Of a stretch of 64,000 nucleotides of DNA, positions 1 through 64,000 are shown piece by piece. Numbering within the stretch: the stretch's first letter is position 1; every line of letters starts with the position of its first letter. The notes beneath the pieces were generated by a model. The model was not told where the DNA came from, did not search any database, and worked only from the letters and a program-made list of their open reading frames with translations. Both the position numbers and the translations under genes were made by a program. The stretch is taken from assembly GCF_021025955.1 (NCBI RefSeq), contig NZ_JAJNCL010000012.1, forward strand, positions 1 through 64,000. The letters are read 5' to 3'. This stretch comes from Rhodococcus qingshengii (GTDB lineage Bacteria > Actinomycetota > Actinomycetes > Mycobacteriales > Mycobacteriaceae).

Positions 1-1
1 T

Positions 2-766
2 GTTCTCAGTGCTGAACGTATCAAGATCACCACGACCAAGTCGCCGCTGTGGTGCTCGGTCATCATCGTTGTGCTCGCTCTCGGCTTCGCAGCCATCATG
101 GGCGCCGTTGCCAAGTCGGCTCTGACGTCTTCGGACGTCCAGGGTGCTCCCGACCTCGACACCGCCGTCGCCACAGCCGGGATCTCGGGTTTCGGAATCA
201 TGGTTCTCATGATCATGGCGGCCCTCGCGGTCACCAGTGAGTACCGCTTCGGGACCATCCGCACCACCTTCCAGGCAGTTCCGAACCGTGCCTCGGTTCT
301 GATCGCCAAGGCCGGTCTCATCGGTGCCTTCGGTGCGGTGCTGACGTTTGTCCTCGCTTTCGGGTCCTACGCGGTGGCCAAGGCCATGGCCGGTTCCGAG
401 GCCAGCACGGGTCTGACCCTGTCGACCGGCGATGACTGGCGTGCGATCTACGGCATCCCGGTTTACGCCTTCCTGTGCGTGATCCTCGCTGTCGGCGTCG
501 GATCGATCATCCGTCAGTCGGCCGGCGCTATTGCGTTGCTCCTGCTCTGGCCGCTGCTCATCGAGAGCCTGTTCGGACTGTTCGGCAGTGTCGGCGAGAA
601 GATCACTCCGTTCCTGCCGTTCGCGAATGCAAACCACTTCCTCAGCCCTGGCGGCGGAAGCCTTGATTTCCACTGGGGACCCTGGGGCAGCCTGATTTAC
701 TTCGCGGCCTTCGTTCTGGTGATTTTCGGAGTAAGTATCGTCATCGTGAATCGTCGCGACGCCTGA
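2..766 (+). CDS. ABC-2 type transporter permease (5' partial)
   Basis: This is the C-terminal part of a polytopic membrane protein. The reading frame is open to the first base of the window, so the true start lies upstream; the GTG at 71 is internal to a hydrophobic segment. About five to six hydrophobic segments are visible, separated by short loops. The segment after the second helix (TSEYRFGTIRTTF) is typical of ABC-2 permeases related to the BcrB/NatB group, which pair with a cytoplasmic ATPase. The ATPase gene is presumably upstream, outside the window. The substrate cannot be read from the sequence. A strong terminator follows at 832-870, so this is probably the last gene of its operon. 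Confidence 0.8.
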   Translation, partial: VLSAERIKITTTKSPLWCSVIIVVLALGFAAIMGAVAKSALTSSDVQGAPDLDTAVATAGISGFGIMVLMIMAALAVTSEYRFGTIRTTFQAVPNRASVLIAKAGLIGAFGAVLTFVLAFGSYAVAKAMAGSEASTGLTLSTGDDWRAIYGIPVYAFLCVILAVGVGSIIRQSAGAIALLLLWPLLIESLFGLFGSVGEKITPFLPFANANHFLSPGGGSLDFHWGPWGSLIYFAAFVLVIFGVSIVIVNRRDA

Positions 767-779
767 TCTTGTCGCTCCC

Positions 780-808
780 TCGGTAGGTGTTGTCGGGAGA
801 CCTACCGA
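780..808 (+). repeat. Inverted repeat after the permease gene
   Basis: The arms TCGGTAGGT (780-788) and ACCTACCGA (800-808) form a 9-bp perfect stem with an 11-nt loop, 14 bp after the permease stop codon. There is no T-run. It may be a first, weaker terminator or an mRNA 3' end stabiliser in front of the strong hairpin at 832-870. Confidence 0.5.
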
Positions 809-831
809 GAACCAGGAGTGACAGCAGAGTA

Positions 832-870
832 GGGACCCAGTACGAAAAACCATTCGTACTGGGTCCCTTT
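832..870 (+). terminator. Rho-independent terminator
   Basis: A perfect 15-bp stem, GGGACCCAGTACGAA (832-846) with TTCGTACTGGGTCCC (853-867), a 6-nt loop, then TTT. It separates the ABC permease gene from the peptidase gene that begins at 899. The arms are symmetrical, so it could act in both directions. Confidence 0.85.
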
Positions 871-898
871 CCTGTGCTTCGGCCGATATCCTCCGAAG

Positions 899-2350
899 AT
901 GAGACTCTTCGGTGTGGTTGTGGTCGGAATGGCTGGAGCGCTCGTGGTGAGTGGATGCTCGTCGGGAAGTGAAGCGGCAGTCCCGACAGACCCGGTTGCA
1001 TTCTCCGAGACCGTCACGGTCGACGCCGTGACCGGGCATCTGGAGCAACTCGAGAAGATCGCCGCTAACAACGACGGCAATCGATCGGCCGGAACCCCCG
1101 GTTACGACGCCAGCGTCGACTACGTGGCAAACCTGCTCGAAGACAAGGGTTTCGACGTCAGCACCCCGGAATTCGACTTCAGCTCCTTCGATCCCGGGAC
1201 CGAATCCCTGAAAGCCGCTGACGGCTCGGATGTTCCGGTGCGGGCGTTGACGTATTCCACGTCCACGGGACCGACAGGAATCACGGCGCGTCTGGTGGCG
1301 ATTCCCGCCGACGAGACCCCCGGTTGCGAGGCCACCGACTACGACGGCCGCGACGTGAACGGTGCCATCGTGCTGGTCACCCGCGGAGTGTGCCCGTTCG
1401 GCGACAAGCAGAAGATCGCCGCAGACCGCGGCGCGGCAGCGTTGCTGGTTGCGAACAACGAAGACGCAATGCTGGGCGGGGCTACCTTGGGTGAACCCGA
1501 AGACGCCCGCATCCCGACGGGCGGGGTGAGTAAGGCGTCGGGAGAGGCTCTTGCGGCAGCGCCCGGAGACCTCACGCTGATTCTCGACACGTCGACGGAA
1601 ACGACGAAGTCGCGCAACGTGATTGCACAGACCAAGACCGGCGCGACCGACAACGTGGTTGTCGTGGGCGCCCACCTCGACAGCGTGCCGGAAGGTCCCG
1701 GAATCAACGACAACGGAAGCGGTACCGCCGCCGTACTGGAAACCGCGTTGCAGATGGGAGGCTCACCGAGCATCGAAAATGCCGTGCGCTTCGCATTCTG
1801 GGGAGCGGAAGAAGTGGGATTGGTCGGCTCCACTCGCTACGTCGAGGGCCTGAGCGATCAGGATCGGGCCGACATCGCCCTGTACCTGAATTTCGACATG
1901 CTCGGTTCGCCCAACGCCGGGTACCTGGCTTACGACGGCGACAACTCGGATGCCGTGGGGGAGGGGCCCGGGCCCGAGGGGTCGGCGGGCATCGAGCGGA
2001 CTTTCGTCGATTTTCTCGCCGGGCGAGGAATTGCGGCGGACGGAACGGACTTCGACGGGCGCTCCGACTACGGCCCGTTCATCGAGATCGGAATCCCGGC
2101 GGGTGGAGTGTTCAGCGGCGCCGACGAACGCAAGACGCCGGCTCAGGCCGAGAAGTGGGGCGGAGAAGCGGAGGAGACCTTCGACCCGAATTACCACAGT
2201 GCCCAGGACAACCTCGCGAACATCGATCGCGAAGCGCTCGCCGTCAATGCTTCTGCAGTAGCCTTCGGAGTTGCGACGTATTCCCAGGACTTGAGCGGGC
2301 CCAACGGAGTGCCCGTAGGCGATGCCCGGACACAGGCCAGAACCGAATGA
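899..2350 (+). CDS. Secreted M28 family aminopeptidase lipoprotein with PA domain
   Basis: A 483-residue exported zinc peptidase. The N-terminus is a lipoprotein signal peptide whose lipobox ends at Cys20 (VSGC), so the enzyme is probably membrane-anchored outside the cytoplasm. A protease-associated (PA) domain lies around residues 140-240. The M28 catalytic core follows, with the two-zinc ligand pattern: AHLDS, ND/NGSG, AEEVG (catalytic Glu pair), NFDMLGS, and a late His in NYHSAQD. The architecture matches Streptomyces-type secreted aminopeptidases (family M28). The start at 899 is chosen because it gives the complete signal peptide immediately after the upstream terminator. It is monocistronic: a terminator lies before it and a repeat tract begins at its stop codon. 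Confidence 0.9.
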   Translation: MRLFGVVVVGMAGALVVSGCSSGSEAAVPTDPVAFSETVTVDAVTGHLEQLEKIAANNDGNRSAGTPGYDASVDYVANLLEDKGFDVSTPEFDFSSFDPGTESLKAADGSDVPVRALTYSTSTGPTGITARLVAIPADETPGCEATDYDGRDVNGAIVLVTRGVCPFGDKQKIAADRGAAALLVANNEDAMLGGATLGEPEDARIPTGGVSKASGEALAAAPGDLTLILDTSTETTKSRNVIAQTKTGATDNVVVVGAHLDSVPEGPGINDNGSGTAAVLETALQMGGSPSIENAVRFAFWGAEEVGLVGSTRYVEGLSDQDRADIALYLNFDMLGSPNAGYLAYDGDNSDAVGEGPGPEGSAGIERTFVDFLAGRGIAADGTDFDGRSDYGPFIEIGIPAGGVFSGADERKTPAQAEKWGGEAEETFDPNYHSAQDNLANIDREALAVNASAVAFGVATYSQDLSGPNGVPVGDARTQARTE

Positions 2351-2395
2351 TCGACTGACCGAGTGATCGACTGACCGAATGATTGACTGATCGAT
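2348..2395 (+). repeat. Three 16-bp tandem repeats overlapping the peptidase stop codon
   Basis: Copies at 2348-2363 (TGATCGACTGACCGAG), 2364-2379 (one difference) and 2380-2395 (TGATTGACTGATCGAT). The first three bases are the stop codon of the M28 peptidase. The core TGATCGACTGA also occurs near 18847 and 18872, at the end of the Nudix gene. Confidence 0.85.
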
Positions 2396-2471
2396 TGCGC
2401 GAGCGACCAGGAGGCCACTGTGCGAGAACCGCGGCAGCACACTGTCTGTAACTCTGAGTTACGCTTGAGTT

Positions 2472-3323
2472 ATGGCTGATCTGTCCCCGGAGAGCACCGA
2501 CACGACAGGTGCTTCTTCCTCCTCGGTTCGAGGCGTCGTCGACGTCGTCTTGAACTCTGCGGCAGAACTGAACCGTCGACAGCAGCTCATCGACGCGCTA
2601 AGGCGGCTCAGGCGGGCATTACCCGGCGATCCCGGGTTCGGGGATCCGCTCTCGCTCGCCGGCCCCGGCGGTGCCCGCGCCGTGGCCCGCGTCGCTGACA
2701 GATTGCTCGATCAGAAGCCGGCAGCCACTCGCGAAGTGAGCCTCGGAGCACTGCAGGTATGGCAGGCAGCGCTGGAAAAGATGGGCCGCGGCCGCGGGGA
2801 TCAAGAACTGACCATCGTCTTCACCGATCTGGTCGGCTTCTCCACCTGGTCGCTCGAAGCCGGTGACGGCGCCACGCTGACACTTCTGCGCGCAGTGGCG
2901 CAGGCCGTGGAAACCCCGATCACCGACAACGGCGGACACGTCGTCAAACGGATGGGCGACGGCCTGATGGCGGTGTTCATTCGCCCGGATGCGGCCTTGA
3001 AGGCGGTGTTCAACGCACAGGACGCGCTCGCGGGAGTCGACCTCGACGGATATACCCCACGCATGCGCGTCGGCCTTCACACGGGAACTCCGCGTCAGAT
3101 CGGCGACGACTGGCTCGGTGTCGACGTAACCATTGCCGCCCGGATGATGGGCTTGGGTGGCGACGGCAACGTCATGATGTCGGCGACAACTCTCGAGGAA
3201 CTCGAAGCCGGCACCCTGGAGGATCTCGATCTCACGATTCGGCCATGGCGGCGAGGGTTTTTCGCGACCACGCCCAACGGAGTTCCCGTCGATCTAGGAA
3301 TCTGGCGCGTACGACGGAACTAG
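2472..3323 (+). CDS. Class III adenylate/guanylate cyclase
   Basis: A 283-residue soluble cyclase that would convert ATP (or GTP) to the cyclic nucleotide. Residues 1-110 form a helical region with no recognised domain. The class III catalytic domain spans about 112-280, with FTDLVGF carrying metal ligand Asp119, KRMGDG carrying Asp163 preceded by Lys159, and GVDVTIAARMM carrying the transition-state Arg224. The usual Asn of the VNxAAR motif is Thr here, which may affect nucleotide positioning. No membrane segment or HAMP domain is visible. The ATG at 2472 follows a purine-poor leader. It is convergent with thiD, whose stop lies 18 bp away. Confidence 0.85.
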   Translation: MADLSPESTDTTGASSSSVRGVVDVVLNSAAELNRRQQLIDALRRLRRALPGDPGFGDPLSLAGPGGARAVARVADRLLDQKPAATREVSLGALQVWQAALEKMGRGRGDQELTIVFTDLVGFSTWSLEAGDGATLTLLRAVAQAVETPITDNGGHVVKRMGDGLMAVFIRPDAALKAVFNAQDALAGVDLDGYTPRMRVGLHTGTPRQIGDDWLGVDVTIAARMMGLGGDGNVMMSATTLEELEAGTLEDLDLTIRPWRRGFFATTPNGVPVDLGIWRVRRN

Positions 3324-3341
3324 CGCACTAGACCCCGAGTG

Positions 3342-4184
3342 CTAGACCTGGAGCCGCCAGAGCGGGGACACCGGACCGTGGCCGGCGCCCAGGTCGTACG
3401 ACGACTCGAGGCATTTGGTCACCCACTCCTTGCCGAATGCCACTGCGTCCGGAACGGAGTAGCCGTGTGCGAGAGCGCAAGTGATCGCAGCAGCCAATGT
3501 GTCACCACCACCGTGATCATTGCCGGTGTCGATCCGGGCACTGCTGAATTCGAGGAAGCGGTCGCCGTCGAACAGCAGGTCGGTGGACAACTCAGACGTT
3601 CGAAGGTGACCGCCCTTGACGATGGACCACTGAGCGCCGAGCGCGTGCAGCGCTTCTGCCGCCTGGCGGGCGCTCTTGTCGTCGACGACCTCGATGCCGG
3701 TGATCAACCGAACCTCGTCGAGGTTCGGAGTGACCACCGTGGCAGCCGGAATCAAGGTGTTGCGGACCGCGTCGAGCGCTTCTTCGTGCAGCAGCGGATC
3801 ACCGTGCATCGACGCGCACACCGGGTCGACCACGAGCGGGATCGGTCGGTCGCGCCCGATCCCCACCTCGGCGGCCACCGCGGCCACCGCTTCGATGATC
3901 GTCGTCGATGCCAGCATTCCCGTCTTCGCTGCGCCGATACCGATGTCCGAGACCACGACGCGTACCTGGTCGGCGACGATCTCCGGCGGAATCTCGTGGA
4001 AACCGCTGACACCCACCGAATTCTGGACCGTCACGGCGGCGACGGCCACGCAGGCGTGCACTCCACACATCGCCATCGTGCGGGAATCGGCTTGGATACC
4101 GGCTCCACCGCCGGAATCGGTTCCGGCGATGGTCAATGCCCGAATCGGGGTCTGTCCGGCGGGGGTCAGGGGCAGCAGCTTCAC
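3342..4184 (-). CDS. thiD: Hydroxymethylpyrimidine/phosphomethylpyrimidine kinase
   Basis: ThiD phosphorylates HMP and HMP-P in the pyrimidine branch of thiamine synthesis. The protein is about 280 residues, normal for the family. Family features are the N-terminal ALTIAGTDSGGGAGIQAD substrate/ATP region, the VVDPV strand, TPNLDE, and the C-terminal glycine-rich DTGNDHGGGDTLAAAI segment that normally carries the catalytic Asp and anion hole; here it reads NDHGGGD rather than the common TxHGTGC. I chose the GTG at 4184. An upstream ATG at 4232 is in frame, but starting there would put most of a 12-bp tandem repeat boundary in the coding region. ThiD is Rv0422c in M. tuberculosis, at the start of the same syntenic block. 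Confidence 0.88.
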   Translation of the reverse strand: MKLLPLTPAGQTPIRALTIAGTDSGGGAGIQADSRTMAMCGVHACVAVAAVTVQNSVGVSGFHEIPPEIVADQVRVVVSDIGIGAAKTGMLASTTIIEAVAAVAAEVGIGRDRPIPLVVDPVCASMHGDPLLHEEALDAVRNTLIPAATVVTPNLDEVRLITGIEVVDDKSARQAAEALHALGAQWSIVKGGHLRTSELSTDLLFDGDRFLEFSSARIDTGNDHGGGDTLAAAITCALAHGYSVPDAVAFGKEWVTKCLESSYDLGAGHGPVSPLWRLQV

Positions 4185-4241
4185 GACGACGAGCCTACCG
4201 ATCGGACCTGGGGAAACGGCAGCTCGGTCCATCCATTGCAC

Positions 4242-4289
4242 GAACGACGGTACGAACGACCGCGCGAACGACCGCGCGAACGACCGCGC
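4242..4289 (+). repeat. Four 12-bp tandem repeats upstream of thiD
   Basis: Units at 4242-4253 (GAACGACGGTAC), 4254-4265, 4266-4277 and 4278-4289 (each GAACGACCGCGC). The last three are identical. They sit just upstream of the proposed thiD start, in its likely promoter or leader region, and would be prone to copy-number change by slippage. Confidence 0.9.
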
Positions 4290-4456
4290 GAACGGCGATT
4301 GCGATCCGGTCGCTTCCGGTGCAAAAATTAGTCGAATCCGGGACAGCGTCGTCGGTAGCTGATTCTATGAGTGGCATGGATCACAGTTATGGAGAGCGTG
4401 CGAACGCAGCTGTCGCCGATCGCGCAGGTGCACATCGTGCCGTGGAGGTCGCCGCT

Positions 4457-4807
4457 ATGAACGACATCGAAAACTCGAAAGCCGGAACCTCACCGGAAGT
4501 GACACTCGTGGACAATCCGTCGCACGAACGATTCGAACTGCTCTCCGGCGACGAGTTGGTTGGCATCCTCGGTTATCGCGACGAGGACGAGATTCTGGGC
4601 AGCGGAGCCGAAGCCGGCGACGTGGTCGCGTACATGCACACCGTCGTCAAGGAAGAGTACGGCGGGCAGGGGCTGGCAGCGGTACTCGTGCAGTTCGCGA
4701 TGGACTGTGCCCGTGACCGTGAGTGGTCGGTACGTCCCGTGTGCACCTACGTTCAGCGATACCTCGGCGAGCATCCCGAGTATCTGGAACTGCTCGTCGA
4801 GGACTGA
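4457..4807 (+). CDS. YjdJ-type GNAT-like N-acetyltransferase
   Basis: A short (116-residue) acetyltransferase-like protein of the small GNAT group. Visible features are a beta-strand ERFELLSGDELVGILGY, the YMHTVVKEEYGGQGLAAVLV segment that corresponds to the acetyl-CoA pyrophosphate loop (usually Q/RxxGxG/A), and the C-terminal CTYVQRYLGEHPEY helix typical of this subgroup. The ATG at 4457 is chosen because GGAGG lies 8 nt upstream. An in-frame ATG at 4367 has no ribosome binding site. The substrate is unknown. It is convergent with the exonuclease gene xth. Confidence 0.8.
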   Translation: MNDIENSKAGTSPEVTLVDNPSHERFELLSGDELVGILGYRDEDEILGSGAEAGDVVAYMHTVVKEEYGGQGLAAVLVQFAMDCARDREWSVRPVCTYVQRYLGEHPEYLELLVED

Positions 4808-4829
4808 CCGCCGGCAACTACGAACAGAC

Positions 4830-4884
4830 GATCACGCTCCGAGATTTACGATTACCCGAGATTCACGATCACCGGAGCGTGATC
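4830..4884 (+). repeat. 12-bp inverted repeat spanning the GNAT/xth convergent junction
   Basis: GATCACGCTCCG (4830-4841) and CGGAGCGTGATC (4873-4884) are exact inverse complements separated by 31 nt. The right arm lies within the last codons of xth (the SDHAPVIV region). It could act as a bidirectional terminator, but there is no T-run and the loop is long. Confidence 0.4.
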
Positions 4885-5652
4885 GCTGGCGCCCTTGCCT
4901 TTTCGCTCGTTCCGATCGATCTCGGCCGCCTCGACGCGCGCTGCGAATGCCGGTGAACCGAGGATGAAGTCGATTCGCATGCCCTGCTTCTTCGGGAAGC
5001 GAAGCTGCGTGTAGTCCCAGTATGTGTACACACCGGGGCCGGGGGTGTACGGGCGGACGACGTCCGCGAACCCGGATTCGGTGAACGCCGTGAAGGCCGC
5101 TCGCTCCGGCTCCGACGTATGGGTCTTGCCCTCGAAGAATGCGGGATCCCACACGTCGTCGTCCGTGGGAGCGACGTTCCAGTCGCCGACCAAGGCGATC
5201 TGCGCCTCGGGATCCTGCTCGAGCCAGCCCTCCGCGTCGTCGCGCAGCTTGGCCAGCCAATCCAGCTTGTAGGTGTAATGCGGGTCTTCGAGCTCACGGC
5301 CGTTGGGGACGTACAGGCTCCACACCCGCACACCGCCGCAGGTCGCACCGATCGCGCGTGCCTCGCGGACCGGATCGGCCTCGGGGTCCTTGTCGAACCC
5401 GGGCTGATCCTCGAAGCCGATCTGCACGTCTTCCAAGCCGACGCGGGAAGCGATCGCGACACCGTTCCACTGGCTCAACCCGACATGGGCGACCTCGTAG
5501 CCGATCTCCTTGAAGCGCTCGTACGGAAACTGCTCGTCCTTGCACTTGGTTTCCTGTATTGCCAGGACGTCGACGTCGGATCGACCGAGCCAGTCGATGA
5601 TCCGGTCGGTACGGGCACGGACGGAGTTGACGTTCCAAGTAGCGATGCGCAC
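4852..5652 (-). CDS. xth: Exodeoxyribonuclease III (AP endonuclease)
   Basis: A 266-residue endonuclease/exonuclease/phosphatase-fold enzyme that repairs abasic sites. Family motifs appear in order: IATWNVNSV at the N-terminus, AIQETK (metal-binding Glu), YVPNG, GDWNVAPTD (Asp and Asn), WDYTQ, RIDFIL and the C-terminal SDHAPV (catalytic His). The GTG at 5652 is chosen because it begins directly with the conserved VRIATWNVNS sequence; the upstream in-frame extension overlaps the neighbouring acetyltransferase gene and is not family-like. It lies 16 bp downstream of the GNAT gene, in probable operon def-GNAT-xth, the same order as Rv0429c-Rv0427c. Confidence 0.92.
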   Translation of the reverse strand: MRIATWNVNSVRARTDRIIDWLGRSDVDVLAIQETKCKDEQFPYERFKEIGYEVAHVGLSQWNGVAIASRVGLEDVQIGFEDQPGFDKDPEADPVREARAIGATCGGVRVWSLYVPNGRELEDPHYTYKLDWLAKLRDDAEGWLEQDPEAQIALVGDWNVAPTDDDVWDPAFFEGKTHTSEPERAAFTAFTESGFADVVRPYTPGPGVYTYWDYTQLRFPKKQGMRIDFILGSPAFAARVEAAEIDRNERKGKGASDHAPVIVNLG

Positions 5653-5668
5653 GAGGGCAAGCCTAGCG

Positions 5669-6580
5669 TCAGCCGCCGACAGGATCGGTGGCGTATCGGT
5701 AGCGGTGGTGTTCGACGAACCCGAGCCGCTCGTACAGCGCGATCGCCGCGGAGTTCCCGGCCGAAACCTGGAGGTACGCGTGCGTCGCACCGTTCTCGCG
5801 ACCCCAGGAGAGTAGATCCCCGCAGATCAGCCACCCGATTCCGTGACGACGGTGTTCGGGGTCGACGTGAATACCGGTGAGCCCGATCCAGCGCTTGTGG
5901 TCGGGCGCCTCGGTGAGCGCTGCGCGCCCGATGGCGAGCGTCGTATCGGTGTTTCCGATCGCGGCGAAAGTTGCGCTGCCCACCACGGCGGTGAGGACCG
6001 CCTCGACGTGTGTGGGATCGGCGTTGGCGTCGTACATCGACAACCAGTTGTGGTCGGGGCGGTCGGAGAAAGAGGTGACCGGTGGGCCTGGCGGCAGCGT
6101 GACGTTGCCCAGATCGGCCGCCATCACGATGGTTTCCTTCTCACAGGTCCACCCGTCCGGCGCGGTGCCGAGCCGATCGGGGAGGAGCAGCAGGGTGGGC
6201 AGATCGCGGTCACCGAACCACTGGCGTATCCGTTCGAGAGTGCTCGCGTCGAAGCCTGCCACCGTCCCCGAACCACCGAGTGGCAAAGCCGAATTGGCGC
6301 GACCCGTGAACCCGTGACCGGCGCGCAGCAACCAACCGTCGATCCAGGCCTGCTCGACCCCTGGCCATGCCGCCGCGGCCGCTGTTTCGAGGTTTCGAAT
6401 CTCGCCGATGCGAATCGGACGGGCCGAGAGAGTCTTGAGTGCAATCACCTGATCGGCGGAGACCTGGACCAGACGACCGTCGCTGCTGCGGACGGCGATG
6501 GGATCGGCGCCCTCGAGGATGCCGATGACGTCGGTCATGGGATGCGAGTAGCCGGGTGGGAGCTTGTATCGCAGGACCAC
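5669..6580 (-). CDS. GNAT family N-acetyltransferase (Rv0428c-like)
   Basis: A 303-residue protein between def and xth, the position of M. tuberculosis Rv0428c. Residues 1-60 form a small beta-rich domain (ILEGADPIAVRSSDGRLVQVSADQVIALKTL) resembling a short SH3-like barrel. The C-terminal half holds the GNAT fold: LTGIHVDPEHRRHGIGWLIC contains the R/Q-x-x-G-x-G acetyl-CoA loop, and NSAAIALYERLGFVEHHRYRY the conserved final strand. The substrate is not known. Its linkage to peptide deformylase suggests a role in N-terminal protein modification, but that is inference. Confidence 0.85.
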   Translation of the reverse strand: MVLRYKLPPGYSHPMTDVIGILEGADPIAVRSSDGRLVQVSADQVIALKTLSARPIRIGEIRNLETAAAAAWPGVEQAWIDGWLLRAGHGFTGRANSALPLGGSGTVAGFDASTLERIRQWFGDRDLPTLLLLPDRLGTAPDGWTCEKETIVMAADLGNVTLPPGPPVTSFSDRPDHNWLSMYDANADPTHVEAVLTAVVGSATFAAIGNTDTTLAIGRAALTEAPDHKRWIGLTGIHVDPEHRRHGIGWLICGDLLSWGRENGATHAYLQVSAGNSAAIALYERLGFVEHHRYRYATDPVGG

Positions 6581-6620
6581 CCGGCTACCGATCGAAATGT
6601 TGCCGTTCAGAGCAGAATTC

Positions 6621-7220
6621 TCAGTCTTCGTAATCGTCGTCGTCGTGACCGAACGGATCGTCGACGGTGCCCGGCGTCCACGTCAGACCGGGCTTGCCCC
6701 AACCGGAACGCTTGATGATCTTCTTGGCGGCGCGCGCGTTGCGGCCGATCAGCACGTCCGTGTAGAGGAAGCCGTCGAGATGGCCCGTCTCGTGCTGGAG
6801 CATCCGTGCGAAGAATCCGGTGCCCTCGACCTCGATCGGGTTGCCGTCGGCGTCGGTGCCGGTGACCTTCGCCCAATCGGCGCGGCCCGTCGGGAACTGC
6901 TCGCCGGGGACGGAAAGGCAACCCTCGAAGTCTTCGTCCGGATCGGGCATCGTCTGGGGGATTTCGGAGGTCTCGAGTACCGGGTTGACGACGACACCGC
7001 GTCGACGCTCGCTGGTGCGGTCGTCACCGGGGCAGTCGTAGACGAAGACTCGGAGTGAAACACCGACCTGATTGGCCGCCAGACCGACGCCGTTGGCGGC
7101 GTCCATCGTCTCGTACATGTCTGCGATCAGTTCGGCGATCTCGGCCGGGGACTGAGTGACCGGCTCTGTCGCCTTGTGCAGTACCGGGTCGCCGACGATT
7201 CGGATGGGGAGGATAGCCAT
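6621..7220 (-). CDS. def: Peptide deformylase
   Basis: Removes the formyl group from the N-terminal methionine of nascent proteins. The 199-residue product carries the three PDF metal motifs: GVGLAANQ (residues 44-51), EGCLS (99-103, metal ligand Cys101) and QHETGH (142-147, the HExxH helix). The acidic C-terminal tail ([10 protein letters not shown]) is longer than in E. coli. The ATG at 7220 is used because [14 protein letters not shown] is the conserved start of actinobacterial deformylases and has a GGA-rich leader; the longer in-frame start at 7268 has no family support. It is the first gene of the def-GNAT-xth group and is divergent from the DUF3263 gene. Confidence 0.95.
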
Positions 7221-7464
7221 GCGGACAAGGATAGTGCGGCGCGCCCGCGTAGTTATCACGGCCCGCACACTCGATCATGGTTCAATGGTTGCTGAAGAAC
7301 AGCGATGTAATTCGTTGCTCGGTCGGAACGTGGGCCGCGGGGGAAATTGTGAGTTACCTTCGGGCCAGGGGACCGGGAAACTCACGGCCGCGAGAATTCG
7401 GTCGGAACAAGAATACCGGGCATACGAGTCTCGCTGACGCCGAGCACAGCAGTCGAGGAGTGAC

Positions 7465-7815
7465 ATGGACGGCGCAACCGCGCGTAGTCGGAACCAGTCC
7501 GAAGGCACTGGCGCCGACGATTCGGTAGTAGATACAGCAGGCATGCACGAGGTCGGCGAAGACGGCCTCACCCGCCGGGAACACGACATCCTCTCCTTCG
7601 AGCGCCAGTGGTGGAAGTACGCCGGCGCGAAGGAAGAGGCCATCAAGGAGTTGTTCGACATGTCGGCAACCCGCTACTACCAGGTTCTCAATGCCTTGGT
7701 CGATCGCCCCGAATCCTTGGCGGCTGATCCCATGCTGGTCAAGCGCCTGCGTCGTCTGCGTGCCAGCCGTCAGAAGGCCAGGGCCGCTCGCCGCCTCGGC
7801 TTCGAGGTCACCTGA
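7465..7815 (+). CDS. DUF3263 protein (Rv0430-like)
   Basis: A 116-residue protein of the actinobacterial DUF3263 family. The core from about residue 34 (LTRREHDILSFERQWWKYAGAKEEAIKELFDMSATRYYQ, written here in part) looks like a helix-turn-helix: a short helical domain followed by MSATRYYQVLNALVDRP, with a basic tail (RRLRASRQKARAARR). It may be a small DNA-binding protein, but no function is established for the family to my knowledge. GAGGAG at 7455-7460 sits 4 nt before the ATG. It precedes virR by 53 bp, as Rv0430 precedes Rv0431. Confidence 0.85.
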   Translation: MDGATARSRNQSEGTGADDSVVDTAGMHEVGEDGLTRREHDILSFERQWWKYAGAKEEAIKELFDMSATRYYQVLNALVDRPESLAADPMLVKRLRRLRASRQKARAARRLGFEVT

Positions 7816-7868
7816 ATCACGCGCACATATGAGCGGACTGTCCACGTACTGGCGATAAGGTCGACATC

Positions 7869-8465
7869 GTGAGTACCCCGAAAGAGCAGCCGTCCGGACC
7901 TCCGCTTCGCGCAATCGCCATGGTGTTGATCGCTCTGGCGATCGTGTTCATCGGTCTCGGAGCAGCCTCTCTCGGTGGATCGGGTGACGGTGGATCGGGG
8001 GACGAGAACACCGCAGCAGAGCAGACCGAATCTTCGGCGCCTGCCACGACGAGTGCTCCCGCTGCGGCCCCTGCCACCTCCAAGCCGGCAGCGACGACGC
8101 AACCCGCTTCGGGCAATACCACCACCACGTCGCGACCCTCGGGAACTGCGACGACCACGACTTCCAGCTCCGCGAGCGGCACCGACACGTCGAATGTCAG
8201 CGTTCGAGTTCTCAATAACAGCACCGTCTCCGGTCTGGCAGCAGGCACCGCCGAGGAGTTGACGGCAGCAGGTTGGAACGTCGAGGAGACGGGTAACTAC
8301 AGCGAGGGCACCGTCAGTACGACGACGGTGTACTACGGATCGTCCGCGGCGGAGAAGGCAGCGGCGCAGAAGATCGCAGCTGAACTCGGAGTCACCGCAG
8401 AACCTCGATTCGCCGGCATCGCGAACGCGTCACCTGGCGTGATCGTGATCGTGACCTCCAACTGA
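7869..8465 (+). CDS. virR: LytR_C domain envelope protein, VirR homologue
   Basis: A 198-residue protein with one N-terminal membrane helix (around residues 15-38), a long Ser/Thr/Ala/Pro-rich linker (about 45-100) and a C-terminal LytR_C domain starting near [15 protein letters not shown]. The layout and the position after the DUF3263 gene and before sodC match M. tuberculosis Rv0431, known as VirR, which affects vesicle release and cell-wall integrity. The domain is expected on the outer face of the membrane. The start is GTG (7869). A frame-shifted reading of the low-complexity linker is not supported. Confidence 0.85.
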
Positions 8466-8560
8466 CCGGTCGTGAAGGTGGAACTGACCCGTCGGTTCCA
8501 GCTACTACACACGCCGTTATGATCAGAAGCACTTTCTCGCCACCTCAAAGGAGCGGTTCG

Positions 8561-9262
8561 ATGGCCCCCAGCAGCACCCGGCGTATGTCCTGGCGCGTCG
8601 TTGCCCCTGTAGTCGCGATTGCCGCTTTCGGCTTGACCGCTTGCAGTAACAGCGAAGAGCCCAGCAGCGTCCCCGGCACGACCCCTCCAGTGTGGACCGG
8701 TGCAGCCGATCCCAGCGCGCACGAAAGCGCGGGCGGCCACGGTTCCGAGACGGCTCACGCCGGCGCTTCTGCCGAGACGGTCACCGCGACACTGAACGGC
8801 ACCGACGGCGCCAAGGTCGGAACGGTCACGTTCGCCCAGGAAGGTAGCGACGTCAAGGTCACCCTCGACGCCAAGGGCCTGACCCCCGGATTCCACGGAT
8901 TCCACGTTCACCAGGTTGCCAAGTGCGAGACCAATTCCGTAGCTCCGAGCGGCGGAGAGCCGGGTAACTTCCTCTCGGCAGGCGGACACTTCCAGGCCGA
9001 GGGCCACACGGGCCATCCGGCCAGCGGCGACCTCACTTCGGTCCAGGTCCTCGAAGACGGCACCGCCACGCTGGTCACCACGACCGATGCATTCACCGTC
9101 GACGAACTGGTCGCGAACGGTGGAACTTCCGTCATGATCCATGCCGGTGCGGACAACTTCGGCAACATCCCGACGCGCTACGCGCCGGCACCGGATCAGC
9201 AGACACTCGACACCGGTGACGCAGGCGGACGCGTTGCTTGCGGTGTCATCGCCAAGAGCTGA
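8561..9262 (+). CDS. sodC: Cu/Zn superoxide dismutase lipoprotein
   Basis: Dismutates superoxide outside the cytoplasm. The 233-residue precursor has a lipoprotein signal ending in LTAC (Cys28), then a Thr/Ala/His-rich spacer, then the SodC barrel. Copper ligands are seen in GFHVHQ and in SVMIHAG; the bridging and zinc region is GGHFQAEG...GHPASGD, and the C-terminal GGRVACGVI carries the conserved disulfide Cys, whose partner lies in VAKC. The ATG at 8561 is used because AGGAG lies 8 nt upstream; the in-frame ATG at 8519 lacks a site. Neighbours match Rv0431-Rv0432-Rv0433. Confidence 0.93.
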
Positions 9263-9351
9263 CAACTCACCTGAGTTTTGCATCACTTCCGGCGACTACC
9301 ACGCAGTAGCCAGCACGGTGTTTTTACCGACACTGTGATTGGATTCTCTGC

Positions 9352-10476
9352 GTGGTAGTTCCATTTCCAGGTTCGCCGCGCCCGACGCTGGGCGTGGAGT
9401 GGGAGATCGCGCTGGTTGATCGCAAGACCAGAGACCTCTCCAATACAGCAGCCGAGGTGTTTTCGGCGGTCGAAGAGCTTGCCGGCTCCGAGACCCCGCA
9501 CATCACCAAGGAGCTACTGCGAAATACCGTCGAACTCGTCACGGGTATTCACTCGACGGTAGGCGAGGCGATGAGTGATCTCGACAGGTCACTGGATCTG
9601 CTGCGTCGCGCGGCGAATCCGCTCGGCGTCGACCTCATCAGCGCGGGCACACATCCGTTCGCGCAATGGTCGACGCAGTTGGTCACGCGGACGCCCGACT
9701 ACGACGAACTCATCGAACGCACGCAGTGGTGGGGTCGGCAGATGCTGATCTGGGGCGTGCACGTTCACGTGGGTGTCTCGTCCGCGGACCGCGTGTTCCC
9801 CATCATCAACGCACTGCTGCAGCGCTATCCGCACCTGCTGGCACTGTCGGCGTCCTCGCCGATGTGGGCCGGTGTGGATACGGGATACGCGTCAAATCGC
9901 GCGTTGATGTTCCAGCAACTGCCCACCGCGGGCCTTCCTTACCAATTCGAGAACTGGGCCGAATACGAGTCGTTCATCGACGACCAGATGAAGACCGGTG
10001 TGATCACCAAGATCGGTGGCATGCACTGGGACATCCGTCCCGCACCGAAGTGGGGAACCATCGAGGTCCGGGTGTTCGACGGCGTCTCGACGCGCGCAGA
10101 ACTGGGCGCACTCGTTGCTCTGGTCCACTGCCTCATCGTCGACCTGGACCGAAGACTGACCGCCGGTGAGACTCTGCCGAACATGCAGCCGTGGCACGTC
10201 AAGGAAAACAAGTGGCGCGCAGCTAGATACGGACTGGACGCCGAGATCATCCTCGACTCCGACTCGAACGAGTGCCTCGTCACTGACGATCTGGATCGCT
10301 TGCTCGACGACCTGGCGCCGATTGCGGTCTCACTCGGGTGCGCGGACGAGTTGGCGTCGGTAGCGGACATTCCCCGTCGTGGCGCGTCTTACCAGCGTCA
10401 ACGCCGTGTTGCGGAAGCGACCGGCGGCGATCTGGTTGCGGTCGTCGACGCCCTGGTCGCGGAGTTGGGCACCTAG
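9352..10476 (+). CDS. YbdK/GCS2-family carboxylate-amine ligase
   Basis: A 374-residue member of the glutamate-cysteine ligase family 2 (YbdK type), which joins a carboxylate to an amine using ATP. The GVEWEIALVD start, TPHITKELL, GTHPFAQW, WGVHVHVGV and FENW regions are family hallmarks, and IEVRVFDGVSTRAEL is the conserved C-terminal active-site strand. Homologues are often annotated as glutamate-cysteine ligases, but the true substrate of this branch is uncertain. GTG at 9352 is the start that gives the conserved N-terminus. It corresponds to Rv0433 by order. Confidence 0.85.
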   Translation: MVVPFPGSPRPTLGVEWEIALVDRKTRDLSNTAAEVFSAVEELAGSETPHITKELLRNTVELVTGIHSTVGEAMSDLDRSLDLLRRAANPLGVDLISAGTHPFAQWSTQLVTRTPDYDELIERTQWWGRQMLIWGVHVHVGVSSADRVFPIINALLQRYPHLLALSASSPMWAGVDTGYASNRALMFQQLPTAGLPYQFENWAEYESFIDDQMKTGVITKIGGMHWDIRPAPKWGTIEVRVFDGVSTRAELGALVALVHCLIVDLDRRLTAGETLPNMQPWHVKENKWRAARYGLDAEIILDSDSNECLVTDDLDRLLDDLAPIAVSLGCADELASVADIPRRGASYQRQRRVAEATGGDLVAVVDALVAELGT

Positions 10477-10583
10477 CAGGCTCAACGCTCAAAGGGCTGT
10501 TTCGCGCGCTGGAAATCCGGGCATACCAACCGTTTGTCCAGTGGGTGTCCATATTTGGTTCACACGCCGTTTACTATTGTCCG

Positions 10584-11951
10584 GTGTTGATAGACAGTTG
10601 GTCCCAACGAGGGGACGCGCCCGGACAATCGGATCGTTCGTGGTCGAGTTCTCATCGAGGCCTTCTGATCGGCACAGCAGCATTGACCGTGCTGGTCCTG
10701 GGCGTGCAGGCGTTCGCGTCGCACAAGGGCTATCTCGGCCCGGTGGAAAGCCTGTTCGGTGACTACTTCCTCGTTCCCCGCTCCGCGACGATGCCCTGGG
10801 TGGGCCTCGCTCTCGCACTGGTCGGACTGAACAACAAAGAACGCATCTACGCGGTATCCGCGGCGGTCGTGATCGACGTGGTCGTCGGCACGATCCGCTG
10901 GTTCTCCGGTGGACCGCTGACGATGGGCACCGGCGGCACCTGGGTGCTGACGGCCATCGCGGTGTACGCGGTGTGGAAGTTGACCGGTGAGCGTCGACTC
11001 AGCGTTCTGCACGGCGTTGCGCTGGGCGCGTTGCTCATCATCGCGGCCAAGGTTGCCGAGACGTGGCTGGAGATCACCATTCTCGTCGGCACCGATGTGT
11101 GGGACGAGTACGTCTTCCTCGCAGACCAGGCTCTCGGGAACCCGTCGTGGGTGATGGGCCAGATCGTCGACGCCATGGGCCCCGTCGGCGCCGCAGCGCT
11201 CGACTGGATCTACGTCGAACTACCCGTCGCGGTGATCGTGGTTGCTCTCTATCAAGTACGCAAGGGGTGGCCGTCGCATCACCTGCTGCGTACGTTCCTG
11301 CTCATCGGGTTGATCGGCCCGATCTTCTACGTCCTGTTCCCGGTGGTCGGTCCGGTGTTCGCCTTCGGTCCGCGTGGTTTCGGATTCCAGATCGGCGACT
11401 ACTGGCCGAACATCGTGCCCAACTTCGACTTCGCGTCACCGTCGTCGCTGCCGTTCGACGACGCCGCGCCACGAAACTGCATGCCGAGCCTGCACACCGC
11501 GTGGGCAGTCGCGTTGTTCATCCACTCGCGCAGCGGCCCGTGGTGGATTCGCAGCCTGGGATCGTTCTGGCTCGTCGCGACCCTGACGGCGACGCTCGGT
11601 TTCGGATTCCACTACGGCGTCGACCTCATTGCCGGTGCGGTTCTGTGCTTGACCCTCGATGCTGCGCTGCGGGATCCGGAGCGCGGTTGGGGTTGGTTCC
11701 GAGTGCGTCTGTTGATCGGTGGCTCGGCACTGCTCGCGGGGTTGTTGCTCTCGTACCGATTCGCTTCGGTGCAGATGGCCGAGTACCCGGCGATCTTCGG
11801 TCCGCTGCTGCTGGCTGTTCTGGTTCTCATGTCGGTGGCGTACTTCGCCACCTTCTTCGCCCGCCCCGGCACCGCTCTCGCAGTGTGGGGCGAGCGCGAC
11901 GGTGAGTGGGATGCCGCTACCGGAGAGAGTCCGGCTCTTCCAGTTCGTTGA
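10584..11951 (+). CDS. PAP2-superfamily membrane enzyme (Aur1/Ipt1-like)
   Basis: A roughly 455-residue polytopic protein with at least ten hydrophobic segments. The PAP2 catalytic motifs are visible: CMPSLHTAW (the PSGH-like motif) and, after one helix, GFHYGVDLIAG (the HxxxD-type motif with catalytic His). This pattern belongs to the PAP2_3 group that includes inositol phosphotransferases such as Aur1, so it may transfer a phospho-head group between lipids. GTG at 10584 is the most plausible start; the frame is open further upstream, but that part has no membrane character. Its 3' end overlaps mnhG by 35 bp on the opposite strand. Confidence 0.75.
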   Translation: MLIDSWSQRGDAPGQSDRSWSSSHRGLLIGTAALTVLVLGVQAFASHKGYLGPVESLFGDYFLVPRSATMPWVGLALALVGLNNKERIYAVSAAVVIDVVVGTIRWFSGGPLTMGTGGTWVLTAIAVYAVWKLTGERRLSVLHGVALGALLIIAAKVAETWLEITILVGTDVWDEYVFLADQALGNPSWVMGQIVDAMGPVGAAALDWIYVELPVAVIVVALYQVRKGWPSHHLLRTFLLIGLIGPIFYVLFPVVGPVFAFGPRGFGFQIGDYWPNIVPNFDFASPSSLPFDDAAPRNCMPSLHTAWAVALFIHSRSGPWWIRSLGSFWLVATLTATLGFGFHYGVDLIAGAVLCLTLDAALRDPERGWGWFRVRLLIGGSALLAGLLLSYRFASVQMAEYPAIFGPLLLAVLVLMSVAYFATFFARPGTALAVWGERDGEWDAATGESPALPVR

Positions 11952-12261
11952 TCTTCATGAGGTCGTCCTCCTCGCGCTGTTCGCGGTAGGCGACGCGGCC
12001 GACGCTGTGTGCGATGACGGGCGCGGTCAGCAACGTGAAGATGCCGACCAGTACCAGCATCCAGATGTCGACGCTCCCACGAAGCAGGAACACGGCACCC
12101 ATCAGAACAAGGATGAGCCCGACCACCTGAGGCTTGGTAGCCGCGTGCATACGACGCAGGGTGTCGGGGAAGCGAACGATTCCCACCGCCGCGGTCAGCG
12201 CGAGCAGCGCGCCCAGGAAGATGGAGATTGCCCCGATCGTGTCGAGGACGTTGCCGATCAC
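11917..12261 (-). CDS. mnhG: Mrp antiporter subunit G
   Basis: A 114-residue subunit of the multi-subunit Na+/H+ (Mrp) antiporter, with three hydrophobic segments and the family pattern GIVRFPDTLRRMHAATKP. It is the last gene of the operon. The GTG start overlaps the mnhF stop by 4 bp, so translation is probably coupled. The hydrophilic tail (EQREEDDLMKINELEEPDSLR) extends slightly beyond the usual length and runs 35 bp into the convergent PAP2 gene. Confidence 0.9.
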   Translation of the reverse strand: MIGNVLDTIGAISIFLGALLALTAAVGIVRFPDTLRRMHAATKPQVVGLILVLMGAVFLLRGSVDIWMLVLVGIFTLLTAPVIAHSVGRVAYREQREEDDLMKINELEEPDSLR

Positions 12262-12527
12262 TGGTCACTCACCCGGAAGCGCGCGACGGACACCGAACCG
12301 ATGAAGCCGACCAGTGCCAGCGCGACGATCGCGGGAACGATGGTCGTGTCTTCGCTGTACGCGGCCCAGACCGCGAGCCCACACATCGAGACCGCAATGA
12401 TCGTGTCCAGGGCGACGAGGCGGTCGAGTGAGCTCGGCCCGTCGAGCAATCGGAACGTGGTCAGTACTGCGGCGATCAGGAGAATCACTCCCGAAATGAT
12501 CAGGATCGTGGTGATGAACCCGTTCAT
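12258..12527 (-). CDS. mnhF: Mrp antiporter subunit F
   Basis: An 89-residue protein with three membrane helices. FRLLDGPSSLDRLVALDTI is the conserved MrpF signature. AGGAGG lies just upstream of the ATG at 12527, and the start overlaps the mnhE stop by 4 bp. A longer in-frame reading to 12578 lies inside mnhE and is not needed. Confidence 0.9.
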   Translation of the reverse strand: MNGFITTILIISGVILLIAAVLTTFRLLDGPSSLDRLVALDTIIAVSMCGLAVWAAYSEDTTIVPAIVALALVGFIGSVSVARFRVSDQ

Positions 12528-13096
12528 GGTTGGTCCTCCTGCCGGGGTGCATCGAATTCGTAGTCGCGCTGGTGCCACGGGCTGGGCCGCCAGTCCGAAT
12601 CACGTTCGAACGACGCGATGAACAACCGCTCGAGATCCTCCACAGAGCGGTAGAACGCGCTGACGGCTTTCTGCGAGCCGACGTCGAGCACGTGGACGTA
12701 GACGATGCGCCGGTTCTGGTCGATCTCGAGAACCATCGTGCCCGGGATCAGGTTCAGAACGTCGATGCACAGCGTGAGAACCAGGTCCGACTTGATCCCG
12801 AGCTGGTACCGCAGAACCCCGGTGACCGGCGGCGGCGACGGACGGATCGCCAGCCAAGCGACCTGGATACTCGACTGGATCGCGTAGTACACGATCATCC
12901 ACAGCAGACGCAGGATCGACAGCAGGTGCACCCGGCCCTCGACCGGTACGCGGGGGAGGGGAAGCAGGACCATGATGATCAAGCCGACGGCGAGTCCGCC
13001 GAAGATGTTTCCGAAACTGATGTTGCCCCACAACAGGATCCACACGACCATCAGCCACAGCAGGATCCCGACGCGGAGTACCTGTTCGCGTTTCAT
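12524..13096 (-). CDS. mnhE: Mrp antiporter subunit E
   Basis: A 190-residue subunit. Two hydrophobic N-terminal segments (WLMVVWILLWGNISFGNIFGG) and a third around residue 50-75 precede a cytoplasmic domain ending with the MrpE pattern DPGTMVLEID-like (here IPGTMVLEIDQNRRIVYVHVLD). Both ends overlap neighbours by 4 bp. Confidence 0.9.
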   Translation of the reverse strand: MKREQVLRVGILLWLMVVWILLWGNISFGNIFGGLAVGLIIMVLLPLPRVPVEGRVHLLSILRLLWMIVYYAIQSSIQVAWLAIRPSPPPVTGVLRYQLGIKSDLVLTLCIDVLNLIPGTMVLEIDQNRRIVYVHVLDVGSQKAVSAFYRSVEDLERLFIASFERDSDWRPSPWHQRDYEFDAPRQEDQP

Positions 13097-14778
13097 CGCG
13101 GAGCCTCCTCGGTGTTCGGGGCATCGGTACTGGGAGCTACAGCAGGGTCGTCTGCAGCGACGGGAGCCTCGTCGACCGGAACGGGTCGGTGGTTGCCGAG
13201 AACCGCGTCGATGTAGATGGACCGGTCTTGCAGATCCTTCGCCGCTCGGTCGCTGATGTCGATGATCCGGCCCGCGAACACCGTCAGCCCCAGGCCGACG
13301 ATGACGAGCCCGACCGTCGGAATCAGCATGAAGATCGGAATCTTGCCGACGTCCTCGCGGTCGACGAACGCGATGTCCTCTTCGGATTCGTCGATCAACG
13401 CTGACGGGCTGACGTCGGCGAGGTCACCTTCAGGCGCGTCGGCGCGGGCTCGCCAGAATGCCTTGGTCCACACGCGGGCGACCGCGTAGAGCGTCAGCAA
13501 GCTGGTGATCGTGCCGCCGGCGACGAGGATCCACGCCAGCGCGCTGGCGTCGGACGCCCCGGCTTGCAGGAGTGCGACCTTGCCGATGAAGCCCGAGAAC
13601 GGTGGGATACCACCGAGGTTCAGGGCCGGGATCAGGAAGACGATCGCGAGGATCGGGCTGGCCGCCGCGAGACCACCGAGACGGCGCAGTGACGACGACC
13701 CGGCTTGTCGTTCGATCAGACCGACGACGAGGAAGAGCGTCGTCTGCACGATGATGTGGTGGGCGACGTAGTAGATCGCGCCGGACAGTCCGGACGTCGT
13801 GGACAACGCGATACCGAAGATCATGTAACCGATATGGCTGACCAGGGTGAACGAGAGCAGACGTTTGATGTCGCTCTGCGCGATGGCACCCATGATGCCG
13901 ACCACCATCGTCAGCAGGCCACACACCATCAGTACGTTGTCGAGTTCTCCTTGCGGGAACAGCAGCGAGTGCGCCCGGATGATCGCGTACACACCGACCT
14001 TGGTGAGCAACCCCGCGAAGACGGCGGTGATCGGTGCGGGCGCGGTCGGATACGAGTCCGGGAGCCACGCCGACAGCGGGAAAACCGCAGCCTTGATGCC
14101 GAATGCCACGAGGAGGACACCGAAGATGGCGGTTCGTGTTCCTGGCGGAATGTCGTCGAAGCGCAGGGCCATGTCGGCCATGTTGAGGGTGCCGGTCGCA
14201 GCGTAGGCGAAGGCGATGCCCGCCAGGAAGATCAATGAAGACACCATCGAGACCATCACGTACGAGATGCCGGCCCGGACGCGGTCGGCGCTGGCACCGA
14301 GCGTCAGGAGCACGAAACTCGCGGCGAGCAGGACCTCGAAACCGACGTACAGGTTGAAGAGGTCACCGGCGAGGAACGCGTTGGAGATACCGGCAGTCAA
14401 TGCCAGATAGGTCGGCAGGAAGATCGAGACCGGCTGGGCCTCGCTGCCGTCGCGAATACCCTGACCGATCGCGTAGATCATGACGGCGAGCAACACCACC
14501 GACGAGACCACGAGCATCATCGCCGAGAGACGGTCGACCACGAGCGTGATACCGATGGGTGAATCCCAGCCGCCGACCTGAACAGCCGTCGTACCGTCGC
14601 GGTCGGCGAGGTAGAGAAGCAGGCCCGACACCGCGACGACTCCGACGAGCGCGATCAGGGTGATCACACGCTGGAAGCGCGGACGTCGGCCGACTACCAA
14701 CGTCGCGGCTGCGGCCAACATCGGGATCAGGACGGGCAGGGGCGCAAGGGCTCCCATCAGGTTGTCCGAGATGGTCAT
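13093..14778 (-). CDS. mnhD: Mrp antiporter subunit D
   Basis: A 561-residue proton-translocating subunit related to NuoN/NuoM of complex I. It has about 14 helices. The conserved lysine/histidine helices are visible at KAAVFPLSAWLPDSYPTAP and LLTKVGVYAIIRA. A C-terminal hydrophilic extension of about 110 residues (EGDLADVSPSALIDESEEDIAFVD and onwards, with one more helix before an acidic, Pro/Ala-rich tail) makes it longer than Bacillus MrpD. Start ATG at 14778; 4-bp overlaps on both sides. Confidence 0.93.
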   Translation of the reverse strand: MTISDNLMGALAPLPVLIPMLAAAATLVVGRRPRFQRVITLIALVGVVAVSGLLLYLADRDGTTAVQVGGWDSPIGITLVVDRLSAMMLVVSSVVLLAVMIYAIGQGIRDGSEAQPVSIFLPTYLALTAGISNAFLAGDLFNLYVGFEVLLAASFVLLTLGASADRVRAGISYVMVSMVSSLIFLAGIAFAYAATGTLNMADMALRFDDIPPGTRTAIFGVLLVAFGIKAAVFPLSAWLPDSYPTAPAPITAVFAGLLTKVGVYAIIRAHSLLFPQGELDNVLMVCGLLTMVVGIMGAIAQSDIKRLLSFTLVSHIGYMIFGIALSTTSGLSGAIYYVAHHIIVQTTLFLVVGLIERQAGSSSLRRLGGLAAASPILAIVFLIPALNLGGIPPFSGFIGKVALLQAGASDASALAWILVAGGTITSLLTLYAVARVWTKAFWRARADAPEGDLADVSPSALIDESEEDIAFVDREDVGKIPIFMLIPTVGLVIVGLGLTVFAGRIIDISDRAAKDLQDRSIYIDAVLGNHRPVPVDEAPVAADDPAVAPSTDAPNTEEAPR

Positions 14779-15407
14779 GCGCCTCCACCTCCCTCGATCT
14801 TGGTCTGGCGAGCGTCTTTGCGCCGCTTCTCGGATTCCTTCTTACGAGCAAGGTCGGTGGCCCAGTCGGGTACCGGTTCGTCCTCGAAGTCGCCGTCGTG
14901 GAGGTCGTCGTAGCATTCGATGTCCTCGAGGTTGACCAGTTGTTCGAGGGGAATTGGGTTGCCGTCCTTGTCGAATGCGTCGCCGCCGATGCTCGGGGCA
15001 CCGGTGAGCGGGTCGTCGGAGCGGTCGTGGTCGGGAGCGTCGGCGGGCAGGCGACGCTTGAGGATCTTGGTGTCCTCGGGATCGTCCTCGACAGCGTCGG
15101 CGGTGTTGATCTTGAATGACCGGTACGCCAGTGCCAGAACGAAGCCGGCGATACCCATCGTGATCACGATGGCCGTCAGGATCATGCCCTGGGCGAGCGG
15201 ATCCGCTATCTCCTCGTGGACCGAATCTCGGCCGACGATGGGCGGATTCCCGTCCGATCCACCGACGGTCAGGATCAAGAGGTTGATGGCGTTGCCGAAC
15301 AGGAGCAAGCCGAGCAGCATCCGGGTGATGCTTCGTTCGATCAGCAGGTAGACACCGGCCGACGTGAGGACGCCGATCAGGATCAGCATTCCGATGTTTG
15401 CGCTCAT
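14775..15407 (-). CDS. mnhC: Mrp antiporter subunit C with long acidic tail
   Basis: A 210-residue MrpC (NuoK-like). Residues 1-105 contain the three helices with GLLLFGNAINLLIL and QGMILTAIVITMG, typical of the family, which usually ends near residue 110-125. The rest (about 95 residues) is a charged, Asp/Glu/Arg/Lys-rich tail predicted to be soluble and cytoplasmic. Similar extensions occur in related actinobacteria, but I cannot assign a role. Start ATG at 15407 overlaps the mnhA stop. Confidence 0.9.
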   Translation of the reverse strand: MSANIGMLILIGVLTSAGVYLLIERSITRMLLGLLLFGNAINLLILTVGGSDGNPPIVGRDSVHEEIADPLAQGMILTAIVITMGIAGFVLALAYRSFKINTADAVEDDPEDTKILKRRLPADAPDHDRSDDPLTGAPSIGGDAFDKDGNPIPLEQLVNLEDIECYDDLHDGDFEDEPVPDWATDLARKKESEKRRKDARQTKIEGGGGA

Positions 15408-18241
15408 GGTGCTTTCACCTCGATTTCTGCGTCGAGGCGGGCGCCGAGACTTCGGAGTACGTCCAGGACCAGACCGACCACGATGAGGTAGACGCCCAGG
15501 TCGAAGAACAGAGCGGTGACCAGTTTGACGTGGCCGATGAGCGGGAGGGTGAACTCGAAGACGGCGGACGAGAGCGCCGGGGCGCCGAGGAACAGCGACA
15601 CCAGGGCGGTGCCCGCGGCTAGCGCCAAACCGAGGCCGAGAATCTTGCCCGCGTCGATGGGTACGGCTTCACCGAGTTCGTAGCGGCCACCGGCGAGGTA
15701 ACGAAGTACCAGCGCCAGGCCCGCCGTCAGGCCGCCGGCGAAACCGCCGCCGGGAGCATTGTGGCCGGAGAAGAAGAAGTAGATCGACAACACCATGATG
15801 GTCGGGAAGATCAACCTCGTGGTGACCTCCAGAACCAGCGAACGGTGGCGCGGATCGATCAGGTCTCCGCCGCGCAACCATGTCGTGTCAGAGTTGGCGG
15901 CCGCCTTGTCGACGATGACGGAGGGAGCGTCGGCGACGCGCGGCGCGATACCGAAGCGGCGGTTGCGGAACACGAGGCTGGCGACGCCGGTCGCTGCGAC
16001 CAGCAGCACGGAGATCTCACCGAGCGTGTCCCATGCGCGGATGTCGACGAGCAGGACGTTGACGACGTTCTTGCCGTTGCCCAGGTCGTAGGCCGCATCG
16101 GGAAGCAGTTCGTAGATCGGACGAGTGTTCCGGGCGTTGGTGGCGAATGCCGCGATGGTGGTGACGGTGATTCCGACGGCGACGGCGAGTGCGGCACGCG
16201 GCCACTTGAAGCCGATCGCCTTGCTTTCGTCGACTTCGGCGGGGAACTTTCGGAGTACGAGTACGAAGATCACCAGCGTCAGTGTTTCGACGAGGAACTG
16301 GGTCAGAGCCAGGTCTGGAGCACCGTGCAGCGCGAACAACACACCGCAGCCGTAGCCGGTGAGTCCGACCAGGATGACGCTGGCGAGGCGGTTGCGCATC
16401 AGCGTCGCGGCGATGGCGGCCGAGATCATCATCAGCGCGATAGTGAACTGGATGGGCGAATCCCACATCCGAAGGTCGACTCCGCCGCCCTTGGTGTCGA
16501 TGATCAGCAAGAACAGTGGAACGACGACCAGCGTCGCGAGGATCGTCGACTGCGTGCGGGGGAGCGAACCACGCTGAGTGGCGCCGGTCAGGCGCATCGA
16601 GATGGTGTCCATGCCGCGCAGAGTCGCGTCGTAGATACGGTCGGCGTTGCCGAGCGGCGGGTGCTCGAAGTGCAGGCGGCTGATCTGACGCTGCGCGATG
16701 TAGAGCGCGACACCGCCGGCGATGACGATGCTGGTGAGCAGCAGCGGAGTGTTCAATCCGTGCCACAACGCGAGGTGGTAGTCGGCGTGCGGCCCCGGGG
16801 CCAGAGTGGTGGAGTACGGCGTCAGCAGCTTCTCGAGTTGGGGCGAGAGAATGCCGGCGGCCAGACCGAGAACCGCGAGTAGGCCGGGCGCGAACAGGAA
16901 CAGCCAACCCGGCTTGTGCATCTTGCTCACGGCCGGGCTCGGCTTGCCCAGGGTCTTGCGTCCGAAGGCACCCCAGATGAACCGAATGCTGTAGCCGACG
17001 GTCAGGATCGAGCCCAACACGATCACCGTCACGACGGCGATGGACGACCAGTGGCCGAGCGCGTTCGTTTCGAGCACCGATTCGAGTGCGGCTTCCTTGC
17101 CGACGAAGCCGAGTAGCGGTGGTAGACCGGCCATGCTGGCGGCAGCGAGGCTCGCGATGATTGCGAGAGCGGGTGCCGCTTTACCCAGGTGAGCAAGTTT
17201 GCGCAGGTCACGGGTGCCGGTGGTGTGATCGATGATGCCCACGACCATGAAGAGTGCGGCCTTGAACATCGCATGCGCCACGACCATCGTCATGCCGGCC
17301 AGGGCAGCGTCACGCGTGCCGATGCCGACAAGGACCATCATGAAGCCGAGTTGACTGACGGTTCCGAAGGCAAGGACGAGTTTGAGGTCGTACGCGCGCA
17401 TGGCTCGCCAACCGGCGAGGATCATCGACAGCAGACCCAAACTGATGATGGTGATGCGCCATGGCGGCGAATCGGCGTATCCGGGAGCCAGGCGCGCGAC
17501 GAGGTAGATACCGGCCTTGACCATCGCGGCGGCGTGAAGATAACCGCTGACAGGGGTGGGCGCGGCCATCGCACCGGGCAGCCAGAAGTGCAGGGGCACG
17601 ATTGCCGATTTGGAGAGTGCACCGATCAGGATCAGGACGATCGCGACGGACGGGAGCCAACCCGTCGGGGGGTTCGCGACCAGTTCGGACAGGTTGTAGC
17701 TGCCGCCGACCTGACCGAGGATGATCATGCCGACCAACATCGCCAGACCACCGGCGGTGGTGACGAGCAGTGCTTGGGTTGCGGCGCGGCGACTGGTGGC
17801 GCGCTCGGCGTAGTGACCGACCAGCAGGAACGACAGGACCGTCGTCAGTTCCCAGAACACGTAGAGCAGCAGCATGTTGTCGCTGGTCACGAGCCCGAAC
17901 ATGGCGCCGGCAAAGGCGACCATCTCGGCGGCGAAGATGCCGAGTCGAGGTTCGTCGTCGTTGAAATAGCGGGCGCAGTAGACCAGGATGAGCGTGCCGA
18001 CGCCTAGGACGAGCACGGCCATGATGGCCGAGAGCGCGTCGAACCTGAAGTCGATGTCCATCGACAGGCCGGGAACCCAGGTGATGTGCAGCGTCTCGAC
18101 GGTGCCCCATTTGTCGATGACCCAGCCGAGGCTGGCGAGGGGGACTATCGCGAGGGGGAAGAAGCCGTTTCGCCCTAACCTGCGCACCACAAGCGGAGCC
18201 AAGAGGGCGGCAACGGCATGGGCAAGCAAGATAGCGAGCAA
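15404..18241 (-). CDS. mnhA: Mrp antiporter subunit A with fused subunit B
   Basis: A 945-residue fusion of MrpA (NuoL-like, residues about 1-790) with MrpB (about 800-945). The A part shows the proton-channel core around VGHYAERATSRRAATQALLVTTAGGLAMLVG (partly quoted), KSAIVPLHFWLPGAMAAPTPVSGYLHAA and the AMFKAALFMVVGIIDH helix. The B part is identified by RLIFPTIMVLSIYFFFSG and GGGFAGGLTAG. The start is TTG at 18241, with GGAG 7 nt upstream; an overlapping GTG is in another frame. It heads the operon A/B-C-D-E-F-G, which expels Na+ (or other monovalent cations) in exchange for H+. Confidence 0.93.
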   Translation of the reverse strand: MLAILLAHAVAALLAPLVVRRLGRNGFFPLAIVPLASLGWVIDKWGTVETLHITWVPGLSMDIDFRFDALSAIMAVLVLGVGTLILVYCARYFNDDEPRLGIFAAEMVAFAGAMFGLVTSDNMLLLYVFWELTTVLSFLLVGHYAERATSRRAATQALLVTTAGGLAMLVGMIILGQVGGSYNLSELVANPPTGWLPSVAIVLILIGALSKSAIVPLHFWLPGAMAAPTPVSGYLHAAAMVKAGIYLVARLAPGYADSPPWRITIISLGLLSMILAGWRAMRAYDLKLVLAFGTVSQLGFMMVLVGIGTRDAALAGMTMVVAHAMFKAALFMVVGIIDHTTGTRDLRKLAHLGKAAPALAIIASLAAASMAGLPPLLGFVGKEAALESVLETNALGHWSSIAVVTVIVLGSILTVGYSIRFIWGAFGRKTLGKPSPAVSKMHKPGWLFLFAPGLLAVLGLAAGILSPQLEKLLTPYSTTLAPGPHADYHLALWHGLNTPLLLTSIVIAGGVALYIAQRQISRLHFEHPPLGNADRIYDATLRGMDTISMRLTGATQRGSLPRTQSTILATLVVVPLFLLIIDTKGGGVDLRMWDSPIQFTIALMMISAAIAATLMRNRLASVILVGLTGYGCGVLFALHGAPDLALTQFLVETLTLVIFVLVLRKFPAEVDESKAIGFKWPRAALAVAVGITVTTIAAFATNARNTRPIYELLPDAAYDLGNGKNVVNVLLVDIRAWDTLGEISVLLVAATGVASLVFRNRRFGIAPRVADAPSVIVDKAAANSDTTWLRGGDLIDPRHRSLVLEVTTRLIFPTIMVLSIYFFFSGHNAPGGGFAGGLTAGLALVLRYLAGGRYELGEAVPIDAGKILGLGLALAAGTALVSLFLGAPALSSAVFEFTLPLIGHVKLVTALFFDLGVYLIVVGLVLDVLRSLGARLDAEIEVKAP

Positions 18242-18431
18242 AAGGCACTCCGTCGTGTTGTCAGCGGGCGGCGGGGTGTCCGAACAAAATCGAACCTATC
18301 GGATTAACGAGACAATTCACCTAGTCGGAGAGGTTGTCTTTGCGTACATATTACCGGGCGTGGCAGTTTCGATGTGCAGCGAGTCGATTCGGACATCTTC
18401 GGCACTCGCGGATACACGTAGGTTGGACGAC

Positions 18432-18857
18432 GTGAATTCGTCGACTCCTACCACGATCATCCGTACCGCTGCCCTCGCGCACATTCGTGACCGCAAGCTG
18501 ATCCAGACCCGCTCCGTGGGCAAGACCGCGTTCTACATGGCCGGCGGAAAGATCGACCCGGGTGAGACGCCCGAGCAGGCGCTGCACCGCGAAATTCGGG
18601 AGGAACTCGACGTCGATCTGGTCGACGGGACGGTCACGTTTCTCGATGTCTTCGAGGCTCACGCTTTCGGACATTCCGCGGACACAGGCCTGCACATGAG
18701 TTGCTATCTGGCGGAGATGGCCGGAGACCCGCGCCCGACCAGCGAGATCGCCGAGTTCCGCTACTTCACGCTCGCCGAGTACGCAGCGATGGACGAGGTG
18801 GCGCCGGGATCGCTCAAAGTGTTCCATCGCCTGGCGTCGATGGATCTGATCGACTGA
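18432..18857 (+). CDS. Nudix hydrolase
   Basis: A 141-residue hydrolase for nucleoside diphosphates linked to another group. The Nudix box covers about residues 38-61: GGKIDPGETPEQALHRE followed by IREELDVDL, with all the conserved Gly, Glu, Arg and Glu-Glu positions. GTG at 18432 is the start; the frame is open upstream only as antisense of mnhA. The final 44 bp overlap the convergent membrane-protein gene that ends at 18814. That overlap contains two copies of the short motif GATCGACTGATC. Confidence 0.85.
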   Translation: MNSSTPTTIIRTAALAHIRDRKLIQTRSVGKTAFYMAGGKIDPGETPEQALHREIREELDVDLVDGTVTFLDVFEAHAFGHSADTGLHMSCYLAEMAGDPRPTSEIAEFRYFTLAEYAAMDEVAPGSLKVFHRLASMDLID

Positions 18858-20193
18858 TCGGCGGAGGAGCGGATCGACTGATCCGGCCCAAGCGCAGACT
18901 CCCATAGGCGCAGACCGCCACGATGATCAGCGCCACGGCGTCGAGTATCAGGATGTCGGTCGAGATCTCGAACGGGCCTACCGTCGTGATGCCATTGAAG
19001 GGCTTGTTCTCGTCCAGCGGCGTGTACGCCGTCCATCCGTAGTCGAACTGCGGATAGACGAGGAGGGCCAGCGCCGTCGGGCCGAAGATGACACCGAGTC
19101 CGACGAGGGCTCGTGACGCTCCGGTCCGCGGTGGCTCTCGGTACATCGCGCTGGCGATCGCGTACGTGACGATCGCTGCAGTGAAGGCGACAAGAAGATC
19201 GCTGATCGTGAGAATGTCACCGATCTTCGGCGACGGCGACGTGGCGTAGCTGACGATCCCGGCGACCGTCACCGTCAGGAGCAATCCGTAGCCGACGACC
19301 CGCGAGGGAGCGATCGCGCCGATTACTGCCGCGGCGGCGATGACGACTCCGATCACGACGGCGGTCGAGGCCGGGGTTTTCGACCACTCCATAGCCTCGG
19401 TTGCGGGACGGTTCGCCGAGACCGCCGCCAGAGTTGCTACGGCAGCGGTACACATCAGCAGGATCCGACTGCCGCCGCCCAACACTCGCGCGCAGATCAC
19501 CGTGATCACTAACGCGACGAGTAGCAGGGGCACGGCCGCCGTGACGGTGGTGATCTCGAACCACCAATTTGCTGCGACGCCGAAGAGGGTGAGCACCGCC
19601 GCGATCGTCACCGGCCGAACGGCCATCCGTTCCTTGGTGTGGTCCTGGTCGAAATCATGGAACCAGAACGCGGCGACACACGCGGCGGTCAATGCCAGTG
19701 CGATCAGTGTTGCCGCCAGCACTGGTGGTTGAAACTGGTTGGTGTTGTCGGCGATGTAGTCCGCGTACCGCCGAGGAATTGCGTCCTCGTCCAGGAGTGA
19801 ATCCGAGACATGCACGGCAACAATCGTTCCCGCGACCGAAGCGGCTCGGACCCGTGGAGCGGCAGCAACCGTGACCGCGCCGACGGCGACTCCCGCACCG
19901 ACGGGCGAGAGTGCCTCGAAGTTGTGATCGTAGAGTCCGGGCAGTTCGAGGAGGAGTCCACCGAATGCCGTCATGGCAGCGGTCCGTAACCGGCAACGGG
20001 CCATCATCGCGGCTGTCCCGACCGCGACGACAGCCAGAACGCCGGCACCGATGGTCGATATCGACCAGAATCGGTCGCCCGTCGAAATCGACGTCGACTG
20101 GCTGTTGACGAACGGTGCCAAGGCGACGACGGTGACGACGAATGCCGTCACACCACTCAGTGCGACGAGCAGCGTCCTGCGGGCGATGGGCAC
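18814..20193 (-). CDS. Polytopic membrane protein, third gene of the TetR operon
   Basis: A protein of about 459 residues with roughly 12 hydrophobic segments and no recognised catalytic motif. It resembles the two upstream genes in length, helix spacing and N-terminus (a helix, then a short hydrophilic segment such as VNSQSTSISTGDRFWSIS, then more helices), but is more divergent from them than they are from each other. The GTG at 20193 is preferred; a TTG at 20232 lies in frame but has no ribosome binding site. Its function is unknown: it could be a transporter-like or polymer-export protein. It overlaps the Nudix gene at its 3' end. Confidence 0.65.
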   Translation of the reverse strand: MPIARRTLLVALSGVTAFVVTVVALAPFVNSQSTSISTGDRFWSISTIGAGVLAVVAVGTAAMMARCRLRTAAMTAFGGLLLELPGLYDHNFEALSPVGAGVAVGAVTVAAAPRVRAASVAGTIVAVHVSDSLLDEDAIPRRYADYIADNTNQFQPPVLAATLIALALTAACVAAFWFHDFDQDHTKERMAVRPVTIAAVLTLFGVAANWWFEITTVTAAVPLLLVALVITVICARVLGGGSRILLMCTAAVATLAAVSANRPATEAMEWSKTPASTAVVIGVVIAAAAVIGAIAPSRVVGYGLLLTVTVAGIVSYATSPSPKIGDILTISDLLVAFTAAIVTYAIASAMYREPPRTGASRALVGLGVIFGPTALALLVYPQFDYGWTAYTPLDENKPFNGITTVGPFEISTDILILDAVALIIVAVCAYGSLRLGRISRSAPPPISRSDPSTPGDGTL

Positions 20194-20241
20194 TGCTCCA
20201 AAATAGTCAATCCGGTACCAGTTGCACCGCAATAGCAGGTC

Positions 20242-21654
20242 TCAGTCCGGTGACGTTGTGTCAACGGGGTTTCGGCGGCGCAGCGCGATACCGGTGGCGA
20301 CGACAACTACACACATCAGAAGCGCGGTACCGACGGAACGAGGTGGCTCCTCGTACGCGTAGGCAATCGTCGAGGCTTCCGCCCGATACGCTGCGCCGGG
20401 CTCGCTCGCGTCGATGTAGCTGCGCAGTTCAGAGTTGCGCTCGAGGTAAGTCGATGGGGCGTTGGGCTGGACGTAGGTTGATGACACTGTCTCGATCTCG
20501 TGCTGCCCGATCGACATGAAGATCAGGGCAGTGAAAGGAATGGTCAACCCCAGCGCCCCGATGACGGGATTCGAGGGCAAAACGGATCCGAACAGTAATC
20601 CCGATCCCACGCTTAGCGCGACGATCCGGAGCAACAGAGCCAGTTCGTGATCGCCGCTGAAGATCAACTCCGACAACGGGATCGAAGCCAGGAGCGCAAG
20701 ACCCACGATCCTGCGATCTCCGTGTCGAGAACGCGCCAACCCGAAGACAACTGCGATGATCGCGAGGGCAGTGATCACCAACGGTGAGGTTCGGTCACCG
20801 TCGAGAAAGAAGCGGTCGGTCAGATCGGCGAACACCGTCGTGGCGGCGGCCACAAGAGCGGTTGCAGCCCAGAGGAATCCGCCGCTGTCTGATGCGGCGT
20901 CGAGTTTCCTCGTACAGAACCAGGTCAGGGTGAGGACGGCGACGGTGGACGCGACCATGACCACCCAACCCGAATACGTCGACGGGTCCTCTTGCCGGTC
21001 GACGACCGAACTCAGAATCCGTTGGGTGACGGCGAGGCCGGTGACAACTGCCAGAGCGGCTGCGGCAACGCCCGGTTCGCCTTCACCTGGCCGAGATTCG
21101 GGGTCAACCGTGATGGCGCACGCTACTGCGCAGATCAGCGTCAGCCACAGAAGTGCCCAGGCGGGTTCACCGATGGACGACGTGCTGGTGGGTATCAAAT
21201 CTCCGGTGGACGATTGCGCGGCCAACCACGTCGACACCACGCCCACGATCAGTAGGTTGCGTCCGATGCGGTTGTCCCACGAGGCGGCGACCGCGCCACC
21301 CAGGATGAGTCCTGCTGCAATGGTTTTGGCAAAACCTAAAACGCTCAGCAGATCAAGACCAAGTTCTTCGGGTACGAGGTATCTGATCAGAATCAGCACG
21401 ACAACGCCTACGCACACAAATGCCCACGCGCGCCTGCGAGAACCGCGGTGCTGGAGATACGCGCAGGCCGCCACCGCGACGATGGCGCCGACCACGACGC
21501 TGGTGGATTGGCTGCTGATCCATTGGTCGATCTTCGACTGCGGCTCGGTAACAAGCCATCTCATGCGGGCTGGGCTCGTCAGCGCCACGGCCGCAAGGAT
21601 TCCCGAGAGCAAGGCGGCAAGGGTGCCGGTGCTTGACCGGACGTCGATGGTCAT
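20242..21654 (-). CDS. Polytopic membrane protein, second gene of the TetR operon
   Basis: A 470-residue protein with about 12-13 hydrophobic segments. It is clearly paralogous to the gene at 21668-23080: both begin with TLAALLSGILAAVALT-like / TVAALLSGILAALALT-like helices, share WISS, then QHRGSRRRAW / QRRGSRRAAW, SxGEPxW, WAATAL and GLLFGS motifs. A periplasm-sized hydrophilic stretch (VSSTYVQPNAPSTYLERNSELR and onwards) precedes the last helix. No function could be assigned. Start ATG at 21654, 13 bp after the preceding gene. Confidence 0.75.
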   Translation of the reverse strand: MTIDVRSSTGTLAALLSGILAAVALTSPARMRWLVTEPQSKIDQWISSQSTSVVVGAIVAVAACAYLQHRGSRRRAWAFVCVGVVVLILIRYLVPEELGLDLLSVLGFAKTIAAGLILGGAVAASWDNRIGRNLLIVGVVSTWLAAQSSTGDLIPTSTSSIGEPAWALLWLTLICAVACAITVDPESRPGEGEPGVAAAALAVVTGLAVTQRILSSVVDRQEDPSTYSGWVVMVASTVAVLTLTWFCTRKLDAASDSGGFLWAATALVAAATTVFADLTDRFFLDGDRTSPLVITALAIIAVVFGLARSRHGDRRIVGLALLASIPLSELIFSGDHELALLLRIVALSVGSGLLFGSVLPSNPVIGALGLTIPFTALIFMSIGQHEIETVSSTYVQPNAPSTYLERNSELRSYIDASEPGAAYRAEASTIAYAYEEPPRSVGTALLMCVVVVATGIALRRRNPVDTTSPD

Positions 21655-21667
21655 CGGTCTGTCCTGA

Positions 21668-23080
21668 TCAGGTGGTCTCGGTGGGTTCCGATACCTCGAC
21701 GGGCGGGTGGGATCGTCGAAGGATCGCCGCGCCGCAGAAGCCGATGATCAAGGTGAAGAGGACCGCCGCGCCGACGGTCTGCGCGGTGACGTAGTCGACG
21801 GTGATGCCGATGCCGCGTCCGAATAATCCCGCGTCGCCGTGGGGAGAGACAGCATCGATGTCGAGCTGGCCTTGGATGTATATCGACGTCATCATCGGGG
21901 GGAAAGAGAGTTGATCGGTGAGGATGGCGATCGACGAGAAGGTCATCGCGGCAAAGGGAATGGCGAGTCCGAGTGTGGCGTCGACCAAGCTGCCGGGAGC
22001 CAGGGAACCGAACAGCAATCCGGTGGCGAGGCCCAGTGCGGCGATCTTCAGCGCGATTGCCCAGACACCGTGCGCGGAGTCGAAGGGTAGTAGTTCTGAC
22101 AGCGGTACCGCAACGAGAACGGCGATGGGCACGAGGTTTGGCACCTGCTCGTGCAGTCTCAATCCGACGGCGACCGGCAGGGCTGCGAAAAGCACCAGTA
22201 CCCAGGGGGACTTCAGGTCTCCCCAGTGGCCGGAACCCTTCGCGATGTCGACGAAGAGCGGGGCCGACGCAGCGGTCAGTGCGGTTGCCGCCCAGAGGAA
22301 CTTGCCACCAGCACCGAAGGTGTCGCCGAGGCGGTAAGCGGCGATCCACGTCAAGGCGAGCGCAGCGCCTGCCGCCAAAACCATGACGATCCAGGCGGTC
22401 GCCTCGGACGCGTATTGCTGGCGGTCGATCACGGCGCCGAGCACGCGATGTCCGATCGCCAGCGCGGTGATCACCACGAGAGCGATGCGGATTTCGCCCG
22501 CGTCGGGCTTGCGGATCCGGAAGCCGGCTTGCGCGGTCACTGCACAGGCGATTGCTGCTGCGGCCGTGGCGCCGATCAGCCACCACGACGGCTCACCCAC
22601 CGAAGACGTCGTCATCCGGGCTGTCCCACCGGCGAACGTGCGGATCGCGAGGAAGGTGGCGAGCACGCCGAGGAGTGTCGCGTTCTTAGTGGCAGTGCGG
22701 TCCCAACTGACGGCAACCACGCAGCCCAGAATGGTGCCGGCTGCAACACTTTTGACGATGATCAAGGCGATCAGCAGGTCCAGTGACGCAACCTCGGGTA
22801 CGACTGCCCGAATGATCGCGATGACGGCGACCCCGACAGCGATCGCGATCCAGGCTGCCCGACGGGAACCGCGACGCTGTGAGAGTGCGCAGGCAAGCAC
22901 GGCAACTACGGCGCCGAGTCCGACAGCAGTGGGTCCGCTACTGATCCAGCGATCCACTTCCGATGGGGAGGCGACGATGGCCCAGTCACGAAGAACTGGA
23001 TTGGTCAGGGCCAGCGCAGCGAGTATCCCGGACAGGAGCGCAGCGACGGTGGTGAGGATCGCTCGAAGATCGAGTGGCAT
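21668..23080 (-). CDS. Polytopic membrane protein, first paralogue of the TetR operon
   Basis: A 470-residue protein, the same length as its neighbour at 20242-21654 and similar throughout (shared helices, the RRGSRRxAW loop, GEPSWW, WAATALTA and SELLPFDSAHG-like segments). The start ATG at 23080 is only 9 bp from the stop of the tetR-like gene, so it is probably co-transcribed with the regulator. No catalytic or transport signature is visible. A duplicated membrane protein under the control of a TetR regulator suggests a transport or envelope-modification role, which is inference. Confidence 0.75.
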   Translation of the reverse strand: MPLDLRAILTTVAALLSGILAALALTNPVLRDWAIVASPSEVDRWISSGPTAVGLGAVVAVLACALSQRRGSRRAAWIAIAVGVAVIAIIRAVVPEVASLDLLIALIIVKSVAAGTILGCVVAVSWDRTATKNATLLGVLATFLAIRTFAGGTARMTTSSVGEPSWWLIGATAAAAIACAVTAQAGFRIRKPDAGEIRIALVVITALAIGHRVLGAVIDRQQYASEATAWIVMVLAAGAALALTWIAAYRLGDTFGAGGKFLWAATALTAASAPLFVDIAKGSGHWGDLKSPWVLVLFAALPVAVGLRLHEQVPNLVPIAVLVAVPLSELLPFDSAHGVWAIALKIAALGLATGLLFGSLAPGSLVDATLGLAIPFAAMTFSSIAILTDQLSFPPMMTSIYIQGQLDIDAVSPHGDAGLFGRGIGITVDYVTAQTVGAAVLFTLIIGFCGAAILRRSHPPVEVSEPTETT

Positions 23081-23089
23081 CGGGCCAAC

Positions 23090-23725
23090 CTATCGCGGCG
23101 CCGCACCATCAGTAGCGGGCGGCGTGAGTGCCGGAAACCAGATGTCGGTGAGAACGTCTGCTGCGACGTCCGCACCCGCGGTGATCGCGCCCTGCTCGGC
23201 CCAGCGAATGAAGAAACGCTCGACTTGTGTGAGCAGGAGCTCTACTCGAAGTTTTGCCTCGTCATGTCGGTCCTGCGGCCAGCGGGCCAGGTACGACGGC
23301 ATCGCGTTGGGCAGTGCGGAGATGCCTTCGCGGGCCAGTGTGCGGAACTCGGGTTCGAGGACCATGGCCTCGTCCCACGCCCGCATCATGTGGTGGTGAT
23401 CGCGGCACCAGTCGAGAGCGCGTGCGATCCAGCCCGCGAATTCTTCGCGCGAACCGGAATCGAGTACATGGTCGAGATCCTGGAATATGGCGAGGGTGCT
23501 GGATACGACAGTGTTCGAGCCGAGCGCCTTGAGAATGTCGATCTTTCCGGGAAAGTGCAGGTAGAAGGTTGCTCGGCTGCAACCGACCCGGCCGGCGATG
23601 TCTTCCACGGTGACAGCCGCGTATCCGCGTTCGGTGAAGAGCGCGCCGGCGGCGTCCACGAGGTCTGCGCGGGTTCGCTGCTTCTGCTTCTCTCGCAGCG
23701 TCAGTCTGCCGGAGGTATCTGTCAT
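23090..23725 (-). CDS. TetR family transcriptional regulator
   Basis: A 211-residue repressor. The N-terminal HTH is standard: TRADLVDAAGALFTERGYAAVTVEDIA followed (in two pieces) by GRVGCSRATFYLHF. The C-terminal ligand domain contains a His-rich helix (CRDHHHMMRAWDEAM). ATG at 23725 is preferred over an upstream in-frame ATG at 23770, which lies in the promoter region. It is divergent from the P450 gene, shares a 128-bp promoter region with it, and heads the membrane-protein operon; it probably regulates both directions. Confidence 0.88.
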   Translation of the reverse strand: MTDTSGRLTLREKQKQRTRADLVDAAGALFTERGYAAVTVEDIAGRVGCSRATFYLHFPGKIDILKALGSNTVVSSTLAIFQDLDHVLDSGSREEFAGWIARALDWCRDHHHMMRAWDEAMVLEPEFRTLAREGISALPNAMPSYLARWPQDRHDEAKLRVELLLTQVERFFIRWAEQGAITAGADVAADVLTDIWFPALTPPATDGAAPR

Positions 23726-23782
23726 TACCGGGATCCTAGTGCCGCGGGGGCTCTTGCGGGACGATTGCACGAGACTCCCCGT

Positions 23783-23817
23783 CTTTCACTTGACAGGCCG
23801 TTAGTGAAAGCTACTCT
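23783..23817 (+). promoter_or_regulatory. Promoter and overlapping inverted-repeat operator of the P450 gene
   Basis: CTTTCACT (23783-23790) and AGTGAAAG (23803-23810) are a perfect 8-bp inverted repeat with a 12-nt spacer. A TTGACA -35 hexamer begins at 23790, inside the repeat, and TACTCT at 23812-23817 is a suitable -10 after 16 bp. A repressor bound here would block the P450 promoter. The obvious candidate is the divergent TetR protein. Confidence 0.65.
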
Positions 23818-23853
23818 GTGGTGTAGCGCACATTCGACCGATCAGAGGACGCC

Positions 23854-25122
23854 ATGACCATCTCGGACACAACACGCACGCCTGACCTGCCGGCCGGATT
23901 CGACGTCACCGATCCTGCTGTCCTCGGGGAGCGGATCCCTTTCGAGGAATTCGCCGAACTGCGACGCAACGCACCCGTGTGGTGGTGTGAGCAGCCGCCG
24001 ACGGTCGGCGGATTCCAGGACGAGGGCTATTGGGTGGTCTCGCGTCATGCTGATGTCAAAGAGGTCAGCCAGCGCAGCGACGTGTTCTCGAGCTGGGAGA
24101 ACACCGCGATCGCGCGTTTCGCCGACGACATGCCACGTGAGGCAGTCGAGATGCTCCGGCACCTTCTGCTCAACAAGGATGCGCCGGAGCACACCAAGCT
24201 CCGCAAGCTGATTTCGAAGCTGTTCACCCCGCGCGCGATCAACGGCATGCGCGACGAGTTGGATCGTCGTGCACGGAGCATCGTCGACACCGCTGTGAGC
24301 GAAGGTCCGGGCGACTTCGTGAAGCAGGTTGCCAGCGAGCTGCCGCTCCAGGCGATCGCGGATCTGATCGGTGTACCGCAGGACGATCGAGACAAGCTGT
24401 TCAAGTGGTCCAACGAGATGATGGGCTACGACGACCCGGAATACCAGGGTGATCCGGCAGTCGCGTCCACCGAGGTCCTCGGATACGCGTACCAAATGGC
24501 AGACGCGCGTCGTACCTGCCCGGCAGACGACATCGTCACCACACTGGTCCAGGCCGACATCGACGGCGACTCCTTGAGCCCGGAGGAGTTCGGGTTCTTC
24601 GTGTTGATCCTGGCGGTGGCGGGCAACGAGACCACCCGCAACGCCATCACGCACGGAATGATCGCGTTCCTGGACAACCCCGAGCAGTGGGAGCTGTACA
24701 AGAAGGAACGTCCCAAGACGACGGCCGACGAGATCGTTCGTTGGGCGACACCGGTCACCGCGTTCCAGCGCACCGCGCTCGAGGACACGGAATTGGCAGG
24801 AGTGTCGATCAAGAAGGGGCAGCGCGTGGTGATGCTGTACAGCTCCGCGAACTTCGACGAGGACGTGTTCGAGAACCCGATGACGTTCGACATCACTCGT
24901 AACCCCAATCCGCACTTGGGCTTCGGTGGAACGGGCGCGCACTTCTGCATCGGTGCCAACCTCGCTCGTATGGAGATCGACTTGATGTTCAACGCCATTG
25001 CCGACAACGTCCCGGACATCACCAAGATCGGTGATCCGCGCCGTCTGCGCTCGGGTTGGATCAACGGCATCAAGGAGTTCCAGGTCGATTACAAGAGCAC
25101 AGGCTGCCCGGTCGCTCACTAG
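23854..25122 (+). CDS. Cytochrome P450, CYP125-like
   Basis: A 422-residue bacterial P450. It shows an I-helix oxygen-binding segment AVAGNETTRN, the K-helix ExxR (DEIVRW), and the heme loop FGGTGAHFCIGAN with the axial ligand Cys365. Long stretches (EDPEY-like, PADDIVT, EFGFFV, DEIVRWATPVTAFQRTAL, GVxIKKGQRVVM, RSGWxNGIK) match what I recall of M. tuberculosis CYP125A1, the steroid C26(27) monooxygenase. Side-chain oxidation of a sterol or related isoprenoid is therefore likely. It begins with ATG at 23854, preceded by GAGG. It is not in an obvious cholesterol cluster here. Confidence 0.88.
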   Translation: MTISDTTRTPDLPAGFDVTDPAVLGERIPFEEFAELRRNAPVWWCEQPPTVGGFQDEGYWVVSRHADVKEVSQRSDVFSSWENTAIARFADDMPREAVEMLRHLLLNKDAPEHTKLRKLISKLFTPRAINGMRDELDRRARSIVDTAVSEGPGDFVKQVASELPLQAIADLIGVPQDDRDKLFKWSNEMMGYDDPEYQGDPAVASTEVLGYAYQMADARRTCPADDIVTTLVQADIDGDSLSPEEFGFFVLILAVAGNETTRNAITHGMIAFLDNPEQWELYKKERPKTTADEIVRWATPVTAFQRTALEDTELAGVSIKKGQRVVMLYSSANFDEDVFENPMTFDITRNPNPHLGFGGTGAHFCIGANLARMEIDLMFNAIADNVPDITKIGDPRRLRSGWINGIKEFQVDYKSTGCPVAH

Positions 25123-25168
25123 AGTCGGTAGGTGAGAGGTACACCCCACGATCTCGAGGAGCCACCGC

Positions 25169-25921
25169 ATGACTTCGATCAACGACAAGGCAACAGCTCT
25201 ACTGGCGTTGCACCAGCCAGGCAACCCGGTCATTCTCCCGACAGTCTGGGACGCGTGGTCGGCGAATCTTGCGGTGGCTGCAGGTTTTGCAGCCCTGACG
25301 GTGGGCAGCCACCCGGTTTCCGATTCCATCGGCAAGCCGGACAACGAGGGCATTACCTTCGACGAACTTCTGCACCGGATCAAGCAGATCACCGGTGCAG
25401 TCGACGCCCCGATCTCGGTGGACATCGAAGGTGGCTACGGGCTCGAGCCGGCAGTTCTCATCGACGGGCTGATCGATGCCGGCGCTGTCGGACTCAACAT
25501 CGAGGACACCGTTCACAGTGAAGGCGGACGCTTGCGTGAGGCGCAAGAGCACGCCGACTTCGTGGGCGGGCTTCGCCAGGCTGCCGACGCCGCCGGAGTT
25601 CACGTTGTCGTCAACGCGCGTACCGACCTGTTCGTGAAGCAGGTCGGTGACGAGTCCGATCGCGTTGATCGCGCTATTGCACGCCTCAAGTTGGCAGCCG
25701 ATGCCGGCGCCGACGTTCTCTACCCCGTCGGGCGTCACGACGACGCAACCCAGCGCCGCCTGACGTCCGAACTCCCACTTCCGATCAATGCGATCGGAAT
25801 CCCGGATCAGGACGACCCGGCAAGTTTCGGTCCGCTCGGAGTGGCGCGGGTGAGCTTCGGTCCGTTCTTCCAGATGGCCTTGGCCAACCGCGCAAACGAG
25901 ATCTTGGGACGCTGGAAGTAA
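25169..25921 (+). CDS. Isocitrate lyase/PEP mutase family protein
   Basis: A 250-residue TIM-barrel enzyme of the PEP mutase/isocitrate lyase superfamily (PF13714 type). Recognisable parts are LPTVWDAWSANLA, the metal-binding ISVDIEGGYG, NIEDTVHSEGG (the Glu-Asp pair) and VVNARTD. These enzymes cleave or form C-C or P-C bonds next to carboxylates; the exact substrate of this short branch is unknown. Start ATG at 25169. It follows the P450 by 46 bp and precedes the DUF2804 gene by 2 bp, so the three are probably an operon. Confidence 0.85.
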   Translation: MTSINDKATALLALHQPGNPVILPTVWDAWSANLAVAAGFAALTVGSHPVSDSIGKPDNEGITFDELLHRIKQITGAVDAPISVDIEGGYGLEPAVLIDGLIDAGAVGLNIEDTVHSEGGRLREAQEHADFVGGLRQAADAAGVHVVVNARTDLFVKQVGDESDRVDRAIARLKLAADAGADVLYPVGRHDDATQRRLTSELPLPINAIGIPDQDDPASFGPLGVARVSFGPFFQMALANRANEILGRWK

Positions 25922-25923
25922 GA

Positions 25924-26943
25924 ATGCAGACACTGATGTCGCCCGGCCCGCTTCTCGACGATCGCGGACATCTGGTCGAGACGGGGTGGGCCTCATCGGA
26001 GATTCGCAAGTATCGACGCTCCGCGATTACCGCCCCGAAGTTCCGGATCAAGGAGTGGGACTACTACTGCGTTCTCACTGCGGAATACGGCATCGCGCTG
26101 ACCGTCGCCGACAACGGGTACATGGGCTTGCTCGGGGTCTCCTGGATCGATTTCCGAACACCGCACGAGATCACCGAAAACGTGATGCTGCCGTTCCCGA
26201 TGGGAAGGCTCGGTCTGCCCGAAAGTGCGGACGACGGTGATGTGGTGGTGTCGAAAGGTAAGGCACGGTTCGAGTTTCGCCATGTAGACGGTGGGCGTCA
26301 CCTGATTGTCGACTATCCGGCTTTCGACGGTGGGCGAGGTCTACATGCCGATCTGTTTCTGGCGAGTCGTGCCGATGACCGGATGGTGATCGTCACACCG
26401 TTTCCGAAGGCGCCCCGGTCGTTCTACTACAACCAGAAGATCAACTGCCTGCCCGCTACCGGGACCGTGCGAATCGGGATCGACGACTTCACATTTCGCT
26501 CGGAAGACTCGTTCGGCGTTCTCGATTGGGGCAGGGGAGTTTGGACTTACGACAACACCTGGTACTGGGGTTCTGCATCCGGACTGGTGAGCGGCGAGCG
26601 GTTCGGATTCAACATCGGTTACGGCTTCGGGGACACTACGGCGGCCAGCGAGAACATCGTGTTTGTCGGCGGCCGGGCGCACAAACTAGACAAGATCGAC
26701 TTCGATATCCCGCAGGGAACGTACGACGGCGCTCCGTGGACTTTCTCGAGCAACGATGGTCGCTTCGAGATGACTTTCGAGCCGATCATCGACCGCGCCG
26801 CGACTTTCGACGTCGGGGTGCTGCGTTCGATTCAGCATCAGGTGTTCGGAAAGTTCTCCGGCACAGTGATCCTCGACGACGGTACTTCCGTATTGGTTCG
26901 AGATCTCCTCGGATTTGCCGAGGAGGTTCGGAACCGCTGGTAA
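25924..26943 (+). CDS. DUF2804 domain protein
   Basis: A 339-residue protein matching the DUF2804 family along its length: the N-terminal PGPLLDDRGHLVETGWA, the WDYYC strand and the central DWGRGVWTYDNTWYWGSASG are characteristic. The sequence is beta-rich and has no signal peptide or membrane helix. It may be a lipocalin-like or hydroxysteroid-dehydrogenase-associated fold, but no activity is established to my knowledge. Its linkage to a CYP125-like P450 suggests a lipid or sterol substrate. Start ATG at 25924, 2 bp after the previous stop. Confidence 0.85.
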   Translation: MQTLMSPGPLLDDRGHLVETGWASSEIRKYRRSAITAPKFRIKEWDYYCVLTAEYGIALTVADNGYMGLLGVSWIDFRTPHEITENVMLPFPMGRLGLPESADDGDVVVSKGKARFEFRHVDGGRHLIVDYPAFDGGRGLHADLFLASRADDRMVIVTPFPKAPRSFYYNQKINCLPATGTVRIGIDDFTFRSEDSFGVLDWGRGVWTYDNTWYWGSASGLVSGERFGFNIGYGFGDTTAASENIVFVGGRAHKLDKIDFDIPQGTYDGAPWTFSSNDGRFEMTFEPIIDRAATFDVGVLRSIQHQVFGKFSGTVILDDGTSVLVRDLLGFAEEVRNRW

Positions 26944-26978
26944 GCCGTGTGCATCCGCGAAGATGCCGGGAACGCACC

Positions 26979-27014
26979 GCACGCACCGGGGCATGGTGAT
27001 TCCCCGGTGTGTGC
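26979..27014 (+). terminator. Convergent terminator hairpin
   Basis: The arms at 26979-26991 and 27002-27014 (ending CACCGGGG and beginning CCCCGGTG) form a 13-bp stem with one G-U pair and a 10-nt loop. It lies between the DUF2804 stop and the end of the oppositely oriented HNH gene, so it may serve both. Its T-run is weak. Confidence 0.6.
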
Positions 27015-27032
27015 GTATTCAGTTGTCGCGGT

Positions 27033-28271
27033 TCAGGCTGCTGTGGGTGGGCTGTTCCCGCCGATCGGGTGCTGATACGGATCGATCGAGATCGGTGGAT
27101 AGAACACCGTCTTCCGATCCGGGCCTATCTCCACTCGCCATTCGGTGTGGTGCAGCTTCCGATGATGGTGACCGCACAACAAGATCAGATTGTCGAGATC
27201 CGTTGGGCCACCATCACCCCAATGAACAATATGGTGGGCGTCGCACCACCCCGACGGTGTCCCGCACCCTGGAAACGCGCACCCACCATCACGCACCGTC
27301 AACGCTCGCCTTTGCGGAACCGTCGCTGTTCTTACTTCCTTGCCGCAGTCGAGCGGAACACCATTTTCATCCAACAGAATCCGGGTGACCGTGCAGTCAC
27401 AGGCCAACATCCGAGCGGTATCGATACTGATCGGGCCCACCCAATCCGCCCACGCACACCCGAGTTCCTCGGTCGACGGCAGCAAGTCCTTCAAGGCCTG
27501 CAGATCCATCATGCCTTTGGCGCTGGCCGTAACGGTGATGTGTGGTTTCACTCCGCCTTCGATCGGGCCCAACCCCGCCCGCTCGTGCCGGCGCAGTAGT
27601 TCGCAAAACCCATCCGCACGCCGCAACGCCGGAGTGCGAGTGTCCTTCACGCCGTCCTTCTCCGGTGTCGGAGCCGACAGACTCGACAACAACGTGATCA
27701 GACGCGCCCCGTTCACCGCATCCAGATCACCTTTCACCGTCACCCGTCCATACAAGCCCTTCGAGGCATAGAACTCGTTGCGCTCCGAATCCTCACCCAC
27801 CGGAACACCGTCCTCACGGTTGCCGTACTGCTTCTCGATCCTCCGGATCGCCGCCCGCACCGCATCACAATCCGCAATATTCTTCGACGCCAACGACAAT
27901 AAGATTCCACGAGCCTTGTCCACATCCGCCGGCGTCATGTTCTTCGGCGGATGCTGACAAAACGACGCCACCTGACGAGCCTTCAACGCATCAACATCAC
28001 CGCGATGAAACGCATCCGCGACAACAGGTTCGAGCATCAACAACCGTGCCAGGCCGACCAGCAGGCTGCATTCACCGATCTCCAAATTCGTCGAACCATG
28101 CAACCACTGCGCGATCGCCCGAAAACCCTTCCCGCCGAGAACCTCCCGGGAAAACATCTCCACGATCAACAACACCATCCGCGACTGCAACTCATGCCGG
28201 ACACGCACCAGATCCAGAACCTCACTCTTGAGATCCTCACCATCCAGTTGCCATGCTTCCCGGCTGTCCAT
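27033..28271 (-). CDS. HNH endonuclease-signature protein, 13E12/DUF222 family
   Basis: A 412-residue protein of the actinobacterial 13E12 repeat family. The N-terminal three quarters are the helical DUF222 domain. The C-terminus contains a Cys-bearing HNH finger: CAFPGCGTPSGWCDAHHIVHW followed by the second half with NLILLCGHHH. Such genes occur in many copies in mycobacteria and rhodococci and are often next to mobile DNA, but their biochemical role is unclear. I chose ATG at 28271; a TTG two codons upstream is in frame. A LexA-like box at 28285-28300 lies directly upstream. Confidence 0.87.
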   Translation of the reverse strand: MDSREAWQLDGEDLKSEVLDLVRVRHELQSRMVLLIVEMFSREVLGGKGFRAIAQWLHGSTNLEIGECSLLVGLARLLMLEPVVADAFHRGDVDALKARQVASFCQHPPKNMTPADVDKARGILLSLASKNIADCDAVRAAIRRIEKQYGNREDGVPVGEDSERNEFYASKGLYGRVTVKGDLDAVNGARLITLLSSLSAPTPEKDGVKDTRTPALRRADGFCELLRRHERAGLGPIEGGVKPHITVTASAKGMMDLQALKDLLPSTEELGCAWADWVGPISIDTARMLACDCTVTRILLDENGVPLDCGKEVRTATVPQRRALTVRDGGCAFPGCGTPSGWCDAHHIVHWGDGGPTDLDNLILLCGHHHRKLHHTEWRVEIGPDRKTVFYPPISIDPYQHPIGGNSPPTAA

Positions 28272-28284
28272 GCTCAAAGTTTAA

Positions 28285-28300
28285 TCGAACATACTTTCGA
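28285..28300 (-). promoter_or_regulatory. Probable LexA (SOS) box
   Basis: TCGAAC-ATAC-TTTCGA on the + strand. The mycobacterial SOS box is TCGAAC-N4-GTTCGA, so there is one mismatch. It is 14 bp upstream of the HNH gene start, where LexA would block transcription. Some M. tuberculosis 13E12 genes are known to be SOS-controlled. Confidence 0.7.
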
Positions 28301-28336
28301 GAACCAGAGACAAAACGGACTACTTTGAGTTCGAGA

Positions 28337-29959
28337 TCAGCCGATCGCGCTCAGGTCCCCGTGCACCGTCCGGCCCTCCAGGGTGGTGGCGAGCACCTTG
28401 ATGTCGGCCAACTCAGTCGGCTCGACATCGAGGGGATTCGCAGACAGGACAACAAGATCCGCGTAGGCGCCGGGGAAGATGGACCCGATGTGATCTTCGC
28501 TGAATAGCTGCCAAGCGGCGTTGACCGTGTGGGCGCGAACGGCGGCGTCCACGGGGATCCGCTCCTGGGGCGCGACGACGCGGCCGCTGGGCGAAAGCCT
28601 CGTGACGGCGTCCTGCATGTTCCGTAGCGGATTGGCGGGGGTGACGGGTCCGTCGTTGTGGAAGGTGAACCGTTGCCCGGCCGCGAGTGCAGATCCTGCT
28701 GCGGCCCAAACGGATCCGTATTCGGGGCCGAACAGGTCATCGACCAGAACGTCACCCCAGTAGTGCAGGTGGTCGATGAAGATGCTGACCGTGACGCCCA
28801 GTTCCGCTGCGCGGACGAACTGATCCGGACGCATCGCGCCGACATGTTCGAGGCGCAACCGGTGATCGGGCCGGGGGTGCTCCTTCAGAAGTCGTTCCCA
28901 CGCGTCGAGAACCATGGTGATCGCGTCGTCGCCGTGGGCGTGGCACGCCATCTGCCACCCCTTGACGAAGTAAGCGGAACTGATGTCGTGGATCTGTTCG
29001 CCGGTGTAGTTGGCATGCCCGTGCGTGCAGGCGATCCCGAGCGCGCGGGTTGCCTCGGTATCGAGATACGGGAAACTGGTGGCGATGTTGCCGACCCACG
29101 GCGAACCGTCGGACCAGACCTTGATCCCGATCTGGCGCACCAGGTCGTTTCCGTCGCCCGGCGATGCCTCGGTAGTGCGTGCGTCGTTGGACATTTCGTA
29201 GAGCCGCAAGCGTGTGGTGAGCAGTCCGGCGTCGGCTATCGCTGCAAGGGCCGGTCGCATCTTGGGGTCGAACGACAATTCGGCGATGGTGGTGATTCCC
29301 GCGGCGTTCAGCCGGGCGCATTCGGCCGCCACCAGTGCGGGGAAGTCGTCACCGATGGTGACTGCGTGGCCCGCGACTGCGAACACCGCAGGCATTTCGT
29401 ACGCGGCTCCGTCGAGTGCGCCCGTCGCGTCGTGGCCGTACGATCCGCCGATCGGATCGGGGGTATCGCGGGTGATGCCGGCCTGTACCGCTGCCGCCGT
29501 GTTGAAATACGCGACGTGACCCGAGTTGTGCATGATCACGAGCGGGTACTCCGGCGCGACGGAGTCCAACCAGCCGATGGTCGGGTCGGGTAGGCCCTTC
29601 TGCAGCAACGGGTCCCAACCGTTCAGAGAAGCACCGGCAGCACCTCGCGAACGAACCGTGTCGACGACGGCAGCAATTACGGCGTCCGCCTCGGCGATCG
29701 TGACAGGCCGGATGTCGACGACGTCAGGCCCGAGCACGATCGCTTCTTCGAGGGGGTGACCGTGCGGCTCGATGAACCCCGGCAGAACAGCGGCACCTCC
29801 GACGTCGACGACGCAGGTATCCGGCCCCACCAGTTCCTCGACATCCGTGCGCGCGCCGACGGCCGTGATCCGGCCGCCCGTCACGGCGAGTGCCTGGGCG
29901 CGTGGTGATTCCTCGTGCATGGTCACGATGTCGCCGTACAGAACCAGATCAGCAGCCAT
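28337..29959 (-). CDS. Amidohydrolase family 3 protein (YtcJ-like)
   Basis: A 540-residue metal-dependent hydrolase. The start (LVLYGDIVTMHEESPRAQALA) and VLPGFIEPHGHPLE (the HxH metal pair) are typical of the amidohydrolase_3 group; later motifs include MHNSGH, WSDGSPWVG, CHAHGDDA and LEHVGAMRPDQ, with TFHNDGPV carrying the last metal Asp. These enzymes hydrolyse amide bonds in diverse small molecules, and the substrate cannot be deduced. Start ATG at 29959, 9 bp downstream of the AAA ATPase stop, so it may be co-transcribed with the pssA operon. Confidence 0.85.
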   Translation of the reverse strand: MAADLVLYGDIVTMHEESPRAQALAVTGGRITAVGARTDVEELVGPDTCVVDVGGAAVLPGFIEPHGHPLEEAIVLGPDVVDIRPVTIAEADAVIAAVVDTVRSRGAAGASLNGWDPLLQKGLPDPTIGWLDSVAPEYPLVIMHNSGHVAYFNTAAAVQAGITRDTPDPIGGSYGHDATGALDGAAYEMPAVFAVAGHAVTIGDDFPALVAAECARLNAAGITTIAELSFDPKMRPALAAIADAGLLTTRLRLYEMSNDARTTEASPGDGNDLVRQIGIKVWSDGSPWVGNIATSFPYLDTEATRALGIACTHGHANYTGEQIHDISSAYFVKGWQMACHAHGDDAITMVLDAWERLLKEHPRPDHRLRLEHVGAMRPDQFVRAAELGVTVSIFIDHLHYWGDVLVDDLFGPEYGSVWAAAGSALAAGQRFTFHNDGPVTPANPLRNMQDAVTRLSPSGRVVAPQERIPVDAAVRAHTVNAAWQLFSEDHIGSIFPGAYADLVVLSANPLDVEPTELADIKVLATTLEGRTVHGDLSAIG

Positions 29960-29968
29960 GGTCAGTCC

Positions 29969-32146
29969 TTATCGGTTGTCCGCGTACGCCTGTAGGTGTG
30001 CCACCTGCTCGGGATCGAGTGAGGGACGTACTTTCTCACGGGCGGTTGCCACGTCCGCTGCCGTCACGTCGGCCGCGTCCATACTCCGACGCATGGCGGC
30101 GAGTGCAGCCTCACGCAGGAGAGCCGAGCAGTCTGCTGCCGAGTATCCCTCGAGATCGACGGCCAGAATGTCCAAATCGACATCTTCGGCGAGCGGTACC
30201 GACTTTCCGGAAGCACGCAGAATCGCTTTGCGAGCCTCCGCATCCGGCGGCGGTACGAATACGAGTCGTTCGAGTCTGCCGGGGCGCAGGAGGGCCGGGT
30301 CGATCAGATCCGGTCGATTGGTGGCGCCTAACACCACGACGTCGCGTAGCGGCTCGACGCCGTCGAGTTCGGTCAGCAACGCGGCCACGACGCGATCCGA
30401 CACCCCGGAGTCGGAACTTTGACCACGACGCGGGGCAAGGGCGTCGATCTCGTCGAGGAAGATCAACGAGGGCGCCGAATCGCGTGCGCGCTGGAACAAC
30501 TCTCTTACGGCCTTTTCGGAGGCGCCGACCCACTTGTCCATCAGCTCCGCACCTTTGACGGCATGAACGCTGAGGTGACCCGAGCTGGCAAGGGCGCGAA
30601 CGAGATACGTCTTACCGCAGCCGGGAGGACCGTAGAGGAGCACACCGCGGGGCGGGTCGACACCGAGACGCGCGAAGGAGTCTGGGTGCTGCAGCGGCCA
30701 CAGAACTGCTTCGGTGAGCGCCTGTTTGGTTTCGACCATGTCGCCGACGTCGTCGAGGGTGACGCTGCCGATCGAGAGTTCTTCGGTGCTCGAACGGGAC
30801 AGTGGCCGAATCACTTCGAGGGCACCGACAAGATCTTCCTGCGTGATCTCCGGAGAATCACCGGATTTGGACGCTCGCGTAGCCGCTCGCAAAGCAGCTT
30901 CACGGCAGAGCGCCGCGAGGTCGGCGACCACGAATCCGGGTGCGCGCGAGGCGATGGCGTCGAGTTCGAGGGTTCCGGTGGGCACGCGGCGGAGCAGGAG
31001 TTCGAGCAACGCCTTGCGTGTTGCGCCGTCCGGCAGGGTAAGTGCGAGTTCCCGGTCGCAGAGATCTTGGCCGCGAAGGCGCGCGTCGACGGTCTCCGGA
31101 TGGGCGGAGGTCGCGACGAATGCCACGCCCGGGGTGGCGACGGCGCTGCGCAGTTGTTCGAGGATCAGCGCGGACACCGGTTCGGCTGTGGCAGGAAGTA
31201 GTGCGTCGATGTCACTGATCAGCAGCACACCACCGCCGCGCACGGCAGCAACGGCGTCGACGATTCGCTGCAGGCGGGTATTCGCCTCGGTGGCGCCGAC
31301 TCCCGGGCCGTCGAGTTCGACCAGTTTGCGTGATGACAGGACCGAGCGGGCAAGCGTGGCTTTGCCTACGCCGGCGGGGCCGGTGACGAGGACGCCGAGG
31401 TGCGGGGAGGCGCCGAGCGTGCGGAGCAGTTCTGGTTCGTCGAGTGCCAGGCCGAGCCACTCGGTCAGCTTGGCCGCCTGCACTTGCGCGCCGACGAGGT
31501 GATCCAGCGGAACCGACGGTGCGGGTTCGATCGTGACTGCATCGGGACTGGAAACAAGCGCACTCGGTGTCAGTGTGCCCGCTGAGCCGGAACCCCAGTT
31601 GACCGCCGAATTCGGCTGGACGCTGACCGGACCACCGGCAGGTTCGACGGCCGTGACGGTGAGCAGTTCGGATGTCCACGCGACGCCGAAGGTGCGGGAA
31701 AGCGCTTGGGTGGCTTCGGAAGTGCTCGTACCCGGACCGAGATCGCGGGGGAGGAGCGAGACCGTGTCGCCGACGCTGACGACCTTGCCCAGAAGGGCTT
31801 GTCGCAGAACCGTCGAACTGATCGAATTTGTCGCCATGGAAGATCCGGTGACGGAGACGGATCGCGCTCCGTACACCGTCACCGGACCGACCACGACCGA
31901 AGAGTTCTCGGTGAGTCCGACGTTCGACATGGTGACGTCGTCGAGAAGGATCGTGCCCGCCGGGGTTCCGGTGGGCGCACGGCCCGCGACGGTCGCGGTG
32001 CCGCGGGCTCCCATGAGTGCGATGGCATCCCATTCGCGGATGCCCAACGCCGCCAACGCTTCGGGGTGCAAGCGCACGACCCCGCGGCGTAGGTCGGCGG
32101 CAGAGGTGTTGAGTCGAACGGTGAGGGCGAGTTCCGGCGAAGTCAC
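29969..32146 (-). CDS. CDC48-like AAA ATPase (Rv0435c-like)
   Basis: A 725-residue two-module AAA protein. Residues 1-200 form a CDC48-type N-domain (double-psi barrel pattern from LALTVRLNTSAAD). The first AAA module has a Walker A of GPAGVGKA (256-263, Ala in place of Thr/Ser) and a Walker B reading LISDID (309-314, Asp-Glu replaced by Ser-Asp), so it looks inactive. The second has GPPGCGKT (506-513), LIFLDEID (561-568) and an Arg-finger region, and should hydrolyse ATP. Its order, before pssA and psd, matches Rv0435c. Its client is unknown. Start GTG at 32146. Confidence 0.88.
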   Translation of the reverse strand: MTSPELALTVRLNTSAADLRRGVVRLHPEALAALGIREWDAIALMGARGTATVAGRAPTGTPAGTILLDDVTMSNVGLTENSSVVVGPVTVYGARSVSVTGSSMATNSISSTVLRQALLGKVVSVGDTVSLLPRDLGPGTSTSEATQALSRTFGVAWTSELLTVTAVEPAGGPVSVQPNSAVNWGSGSAGTLTPSALVSSPDAVTIEPAPSVPLDHLVGAQVQAAKLTEWLGLALDEPELLRTLGASPHLGVLVTGPAGVGKATLARSVLSSRKLVELDGPGVGATEANTRLQRIVDAVAAVRGGGVLLISDIDALLPATAEPVSALILEQLRSAVATPGVAFVATSAHPETVDARLRGQDLCDRELALTLPDGATRKALLELLLRRVPTGTLELDAIASRAPGFVVADLAALCREAALRAATRASKSGDSPEITQEDLVGALEVIRPLSRSSTEELSIGSVTLDDVGDMVETKQALTEAVLWPLQHPDSFARLGVDPPRGVLLYGPPGCGKTYLVRALASSGHLSVHAVKGAELMDKWVGASEKAVRELFQRARDSAPSLIFLDEIDALAPRRGQSSDSGVSDRVVAALLTELDGVEPLRDVVVLGATNRPDLIDPALLRPGRLERLVFVPPPDAEARKAILRASGKSVPLAEDVDLDILAVDLEGYSAADCSALLREAALAAMRRSMDAADVTAADVATAREKVRPSLDPEQVAHLQAYADNR

Positions 32147-32167
32147 CTCTCGAGAGTACGTCGTGGA

Positions 32168-33061
32168 CTAGCGGGGTCGCCGCAATCCGAGACGAGCGGC
32201 CGAGCGGCGGCCACCGACGTTGGGTTGGCGTCGGATCGCGCGGCGTTCGGAAGGCTTGATGTCCCAGGTTTCGGGACGCGCTGCCACCCACCGCTTCGAA
32301 TGCACGGCAAACGGGATGTGCACCAGGTAGATCGCGATGAGAACGATCAACAGGATGTACGGGTAGGTGATGAGTGCGGCCGCAGCCAACGTCACCAGTA
32401 CGAGCAGGCCGGCCGCCATGTGCGGCGGCACGGATACCGACTTCATCGCCAGCGTCGGGATGCGGCTGACGATCAGTGCAGCCGAGAAGAGTGTCCACAC
32501 GATGACGACGATGTGCGAAGACCACCAGCCGTCACCCCACTGAGCCGTCGCGGCCAGGGGAGTGAGGGCGATGAGTGCGCCGGCGGGAGCCGGAACGCCG
32601 ACGAAGTACTCACGTGCGTACGCAGGGACGTCGTCGTCGTCGAGCAGGGTGTTGAAACGTGCGAGTCGCAACACGATGCTGACGGCGTAGATCAACGCGA
32701 TGATCCAGCCGATGCTGGTGCCATCCAGCAAGGTCACGTACAGGACCAGGGCCGGGGCGACGCCGAAGGAGATGGAGTCGGCCAGTGAGTCGAGTTCGGC
32801 GCCGATCTTGCTGGTGGCGTCGAGCAGTCGCGCGATGCGGCCGTCGAGTGAATCGAGGACGGCTGCGGCGCCGATCATCGCGAGCGAAGTACCGGGTTGT
32901 CCGTCGAGAGCGAACTTGACGGCGGACAGCCCGGCACACAGCGCCAGGATGGTGATGACGGACGGCAGCAACCGCACCGCCTGGGTGCGTTTGGGCATCT
33001 TCGCGCCGGGTTGGGCTGTTCCCGGCTTCTTCACGGCTGACTTCATCTTCGGCGTCTTCAC
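32168..33061 (-). CDS. pssA: CDP-diacylglycerol--serine O-phosphatidyltransferase
   Basis: Makes phosphatidylserine from CDP-diacylglycerol and serine at the membrane. The 297-residue protein carries the complete CDP-alcohol phosphotransferase motif D-G-x2-A-R-x8-G-x3-D-x3-D, seen as DGRIAR, then [11 protein letters not shown]. About seven hydrophobic segments follow a basic N-terminus. The GTG start at 33061 overlaps the psd stop by 4 bp, so the two enzymes, which act in succession, are translationally coupled. The tail is basic ([23 protein letters not shown]). Confidence 0.93.
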
Positions 33062-33771
33062 GGCAGTTGCGCGATAACTGTTTCAGCACCGATCGTGCGT
33101 TGTCCCGGCTCGACCAGGAGTGTGGTTCCGGCGGGGAAGTACGTGTCGACGCGCGAGCCGAAACGGATCAGTCCGTACGTGTCGCCGATCGGCAGGACGT
33201 CACCGACACCGGCGTAACAGACGATGCGGCGTGCGAGCAGTCCCGCGATCTGGACAACTGCCACGTCGTGACCGTCGGCGGTTTCGATGAGCATGCTGTT
33301 GCGCTCGTTGACCTCGCTGGCGTCGGCGAGATCTGCGGAGAGGAACTTGCCTGCCTGGTGAACGACCTCTTTGACCGTTCCACCGACAGGGCTGCGCTGG
33401 ACATGCACGTCGAGAACCGACAGGAAGATGCTGACGCGCGGGCGCGGCTTGCTTCCGAGATTGAGCTCGGCGGGTGGAACGGCGTTGTCGACCAGCGCCA
33501 CCTCGCCGTCGGCGGGCGCGACGACGACGCCTATGCGGTTGGGCGGCACCCGGTGCGGGTGACGGAAGAACGTGGCGCATGCGGCGGCGGTGGTCAGACC
33601 GGCTCGGCGCACCCACTTACGGTTGCGGCCGAGAGCTGCAACTCCCAGCGGGGCCAGCACGAACGGCAGGCCGGCGGGATGAAGTGGCGGAATCGCATGG
33701 CGAACCAGATCGACGATATGTCCGATCCCGGTGGGTTGCGGGGTTCCGGGGGGTGTGGGTCGGCGTGCCAC
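33058..33771 (-). CDS. psd: Phosphatidylserine decarboxylase
   Basis: Converts phosphatidylserine to phosphatidylethanolamine. The 237-residue proenzyme is of the short, archaeal/actinobacterial type. Visible features are an N-terminal membrane segment ([19 protein letters not shown]), [21 protein letters not shown], and [12 protein letters not shown] near the C-terminus, where Gly-Ser is the self-cleavage site that creates the pyruvoyl group. It is the first gene of psd-pssA-AAA ATPase, as in M. tuberculosis Rv0437c-Rv0435c. Confidence 0.93.
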
Positions 33772-33881
33772 AGGCTCCTCTAACTACTCGGTAGGTCTTC
33801 TGCTGGTCGCACTGACAGTACGGGGTGGTAGAGCATCCATAGATTACGTGAATGCCTTCTCTCCTACGGGCTACTGCCACA

Positions 33882-34886
33882 TCATGCACGTCCCTGCAGT
33901 GGCATCAAGTACGAGTAGTACCCGACACAGTCGCCGGTGCGTATCGCCAGCGGCAGCGTCGCGCCGCTTACTCGGATCACCAGTTGCCGCCCCGGTTGGG
34001 CCGCTGCGGCGTCGCGCAGTCGCTGCCGGTCGACCAGTACTCGGAACCTTTCACGGGGATCCATTGCACCCGGATCTACCCGGGCACCACCGTCTTCGCC
34101 GACGCTGACGACGGCACTGTCCCCGGTGCCGTTGAGCAGGGCGGCAAGGTGGTCGCCGCTCAGTTCGACCGCGTCGTGGTGCTCGCGCAGGATTCGGTGA
34201 TCGGGGAACTCGCCGTCCTCGATCAGCGGGCTGGACACCTCTACTCCCGGATACGACGCACTCACCGTGCGCGCGGAGAAAGTCAACGTCACGACGCCGG
34301 CGACGTCGCGTAACAATCGCGCGAAGGCCATGGGAACGACGGCGGACACTGTCAGAGCGGAGTGAACTTTCACCTCGGCGACCGCGAGCCGGAACTGATC
34401 AGTGGTGACAAACGCAGCGACGCCGTCGTGAATGTCGAGGTGGACGCCGCGAAGTATCGGGAACTCCGATTCCTCGTTCACGGCGAACAGCACGGCGTCG
34501 AGTGCGCGTCGTAGATCCCAGGAGTCGATGTCTACGCAGCCGGAGGCAGGTAGCGAGTCGATCAGCCGGTGAATTCGCCCCAGTTCGGCGCGGGCGTCGG
34601 CGAGACCGTCCTCGAGGTTGCGCAGATGGGCGTCCAGGCACGAATGGGGTTCCGGCCCGGTCAGGACGGCCATCATGTCGCGGATCGGAACACCGACGCG
34701 TCGCATACCGGCGATCACGCGTGCGTCGCGGAGCTGATCGTCGGTGTACCAGCGGTAACCGGTGTGCGGATCGACGGAATGCGGGACGAGCACGCCTTCC
34801 TTGTCATAGAACCGCAGCGCGCTGATCGGGAGCGCCGACGCCCGGGACATCTCGCCGATCGTCAGGAGGGCGGAACTAGTGGTCAC
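33882..34886 (-). CDS. MerR regulator with C-terminal DNA polymerase III beta-clamp-like domain
   Basis: A 334-residue protein. Residues 8-75 form a MerR winged helix (LTIGEMSRASALPISALRFYD...GYRWYTDDQL), followed by a short coiled coil (about 88-112). From about 125 to 330 the sequence resembles a sliding-clamp (DnaN) domain, with GVAAFVTTDQFRLAV (compare the DnaN pattern ATDxYRLA), VPMAFARLLRDVAG, SSPLIEDGEFPDHRIL (compare LIEGxFPDY) and a late beta-strand region ending VGYYSYLMPLQ. The fold match is by eye. Such a clamp domain may bind a ligand or clamp partner. The GTG start overlaps the preceding gene by 11 bp. Confidence 0.75.
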   Translation of the reverse strand: MTTSSALLTIGEMSRASALPISALRFYDKEGVLVPHSVDPHTGYRWYTDDQLRDARVIAGMRRVGVPIRDMMAVLTGPEPHSCLDAHLRNLEDGLADARAELGRIHRLIDSLPASGCVDIDSWDLRRALDAVLFAVNEESEFPILRGVHLDIHDGVAAFVTTDQFRLAVAEVKVHSALTVSAVVPMAFARLLRDVAGVVTLTFSARTVSASYPGVEVSSPLIEDGEFPDHRILREHHDAVELSGDHLAALLNGTGDSAVVSVGEDGGARVDPGAMDPRERFRVLVDRQRLRDAAAAQPGRQLVIRVSGATLPLAIRTGDCVGYYSYLMPLQGRA

Positions 34887-35328
34887 GGATCAATTCTGCC
34901 CGCAGTCGCTCGATGGCGCCCCTGATCATCCGGCCGTAACCGTCGTCGGCGAGTGTGCCGACCGACGCCTCGGCCTTCGTCAGATGCTCGACGGCCTCGG
35001 TGCCGCGTCCGAGTTTGCGGTAGTCGGCAGCCAGGTTGAGGTGCAGGGACGGATAGAACCCGGCGACCTGCAGCGATGCGTGGTGTTCCTGGCCTCGCGC
35101 GTCGGTCAACGAATCGGCAGCGTCGAGGGCGCGCAGGTCCCAGCAGAGCTCCTGAGCGGGATCGTCTTGAACGTCGGCCATGTAGTGCGCGAGGGAGACG
35201 ACGTGGAGCGCGTCTGGGGCGACGCTGATCTCTTCCCACACCTTCTCGAACGCAGAGCGAGCCCCGGCTCGATCGCCGGAGCTCGCCAATTCTTGTGCCT
35301 GCGCTATCTGTGTCATCACGGGATCCAT
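34876..35328 (-). CDS. Small helical protein, TPR-like
   Basis: A 150-residue all-helical protein with repeats of the tetratricopeptide type (AQAQELASSGDRAGARSAFEKVWEEI; LHLNLAADYRKLGRGTEAVEHLTKAEA, quoted in part). No signal peptide or membrane helix. It overlaps the MerR gene, which follows it, by 11 bp, so the two are probably translated together; a protein-protein role with that regulator is possible. ATG at 35328 has AGGA 9 nt upstream; a second ATG is at 35316. Confidence 0.7.
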   Translation of the reverse strand: MDPVMTQIAQAQELASSGDRAGARSAFEKVWEEISVAPDALHVVSLAHYMADVQDDPAQELCWDLRALDAADSLTDARGQEHHASLQVAGFYPSLHLNLAADYRKLGRGTEAVEHLTKAEASVGTLADDGYGRMIRGAIERLRAELIRDH

Positions 35329-35362
35329 GGAACGGATCCTGATGCCTCGACCAGGTCGAGGG

Positions 35363-35833
35363 TCAAGCAGAGGTGCGTGCAGCCGCCTCTGCCTCGCTCT
35401 TCACACGCTTCAAGGTGGCGTTCATGCCTTCGACGAGTTCGACCTCGAAGTCGGCGTTTCCGCCCAGGACGGTCTTGACGAGGAACTGCGAGACCTTCGA
35501 CGTTCCGGTGGGAGCCTCACGACGCTCGGTCACCTTGGTGCCGGTAGCGGTCGGCTCGAGTTCGTAGGACCAGATCGTGCGGTTCTCCGCGATACGGAAC
35601 GCCACCGACTTGTTGGGTTCGAAGCGGACGACCTTCGACGAGGTCGGCCAGACCAGCAGGCCCTTGCGGTTGATGTTGATGGTCTTGGCACCCTCACGCA
35701 CGGTCCCGCCGATCACCTTCATGACCTTGCACTGTGGGCTCCATTCGCCCATGCGCTGCAGGTCGGCGACGATTGCCCACACATCCTGCGGTGATGCGTC
35801 GATGTCGATGCTTGCTTCGAGGGTGTTGGACAC
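35363..35833 (-). CDS. SRPBCC family protein
   Basis: A 156-residue lipid/ligand-binding barrel of the START/polyketide-cyclase type: LEASIDIDASPQDVWAIVADLQRMGEWSP is the family's N-terminal strand-helix signature, and the GTKVTERRE strand and the long C-terminal helix are present. No catalytic residue can be assigned, and such proteins often bind hydrophobic ligands. GTG at 35833 is used because GGAGAG lies 5 nt upstream; an in-frame start at 35902 lies in the divergent promoter region. It is oriented away from the permease gene at 36023. Confidence 0.8.
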   Translation of the reverse strand: MSNTLEASIDIDASPQDVWAIVADLQRMGEWSPQCKVMKVIGGTVREGAKTININRKGLLVWPTSSKVVRFEPNKSVAFRIAENRTIWSYELEPTATGTKVTERREAPTGTSKVSQFLVKTVLGGNADFEVELVEGMNATLKRVKSEAEAAARTSA

Positions 35834-36022
35834 AGTCTCTCCAGTCGAGTTGATGCTACGTAAAGTTACAAACACTTTTGTCGATCGTAAGCGATCCGTC
35901 AATGGACCATGTGTGTCAGGTCACTGTACGGCCGTCCAACAGGGTCGTGCGGGAACACGCGCGGTGGTAGCGGACAATGGTTCGCGCACGTATGACGATC
36001 CATCCGACTGGAGTACCGAGAA

Positions 36023-37414
36023 GTGAACAGCGACGCCGCGACGCAGGATGGCCTCAAGCGAGGGCTGACAGCGCGCCACATCCGCTTCATCGCCCTCGGA
36101 TCAGCCATCGGAACCGGACTTTTCTACGGCAGCGCCGAGGCCATCAAACGAGCCGGCCCGTCGGTGCTCCTGGCCTACCTGATCGGCGGTATCGCGGTCT
36201 ACCTGGTGTTGCGAGCGCTCGGCGAGATGGCGGTCCGTAACCCGGTTTCCGGTTCGTTCAGCGAGTACGCGAACAAGCACCTCGGACCACTCGCCGGTTT
36301 CATGACCGGGTGGACGTACACGTTCGAGATGGTGATCGTGTGCCTCGCCGACGTCACCGCCTTCGGCCTATACATGCAGTTCTGGTTCCCGGACGTACCG
36401 AGATGGATCTGGGTTCTGGCTGTCGTCTTCTTCATCGGCGCGATAAACCTGTTGAGCGTCAAGGTGTTCGGCGAACTGGAATTCTGGTTCACGCTCGTGA
36501 AGATCACCGCCATCGTCGCGATGATCGCCGGGGGCATCGCGATCATCGTGTTCGGATTCGGCGTTCACGACACCGATGCCGGAATCAGCCACCTCTGGTC
36601 GGACGGCGGGTTCTTCGCGACGGGCTTCGGCGGATTCGTCGCGTGCTTTGCGATCGTGATGTTCGCGTTCGGTGGCACCGAGATCATCGGTATCACCGCG
36701 GGCGAAGCCGAGGATCCGGCGCAGACCATCAGGAAAGCCGTCAACACTGTCCCGGTGCGCATCATTCTCTTCTACATCTGCACCCTGGCTGTCATCATGG
36801 CGATCATTCCGTGGCAGACCATCAACTCCGACAACAGCCCGTTCGTCCAGATCTTCGAGAATCTCGGATTGGGAACGGCCGCTTCGATCCTCAACATCGT
36901 TGTCATCACCGCGGCCCTGTCGGCCATCAACAGCGACGTCTTCGGTGCCGGTCGCATGATGTTCGGGATGTCGCACGCCGGCCAGGCTCCACAGGTGATG
37001 AAGAGAGTCTCCGCCAACGGTGTTCCGTGGATGACCGTTGTCATCATGACCGTTGCCCTGTTGGTGGGAGTCCTGCTCAACTACCTGATCCCGGACCAGG
37101 TATTCCTCGTCATCGCCTCGCTGGCCACCTTCGCCACGATTTTCGTCTGGATCATGATCCTGCTCTCGCAGTTCCGTTCCCGCGCTCAGATGAGTGCAGA
37201 CGAAACAGCGGCACTGAAGTTTCCAGTGCCGCTGTGGCCGTACGGTCAGATCTTCGCGATCGTGTTCCTGGCTTTTGTCATCGTGTTGCTCGGCGTCATC
37301 GCCGATACCCGAGTTGCCTTGCTCGTCGGTGCCGGATGGCTGGTTCTGCTGACGGGCGCGTACTACAAGTGGGTGAAACCGGCTGTCAGCGCAGCGGATC
37401 GAAGTGGCGCATGA
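36023..37414 (+). CDS. Amino acid permease, APC family
   Basis: A 463-residue, 12-helix transporter of the amino-acid-polyamine-organocation family, close to the GABA/proline/aromatic permease group: [20 protein letters not shown] (the conserved first helix), [12 protein letters not shown] and GEMAV are diagnostic. Substrate is not readable, but the convergent neighbour is a D-amino-acid dehydrogenase, so uptake of an amino acid oxidised by it is likely. GTG at 36023; the last 29 bp overlap the convergent dehydrogenase gene. Confidence 0.85.
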
Positions 37415-38639
37415 CGGTTGGCGTCTGAGCGCCGGTCATCGAGTCGGCCACCATCTTTCCGGTCAACGGACCCAGGGCGATTCCCCACATTCCGTGACCA
37501 CCGGCGACGTGCACGCGCGACGAGCGCGTGGCGCCGATCAACGGCAAACCGTCGGTAGTGCACGGCCGTGAGCCCACCCACTCCTCTTCCCGTGCAGTCC
37601 AGTCGATGCCGCTGAGCATCGGCTTGGCTGCATCGATGATCGCCTGCACCCGGCGCGGATCCAGCGGCGCGTCAGGGCTGCGGAATTCCATCATTCCTGC
37701 GACTCGGAAGCGATCGTGCAACGGAGTGCATGCGACGCGCTGGGTGGGGAAATACACAGGGTTCTTGGGGAGGTGCTCGGGCTTGACACTGAAGCTGTAT
37801 CCGCGTCCGGCCTGCACCAGTTTGCGCACACCGAACGGTGCGGCGAGCTTGTTCAAGCGGGCACCACTCGAGATGACTACGGAGTCACCGTCGCGTGAAT
37901 CACCGTGTGCACTGCGAACACTGACTCCGCCGACCCGATCGTCGATCTGCGTGACGTCGAAACCGCTGACGATTTCTCCACCACGTTCACGAACCGCGTC
38001 CGCCAACGAGTTCACGAACAATGGGGGATCGATGAAACGCTGATTACGCAGACGCAAACCGGCTTTCACACCCTGGCCGAGTGAAGGCTCGAGCGAATGA
38101 ATCGCGTCGTAGTCGAGGAGGTCGAAGTCGACCTCGCCGCCGGCAGCTTCGACGTGATGGAACTCGTCCACCAAGGTCTGTCGGTCCTTCTCGGACGCAA
38201 ACGCGGCGAGGAAAGGATCGGCCAGGCGGGTCAGCTCTCGAACGCCACCGTCGGCGAGTTCGTCGTACGCGCCCAAGGCTGTTCGGTTGACCTCGGTGTA
38301 GACCGACATCGCTTCCTGCCACTTCGACGGAGTGCAGTGGCGCGCGAACCCGACCAGGAACCGAATCAGCTTCAGATCGGTGGTGAGTGGCACGTACACC
38401 GGTGACGACGGGCTGAGCATCGCGCGCAAGCCGTATTGGAGCACTGCGGGTTCGGGCAGCGGAAGCGTCAATGCGGGGGCCAGCCAACCGGCGTTGCCCC
38501 AGCTCGCGTCGGCCGCGACGCCGTCGCGATCGACGACGGTGACCTCGACTCCACGTTCCTGCAAGAACCAGGCCGTCGACAATCCGACAACACCCGCACC
38601 GACCACGACCACACGATCGGGGCTTTGACGAGTTCCCAT
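37386..38639 (-). CDS. D-amino-acid dehydrogenase-like FAD oxidoreductase
   Basis: A 417-residue DadA-type flavoenzyme. The N-terminal dinucleotide-binding loop is [17 protein letters not shown], and the C-terminal [19 protein letters not shown] is the conserved FAD-binding end of the family. Such enzymes deaminate D-amino acids to 2-keto acids. ATG at 38639 has AAGGAG 8 nt upstream. It is convergent with the permease and lies 156 bp from the end of the PucR-type regulator gene, in the same orientation as that gene. Confidence 0.88.
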
Positions 38640-38795
38640 GACGCACTCCTTCTACAGACTCTGCTCGAACCGAGACGCCGGTCACATCCGGCTCTTCTCT
38701 CAAGCATGAATCGCGGGGGCGGCAAAAGGACTGGCCGTTCGGCCATCGTCGGAGCCGGCTCGTTGTGGATTCGCACAACGTGCCGCCGCGCCTGC

Positions 38796-39941
38796 TCAGC
38801 GAGCGAGTTTGAACTGCAGCATCAGAATCAAGCGGGTGTCGGCGTCGGTCAGGTCGACGCCGCACATCTCCTTGCCTCGACGCAAGCGGTTGCGGAGCGT
38901 GTTGGGGTGAACATGCAGTGCGGCAGAAGAATTCGCCACGTCACCGCCGTGCTCGAGAAAGGCCTTTGCCGTTGCGACCAGATCGCTGCCGTGCTGAGAG
39001 TCGTGCCGTTCGAGGCTTCCGAGTGGCGTGGCGTCGCCGAGTCCGTCGATGATGTCGGCGACATGCAGGGCGAGTACGGAGGCCAACGTGTCCCTCATTC
39101 CCGCGACGGTTCCGCCGGACCGGCCATGACGAAGCGCTCCGAGAACATGGTCGGCGTCCGAGCGTGAAAGATGTGATTCGCTTGCAGACTTCACGGTCCG
39201 GCCGACGGCCACTGCCAGGAATTCGCGACCGCGAGCGCGGGTGAGGAAGTCGGCGGACAATCGGCGAGCGTTGGTCTCGTCGGCCGCGATGACAAGGTAG
39301 ATAGTCTCGGACAGTTGAGCGGCAACGGCGTCGACGGCCAGAGTGTCGAGGTACAAGCTCAAGGACGCGACCAACCCCGCCGGCAGTGGTCCCGCGACGG
39401 TTCCGACGGCGACGACGGTGAGCGGGCCTGCCAACCGCAAGTCGTCTGCGGCACGGAATGCGGGTTCGCCACCGCCGATCAGAGCTTGGACGCGCTGGGA
39501 TTGGCGACGGCGTGTGCTGTCGACCCGGTCACGCTCCGAGGCGATTCTCTCGGCCACGACAGATACCGCGGATCGAAGTATCGATTCCTGTGTGGGCGTC
39601 GGTGATCCGGCCAGTGCGACCCAGATCGAGCCGACGGGGTGATCGTTCTCGCGAACTGCGATAACCAGTCGCGGCGTGATCGCGGGGTCTTCGAGGTCGA
39701 CGTAGATGGGATCGCTCTCTCGGTGAAGCCGATCGAATACTCCTGCATCGGAGAGTAATTGGCGGAATCGGCTGGGTACCTGCCGACCGAGGATCGTGCC
39801 GATGCGAGCTTCGTCCACGGCCTGCTCGCCGCCGGAGTACGCGAGAACCGTCGAGTTCTCGTCCTCGATCGTGACGGGAGCGCCGAGCAATTCGGCCAGA
39901 GAACCGGCAACGGAGAAGAGGTCGTCGTCGCGCAGGTCCAT
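38796..39941 (-). CDS. PucR-type helix-turn-helix regulator
   Basis: A 381-residue regulator. The C-terminus is the PucR/CdaR HTH_30 domain: FLEHGGDVANSSAALHVHPNTLRNRL is the DNA-binding part. The middle is a GGDEF-like or purine-sensing region, and the N-terminus has a small sensor-like segment (LAELLGAPVTIEDENSTVLAY). ATG at 39941 is preferred; the open frame upstream runs into the divergent HAD gene at 40024. It probably controls dadA and the permease in response to an amino acid, an inference from position. Confidence 0.85.
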   Translation of the reverse strand: MDLRDDDLFSVAGSLAELLGAPVTIEDENSTVLAYSGGEQAVDEARIGTILGRQVPSRFRQLLSDAGVFDRLHRESDPIYVDLEDPAITPRLVIAVRENDHPVGSIWVALAGSPTPTQESILRSAVSVVAERIASERDRVDSTRRRQSQRVQALIGGGEPAFRAADDLRLAGPLTVVAVGTVAGPLPAGLVASLSLYLDTLAVDAVAAQLSETIYLVIAADETNARRLSADFLTRARGREFLAVAVGRTVKSASESHLSRSDADHVLGALRHGRSGGTVAGMRDTLASVLALHVADIIDGLGDATPLGSLERHDSQHGSDLVATAKAFLEHGGDVANSSAALHVHPNTLRNRLRRGKEMCGVDLTDADTRLILMLQFKLAR

Positions 39942-40023
39942 GGGTGGGAGCCTACTGAGCGATCGACGGATTTCGGGTTTCGACGCCTCGGCAGGACCTC
40001 GATGGCGAATATAGGCTGGTGCA

Positions 40024-40809
40024 ATGGCCGACATGGAAGGTGTTCTGTTCGATATCGACGGAGTCCTGCTCACGTCCTGGCAGCCGATCGAGGGAGCAGG
40101 GGAAGCAGTACGCGAAGTTCGGCGGCGCGGATTGGCCTGTGGGTTTCTGACCAACACCACCTCGCGCAGTTCGACACTCATCGCGCAGGGGTTGTGCGAC
40201 GCCGGTATCGAGGTGGAGGCGAGCCAGATAGTTACTGCCGCCAGGCTCACGGGGGAGTACGTGCGGGCGACGTACCCGGACGCGAGGGCGTGGGTACTCA
40301 ATCACGGTGACGTGTCCGCCGATCTCGAGGGAATCGAATTCGACGACGCCGATCCCGAGGTCGTGATTCTCGGCGGCGCCGGCCCGGAGTTCACCCACGA
40401 GGCGCTGAGCCGAGTGCTCGAACTACTGCTCGCCGGAGTGCCCGTCGTCGCGATGCACCGCGGGATGATGTGGGAGACCGTAGACGGCCTTCGGATCGAC
40501 ACCGGAACGTACTTGCCCGGCTTCGAGGAAGTGGCGGGTGTAAACATCGCCGCAGTGGGTAAACCGTCTCTCACGGGGTTCCTGACAGCCACGGAGTTGA
40601 TGCATGTCGAACCTGAGGCGACGGTGATGGTCGGCGACGATCTGATCGGGGACGTCCTCTCCTCGCAGCGGGTCGGCCTGACCGGAGTTCTGGTGCGCAC
40701 AGGCAAGTTTCGGCAAACAGTGCTCGACCTCTCGGTTCAGAAGCCCGACCACGTCATCGATTCGGTCGCGGATCTTCCGGCCCTTCTCGGGGTCGTCCTC
40801 GAGGCTTGA
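40024..40809 (+). CDS. HAD-superfamily IIA hydrolase (NagD/LHPP-like)
   Basis: A 261-residue phosphatase. The N-terminal DIDGVLL motif contains the nucleophile Asp10 and Asp12, FLTNTTSRSS is motif II, and KPSLTGFLTA and MVGDDLIGDV supply the Lys and the Asp of motifs III/IV. This HAD-IIA subgroup hydrolyses small phosphomonoesters or pyrophosphate. Start ATG at 40024. It is divergent from the PucR gene and 80 bp upstream of the exported protein gene. Confidence 0.88.
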   Translation: MADMEGVLFDIDGVLLTSWQPIEGAGEAVREVRRRGLACGFLTNTTSRSSTLIAQGLCDAGIEVEASQIVTAARLTGEYVRATYPDARAWVLNHGDVSADLEGIEFDDADPEVVILGGAGPEFTHEALSRVLELLLAGVPVVAMHRGMMWETVDGLRIDTGTYLPGFEEVAGVNIAAVGKPSLTGFLTATELMHVEPEATVMVGDDLIGDVLSSQRVGLTGVLVRTGKFRQTVLDLSVQKPDHVIDSVADLPALLGVVLEA

Positions 40810-40889
40810 CCAGGCGGGGGTGACGGACTTCACTCGAGCGGGTACTCTCGCGCCCGAATCCAATGAACTTGTTCCACGAAGGAGTTTCT

Positions 40890-41447
40890 ATGCCCTTGAT
40901 CTCGTCAGTCTGGTTCCGCCGCTCATCCTCTCGAGTCAGCGGAGTTTCCAGTAGTCGGTTGGGGGGCCGCCTGGCGAGAACAGGGGCTGTGATGACTGTA
41001 GGTATGGGGCTCGCCGCCGGGCTGGCGCTGACCGGTGCGGGAGCTGCTTCGGCAGCCCCCGTCACGTGTGTCTCGCCGCCGTCGGCCAATGACATCCAGG
41101 TCTCCGAGACCGCGAGCTGCGGCGCGCAGTCCGTCGGAGCCGGCCGTTCGCAGGCCGGTGCCGCCGAGAGCGGTACCGCTGTGAGCGTCGCCGCCGACAA
41201 CGGCTACTCAAATTCATATGCCAACGGCTTCGGAACCGCGCTGGGGGCTTCTCGCGGTAACGGTCAGGCGCAGGCATTTGCACTCGGCGGCGGTATCGCG
41301 CGGGCCGGGGCGGCTGACGGAAATGTCACCTTCGCCATCGCCGGTTACGGGGCGGGCGCTACGGCCGATGCCAACGGCGTCGACTGCGTCGGAGTGCTCT
41401 CGTTTGCGGTCAATTTGAGTAACGGACAGTTCTGCATCGCGGGCTGA
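40890..41447 (+). CDS. Exported Gly/Ala-rich protein (DUF6764-like), unknown function
   Basis: A 185-residue protein with a long basic N-terminal region, then a typical Sec signal peptide ending near AGAASAAP (about residue 58). The mature part is rich in Gly, Ala, Ser and Asn, with repeats such as AADNGYSNSYANGFGTALG, and four Cys residues at both ends (TCVSPPSANDIQVSETASC; DCVG...FCIAG) that could form disulfides. AAGGAG at 40879-40884 sits 5 nt before the ATG at 40890. A similar family of unknown function occurs in related actinobacteria. It directly precedes the CIRCE-controlled groEL2 region. Confidence 0.75.
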   Translation: MPLISSVWFRRSSSRVSGVSSSRLGGRLARTGAVMTVGMGLAAGLALTGAGAASAAPVTCVSPPSANDIQVSETASCGAQSVGAGRSQAGAAESGTAVSVAADNGYSNSYANGFGTALGASRGNGQAQAFALGGGIARAGAADGNVTFAIAGYGAGATADANGVDCVGVLSFAVNLSNGQFCIAG

Positions 41448-41455
41448 GGCTCAAC

Positions 41456-41482
41456 CTTGCACTCGGCACGCTCGAGTGCTAA
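41456..41482 (+). promoter_or_regulatory. CIRCE element 1 (HrcA operator)
   Basis: CTTGCACTC (41456-41464), N9, GAGTGCTAA (41474-41482). The right arm is identical to the CIRCE consensus and the left is close to TTAGCACTC. It lies 239 bp upstream of groEL2. The heat-shock repressor HrcA would bind here. Confidence 0.85.
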
Positions 41483-41490
41483 AAATGCAG

Positions 41491-41517
41491 TTGGCACTCG
41501 CGAACCGTGAGTGCCAG
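41491..41517 (+). promoter_or_regulatory. CIRCE element 2 (HrcA operator)
   Basis: TTGGCACTC (41491-41499), N9, GAGTGCCAG (41509-41517). Arms are mutually complementary over 8 bp with compensated changes from the consensus (GGCACTC/GAGTGCC). Centre-to-centre distance from the first element is 35 bp. Confidence 0.8.
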
Positions 41518-41595
41518 GTCGAGGCAGTGAGACCGGGAACCATAGACACCCCCGGTCGTCCGTCGCGGGCACTGACTAGACCACAGGCGTAGATG

Positions 41596-43346
<1,751 letters not shown>

Positions 43347-43369
43347 GTCCATCTCCACCTAGCTCTCAG

Positions 43370-43403
43370 AGCCCGGCCCACCGTTTGGTGGGCCGGGCTT
43401 TTG
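43370..43403 (+). terminator. groEL2 Rho-independent terminator
   Basis: AGCCCGGCCCACC (43370-43382), loop GTTT, GGTGGGCCGGGCT (43387-43399), then TTT. A 13-bp perfect stem with T-run, 24 bp after the groEL2 stop. Confidence 0.93.
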
Positions 43404-43430
43404 CTTGTCTGGAGACGGCATCCTAACGGC

Positions 43431-43920
43431 GGTCAATCGCATCGGTTCACGACCGTTGGACAAGTTCTTTAGTGCTAAAACTTTAGTGGCAACATATCCA
43501 ACAGATGATTGAATTAAGTAAGGCTTTAGTGTGAAATCAACTAGTTCTTTTGGTGGAAAAATGCAACTAAAATGGACTATTTCCGAAAATCTTCACAAAA
43601 CTGATACATGTTGCAGTGATCTGGGTTACAGTAGTGCGCATCGAGGAGGAAAGTTCCGGTCTGAGGCAATTGAAATGTATCGAAGCAGATGGCTTCATGT
43701 CTATGCCTTTTGGTTTATACAAGTACTATTTTCTATGGGTTGCAAATTTCAATTTCTCGAAATCGTGATTGGAATATTTGCGGGAACGATTCGTTGCTCT
43801 GCGTATATAATGGAATATTTATCTCTGGCGTCTTCGGCCGGGCGGTGAAGCTTATCTAATATTGTTGTTAAATTCTTCACGATACAGGTGAGTTTAATGA
43901 ATGGATCCACTGCGTGTTGA
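43431..43920. other. AT-rich intergenic region, no gene supported
   Basis: This stretch is visibly AT-rich compared with the GC-rich surroundings, with many runs such as TTTAGTGCTAAAACTTTAGT. Open frames in it lack ribosome binding sites and normal codon use. A TATAAT box at 43806-43811 could belong to a promoter for the downstream secreted protein. Such patches in Actinobacteria often bind the silencer Lsr2, which is inference here. Confidence 0.6.
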
Positions 43921-43960
43921 TTAAAGGCCGGAGTGGATGACTGCATCTGTTGCCATATCT

Positions 43961-44055
43961 GACTCGGCTACGAGTCGATGACTTCCACCCGGGATATCCG
44001 CGGGTAGGGGGAACTGACGACACGGAACGCTGCGAGCGTAACCGCGTCGGACAGG
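43961..44055 (+). promoter_or_regulatory. Structured 5' leader of the secreted-protein gene
   Basis: Three successive helices are visible: GACTCG-GCTA-CGAGTC (43961-43976), ACCCG...CGGGT (around 43987-44005), and a longer imperfect one (about 44013-44055) in which CTG..GAC.CGG pairs with CCG.GTC..CAG around the inner hairpin AACGCT-GCG-AGCGT. It ends about 30 nt before the ribosome binding site at 44086. No known riboswitch family was recognised. Confidence 0.45.
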
Positions 44056-44098
44056 CAGTTCGATCAAACCGCCTTACGAGGAAATAGGAGTGAAGAAC

Positions 44099-44788
44099 AT
44101 GACTGTATCACTGGCGCGACGTACTACGATTGGTCTCGCAGCTGTAGCTGCATCAGCAGGTTTGGTGTTCGCGGCCGTTGCTCCGGCGTCGGCAACAGCG
44201 GGGCCCACGACAACAAGCTTTAAGAACGCGTGTTGGGCCGGTTCACCTGGAAATGTTGCGCAGTTGGAAAACCTTTCTGTCACCGTTGACCACACGGTCG
44301 TTGCGCCGGCCGGTCAGCCGAATACCTACACAATCCAATTCGGGGACCAGACTACGCCGAGCTCGTTCCCGGGTTACACTTTCAAGGGATTGAGTGATAT
44401 TCAGTACAAGCTCTCGTATAATACCGCGACGTTGACAAGCGCGACCAAGACGAGTTCGGGTACGAATATCAGTTCGGGTAGTCCTACTGTTTCGGCTTCA
44501 GGCGGAATTATTACTCTTGGGAAGTTTGGAGTCGGCCCGAGCACGACATTCAAGGCACCTCAGATCACCGTTGTGACGACGTCTCCGGTGTTCGATGTAA
44601 AACTCTCTACTTCGGGAACCGCAGCCGAGTTCGGTAACTTTGCGAATAACTACTTCAGCTTCAAGGCGAACGGAGTAGCCGTTGTGATTCCAGTCAGTGC
44701 ATCTACCTCTTGTGTTCCGTCTGACGACATCACGGGGGCGGTTGGAAGTTACCCGGCACTCAATGCGGGCGCCGGCACGCTTCACTAA
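44099..44788 (+). CDS. Secreted beta-rich protein of unknown function
   Basis: A 229-residue protein with a Sec signal peptide (MTVSLARRTTIGLAAVAASA, continuing to cleavage near ASATA, about residue 34). The mature part is Ser/Thr/Gly-rich and probably all beta, with Cys at the start (NACWAG) and near the end (TSCVPSDD) that could form one disulfide. ATG at 44099 is used because AGGAG lies 8 nt upstream; the GTG at 44090 overlaps that site. Codon use is less GC-biased than neighbours. It resembles no family I can name with certainty. It sits before the small-ORF array on the same strand. Confidence 0.75.
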   Translation: MTVSLARRTTIGLAAVAASAGLVFAAVAPASATAGPTTTSFKNACWAGSPGNVAQLENLSVTVDHTVVAPAGQPNTYTIQFGDQTTPSSFPGYTFKGLSDIQYKLSYNTATLTSATKTSSGTNISSGSPTVSASGGIITLGKFGVGPSTTFKAPQITVVTTSPVFDVKLSTSGTAAEFGNFANNYFSFKANGVAVVIPVSASTSCVPSDDITGAVGSYPALNAGAGTLH

Positions 44789-45501
44789 CATTGGATGCTC
44801 TGCCTCCGTCGTGAATTAGTCCAATTGGTCGCGGCGGTGATATGCGGCGAGAACGTGGCCGTCCGTGCAAATTGGCACAGGCGGTCACGTCTCTCGGTCA
44901 GCTGTGGTGCGCGACTGTGGACTTGGTTTCCTCCACAGACATTCCTGTGCTCAGATCATTTGGTGATCCAGCAACGTGATTCAATCTTATTGGCAGTCAT
45001 AGCCGTTCGGACTTGTATGGTTGAGGGCTAGCACTTTTGTCGGTGCGCCGGAGTTGAAACGTCCTCTAGTACTAGTACTTTCGCGGGATGGTTTCACCTT
45101 CGGATTGCGTAGTCGAACGGTATTGGTAGACAGATCGATTGCACTCGTCGGCAGATACGTTGCAGTGTGTAGTGCCGCGTTACCCAAGCTATTGAGTGCG
45201 GTGTGTTGATGGACTTCAGTAGAAATTGTGGCCGGATCGGGCCCGCGACCTGCAAAAATGGAACAGGTTTCAGAAAGCTTCAAAATGTTTAGCCGAAAGT
45301 TCCCCAAATCGGGCTCTTCTGCACTACCTTGATGTCACCCCACAGCCGCGAAAGGGCGCGTACGCCCCGAAGAATATCGGTTACCTGGTTTGCAAAATCT
45401 TTCTCTTTGCTGCTCGGACCAGTTCTTTGTGGGCTACTGCAAGCGGTCCGATGTAAACGTCCTATGAGTAAACCAAGACCTACGAAAGGGTGGGAATCAG
45501 T
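44789..45501. other. Intergenic region before the small-ORF array
   Basis: About 0.7 kb with no gene I can support. It ends with a 13-codon open frame at 45464-45505 (ATG to TGA) whose stop overlaps the first small ORF as ATGA; this may be a leader peptide. A 10-bp palindrome CTAGTACTAG lies near 45067. The promoter of the array is presumably in this region, but no clear -35/-10 pair was found. Confidence 0.4.
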
Positions 45502-45633
45502 ATGATCGTCATGTTCCTCCAAGCGACTGCGCAATTGTTCACCGATCTGCTGGCCAACACATGGAGCGGGTCGATGCTGCCGGGCGTAGAGGCCGGCACA
45601 GGCTCGTTGGTATCCGCTATCGAACTCAGCTGA
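45502..45633 (+). CDS. Small ORF 1, candidate PorA/PorH-like peptide (43 aa)
   Basis: A 43-codon frame beginning MIVMFLQATAQLFTDLLANT. The N-terminal half is an amphipathic helix with hydrophobic residues every three to four positions; the C-terminal half is Gly/Ser/Ala-rich with a final SAIELS. There is no signal peptide, as in corynebacterial PorA and PorH. A GGTGGGA site lies 6 nt before the ATG. It is the first of five small same-strand frames within 0.9 kb, between groEL2 and ppk2. That it is expressed is inferred from the ribosome binding site and the repeated arrangement. Confidence 0.5.
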   Translation: MIVMFLQATAQLFTDLLANTWSGSMLPGVEAGTGSLVSAIELS

Positions 45634-45680
45634 TCGATAGTTTCAATTTCCGAGGATCTTTCTGACAGTGGGAGTGAATG

Positions 45681-45818
45681 ATGGGTAGTTTGGGATCGGT
45701 CGCTGATGTGCTCGAAGGCGAAATGGGAGGGTTGATCAAGTCGGTCATTGCGGGCATCATTTTCGCGCCGATAATGTCGTCGATCGACCTGGGGTGGCAG
45801 GTTCCCCCTCTGCCGTAA
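45681..45818 (+). CDS. Small ORF 2, candidate PorA/PorH-like peptide (45 aa)
   Basis: A 45-codon frame, the same length as C. glutamicum PorA. It starts MGSLGSVADVLEGEMGGLIK and continues with a hydrophobic helix (SVIAGIIFAPIM) and a Pro-rich end. GGGAG lies 6 nt before the ATG at 45681; an adjacent ATG at 45678 would be too close to the site. No signal peptide is present, and the overall charge is acidic. Function as a channel-forming peptide is inference from size and locus. Confidence 0.5.
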   Translation: MGSLGSVADVLEGEMGGLIKSVIAGIIFAPIMSSIDLGWQVPPLP

Positions 45819-45931
45819 TTCGGAATCGTCAAGACCCGCGTGTTTGGATAACGGCCACGCAGATCTGATGGACTCCGCTGTTTTTCTTTTCGAAACCCGA
45901 ACGAACGAATTCCAAGGAGTGTGTAAGTACA

Positions 45932-46126
45932 GTGGATACAGCAAGTTTGATCGACGCGGTCGGCAGTATTGACGCGAACTCGGTCCAGTTGCCTTTGGCG
46001 GCTCTCAAGGGAATTATCGAGGGAGTTTTCGCAGCTATCTCTTCTTTCATTGAACTGGGTGTCACAGGATCCGCTGCGTCAGCCGGATCGATCCAATCCG
46101 GCCTCGGCTCCATAGCCGGCACCTAA
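45932..46126 (+). CDS. Small ORF 3, candidate PorH-like peptide (64 aa)
   Basis: A 64-codon frame beginning at GTG (45932): MDTASLIDAVGSIDANSVQL, then a strongly hydrophobic central helix (AALKGIIEGVFAAISSFIELG) and a Gly/Ser/Ala-rich tail. AAGGAG (45914-45919) lies 12 nt upstream, rather far. Acidic, no signal peptide, no Cys. It is the longest of the set and nearest in size to PorH (57 residues). Confidence 0.5.
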   Translation: MDTASLIDAVGSIDANSVQLPLAALKGIIEGVFAAISSFIELGVTGSAASAGSIQSGLGSIAGT

Positions 46127-46144
46127 TCCGAAGAGGAGAAAGAA

Positions 46145-46255
46145 ATGTTGAACGGATCATTGACGTACCTGTCCGATCTCGTCAATTTCGGGTCGGTTGA
46201 TCTCGTGGGCACGATCGGGAAATACCTGAACGCGCTTTCGTCCTTCCCAGTGTGA
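46145..46255 (+). CDS. Small ORF 4, candidate PorA/PorH-like peptide (36 aa)
   Basis: A 36-codon frame starting MLNGSLTYLSDLVNFGSVDL. The hydrophobic residues fall on one helical face for most of its length. GAGGAG sits 6 nt before the ATG, the best site in the array. It starts 18 bp after ORF 3. Several Ser and Thr residues would be available for O-acylation. Confidence 0.55.
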   Translation: MLNGSLTYLSDLVNFGSVDLVGTIGKYLNALSSFPV

Positions 46256-46271
46256 TGAAAGGAAATGCACA

Positions 46272-46367
46272 ATGCTTGAAAGATACCTGACTTCGATCGT
46301 GCAATGGGTTATCGACACAGCGGGCCTCACCTCCGCCGGAAGCAAGATGCTTCAGAATCCGAAGTAG
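46272..46367 (+). CDS. Small ORF 5, candidate PorA/PorH-like peptide (31 aa)
   Basis: A 31-codon frame starting MLERYLTSIVQWVIDTAGLT, with an amphipathic helix over the first 18 residues and a polar, basic end. AAAGGA lies 8 nt before the ATG, 16 bp after ORF 4. A strong hairpin follows at 46411-46450, closing the array. Confidence 0.5.
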   Translation: MLERYLTSIVQWVIDTAGLTSAGSKMLQNPK

Positions 46368-46410
46368 GAAATTCTTGGTGGAGTCTGAATTGGAATACGC
46401 CACCGAGTCC

Positions 46411-46450
46411 GAATGATCCCCGAGGCTGACGTACGCCTCGGGGATCGTTC
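46411..46450 (+). terminator. Terminator hairpin after the small-ORF array
   Basis: GAATGATCCCCGAGGC (46411-46426) pairs with GCCTCGGGGATCGTTC (46435-46450), a 16-bp stem with one G-U pair and an 8-nt loop. Only a short T-rich stretch follows. It separates the small ORFs from the acyltransferase gene. Confidence 0.75.
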
Positions 46451-46501
46451 GGTTTCGAGTTCCGGTCACGATTACCGATGCAGTGAGACGAGGTAGTGTC
46501 G

Positions 46502-47962
46502 ATGCGATTGCCCAGCAAATTTGCGGTGCAGTTGGCGCGGTTGAGCTCGCGTGATGCCGATTTCATCTACAACGAGGCGGACGGCCATCTGGGGCATTTG
46601 ATAGGGGTGTATTTCTTCGATACTTCTCAGCGCCCTGAGTCGGAGTTCTCGCGCGAGCAAGCAGTCGAATGGGTGACCGCACGGCTCGGCCACCATCGAA
46701 TGTTCACCCACAAGGTACGTCGTATCCCGCTCGAACTCGATCATCCGTACTGGATGCCCGTCAATGACTTCGACATCCGTGACCACGTACACGTCACAGA
46801 CCTCACGGAGCCTGGTTGGGCATCACTCGAGAAGCCTTTGAGTGCTTTGATGACTTCACGGATGGACTTGACCCGTCCGCCATGGGAGTTGCACTTCTTC
46901 AACGGAATCGAAGGTCTCGACGATCTGGACGGGAGGCTGACCGCCGTAGTGCTCAAGTCCCACCACAGCGCAGCGGATGGGATAGCAATCCGGATGTTGG
47001 GGGAATCCATCTTCTCGGGCGAAGAGCGAGCCGCCCGACACGTTCCAGTACCTCGACTATTGAAGGTGCGTGTACTCCTCGAATCGTTGGCGAGCATTCC
47101 CAGCCAGATGTTCAGATTCGCCCGGAGCGTTCCTGGGAATCGCGCTGCTCAACGCGCTGCGAACGCGGCCCAATCGGCCGGTGAATGGGTCGAGAGCCTC
47201 AACGAACGTTCGGCTACCAGGTTCAACGGCAAAGTCAGCGGATCGGGAACGCTGCAGCAATTAACCCTTCCAGGTGCCGTAATCGGCGGGGTCAAACACG
47301 CGGTTCCAGGCGCCACTGTCAACGATGTTCTCCTGGCGATCGTCGGTGGTGCGCTGTCGCGGTATCTGACAGAAAATGGTGAGCCGCCAGGGGGATCCTT
47401 GGTGGCAATGGTGCCTCGCTCGATGCGCAAGGTCGAGGAGTGGCAGTCTGCCAATCAACTGGTGACCTTGTCAGTCGATATGCACACGTCCGTTGCGGCG
47501 CCGCTGGAACGATTGGCACTCATCGCGGAATCCTCGCGTTCGGAGAAGGTACGTACTTCCCACCCTGCCACTCGCCGTGTGGACGCCGCGATCGAAACGG
47601 CGCCGGCATTACTGCTGAGATTCATTGCTTTTGCACGAAGTAGGAATTCCCACGATGTCACTCGTCCCCGCTACCAGCACACAATGGTGAGCAATATTCC
47701 GCTCTCTGTTGAAGGGCTGACGTTGAACGGTGCGCCGGGTGCAGCGGTGCTGGCAACCCAGCCCCCGGTTGACGGCGACGGGCTACGGCATTTCATGGTC
47801 GCCGCAGCAGGTGGGGGACTGACCCTCAACGTCATCGCGGATACCGCGACCATGCCCGATATCCACCATTACATCGAACTACTGCGAGCAAGTTTCGATG
47901 ACTTGGCAGCGGCAGCTGCGATGCAGATTGCGGATTCACCTAACCAAGAGGTTGCCTCCTGA
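46502..47962 (+). CDS. WS/DGAT-family O-acyltransferase
   Basis: A 486-residue acyltransferase of the wax ester synthase/diacylglycerol acyltransferase family. The catalytic HHxxxDG motif is HHSAADG (154-160). Further family elements are DADFIYNEADGHL at the start, RPPWELHF before the motif, the PLSVEG-type and TISN/MVSNIP region near the C-terminus, and a final helical domain. Most members esterify fatty alcohols, diacylglycerol or trehalose-type acceptors with acyl-CoA. ATG at 46502 has GAGG 8 nt upstream. It lies just after the small-ORF array and is paralogous to the gene at 48099. Confidence 0.88.
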   Translation: MRLPSKFAVQLARLSSRDADFIYNEADGHLGHLIGVYFFDTSQRPESEFSREQAVEWVTARLGHHRMFTHKVRRIPLELDHPYWMPVNDFDIRDHVHVTDLTEPGWASLEKPLSALMTSRMDLTRPPWELHFFNGIEGLDDLDGRLTAVVLKSHHSAADGIAIRMLGESIFSGEERAARHVPVPRLLKVRVLLESLASIPSQMFRFARSVPGNRAAQRAANAAQSAGEWVESLNERSATRFNGKVSGSGTLQQLTLPGAVIGGVKHAVPGATVNDVLLAIVGGALSRYLTENGEPPGGSLVAMVPRSMRKVEEWQSANQLVTLSVDMHTSVAAPLERLALIAESSRSEKVRTSHPATRRVDAAIETAPALLLRFIAFARSRNSHDVTRPRYQHTMVSNIPLSVEGLTLNGAPGAAVLATQPPVDGDGLRHFMVAAAGGGLTLNVIADTATMPDIHHYIELLRASFDDLAAAAAMQIADSPNQEVAS

Positions 47963-48098
47963 TCGATCGGAATCACAGGCACCTTTTCCGATTGCTGGAT
48001 CCGGTGATACCCAACGATTCCGAGCAGAACCCAGAGGATCGGCATGTCAGCTCGCTACAATTCGGACATTCGTTCAGCGTCGGAATTGAGGGGCATGC

Positions 48099-49544
48099 AT
48101 GATCTTTCGGAACTCGTTGCCAGCCGCGGTATCTCAGATGGGGCCGCGAGACGCGGAGTTCGTCTACAACGAGTCCGGCGGACATCTGAGCCACATGGTG
48201 TGCGCCTACTTCTTCGACACGACGGGCCATCCGCTCGCAGAGATGACGCACGACGACGCGGTTCGGTGGATCACCGAAAGATTCGGATACTGGCCACTGT
48301 TCACGAGTCGACTCCAGCGAGTTCCGCTGGATCTGGACTATCCCTATTGGGTCCCGGCCGATTTCGACGTCGATGATCACGTGCACGTCCATCGTGCCCC
48401 GGTTGCCGGGTGGGCGCCGGTTCGTGAATTGCTCGGGCGCTCGCTCGGTGAGCCGATGGACTTGTCCCGGCCGCCCTGGGAGTTGCACATCATGACCGGC
48501 GTGCACGGGATCGACGAGCTACCGGGCAATCTGACGCTGATCATGCTCAAGACCCACCACGGGGCCGGTGACGGTCTGGCGATCCGCGATCTGACCAACC
48601 TTCTGTTCTCCGGTCCGCCGAAGCCGGAGACGAAGCGTGCCGGTTCGGGGCTTTCGTCGCTGGATTTGATCGGGCGCACGGTCGTGGGTTTGCCCGGCCA
48701 GGCGATCCGTTTCGGCCGGGGTCTGTCCGTGACAAAGGTTGCGGCCGAGACGGTTCGGGAGGCGGAAGAGGCCGGAGAGCTGCCTACGTACTCGGCCGAC
48801 CGCCTACCGACCCGATTCAACGGCGTACTGGGCGGAGACATCACGATCGATTTCCTGACGCTGGACGGCGCAGACATCAAAGCGATCCGAGCGGCCGTTC
48901 CGGACGTGACGGTCAACGACATCTTCCTGACCGTCGTCGCCGGCGCTCTCGACGCATACCTGTCGGAGAAGGGCGAGAAATCAGGCAGTGGGTTGGCAGC
49001 GATGGTTCCCCGATCGATGCGGCAGATCGCCGAATGGGAATCGGCCAACCAACTGGCGCTGTTGACGGTCGATCTGCACACGGACGTCGAAGATCCGGTC
49101 GAGCGGCTGACACGAATCAGGGATTCGGCGCTGATGGCAAAGGGGCGGAGTTTGCACCCAGCCGTCCGTCGATACGGCACACGCATCGAAACGTCGCCCG
49201 CGGCTCTGCTCAGACTCACCGGTCTCTCGCGTCGGATCAACAAGCTTGACCCTTCGCACAAGGTCATTCAGAACACGACGATCAGCAATGTCCCGGTATC
49301 GGTCGACGGCAATGTCTTCGAAGGTGCGCCGGCGGTGGCAGTTCTCGGCGGGCAGGCGCCGGTCGACGGAGACATTCTGCGCCACTTCCTCATTGCTGCG
49401 CGTGGAGGTTCTCTGACGCTCAATGTCATCGTCTCGCGAGAGACGATGCCGGATATCGAGCACTACATCGAATTATTGCGGGTGGGGTTCACGACGCTTC
49501 TGCAGGCAGTTTCCGACCAAAATCGTGAGTTGGTCGAACGATAA
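48099..49544 (+). CDS. WS/DGAT-family O-acyltransferase (paralogue)
   Basis: A 481-residue protein, clearly paralogous to 46502-47962 (same length, aligned motifs). HHGAGDG (153-159) is the active-site motif; RDAEFVYNESGGHL, RPPWELHI and TTISNVPVSVDG are shared signatures. ATG at 48099, with GAGGGG upstream; 136 bp after the first acyltransferase. Members of this family do not normally need a membrane anchor. Specificity is unknown; linkage to the small peptides suggests an envelope acyl-acceptor, which is inference. Confidence 0.88.
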   Translation: MIFRNSLPAAVSQMGPRDAEFVYNESGGHLSHMVCAYFFDTTGHPLAEMTHDDAVRWITERFGYWPLFTSRLQRVPLDLDYPYWVPADFDVDDHVHVHRAPVAGWAPVRELLGRSLGEPMDLSRPPWELHIMTGVHGIDELPGNLTLIMLKTHHGAGDGLAIRDLTNLLFSGPPKPETKRAGSGLSSLDLIGRTVVGLPGQAIRFGRGLSVTKVAAETVREAEEAGELPTYSADRLPTRFNGVLGGDITIDFLTLDGADIKAIRAAVPDVTVNDIFLTVVAGALDAYLSEKGEKSGSGLAAMVPRSMRQIAEWESANQLALLTVDLHTDVEDPVERLTRIRDSALMAKGRSLHPAVRRYGTRIETSPAALLRLTGLSRRINKLDPSHKVIQNTTISNVPVSVDGNVFEGAPAVAVLGGQAPVDGDILRHFLIAARGGSLTLNVIVSRETMPDIEHYIELLRVGFTTLLQAVSDQNRELVER

Positions 49545-49649
49545 TCTCTCGACACCCCCGGCTTTACGCCGCCTGTCATTCCCTGAGTTTTCGGATTGGC
49601 GTCATTTCCTCGTCCCAAGTGAACCACTGAACGTCTAATGGAGAACGTC

Positions 49650-49778
49650 ATGCTTGAAGGGGCCGTCGCGGACGCTGCCGGCTCGGTCGATGCGATCATC
49701 GGTCAGGATTGGGCCGCGTCAGTGGCCTGGCCGTCAAGTAGATTGTCGATTTCGGGGCCTGCTCGTGTTGGCGCGTAG
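49650..49778 (+). CDS. Small ORF 6 (42 aa), weak candidate
   Basis: A 42-codon frame starting MLEGAVADAAGSVDAIIGQD. GGAG lies 6 nt before the ATG; an in-frame ATG 12 bp upstream (49638) would add MENV, curiously the first four residues of C. glutamicum PorA, but has no ribosome binding site. The stop falls inside the loop of the terminator that follows, so the last codons may not be genuine. It resembles the five array peptides in size and lack of a signal peptide. Confidence 0.4.
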   Translation: MLEGAVADAAGSVDAIIGQDWAASVAWPSSRLSISGPARVGA

Positions 49779-49793
49779 GCCCCGAAATACCTT
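49749..49793 (+). terminator. Terminator after small ORF 6
   Basis: ATTTCGGGGCCT (49749-49760) and AGGCCCCGAAAT (49777-49788) form a perfect 12-bp stem with a 16-nt loop, followed by TTTT at the end. It lies before the pspC gene of the opposite strand and may serve both directions. Confidence 0.8.
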
Positions 49794-49834
49794 TTGTCGG
49801 CGCGTAATTCTCGCCATGTGAATTGCCGGAATTC

Positions 49835-50038
49835 TCACCCTAATGGCATGAGCATCCAGGCGGCGAGATATACCAATGCCGCGGTTCCACCCGTGCAAAT
49901 AGCGGCGATAACGGCGAGTAGACGGACAAGATTGACGTCGGCGCCGAAGTAATCTGCAATTCCGCCGCACACTCCGGCGAACATTTTCTTGTCGTTGGAA
50001 CGGGTGAAGGGGCGAGGTGTGTTGCTTTCGAATGTCAT
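49835..50038 (-). CDS. PspC domain small membrane protein
   Basis: A 67-residue protein. RSNDKKMFAGVCGGIADYFG is the PspC domain signature, followed by one long hydrophobic segment (LVRLLAVIAAICTGGTAALV). PspC proteins sense or stabilise the membrane under envelope stress. Start ATG at 50038; divergent from ppk2. Confidence 0.9.
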   Translation of the reverse strand: MTFESNTPRPFTRSNDKKMFAGVCGGIADYFGADVNLVRLLAVIAAICTGGTAALVYLAAWMLMPLG

Positions 50039-50174
50039 GCTTCAATTCTGAAGCGAGATCGCATCAGGAACCATCGGGGACGACCCCCATCTGCACCCTG
50101 ATCTTTTGAGCCCGTCGTGTCATACCCCGGTAGTTCATCCCAGCTTCACCGAACGGTTGCTGCGGGAGACTAAC

Positions 50175-51098
50175 TTGTCGGCGGTGACCGATTTAGCAGA
50201 ACGCCGACCGTTCCTCAGCGCCTTCGCGGATCTCTCGACCGCCGTCGATCTGGCCGACACCGCCGCCTTCACCGTCGACGACAATGACGACGACGATCCG
50301 GTGCTGCTGACGTCGCCGGACGGTTTCGAGGTCGACACCTGGCGGGAGGGCTACCCGTACGACGCACGGATGCCTCGGGACGAGTACGAAATGTCCAAGC
50401 GTCTGCTGCAGATCGAACTCCTCAAGCTGCAGAACTGGTCGAAAGAAACCGGCGCACGGCACGCCATCGTGTTCGAAGGACGCGACGCTGCCGGCAAGGG
50501 CGGAACGATCAAACGATTCATGGAGCACCTCAATCCTCGTGGCGCTCGCGTCGTCGCGCTGGAGAAGCCGTCGGCTCGCGAGTCGACGCAGTGGTACTTC
50601 CAGCGCTACGTGCAGCACCTTCCCGCCGCCGGGGAACTGGTGATGTTCGATCGATCTTGGTACAACCGGGCCGGGGTCGAGCGGGTCATGGGTTTCTGCA
50701 CCGACGAGGAGCATGAGCGATTTCTGCGCCAGGTGCCGTTGTTCGAGCAGATGCTCGTCGACGACGGCATCAGCTTGATCAAGTTCTGGTTCTCGGTTTC
50801 ACCGCTGGAGCAGCGCACGCGGTTCGCGATCAGACAGGTCGATCCCGTGCGGCAGTGGAAGCTTTCGCCGATGGACATCGCTTCTCTGGACAAGTGGGAT
50901 GCGTACACGGCGGCGAAGGAAGAGATGATCCGGTTCACCGATACCGCCACCGCTCCGTGGACCGTCATCAAGAGCAACGACAAGAAACGCGCGCGGATAA
51001 ACGCGATGCGTCACGTGCTCAGTCAGTTCGATTACGACAACAAGGATTACGAGATCGTGGGTACTCCGGATCCGCTGATCGTGGGCAGCCTCGAATAG
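50175..51098 (+). CDS. ppk2: Polyphosphate kinase 2
   Basis: A PPK2-family kinase (about 307 residues), transferring phosphate between polyphosphate and nucleoside diphosphates. The Walker A loop is FEGRDAAGKGGTIKR, and VMFDRSWYNRAGVERVMGF is the Walker B/lid region, which with EQRTRFAIRQ and MDIASLDKWD defines the family. TTG at 50175 has GGGAG 6 nt upstream; an open frame from TTG 50106 and a GTG at 50184 are alternatives. In C. glutamicum a ppk2 gene lies beside groEL2 and the porin genes, the same order as here. Confidence 0.92.
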   Translation: MSAVTDLAERRPFLSAFADLSTAVDLADTAAFTVDDNDDDDPVLLTSPDGFEVDTWREGYPYDARMPRDEYEMSKRLLQIELLKLQNWSKETGARHAIVFEGRDAAGKGGTIKRFMEHLNPRGARVVALEKPSARESTQWYFQRYVQHLPAAGELVMFDRSWYNRAGVERVMGFCTDEEHERFLRQVPLFEQMLVDDGISLIKFWFSVSPLEQRTRFAIRQVDPVRQWKLSPMDIASLDKWDAYTAAKEEMIRFTDTATAPWTVIKSNDKKRARINAMRHVLSQFDYDNKDYEIVGTPDPLIVGSLE

Positions 51099-51149
51099 TC
51101 GGCGCGTGTGCTCTGCCCATCCGCGGCGTGGGTGGTTAGTGTGAGTTGA

Positions 51150-51983
51150 ATGGAGACCGTACCGATCCAACTCCCCGACGGCACCGTGACCCCGATCCGT
51201 CTGTTTCCCGGACCGAACGACGACGCACCCGTGGTGGTGATGTTGCCCGGGCTCGGAGTTCCCGCCGGGTTCTACGATCCGGTGGCGCAGGCCCTGGTCG
51301 AAGCCGGCTTCAACGCGGCCATCGGTGAACTGCGCGGCCAAGGTGACAGCAAACCGCGCCCGAGCGCGTCGAGTGCTTTCGGATATCAGGAACTGGTCTC
51401 GATCGATTGTCCGGCGACGTTCGAGGTAGTGCGCGAGCGGTTCCCGGCCAGCACACCATTTCTGATGGGGCACAGCATGGGCGGCCAGATCGGGGTGATG
51501 TACGCGTCGAGGATTCGGGGCCGGCTCGGCGGACTGATCCTGGTTGCCTCCGGATCGCCGTATCACCGCGGATTCCCCGGAATCCGTGCGCCCGGACTCT
51601 ATCTGGGTTCGTCCGCGATGTCGGTGACAGCCAACATTGCCGGCTTCTGGCCGGGAGACCGGGTCAACGTCGGCGGCTTCGGTCGACAGTCGAAAGTACT
51701 GATCACCGATTGGGCACGGTTCGCCAGGACCGGTCGCATGGAACCCATCGGTGCGGATATCGACTACGAGGAGCGGATCGCTCGCCTGACCTTGCCGGTT
51801 CTGTCGATCACGATCGAAGGGGACGATCTCGCTCCACGCCGGTCGGCAAAGAACCTGGTGGACAAGCTCTCCGGGGCCCAAGTGACGATGACGCACATCG
51901 ACGAACCACTCGGTCACAACGGTTGGATAAGCAATCCCACCGCTGTGAGCGAGCGCGTCGTCGCGTGGTTGCGCGACCGCTGA
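51150..51983 (+). CDS. Alpha/beta hydrolase
   Basis: A 277-residue hydrolase. The nucleophile elbow is GHSMGG with Ser109. MLPGLGVPAGFYDPVAQAL is the oxyanion-loop strand. The late acid and base candidates are in EGDDLAP and HIDEPLGHNGW. Homologous to carboxylesterase/lysophospholipase-like proteins, without a defined substrate. Start ATG at 51150, 52 bp after ppk2. It is convergent with the prolyl oligopeptidase gene, 4 bp apart. Confidence 0.85.
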   Translation: METVPIQLPDGTVTPIRLFPGPNDDAPVVVMLPGLGVPAGFYDPVAQALVEAGFNAAIGELRGQGDSKPRPSASSAFGYQELVSIDCPATFEVVRERFPASTPFLMGHSMGGQIGVMYASRIRGRLGGLILVASGSPYHRGFPGIRAPGLYLGSSAMSVTANIAGFWPGDRVNVGGFGRQSKVLITDWARFARTGRMEPIGADIDYEERIARLTLPVLSITIEGDDLAPRRSAKNLVDKLSGAQVTMTHIDEPLGHNGWISNPTAVSERVVAWLRDR

Positions 51984-51987
51984 AAGA

Positions 51988-54039
51988 TCAGCCGAGTTTC
52001 TGCCAGAGGAACTCGTAGGTCAGCGCGGTCTTGAAGGCCAGCTGAGCATTGTCCGCGGCGCCGCCGTGGCCACCCTCGATGTTCTCGAAATACAGCACCG
52101 GCTTGCCCAGCTCTTCCAGCCGTGCGGCCATCTTGCGGGCATGCGCGGGGTGGACGCGGTCGTCGCGGGTGGATGTCGCGATCAGGATCGGTGGGTACGA
52201 CGCGGCGGCGTCGATGTTCTGATACGGCGAATACTCCGAGATGAATGCCCACTCCTCCGGGACATCGGGGTCACCGTATTCGGCCATCCAGGACGCGCCG
52301 GCCAGCAGGAGATGGAATCGACGCATGTCCAGCAGCGGGACCTGGCAGACGATGGCGCCGAAGAGTTCGGGGTACTTGGTCAGCATGATGCCCATCAGCA
52401 GGCCGCCGTTGCTTCCGCCCTGAGCTGCCAGAAGATCCGGGGTCGTGATTCCGCGTTCGACGAGGTCTCTCGCGACGGCAGCAAAGTCTTCGTGCACCTT
52501 GTGGCGCCCAGCCTTGAGAACCTGTGTGTGCCAACCGGGTCCGTACTCGCCGCCACCACGAATGTTCGCAACCACATAGGTTCCGCCCTGCGTCAACCAG
52601 GCACGGCCCAGAGAACCGCTGTACGACGGTGTCAGCGAGATCTCGAATCCGCCGTACCCGTAGAGCAGGGTTGGGCCTGGCTCGCTACGCGGACTGCGCA
52701 CCACGAAGTACGGAACCTGGGTGCCGTCGGCAGAGGTGGCGAAGAACTGCTCCGTGGTGATGCCCTCGGCGTCGAAGAACGAGGGAGCCTGCTTGAGGGC
52801 AGTGGGTTCGGTTTCGCCGATCACGCCGTGCAGAAGAGTTGCAGGGGAGGTGTATCCACTCGAGTTGACGAAGTATTCATTGCTGACATCGGGGTCGGTG
52901 TCGAGAATTTCGATACTGGTCAGTTCTGGAAGCCCTTCGAAAGGTCGATCCTCCCAGCCGTTTTCGCCCGGCGTCAGGATTCGCAGCGTCGTGCGCACGT
53001 CGGTCAGGACCACCAGAATCAGATGATCGCGTGTCCAGGTGTAGTGCTCGAGCGAGGAATGTGCGTCGGGTTCGAAGATCGATGTCAGTGCTCGTGAGCC
53101 GGCAAGGAAATCGTCGTAACGGATGGCAAGCAGTGCGCCGGTCGGATATTCGGTGTCCTCGACGGCCCACACGGACTTGGTGCGGATCAACAACCACTCG
53201 TGGTGAATCGAGATCCCGGCGTCCTCGGGGACGTCCACGAGCACCAGTTCACCGTCGGGGCGAACTTCGAAATGCTGAGAGTTGTAGAAATCGACCGAGC
53301 GAGTGACGAAGTCCCGTTCGAATCCGGGCGTCGGATCGTGCGAAGCCGAGATGGCCACGTCCGTGGCCTGGCCCTCGTAGACGGTCTCGGCGCTGGAGAG
53401 GGGAGTGCCGCGCTTCCACCGCTGGGCCAGACGGGGATATCCGGAATCGGTGAGCGACCCCGGTCCGATATCCGTTCCGACGTAGACGGTATCGATGTCG
53501 ATCCAGTCGATGTCGGTCTTGGCCTCGGGAAGATAGAAGCCGGGATTCTCGCCCTCGGGAGCGAGGAACTCGCGCTTGTCGATGTCGAACTCGCGAACGA
53601 CCGCCGCGTCTGCCCCACCGCGGGAGAGACTGATCAATGCACGGTTGCGGTGTGGCCGTAGAAGTTGCGTGCCCTTCCAGACCCAGTTCTCGCCCTCGGC
53701 CTCGGCCAGGGCGTCGAGGTCGACCAGGACGTCCCATTCCGGGTCGTCGGTGACGTACTGATCGAACGTCGTGCGTCGCCACAATCCGCGAACGTGGGTG
53801 CTGTCGCGCCAGAAGTTGTAGAGGAACTCACCTCGACGGCGGACGTAGGGGATTCGCGCGTCGGTATCGAGGATCTCGCGCACGTCGCTCTGCAGTCGAT
53901 CGAAGCGCTCGTTGTCGGTGAGCTGCTCCTCGGTCACGGCATTGTGCTGACGGACCCAATCGAGTGCAGACTCACCGGTCACGTCTTCGAGCCAGAGGTA
54001 GGGGTCGTCGCCGGTGGTGGGCTGCTGATCGGAAGTCAT
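51988..54039 (-). CDS. Prolyl oligopeptidase family protein (S9A)
   Basis: A 683-residue serine peptidase of family S9A that cleaves short peptides after proline. An N-terminal seven-bladed propeller (about 70-410) precedes the alpha/beta hydrolase domain. The catalytic triad is Ser543 (GGSNGG), Asp627 (TRDDRVHP) and His658 (EGGHGG). There is no signal peptide, so it is probably cytoplasmic. ATG at 54039 (MTSDQQPTTGDDPYLWLEDV) is chosen over a longer reading from 54093, which lies in a terminator. Confidence 0.92.
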   Translation of the reverse strand: MTSDQQPTTGDDPYLWLEDVTGESALDWVRQHNAVTEEQLTDNERFDRLQSDVREILDTDARIPYVRRRGEFLYNFWRDSTHVRGLWRRTTFDQYVTDDPEWDVLVDLDALAEAEGENWVWKGTQLLRPHRNRALISLSRGGADAAVVREFDIDKREFLAPEGENPGFYLPEAKTDIDWIDIDTVYVGTDIGPGSLTDSGYPRLAQRWKRGTPLSSAETVYEGQATDVAISASHDPTPGFERDFVTRSVDFYNSQHFEVRPDGELVLVDVPEDAGISIHHEWLLIRTKSVWAVEDTEYPTGALLAIRYDDFLAGSRALTSIFEPDAHSSLEHYTWTRDHLILVVLTDVRTTLRILTPGENGWEDRPFEGLPELTSIEILDTDPDVSNEYFVNSSGYTSPATLLHGVIGETEPTALKQAPSFFDAEGITTEQFFATSADGTQVPYFVVRSPRSEPGPTLLYGYGGFEISLTPSYSGSLGRAWLTQGGTYVVANIRGGGEYGPGWHTQVLKAGRHKVHEDFAAVARDLVERGITTPDLLAAQGGSNGGLLMGIMLTKYPELFGAIVCQVPLLDMRRFHLLLAGASWMAEYGDPDVPEEWAFISEYSPYQNIDAAASYPPILIATSTRDDRVHPAHARKMAARLEELGKPVLYFENIEGGHGGAADNAQLAFKTALTYEFLWQKLG

Positions 54040-54069
54040 ACGTCCATTCTTACTGCTCGCTCCCGACAG

Positions 54070-54110
54070 CACTCGACCCCGCTCCCGAAACACTGGAGCG
54101 GGGTCGAGTG
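54070..54110. terminator. Terminator hairpin, copy 1
   Basis: CACTCGACCCCGCTCC (54070-54085) and GGAGCGGGGTCGAGTG (54095-54110) form a perfect 16-bp stem with a 9-nt loop. It ends 14 bp from the stop of the mycolyltransferase gene on the - strand. The same stem sequence recurs after the paralogue (55355-55393). Confidence 0.8.
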
Positions 54111-54123
54111 AGAACGAATCGGG

Positions 54124-55140
54124 TCAGACGCCCAGGGAGTGAGCGAGCATCGGCCAGGAGTTGTGGAGATCGTCCTGCCAGTAGCCCCACGAGTGGGTGC
54201 CGGTCGGCTTGAAGTCGAAGGTGGCCGGGATCTTCAGGTCGCTCAGGCGGTAGGCGAGGTTGTGGGTGCAGTAGTTGACCGCTGCCTCGATGATGCCGCC
54301 GACGATCGCCTGGTTGGCGAGCGCACCGACCTGACCGTTGATCGCGGGATTGGCGAGAGTGTCGTGTGGGCCGGGGAGTCCGGAGCCGGTGGAGACGTAG
54401 AGCTCGGTGCCGCGGAGCTTCTCGGCGTTGAGGACCGGATCGTTGTCCTTCCAGCCCTGACCGTCGAGCGGGCCCCACATGTTGGTGATGTCAGCTCCGC
54501 CGCGGGTACCTGTGACAAGTTCGATCGCACTCTGACCGACGGGAGTACTGGTCTCGGCGCATCCGCTGTATGCACCGACGCCCTTGTAGAGGCCGGGAGC
54601 CGCGATGGCGAGGTTGAGGACCGAGGTCGCGGTCATGGAGATCGCGGAGATGGACTGCACCTTGTTGGTGTTGAACTCGGCGTCGATGACGGGCGGGAGT
54701 TCCTTGGTCAGGAACGTCTGCCACTTCTGACGACCGAGAACCGGATCGTCGTTCACCCAGTCGGTGTAATAGCTGAATGCGCCTTCGAGCGGTGTGACGA
54801 CGTTGACGTTCTTGTCCTGGAAGAAGTTCATGACGTCGGTCTTGCGTTGCCAGGTCGCCGAGTCCTCGCCGCCGCCTGCACCGTTGAGCAGGTAGAGCGT
54901 CGGGCGGGGTTCGCTGCCATCCGCTGGGAGGATGACCTCGAGCGGGATGTTGCGATCCATCGCCGGGGAGAAGACCGAGATGGTGACCTTGCGGTCGCCG
55001 GTCTTGGTGTTGCTCACGACGTGCGATCCGGACGTGTCACCGCCCGCAGAAGCTGTCGCCGGACTGACCAGCATCGGCAGCACCGTGGCCACTGCGAGAG
55101 CTGCGATCACACTGCCACGCTTGAAAATTCGAGCACGCAT
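54124..55140 (-). CDS. Mycolyltransferase (antigen 85/corynemycolyltransferase family), paralogue 1
   Basis: A 338-residue secreted alpha/beta hydrolase-fold enzyme that transfers mycolic acids to trehalose or arabinogalactan in the cell envelope. After a Sec signal (cleavage near ATASAGG) come LPADGSEPRPTLYLLNGAGG, YYTDWVND, the nucleophile region VQSISAISMTATS (Ser168) and, near the C-terminus, GTHSWGYW with His316. These match the antigen 85 layout (ser-his pair at the same distances). ATG at 55140 with GTGGAGG upstream. Paralogous to 55409-56458. Confidence 0.93.
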   Translation of the reverse strand: MRARIFKRGSVIAALAVATVLPMLVSPATASAGGDTSGSHVVSNTKTGDRKVTISVFSPAMDRNIPLEVILPADGSEPRPTLYLLNGAGGGEDSATWQRKTDVMNFFQDKNVNVVTPLEGAFSYYTDWVNDDPVLGRQKWQTFLTKELPPVIDAEFNTNKVQSISAISMTATSVLNLAIAAPGLYKGVGAYSGCAETSTPVGQSAIELVTGTRGGADITNMWGPLDGQGWKDNDPVLNAEKLRGTELYVSTGSGLPGPHDTLANPAINGQVGALANQAIVGGIIEAAVNYCTHNLAYRLSDLKIPATFDFKPTGTHSWGYWQDDLHNSWPMLAHSLGV

Positions 55141-55296
55141 ACGTTCGGATCCTCCACCTGAATGTCTTCGGATCCGGAACGGATCGAAGTGCCTGTGAGC
55201 CCTTACTGGAACAGGTTCACTTTTTGTTATGTGTCAGTAAAGCAGAGCGGCAGCAGAAAGTGACGCGATTCGATTGCCTGACAATTGAATTGGCCC

Positions 55297-55345
55297 CGGA
55301 ATTAACCCCCCGAATCAACCCCCGAATCAACCCTCGAATCAGTCC
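55297..55345 (+). repeat. 12-bp tandem repeats between the mycolyltransferase genes
   Basis: Units CCGAATCAACCC at 55310-55321 and 55322-55333, a third (TCGAATCAGTCC) at 55334-55345, and a degenerate one (CCGGAATTAACCC) at 55297. It lies between the promoter region of paralogue 1 and the terminator of paralogue 2. Confidence 0.8.
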
Positions 55346-55354
55346 AGACAAGCA

Positions 55355-55393
55355 CTCGACCCCGCTCCAGGAAGTGCAGGGAGCGGGGTCGAG
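55355..55393. terminator. Terminator hairpin, copy 2
   Basis: CTCGACCCCGCTCC (55355-55368) and GGAGCGGGGTCGAG (55380-55393), a 14-bp perfect stem. The arms are identical to the core of the hairpin at 54070-54110, showing that the downstream region was duplicated together with the gene. Confidence 0.8.
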
Positions 55394-55408
55394 CCGGAAC
55401 GATTTCGG

Positions 55409-56458
55409 TCAGATGCCCATCGAACGAGCGAGTATCGGCCAGGAGTTGTGGAGATCGTCTTCCCAGTAGCCCCACGAGTGGGTGCCGGTCGGCTTGAAGT
55501 CGAAGGTGGCCGGGATCTTGAGATCGTTGAGGCGGTAGGCGAGGTTGTGGGTGCAGTAGTTGACTGCTGCCTCGATGATGCCGCCGACGATCACCTGGTT
55601 GGCGAGTGTGCCGACCTGTCCGTTGATCGCCTCGTTGTTCAGGGTGTCGTGTGGGCCGGGGAGTCCGGAGCCGGTGGAGATGAAGAGCTCGGTGCCGCGG
55701 AGCTTCTCGGCGTTGACGACGGGGTCGTTGTCGATCCAGCCCTGGCCGTCGAGGGGGCCCCACATGTTGGTCACGTCAGCGTCGCCGCGCATGCCCACGA
55801 CCAGTTCGATGGAGGACTGGCCGACCGGTGTGCTGGTCTCAGCGCATCCGCTGTACGCGCCGACGCCCTTGTAGAGGCCCGGAGCTGCGATGGCGAGGTT
55901 GAGGACCGAGGTCGCGGTCATGGAGATCGCGGAGATCGACTGGACGCCGTTGGTGTTGAACTCGGCGTCGATGACGGGCGGGAGTTCCTGGGTCAGGAAC
56001 GTCTGCCACTTCTGACGGCCGAGGGACGGGTCGTCGTTCACCCAGTCGGTGTAGTAGCTGAATGCGCCTTCGAGCGGGGTCACGACGTTGACGTTCTTGT
56101 CAGCGAAGAACTCGTTGACGTCGGTCTGACGCTGCCAGGTCGCCCGGTCTTCGCCGCCGCCTGCACCGTTGAGCAGGTAGAGCGTCGGGCGGGGTTCGCT
56201 GCCGTCTGCTGGGACGATGACCTCGAGCGGAATATCGCGTTCCATGGAAGGGGAGTACACCTTGATGGTGGCGATGCGCCCGTTGTCCGTGCGGCTCGAG
56301 AGCTTGGAACCCGTTGTGTTTGCCTTGGCTACAGTTGCCGTGGTGGTCGACGGATCTCCACCTGCGGACGAGACGGCAGGGCTGATCAGCATCGGCAGCA
56401 CGGATACTGCGGCTACAGCGGCGACCAGACGGCCACGCTTGAAAGTGCGAGCACGCAT
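55409..56458 (-). CDS. Mycolyltransferase (antigen 85/corynemycolyltransferase family), paralogue 2
   Basis: A 349-residue paralogue of the gene at 54124-55140; over the mature region they are very similar, with identical catalytic segments (AISMTATSVLNLAIAAPGLY; PTGTHSWGYW). The N-terminus is slightly longer, with a Ser/Thr-rich linker after the signal peptide (STTTATVAKANTTGS). ATG at 56458 is preferred (it aligns with paralogue 1 and both have a GTGGAGG leader); the GTG at 56476 lies within that leader. Tandem order suggests a recent duplication. Confidence 0.93.
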   Translation of the reverse strand: MRARTFKRGRLVAAVAAVSVLPMLISPAVSSAGGDPSTTTATVAKANTTGSKLSSRTDNGRIATIKVYSPSMERDIPLEVIVPADGSEPRPTLYLLNGAGGGEDRATWQRQTDVNEFFADKNVNVVTPLEGAFSYYTDWVNDDPSLGRQKWQTFLTQELPPVIDAEFNTNGVQSISAISMTATSVLNLAIAAPGLYKGVGAYSGCAETSTPVGQSSIELVVGMRGDADVTNMWGPLDGQGWIDNDPVVNAEKLRGTELFISTGSGLPGPHDTLNNEAINGQVGTLANQVIVGGIIEAAVNYCTHNLAYRLNDLKIPATFDFKPTGTHSWGYWEDDLHNSWPILARSMGI

Positions 56459-56690
56459 ACGTTCAGAAACCTCCACCTAAAATTCCTTCGAATCCGCCCA
56501 GGAGTGAACGGTCCTTTGTTGCTGTTCCCGTGCGGGAATTCCTGCTGGTACATGCTCTGCCGATAGATACAGGGCGTGTGAGTCTTGTAAGTTCTACCGC
56601 ATCGGTGCGTTATCCGCCAGTGAACCAGAGATTTGCTGAACGTACGACCAGTTTCAGGTGAATTTCCCTGATCATCGACGGGATTAGTGA
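56459..56690. other. Divergent promoter region
   Basis: Intergenic region of 232 bp between the mycolyltransferase start (- strand) and the dipeptidase start (+ strand). No operator motif stands out; promoters for both are presumably here. Confidence 0.4.
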
Positions 56691-57677
56691 GTGAACCGGA
56701 CATATCCACTATGGGAACAACACTGTTGCCTACCTCTGCAGTCGAACGCGTCTGTCGAAGATCTTCTCCGATATCAGCGCCCAGCGGGGAGTTACGTTTC
56801 GGTGAACGTCGGTTACTCGCCGCAGACTCGCGCGGACTCGACGGCAATCGCCAAGAGTTTCGCGTGGCAGGCGCGGGTCGAGTTTCCGGAGATAACCCCT
56901 GTCTTCACTGTCGACGACGTCGTCGAGATTCAGGAGTCCGGCGGAATTGCCCTGGCCTTCGACCTGGAGGACTCGAATCCGCTGGAGGGAGACCTAGTCA
57001 ACGTCTCGTACTTCTACGACCTCGGAGTCCGCTCGATGTTGCCGACGTACAACTACATGAACGCTGCCGGCTGCGGCTGCTTGGACCTGGCGGACACGGG
57101 GTTGAGCGGATACGGTCGTGACCTGGTTGCCGAGATGAATCGCGTCGGAATGACGGTCGACGGCTCACATTGTTCGGTACAGACGGGGTTGGACATCTCA
57201 GCTATCACCCAGCGAGCAATGATCTACAGCCACTCGAACCTCCGAAGGTTGTGGGAGCATCCGCGCAACATCACCGACGATCAGGCCAGAGCGTGTGCGG
57301 AGACCGGCGGCGTCATCGGGATCAACGGCGTGGGCATATTCCTCGGCGTCAACGGACCGGATGACAACCAGGCTCGGCTGTCCGCGATGGCCGAGCACAT
57401 CGAAGAGGCTGTCGGACTCGTCGGCATCGATCACGTCGGGATCGGTTCCGACTTCTCCTTCGACGCCGACGACTTCCGAGAAGAGATCGAGCAGAACCCG
57501 TCGTCGTTCTCCGAGGCGTACACCGCGTGGGGGCCGTTGCAGTGGACTCCTCCGGAGGACGTGCTGACACTTGATCAGATATTGCGTGACCGGGGGTTCG
57601 ACGAGCCTTCGATCGAGGCCGTGTACGGCGGAAATTTTGCCCGAGTTGCCCGAGAAGTGTGGGCTACCGACGGGTAA
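56691..57677 (+). CDS. M19 family membrane dipeptidase
   Basis: A 328-residue zinc dipeptidase of the renal-dipeptidase family. Motifs seen are WEQHCCLPLQ (first metal site; Glu-Gln-His where Asp-x-His is usual), LAFDLEDSNPLEG, VDGSHCS, YSHSNLR and GIGSDFSFD. These enzymes hydrolyse dipeptides, often D-containing. No signal peptide was found. GTG at 56691 is the start that leads directly into the family's N-terminal core. Confidence 0.85.
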   Translation: MNRTYPLWEQHCCLPLQSNASVEDLLRYQRPAGSYVSVNVGYSPQTRADSTAIAKSFAWQARVEFPEITPVFTVDDVVEIQESGGIALAFDLEDSNPLEGDLVNVSYFYDLGVRSMLPTYNYMNAAGCGCLDLADTGLSGYGRDLVAEMNRVGMTVDGSHCSVQTGLDISAITQRAMIYSHSNLRRLWEHPRNITDDQARACAETGGVIGINGVGIFLGVNGPDDNQARLSAMAEHIEEAVGLVGIDHVGIGSDFSFDADDFREEIEQNPSSFSEAYTAWGPLQWTPPEDVLTLDQILRDRGFDEPSIEAVYGGNFARVAREVWATDG

Positions 57678-57726
57678 TGCGACCATCTGGGGACAGCGAA
57701 ACGATGCAGGACTACCCTGGTGAATC

Positions 57727-59130
57727 GTGACCTCACACTATGACGTCGTTGTCCTCGGAGCCGGCCCCGGTGGGTACGTCGCTGCTATCCGCGCGGCACA
57801 ACTGGGCCTGAGCACCGCCATCATCGAGCAGAAGTACTGGGGCGGTGTATGCCTGAATGTCGGCTGCATTCCGTCCAAGGCGCTTCTCCGTAACGCCGAA
57901 CTCGCGCACATCTTCACGAAAGAAGCGAAGACGTTCGGCATGTCCGGAGACGTGTCCTTCGATTTCGGCTCCGCTTTCGATCGCAGCCGCAAGGTCGCGG
58001 ACGGGCGAGTCAAGGGCATTCACTTCTTGATGAAGAAGAACAAGATCCCGGAGTACGACGGCAAGGGCACGTTCGTCGACGCCAACACCATCAGCGTGGA
58101 GCTGAGCAAGGGTGGCACCGAGACGATCACGTTCGACAACGCGATCATCGCGACGGGTTCGTACACCAAGCTGCTGCCGGGCACCTCGCTGAGCGAGAAC
58201 GTCGTGACCTACGAAGAGCAGATCCTCACCCGTGACCTTCCGGGTTCGATCCTCATCGTCGGTGCCGGCGCGATCGGCATGGAGTTCGGTTACGTCCTCA
58301 AGAACTACGGCGTCGACGTCACCATCGTCGAGTTCCTCGATCGGGCACTGCCCAACGAGGACGCCGACGTCTCGAAGGAAATCGCCAAGCAGTACAAGAA
58401 GCTCGGCGTCACCATCAAGACCGGTGCCGCTGTGCAGTCCATCAGCGACGACGGCAGCAAGGTCACCGTCTCGATCAAGGACAACAAGTCCGGTGAGATC
58501 GAGACAGTGGTCGTCGACAAGGTTCTCCAGTCCGTCGGCTTCGCACCGCGCGTGGAGGGCTTCGGCCTCGAGAATACCGGTGTCGCGTTGACCGATCGCG
58601 GGGCCATCGCGATCGACGATTACATGCGCACCAACGTCCCGCACATCTTCGCCATCGGTGACGTCACCGCCAAGCTGCAGCTCGCGCACGTCGCGGAAGC
58701 TCAGGCTGTCGTCGCTGCCGAGACCATCGGCGGCGCGGAGACGCAGACACTCGGTGACTACCGGATGATGCCGCGTGCGACGTTCTGCCAGCCGCAGGTC
58801 GCCTCGTTCGGTTTGACCGAGGAGCAGGCCAAGGCCGAGGGCTACGACGTCAAGGTCGCGAACTTCCCGTTCGCTGCCAACGGCAAGGCACACGGTCTCG
58901 GTGACCCGACCGGTTTCGTCAAGCTGATCGCCGACAAGAAGTACGGCGAACTGCTCGGTGGGCACCTCATCGGGCCGGACGTTTCGGAACTGCTGCCCGA
59001 GCTGACCTTGGCCCAGAAGTGGGACCTCACGGTCAACGAGTTGGCACGCAACGTCCACACCCACCCCACACTCAGTGAGGCACTGCAGGAAGCGATCCAC
59101 GGCCTCGCCGGCCACATGATCAACTTCTGA
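57727..59130 (+). CDS. lpdA: Dihydrolipoyl dehydrogenase
   Basis: A 467-residue flavoprotein (E3) that reoxidises lipoamide in pyruvate and 2-oxoglutarate dehydrogenase complexes. [17 protein letters not shown] binds [11 protein letters not shown] carries the redox disulfide, [10 protein letters not shown] binds NAD, and the C-terminal [13 protein letters not shown] carries the catalytic His-Glu pair. GTG at 57727. A strong terminator follows, so it is probably monocistronic. The long open frame on the reverse strand is a codon-bias shadow. Confidence 0.96.
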
Positions 59131-59145
59131 CGGCAGGACCTTCGG

Positions 59146-59198
59146 CCCCGTGTGCCTTTTTGGTAGTTCGCTCTACCGAAAAGGCACACGGGGTTTTT
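59146..59198 (+). terminator. Rho-independent terminator after lpdA
   Basis: CCCCGTGTGCCTTTT (59146-59160) pairs with AAAAGGCACACGGGG (59179-59193); inside, GGTAG pairs with CTACC round a 6-nt loop, so the stem is about 21 bp. TTTTT follows. Confidence 0.95.
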
Positions 59199-59313
59199 CG
59201 TCTTTTGTGTCGAGTTGTGTTGCGAACGGGCCATCTGAGGCCTTCGCGGCGGGGTGTAGGCGCGCAACGCATTAGCGTCCCGAGTCGACCATCCGGCTTT
59301 CGAAGGACCACTC

Positions 59314-60306
59314 ATGAAAACTCGTTCCGTACTGCTCGCGGCTTGCGTCGCGCTGACGCTCTCTGCCTGTGGAGCCTCAGGCGATTCCGGATCGGACACC
59401 GAAGCTTCGGGCGTCGCCGAGGCGGGGGCGTTCCCCGTGACCGTCGACCACGCTTACGGCTCGACGACGATCGACGCGGAGCCTATGCGCATCGTGACCA
59501 TCGGATGGAGTGGCCAGGATTCGGTGATTGCACTGAACAAGGTTCCGGTCGCCATGGAGAGCTTCTCCGGCGACGGCATCGAGAACAACATTCTGCCTTG
59601 GGACGCTTCGCGTCTGAACGGTGCCAAGCCCGTTCTCATGACGACCAATCCCGATATCCCGTTCGAGCAGATCCTCGGGCTCGATCCCGACGTGATCCTC
59701 GCCGTCTACTCCGGCATCGACGAGGGCGAGTACAAGCGCCTCAGTGACATCGCGCCGACCGTCGCGTTCCCCGACCAGCCGTGGGATACCGCGTGGGACA
59801 AGCAGATGAGCATGATCGGGGCAGCGCTCGGACAGCCGGCGCAGGCGCAGACGCTGATCGACGAGACCTGGGCGTACTTCGAGAAGCAGGCCGCTGATCA
59901 CCCGCAGGTCCAGGGCAAAACCGCAACTTATGCAATGCGCACCGACGAGGGCCTGATCGTCTTCTGCGGCACCGACCCGCGGATCCGTCTTCTCGGCCAG
60001 CTCGGGGTGAAGACCTCGCCCGGTGTCGACGCAGTGTGCACTTCGGGCGACAGTTCGGTGTCCGTGGGCATGGAATCCATCGACACACTCGACGCCGACG
60101 TCTTCATTCTCGTCGACGCCGATGGCACCAACCTGGACAAGCTCATGTCCTTCGGTCCGTTCGCGAACATGACCTCGGTGTCGAACGGCCGTCTGGTTCG
60201 TCTGGTCGGAATGGACTACGCGATGGCTACTTCCGCTCCGACGGCGCTGAGCGTTCCCTACGCATTCGACGAGTTCATCGCTCAGCTCTCGGACAAGTTG
60301 AGCTGA
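59314..60306 (+). CDS. Iron-siderophore ABC transporter substrate-binding lipoprotein
   Basis: A 330-residue periplasmic-type binding protein (FecB/FhuD class). The lipobox ends LSAC with Cys19. The family pattern AYGSTTIDAEPMRIVTIGWSG, followed by IEQIL-like and LDPDVILAVYSG, is typical of siderophore receptors. No permease or ATPase gene is adjacent, so it uses a transporter encoded elsewhere. No IdeR box was seen upstream. ATG at 59314. Its last 25 bp overlap the convergent HxlR gene. Confidence 0.88.
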   Translation: MKTRSVLLAACVALTLSACGASGDSGSDTEASGVAEAGAFPVTVDHAYGSTTIDAEPMRIVTIGWSGQDSVIALNKVPVAMESFSGDGIENNILPWDASRLNGAKPVLMTTNPDIPFEQILGLDPDVILAVYSGIDEGEYKRLSDIAPTVAFPDQPWDTAWDKQMSMIGAALGQPAQAQTLIDETWAYFEKQAADHPQVQGKTATYAMRTDEGLIVFCGTDPRIRLLGQLGVKTSPGVDAVCTSGDSSVSVGMESIDTLDADVFILVDADGTNLDKLMSFGPFANMTSVSNGRLVRLVGMDYAMATSAPTALSVPYAFDEFIAQLSDKLS

Positions 60307-60731
60307 TTCCGAGCGTCGTACGACGCTTGTGACGCAACAATTTTCGGCACCTGCGATTCGAGTAGTTCGATCAGGGCCGTGATCTTTGCGGCGACGTCGG
60401 CGCCGAGTTCGGTCAGGCTGTATTCCACTTTGGGCGGGATGGTTTCGAGTACCTCACGGTGCACGAGGCCATCCCGCTCGAGTGTTTGCAGGGTCTGGGA
60501 GAGCATGCGCTCGCTGACTCCGTCGACGCGCCGACGTAGGGCGCTGAACCGGTACGGGCCTTCATTCAGCGCTGCCAGTGCGAGCGCACCCCAGCGCCCG
60601 GTTGCATTCTGCAGGGCCGCCCGAGAGTTGCATCCGCGAGCGAAGACGTCAGCCTCGAGCGTGGGGTCCACGACGTCGGCATTCGGATCAGGAGTCAGGG
60701 CAGCACGTGAAGGTGAGTCGGTGCTGGTCAT
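60282..60731 (-). CDS. HxlR/QorR-type redox-sensing regulator
   Basis: A 149-residue DUF24/HxlR winged-helix regulator. GRWGALALAALNEGPYRFSALRRR is the conserved DNA-binding start, and RGCNSR carries a single N-terminal Cys (Cys34) of the kind that senses oxidants or quinones in QorR and HypR-type regulators. It is divergent from the NmrA-family oxidoreductase, as qorR is from qor2 in C. glutamicum. The intergenic region contains an inverted-repeat operator. Confidence 0.87.
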   Translation of the reverse strand: MTSTDSPSRAALTPDPNADVVDPTLEADVFARGCNSRAALQNATGRWGALALAALNEGPYRFSALRRRVDGVSERMLSQTLQTLERDGLVHREVLETIPPKVEYSLTELGADVAAKITALIELLESQVPKIVASQASYDARNQLNLSES

Positions 60732-60778
60732 GTACCCAGGTTACTACTGCACGATCCCATAGCGCTAACTCTACGTGT

Positions 60779-60801
60779 TGCACTTACGGAAAATAAGTGC
60801 A
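60779..60801 (+). promoter_or_regulatory. Probable HxlR/QorR operator
   Basis: TGCACTTA (60779-60786), N7, TAAGTGCA (60794-60801): a perfect 8-bp inverted repeat, 48 bp upstream of the oxidoreductase start and between the two divergent genes. Confidence 0.75.
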
Positions 60802-60849
60802 TGATGGTTTCAGAACGCATTTACGCTTCAACCTGGATCGGGAGTTCGC

Positions 60850-61701
60850 ATGAGCATTGCAGTCACCGGCGCAACCGGAAACCTCGGACAACTTGTTGTC
60901 GAGTCGCTGATCGAGCGGGGTACCGCCGCGTCCGACATCGTCGCAGTGGTCCGCAATCCGCAGAAGGCGGAAAGCCTCGCCGCCCGCGGAGTAGTTGTAC
61001 GCCAGGCGGACTACGCCGATGCCTCGGCGTTGGAAACCGCATTGGCGGGCGTCGACAAGCTGGTGCTGATCTCGGGAAGTGAAGTGGGGTCACGGCTCGC
61101 GCAACACACCAACATCATCGACGCAGCGAAGGCTGCCGGTGTCGGATTCATCGCGTACACGAGCATCTTGAATGCTCGAGACACTCCGATGAAGCTTGCT
61201 GCCGAGCACAAGGCGACCGAGGACGTGCTCACCCGAAGCGGTATTCCGTTCGCACTGTTGCGCAACGGTTGGTACTGGGAGAACTTCACCAACGACCTGG
61301 CCGGTGTGATCGAACGCGGCGCACTCGTCGGCGCAGGAGCGGAAGGCAAGATCGCGGCTGCGGCGCGTGCGGATTACGCCGACGCCGCAGCAGTAGTCGC
61401 GACCACCGATGGTCACGAAGGTGCAGTGTACGAGTTGGGCGGTGACGAGAGGCTCACCTACGCCGAATTGGCCGAGAAGATCAGCGAATTCGCGGGCAAG
61501 CCGATCGCATATCAGTTCGTGGACGAGCGGGCATACGAAGGCATTCTCGAAAGTGTCGGACTGCCTGCACCGGTTGCGCAGATCCTCGCCGATTCCGATG
61601 CTGCAATTGCCAAGGGGGCGTTGGATACCGAGTCGCGTGACCTGCAGAAGTTAATCGGACGCAGCAGCACTCCGGTGGCTGAGGTGTTGAAGAAGGCCTG
61701 A
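60850..61701 (+). CDS. NmrA-family NAD(P)H quinone oxidoreductase (Qor2-like)
   Basis: A 283-residue atypical short-chain dehydrogenase. The N-terminal VTGATGNLGQLV is the Rossmann NAD(P)-binding loop, ISGSEVGSR follows the fourth strand, and LRNGWYWEN is characteristic of the QOR2/YtfG group, which reduces quinones. ATG at 60850, divergent from the QorR-like regulator, which probably represses it until oxidised. Confidence 0.87.
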   Translation: MSIAVTGATGNLGQLVVESLIERGTAASDIVAVVRNPQKAESLAARGVVVRQADYADASALETALAGVDKLVLISGSEVGSRLAQHTNIIDAAKAAGVGFIAYTSILNARDTPMKLAAEHKATEDVLTRSGIPFALLRNGWYWENFTNDLAGVIERGALVGAGAEGKIAAAARADYADAAAVVATTDGHEGAVYELGGDERLTYAELAEKISEFAGKPIAYQFVDERAYEGILESVGLPAPVAQILADSDAAIAKGALDTESRDLQKLIGRSSTPVAEVLKKA

Positions 61702-61707
61702 CCTGCT

Positions 61708-61747
61708 GTGCGCCTTTATCAACCGCGGGCGGTCAATAAAGGCGCAC
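61708..61747. terminator. Bidirectional terminator
   Basis: GTGCGCCTTTAT (61708-61719) and ATAAAGGCGCAC (61736-61747), a perfect 12-bp stem with a further internal CCG/CGG pairing in the loop. It lies between the convergent oxidoreductase and exporter genes. Confidence 0.85.
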
Positions 61748-61753
61748 CGGGGT

Positions 61754-63355
61754 TTACCCCATGTGGACTGCGCCCTCGGCGGGTAGATCACCCTTCTTGG
61801 CTCGGACCAGTACCAGCACTACCGGTGCGATGATCGCCAACAGGATTGCTGCCCAACCGAATGCGGCTGAGTATCCGGAAACCTCGGCGCCGAAGAAGTA
61901 GTCCGTCATCGAGGCGACGAAGTCCTGCACCGGCTGGGGGAGTAGTGTCAATTGGTCGCCGGTCGGGATGGTCGCGTTCGACATGTCGACAGGAATGCCT
62001 TCCGGCGGGATCGGCGCCGCGTTGTCGGCGGTGAAGGCCGACTTTGCCGAAGCGTAGATCGTGGTGAACAGTGCGGTGCCGAGTGCGCCGCCGATCTGCA
62101 GTGTGGCGTTCACGAGGGCACTGGCAGCGCCGGCGTCGTGGTCGGGGACGCCGATCAGTGCGAGGTTCTGCATCGGCACCATCAGTAGACCCAGTCCGAA
62201 GCCGAAGATCGCGAGGCCGGGGAACACGTGCGTCCAGTAGGAGCTGTGTACCTCGATCTGTGTGAGCATGAGCAGCCCTACCGCAGCCACCAGCGGGCCG
62301 GCGACCATGAGCGGCTTGGGGCCGATCTTGGTGGACAGCTGTGCTGCGATGGTCGACGCCAGGACGATGAAGAATGCCATCGGCAGCGATCCGACGCCGG
62401 CCATGACCGGGCTGAATCCGAGCACGATCTGCAGGTAGAACGTCAGGTACAACGTGCCGCCGAGCAGGGCGGCGCCCACCAACATTGATCCGATGAGAGC
62501 AGCGCCGCGATCGCGATGCCACGGAACGCTCAGCGGTAGAAGCGGATTCTTGCTGCGGCTCTCGACCACCACGAAGATCGCGAGGAAGACCAGGCCCAGA
62601 GCGATGAACAGCAAAGTGTCAGCCTGGCCCCAGCCGTGCTCGGCGCGAGTGAATCCGTAGACCAGTGAGCCGAGGCCGAGCGCGATGAGAATCGCACCGG
62701 GAAGGTCGTAGCTCGTGTCGCCGTGCGCCTTGGTTTCCTTGACGATCGGGACGGCTGCAGCGATGGCGATCAGAGCGATCGGGATGTTGACGAGCAGGCA
62801 CCAGCGCCAATCGACGTACTGCGTCAGCACTCCACCGAGGAGCAGGCCGATAGCAGCGCCACCGCCGGAGATTGCGCCGTAGACGGCAAAAGCCTTGGCG
62901 CGCTCCTTCTCTCCGATGAAGGTGGTGGTGAGCATCGACAGCGCGGCGGGCGCGAGCAGGGCGGCGAAAACGCCCTGGCCGGCGCGGGCGATGAACAGTT
63001 CGATACCGCTCTGCGCGATGCCGCCGATGCCGGAGGCAACCGCGAAGCCCGCCATGCCGACGATGAAGGAGCGCTTGCGGCCCCAGTAGTCGGCGATACG
63101 TCCGCCGAGGAGCAGCAGCGCACCGAACGCCAAAGCGTACGACGTGACCACCCACGCGCGGTCCAGGTCGCTGATGCCCAGTTCCTCCTGGGCCGCCGGT
63201 AGGGCGATCGAGACGATGGTGCCGTCGAGCACCACCATGAGTTGAGCGAACGCGACGATGCAGAGCACCAGCCAGCGACGTTGATGATTCGGATTCTCGG
63301 AGACAGCCGGGATCGGTGGCAGAGTGCCGCCGTCGACGTGGGACGTGGTGGTCAT
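61754..63355 (-). CDS. DHA2-type MFS drug/metabolite exporter
   Basis: A 533-residue, 14-helix proton-driven exporter of the EmrB/QacA group. LDGTIVSIALPAAQEELG is the motif C/D1 area, LLLGGRIADYWGRKR is motif A, and the helix pair around GAISGGGAAIGLLLGG is motif C. Such pumps expel hydrophobic or cationic compounds. ATG at 63355 is preferred over an upstream in-frame ATG at 63391, which would overlap the operator. It is divergent from a TetR gene and shares its operator region. Confidence 0.9.
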   Translation of the reverse strand: MTTTSHVDGGTLPPIPAVSENPNHQRRWLVLCIVAFAQLMVVLDGTIVSIALPAAQEELGISDLDRAWVVTSYALAFGALLLLGGRIADYWGRKRSFIVGMAGFAVASGIGGIAQSGIELFIARAGQGVFAALLAPAALSMLTTTFIGEKERAKAFAVYGAISGGGAAIGLLLGGVLTQYVDWRWCLLVNIPIALIAIAAAVPIVKETKAHGDTSYDLPGAILIALGLGSLVYGFTRAEHGWGQADTLLFIALGLVFLAIFVVVESRSKNPLLPLSVPWHRDRGAALIGSMLVGAALLGGTLYLTFYLQIVLGFSPVMAGVGSLPMAFFIVLASTIAAQLSTKIGPKPLMVAGPLVAAVGLLMLTQIEVHSSYWTHVFPGLAIFGFGLGLLMVPMQNLALIGVPDHDAGAASALVNATLQIGGALGTALFTTIYASAKSAFTADNAAPIPPEGIPVDMSNATIPTGDQLTLLPQPVQDFVASMTDYFFGAEVSGYSAAFGWAAILLAIIAPVVLVLVRAKKGDLPAEGAVHMG

Positions 63356-63390
63356 TGGAAAAAGGTATTCCAGCCTTCTCGGGTGAGTCA

Positions 63391-63406
63391 AACGAAATAG
63401 TTCGTT
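63391..63406 (+). promoter_or_regulatory. Probable TetR operator
   Basis: AACGAA-ATAG-TTCGTT, a perfect 6-bp inverted repeat with a 4-nt spacer, centred between the divergent exporter and regulator genes (35 and 17 bp away). It is a typical arrangement for autoregulated exporter control. Confidence 0.75.
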
Positions 63407-63423
63407 CGGTTACCATCATCACT

Positions 63424-63999
63424 ATGGCTCCCACCGACGTGACCGCGACGAAACAGCGAATCCTCGACGCTGCGCAAGAAGAATTCGGCACCTACGGGCT
63501 TGCCGGTGCGCGCATCGATCGGATTGCGAAGAACGGAAACGCCAGTAAGGAGCGCCTCTACGCATATTTCGGCGACAAGGTCGCGTTGTTCCACGCGGTG
63601 CTCGACGTCGACTTCGAGCAGGCGATGGAATCCGTCGAGTTCACCGGTGAGGACATGCCCGCGCATGCCGTCGAACTGTTCGACGCGATGCTCGGCAAAC
63701 CACAGATTCAACGGATGATGATCTGGGGTCAGTTGCAGGGTGAGGCACCACGGATGAAGAAGCTGGCCGAGGAACATTCCAGTTGGGTTCCGCGAATGGC
63801 CACGATCCGCAAGGCTCAAGAAGACGGCCTCATCTCCAAGCACTGGGATCCCCAGGACCTGATCACGATGCTGTTCGGCCTCGTGTTCGGCTGGGTGGTG
63901 GCCCCCGGTGTGGTTGATAACCAGAACGTCGACGCCGAAGAGATTGCACGCCGCCGTGAAGTGGTGCGCGAGGCCGTCACTCGAATCTGCAAGCCGTGA
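63424..63999 (+). CDS. TetR family transcriptional regulator
   Basis: A 191-residue repressor. The HTH is KQRILDAAQEEFGTYGLAGA followed by RIDRIAKNGNASKERLYAYF. The ligand domain includes MIWGQLQGEAPRM and the late helix LFGLVFGWVVAPG. ATG at 63424. The stop is complete at 63997-63999, one base before the end of the window. It probably represses the adjacent MFS exporter until an inducer binds. Confidence 0.9.
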   Translation: MAPTDVTATKQRILDAAQEEFGTYGLAGARIDRIAKNGNASKERLYAYFGDKVALFHAVLDVDFEQAMESVEFTGEDMPAHAVELFDAMLGKPQIQRMMIWGQLQGEAPRMKKLAEEHSSWVPRMATIRKAQEDGLISKHWDPQDLITMLFGLVFGWVVAPGVVDNQNVDAEEIARRREVVREAVTRICKP

Positions 64000-64000
64000 C

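Follow-up and report, generated by a model that had tools for sequence, protein, structure and literature searches.

A conserved array of five tiny genes in the groEL2-ppk2 neighbourhood of Rhodococcus, a candidate counterpart of the corynebacterial PorA/PorH locus

We analyzed a 64,000-nt stretch of Rhodococcus qingshengii DNA (hereafter the window), in which five very small frames, o1 to o5, follow one another on the + strand at 45502-46367. Comparison across genomes indicates that o1-o5 are genuine genes, conserved in frame and order in three genera. Most likely, the array is a PorA/PorH-like mycomembrane system, with membership of those protein families unproven. Since it sits in the neighbourhood that holds the channel-peptide genes of Corynebacterium, o1-o5 may be unnamed outer-membrane components of Rhodococcus.

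The five frames and their conservation

A sequence-only reading had described five frames of 43, 45, 64, 36 and 31 codons, and their coordinates and lengths were confirmed (Table 1). A Shine-Dalgarno-like stretch of 4-6 bases precedes every one of them, in agreement with the ribosome binding sites claimed there. For o2, an in-frame ATG at 45678 would give a 46 aa version. Calculated average masses of unmodified o1-o5 are 4472.2, 4567.4, 6092.8, 3806.3 and 3452.0 Da. As that reading also held, no signal peptide is visible in these peptides of 31-64 aa, which have few N-terminal K/R in most families; this was judged by eye on the sequence and from K/R counts in residues 2-8 (o3 0/17, o4 0/17, o1 2/17, o2 5/17, o5 11/17).

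Table 1. Coordinates of the features discussed in the text
Feature	Position in window	Strand	Description
groEL2 (anchor)	41724..43346	+	
Secreted ~228-aa protein	44102..44788	+	outside any Pfam family
o1	45502..45633	+	43 aa, ATG start, acidic hydrophobic peptide, invariant G23-S24
o2	45681..45818	+	45 aa acidic peptide; LGS near N-terminus; two invariant Ser
o3	45932..46126	+	64 aa acidic peptide, GTG start, invariant S5, S12, D14
o4	46145..46255	+	36 aa, core FGSVDLVG, invariant S32
o5	46272..46367	+	31 aa, slightly basic, G-S pair invariant
Stem-loop after o5	46409..46452	+	18-bp stem, 8-nt loop
ws1, WS/DGAT acyltransferase	46502..47962	+	motif HHSAADG; above Pfam cut-offs, below NCBIfam TIGR02946 cut-off
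ws2, second WS/DGAT	48099..49544	+	motif HHGAGDG
p1 remnant	49545..49586	+	matches p1 3' end
p2 broken copy	49650..49741	+	two deletions relative to other carriers
ppk2, PPK2 domain	50376..51047	+	anchor common to Corynebacterium porA loci
Cmt1-like mycoloyltransferase	54124..55140	-	
Second Cmt1-like mycoloyltransferase	55409..56476	-	

The strong hairpin said to close the array was found after o5, ahead of ws1. In the window, the only locus for which folding was compared with shuffles, a 96-nt stretch reached −50.6 kcal/mol (z = −5.0). All 21 of the 21 carrier loci folded have a hairpin within 150 bases 3' of o5 (best stretch −29.8 to −45.5 kcal/mol), and its sequence varies from clade to clade. 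We infer that o1-o5 are transcribed as one unit.

Matches to o3 were obtained in 9 of the 28 genomes of the genus (g1), the window genome counted, and each of the eight others carries all five frames in order. In two of these loci (L055 and L066) tblastn failed to pick up o2, which has just 30% identity there; its place and motif identified it. Across the family, the o4 search returned 31 matches. At E < 1e-6, 23 of 301 genomes matched (g1 9, g10 12, g14 2), and the other eight matches, with E of 0.05-0.09, were taken as chance. The five peptides stand in order in all 14 g10 and g14 loci, including L087, whose o1 is present although an earlier filter had not listed it. One scan found the complete array in 10/10 named loci, those of R. 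erythropolis NBRC 15567, Rhodococcus sp. ARC_M6, sp. P-2 and sp. OK519, R. spongiicola, one entry titled R. hoagii, Prescottella equi, P. agglutinans and P. defluvii (two). Because some of these loci share identical peptides with g10 loci, g10 is presumably Prescottella or a close relative. A tblastn search with o3 gave no plasmid copies. An o1 profile run on 397 genomes of the order (few congeners among the rows listed, most of them with no more than 18 candidates scored) returned, among the matches listed, its own genome alone.

The family alignments comprised 17 loci out of the 23 strong carriers. The alignments omitted L043, L044, L066, L084, L085 and L087, most of them as near copies and L087 since its o1 was missing from the filter list. 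Over all pairs of 5 or 6 sequences each, pN/pS was 0.46, 0.49, 0.50, 0.30 and 0.50 for o1-o5, compared with 0.41 for ws1 (one pair). Synonymous sites were near saturation (pS 0.58-0.75), so the constraint on o1-o5 is, if anything, underrated by these values. Coding is supported by third-position excess together with the kept frames and order. The conservation comparison suggested by the sequence-only reading thus favours genuine genes, with frames and order kept across several rhodococcal genera at pN/pS 0.30-0.50.

Comparison with the PorA/PorH locus of Corynebacterium

The same reading had placed the array between groEL2 and ppk2. Both genes do flank it, but neither adjoins it, as a secreted-protein gene stands before the array and two WS/DGAT genes after it. 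The loci L054, L055 and L142 have homologues of the secreted protein close to the array as well. Among the nine genus carriers, the array lies 3' of groEL2 on the same strand in four (G000, G001, G002, G012), downstream but inverted in G003, about 3.4 kb upstream and divergent in G015, G017 and G021, and on a separate contig in G023. The order groEL2-array-ppk2 in one orientation is found in the window, G001, G002 and G012. Of the 14 g10/g14 genomes, G036 and G161 carry the array 7-8 kb downstream of groEL2 on the groEL2 strand, five have it more than 500 kb away (G067, G180, G189, G198, G207), and in seven the two are on different contigs, so that the distance is undefined. In Corynebacterium, ppk2 follows porA by 277-1331 bases on the same strand in 30/30 loci fetched, and is 74-80% identical to the window ppk2. 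Taken together, synteny thus speaks for a shared origin without proving it.

Position has served as a guide before. Two papers located corynebacterial channel genes in this way where a porA BLAST returned no clear match (PMC3792995, PMC5944148). The single tiny PorA peptides known in C. jeikeium and in C. urealyticum are published cases of discovery by position without a clear porA BLAST match; they differ from the array in being one homo-oligomeric subunit each, with a channel demonstrated experimentally.

Beyond position, o1-o5 share with the PorH/PorA peptides (NCBIfam NF033937, NF033938, NF033925) a tiny size, the lack of a signal peptide by eye, the absence of Cys, a mostly acidic charge, tandem genes, conserved Ser and a Cmt1-type enzyme in the genome. 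Mean charges in the 17-member families were −2.5, −2.4, −4.7, −2.5 and +1.2 for o1-o5, four of the five being acidic, as against −2.8 for Corynebacterium PorA (n = 24) and −6.7 for PorH (n = 20). The maximal helical moment, compared with shuffles, gave mean z values of 1.76, 1.07, 2.44, 0.78 and 1.23, weak for o2, o4 and o5, while PorA and PorH reached 2.26 and 2.89. Serine occupies 7 of the 14 invariant columns other than Met, with at least one in each family (binomial P = 0.0007, which serves only as a guide because the sequences are related and not independent). A Ser of Corynebacterium PorA, placed at S15 by counting, was invariant in 24/24 sequences, and S15 is reported as the PorA mycoloylation site (PMC12632848). 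O-mycoloylated Ser is reported to lie among small and Gly/Ser residues, with no strict consensus (PMC11066868).

There are also differences: the array has five genes rather than two, its peptides are less amphipathic and have no detectable homology to PorH/PorA, two WS/DGAT genes accompany it, and the genome has MspA porins too. Up to E = 1, o1-o5 matched neither Pfam nor the NCBIfam PorA/PorH models, and the NCBIfam scan gave only two chance-level o3 matches far below the cut-offs; o3 had no PDB match. Profile-profile comparison of o1-o5 with PorA/PorH remained at background (all <3% probability), but PorA against PorH likewise scored only 1.66%, so that this comparison carries no weight either way. 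Among 251 genomes of the family, the PorH model NF033938 hit four, each of them in g3, which we take to be Corynebacterium. The PorA model, run within g3 only, matched 32 of 151 genomes, 5 above cut-off. Beside the C. glutamicum sequences, o3 looked by eye like PorH and o4 like PorA; profile scores gave this pairing no support. The idea of PorA/PorH-type channel peptides is a reasonable assignment from size, position, lack of a visible signal peptide, charge, invariant Ser and nearby Cmt1-like genes, but the family models gave it no match. "Expanded family" is unsupported, since o1-o5 show only weak mutual similarity.

The known rhodococcal channels PorARc, PorARr and PorBRr are of the MspA type, larger than o1-o5 (213 and 267 aa in R. 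ruber), and Rhodococcus channels of this type are reported to carry signal peptides (PMC9233653). In the window genome, six matches to MspA were obtained, including a short one. MspA was found in 27 of 28 genus genomes, and as all nine carriers have these porin genes, the array was rejected as a substitute for MspA. A small protein of R. erythropolis that forms channels was reportedly described by Lichtinger et al. 2000, with a mass of about 8.4 kDa and part of its sequence. To our knowledge, signal-less mycomembrane peptides are known only from Corynebacterium. Among the literature matches listed, from a collection with few subscription papers, no title or abstract opening put such peptides at this locus in Rhodococcus.

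Neighbouring acyltransferase genes and alternative readings

Within the genus, the partner of the array is ws1 rather than a Cmt1-like gene. At 64% identity or more, ws1 was present in 9/9 carriers (the G023 copy ends with the contig) and in 0/19 non-carriers, and the WS/DGAT catalytic motif HHxxxDG is intact. This association suggests another reading, in which o1-o5 would be cytosolic amphipathic peptides coating bodies of triacylglycerol or wax esters that the adjacent enzymes produce. The lack of a visible signal peptide would suit it, as would the peptide genes p1 (61 aa) and p2 (47 aa), which in the other carriers follow ws2 and precede ppk2. Yet o5 and ws1 are set apart by a strong hairpin, the helical moments of o4 and o2 are weak, and the invariant Gly-Ser positions are left unaccounted for. 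Moreover, ws1 56-98% identical lies 3' of o5 in 8/10 named array loci, whereas L135 has a ws1 fragment only and L142 a distant WS/DGAT, so a close ws1 is missing in two.

The p1 profile gave strong matches in 8/301 genomes, namely the eight other carriers, with the window genome absent; two further matches (E 0.0065 and 0.0076) were regarded as chance. pN/pS was 0.34 for p1 and 0.19 for p2. The pair is doubled in G003 and G017, and G023 has p2 and part of p1. In the window, deletions have reduced p1 and p2 to remnants. G022, which lacks both array and ws1, has ws2, with p1 and p2 present only in part. As side observations, the p1/p2 pair was read at L044:3283-3675 and also in L043, L045, L047, L048, L054 and L055, and the G012 ws1 match (C1:1642452-1643885) contains one in-frame TGA.

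The lipid-droplet function is further opposed by the tiny peptides of other rhodococci, which adjoin Cmt1-like mycoloyltransferase genes. Three such genes were compared with PDB (the two of the window and one of L064), and all were far nearer Cmt1 than Ag85; for the window, Cmt1 (4h18) against Ag85A gave 4.1e-83 vs 3.7e-34 (54124-55140) and 5.3e-86 vs 8.1e-34 (55409-56476). Within the genus, 15 groEL2 loci without the array were read, and all but that of G022 (14 of 15) have other tiny peptides of about 20-41 aa, many starting MGS; the genus genomes G016, G018, G019 and G026 had no readable groEL2 locus. In 13/15 of these loci, a Cmt1-like gene 59-72% identical to the L064 Cmt1-like queries has one or more such peptides upstream of it; in L051 the contig ends first. 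Clustering of the MGS-type peptides linked only three loci, and the remainder were recognised by reading. A set of this type was seen at L064:8981-10779 and also in L051, L053, L062, L063 and L065, near groEL2 and, except in L051, beside Cmt1-like genes. Two MGS types had pN/pS of 0.59 and 0.62, and a 24-aa type showed weak coding evidence (0.71, without third-position excess). Across 351 kb of groEL2 neighbourhoods of the genus, 46 tiny ORFs passed the filter, where Markov shuffles averaged 1.9. Tiny-ORF lists for the window showed no peptide of this kind beside its Cmt1-like genes.

Low-charge tiny ORFs were also noted in other genera of the family (L146, L148, L149, L165 and L169), no more than 1.5 kb from Cmt1-like genes. 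Here 116 kb held 16 tiny ORFs, where Markov shuffles averaged 0.4 and the first 40 kb of the window, taken as a further null, had one. No sense-strand excess was found in these genera (15 sense vs 13 antisense with ATG and SD≥4; 10 vs 8 with SD≥5), and some antisense ORFs near Cmt1-like genes resembled the sense ones in kind. With antisense ORFs nearly as many and the remaining nulls weak, the tiny ORFs of other genera are a lead only.

Taking this evidence together, we keep the lipid-droplet reading as an unlikely rival, because the link of ws1 to the array holds in the genus, though not universally. About equally unlikely, in our estimate, is that o1-o5 are mycomembrane lipopeptides with a structural rather than a channel role, for example in tying the mycomembrane to the cell wall. 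PorH and ProtX are reported as cell-wall-linked (PMC12632848), all nine genus carriers possess MspA porins, and a set of five different subunits would be large for a single pore; against this, the tiny proteins at the matching corynebacterial place are reported to form channels (PMC3792995, PMC5944148).

A variant to which we give little credence treats the groEL2-ppk2-cmt1 region as a general rhodococcal site for tiny mycomembrane peptides, with unrelated sets in different clades, and o1-o5 as a five-component channel whose invariant Ser would be O-acylated by ws1. Enzymes of the WS/DGAT family are known for lipid alcohol substrates, and ws1 acylation of o1-o5, if true, would give the family a protein substrate.

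A secreted multi-peptide antimicrobial or surfactant cluster, of the leaderless bacteriocin or PSM type, is very unlikely. Several tiny, leaderless, hydrophobic peptides in tandem recall one, but four of the five families are net acidic, the scanned flanking genes include no transporter or immunity gene, and the array is stably kept across genera. Leaderless bacteriocins are cationic peptides with adjacent transporter or immunity genes, and we rejected membership of that class on charge and scanned neighbours. That the frames are non-coding or spurious has next to no probability, for although o1-o5 belong to no database family, their kept frames, order and third-position excess contradict it.

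Proposed mechanism and its meaning

For the PorH/PorA system, the assembly has been described, with a predicted 5+5 pore (PMC12632848). We propose that o1-o5 would be a functional counterpart, and give this proposal as a whole a chance slightly above even. One transcription unit would specify five signal-less, partly amphipathic peptides, which would leave the cell by some unspecified route that is not evidently Sec. They would be O-acylated at conserved Ser within Gly/Ser-rich stretches, most likely through mycoloylation by the Cmt1-like enzymes of the neighbourhood, and would then insert in the mycomembrane and oligomerise, probably as a hetero-oligomeric channel. The steps from export through acylation, mycomembrane location and oligomerisation to a channel are what we infer from genes and their neighbours.

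If o1-o5 are counterparts of PorH/PorA, Rhodococcus and Prescottella would own an unannotated set of envelope proteins beside MspA, and the genes of the biochemically described small rhodococcal channel proteins could be looked for among o1-o5. The array would also offer a second system for the question of how such peptides exit the cell. The tiny peptides adjoining Cmt1-like genes, in turn, suggest that protein mycoloylation has substrates outside Corynebacterium.
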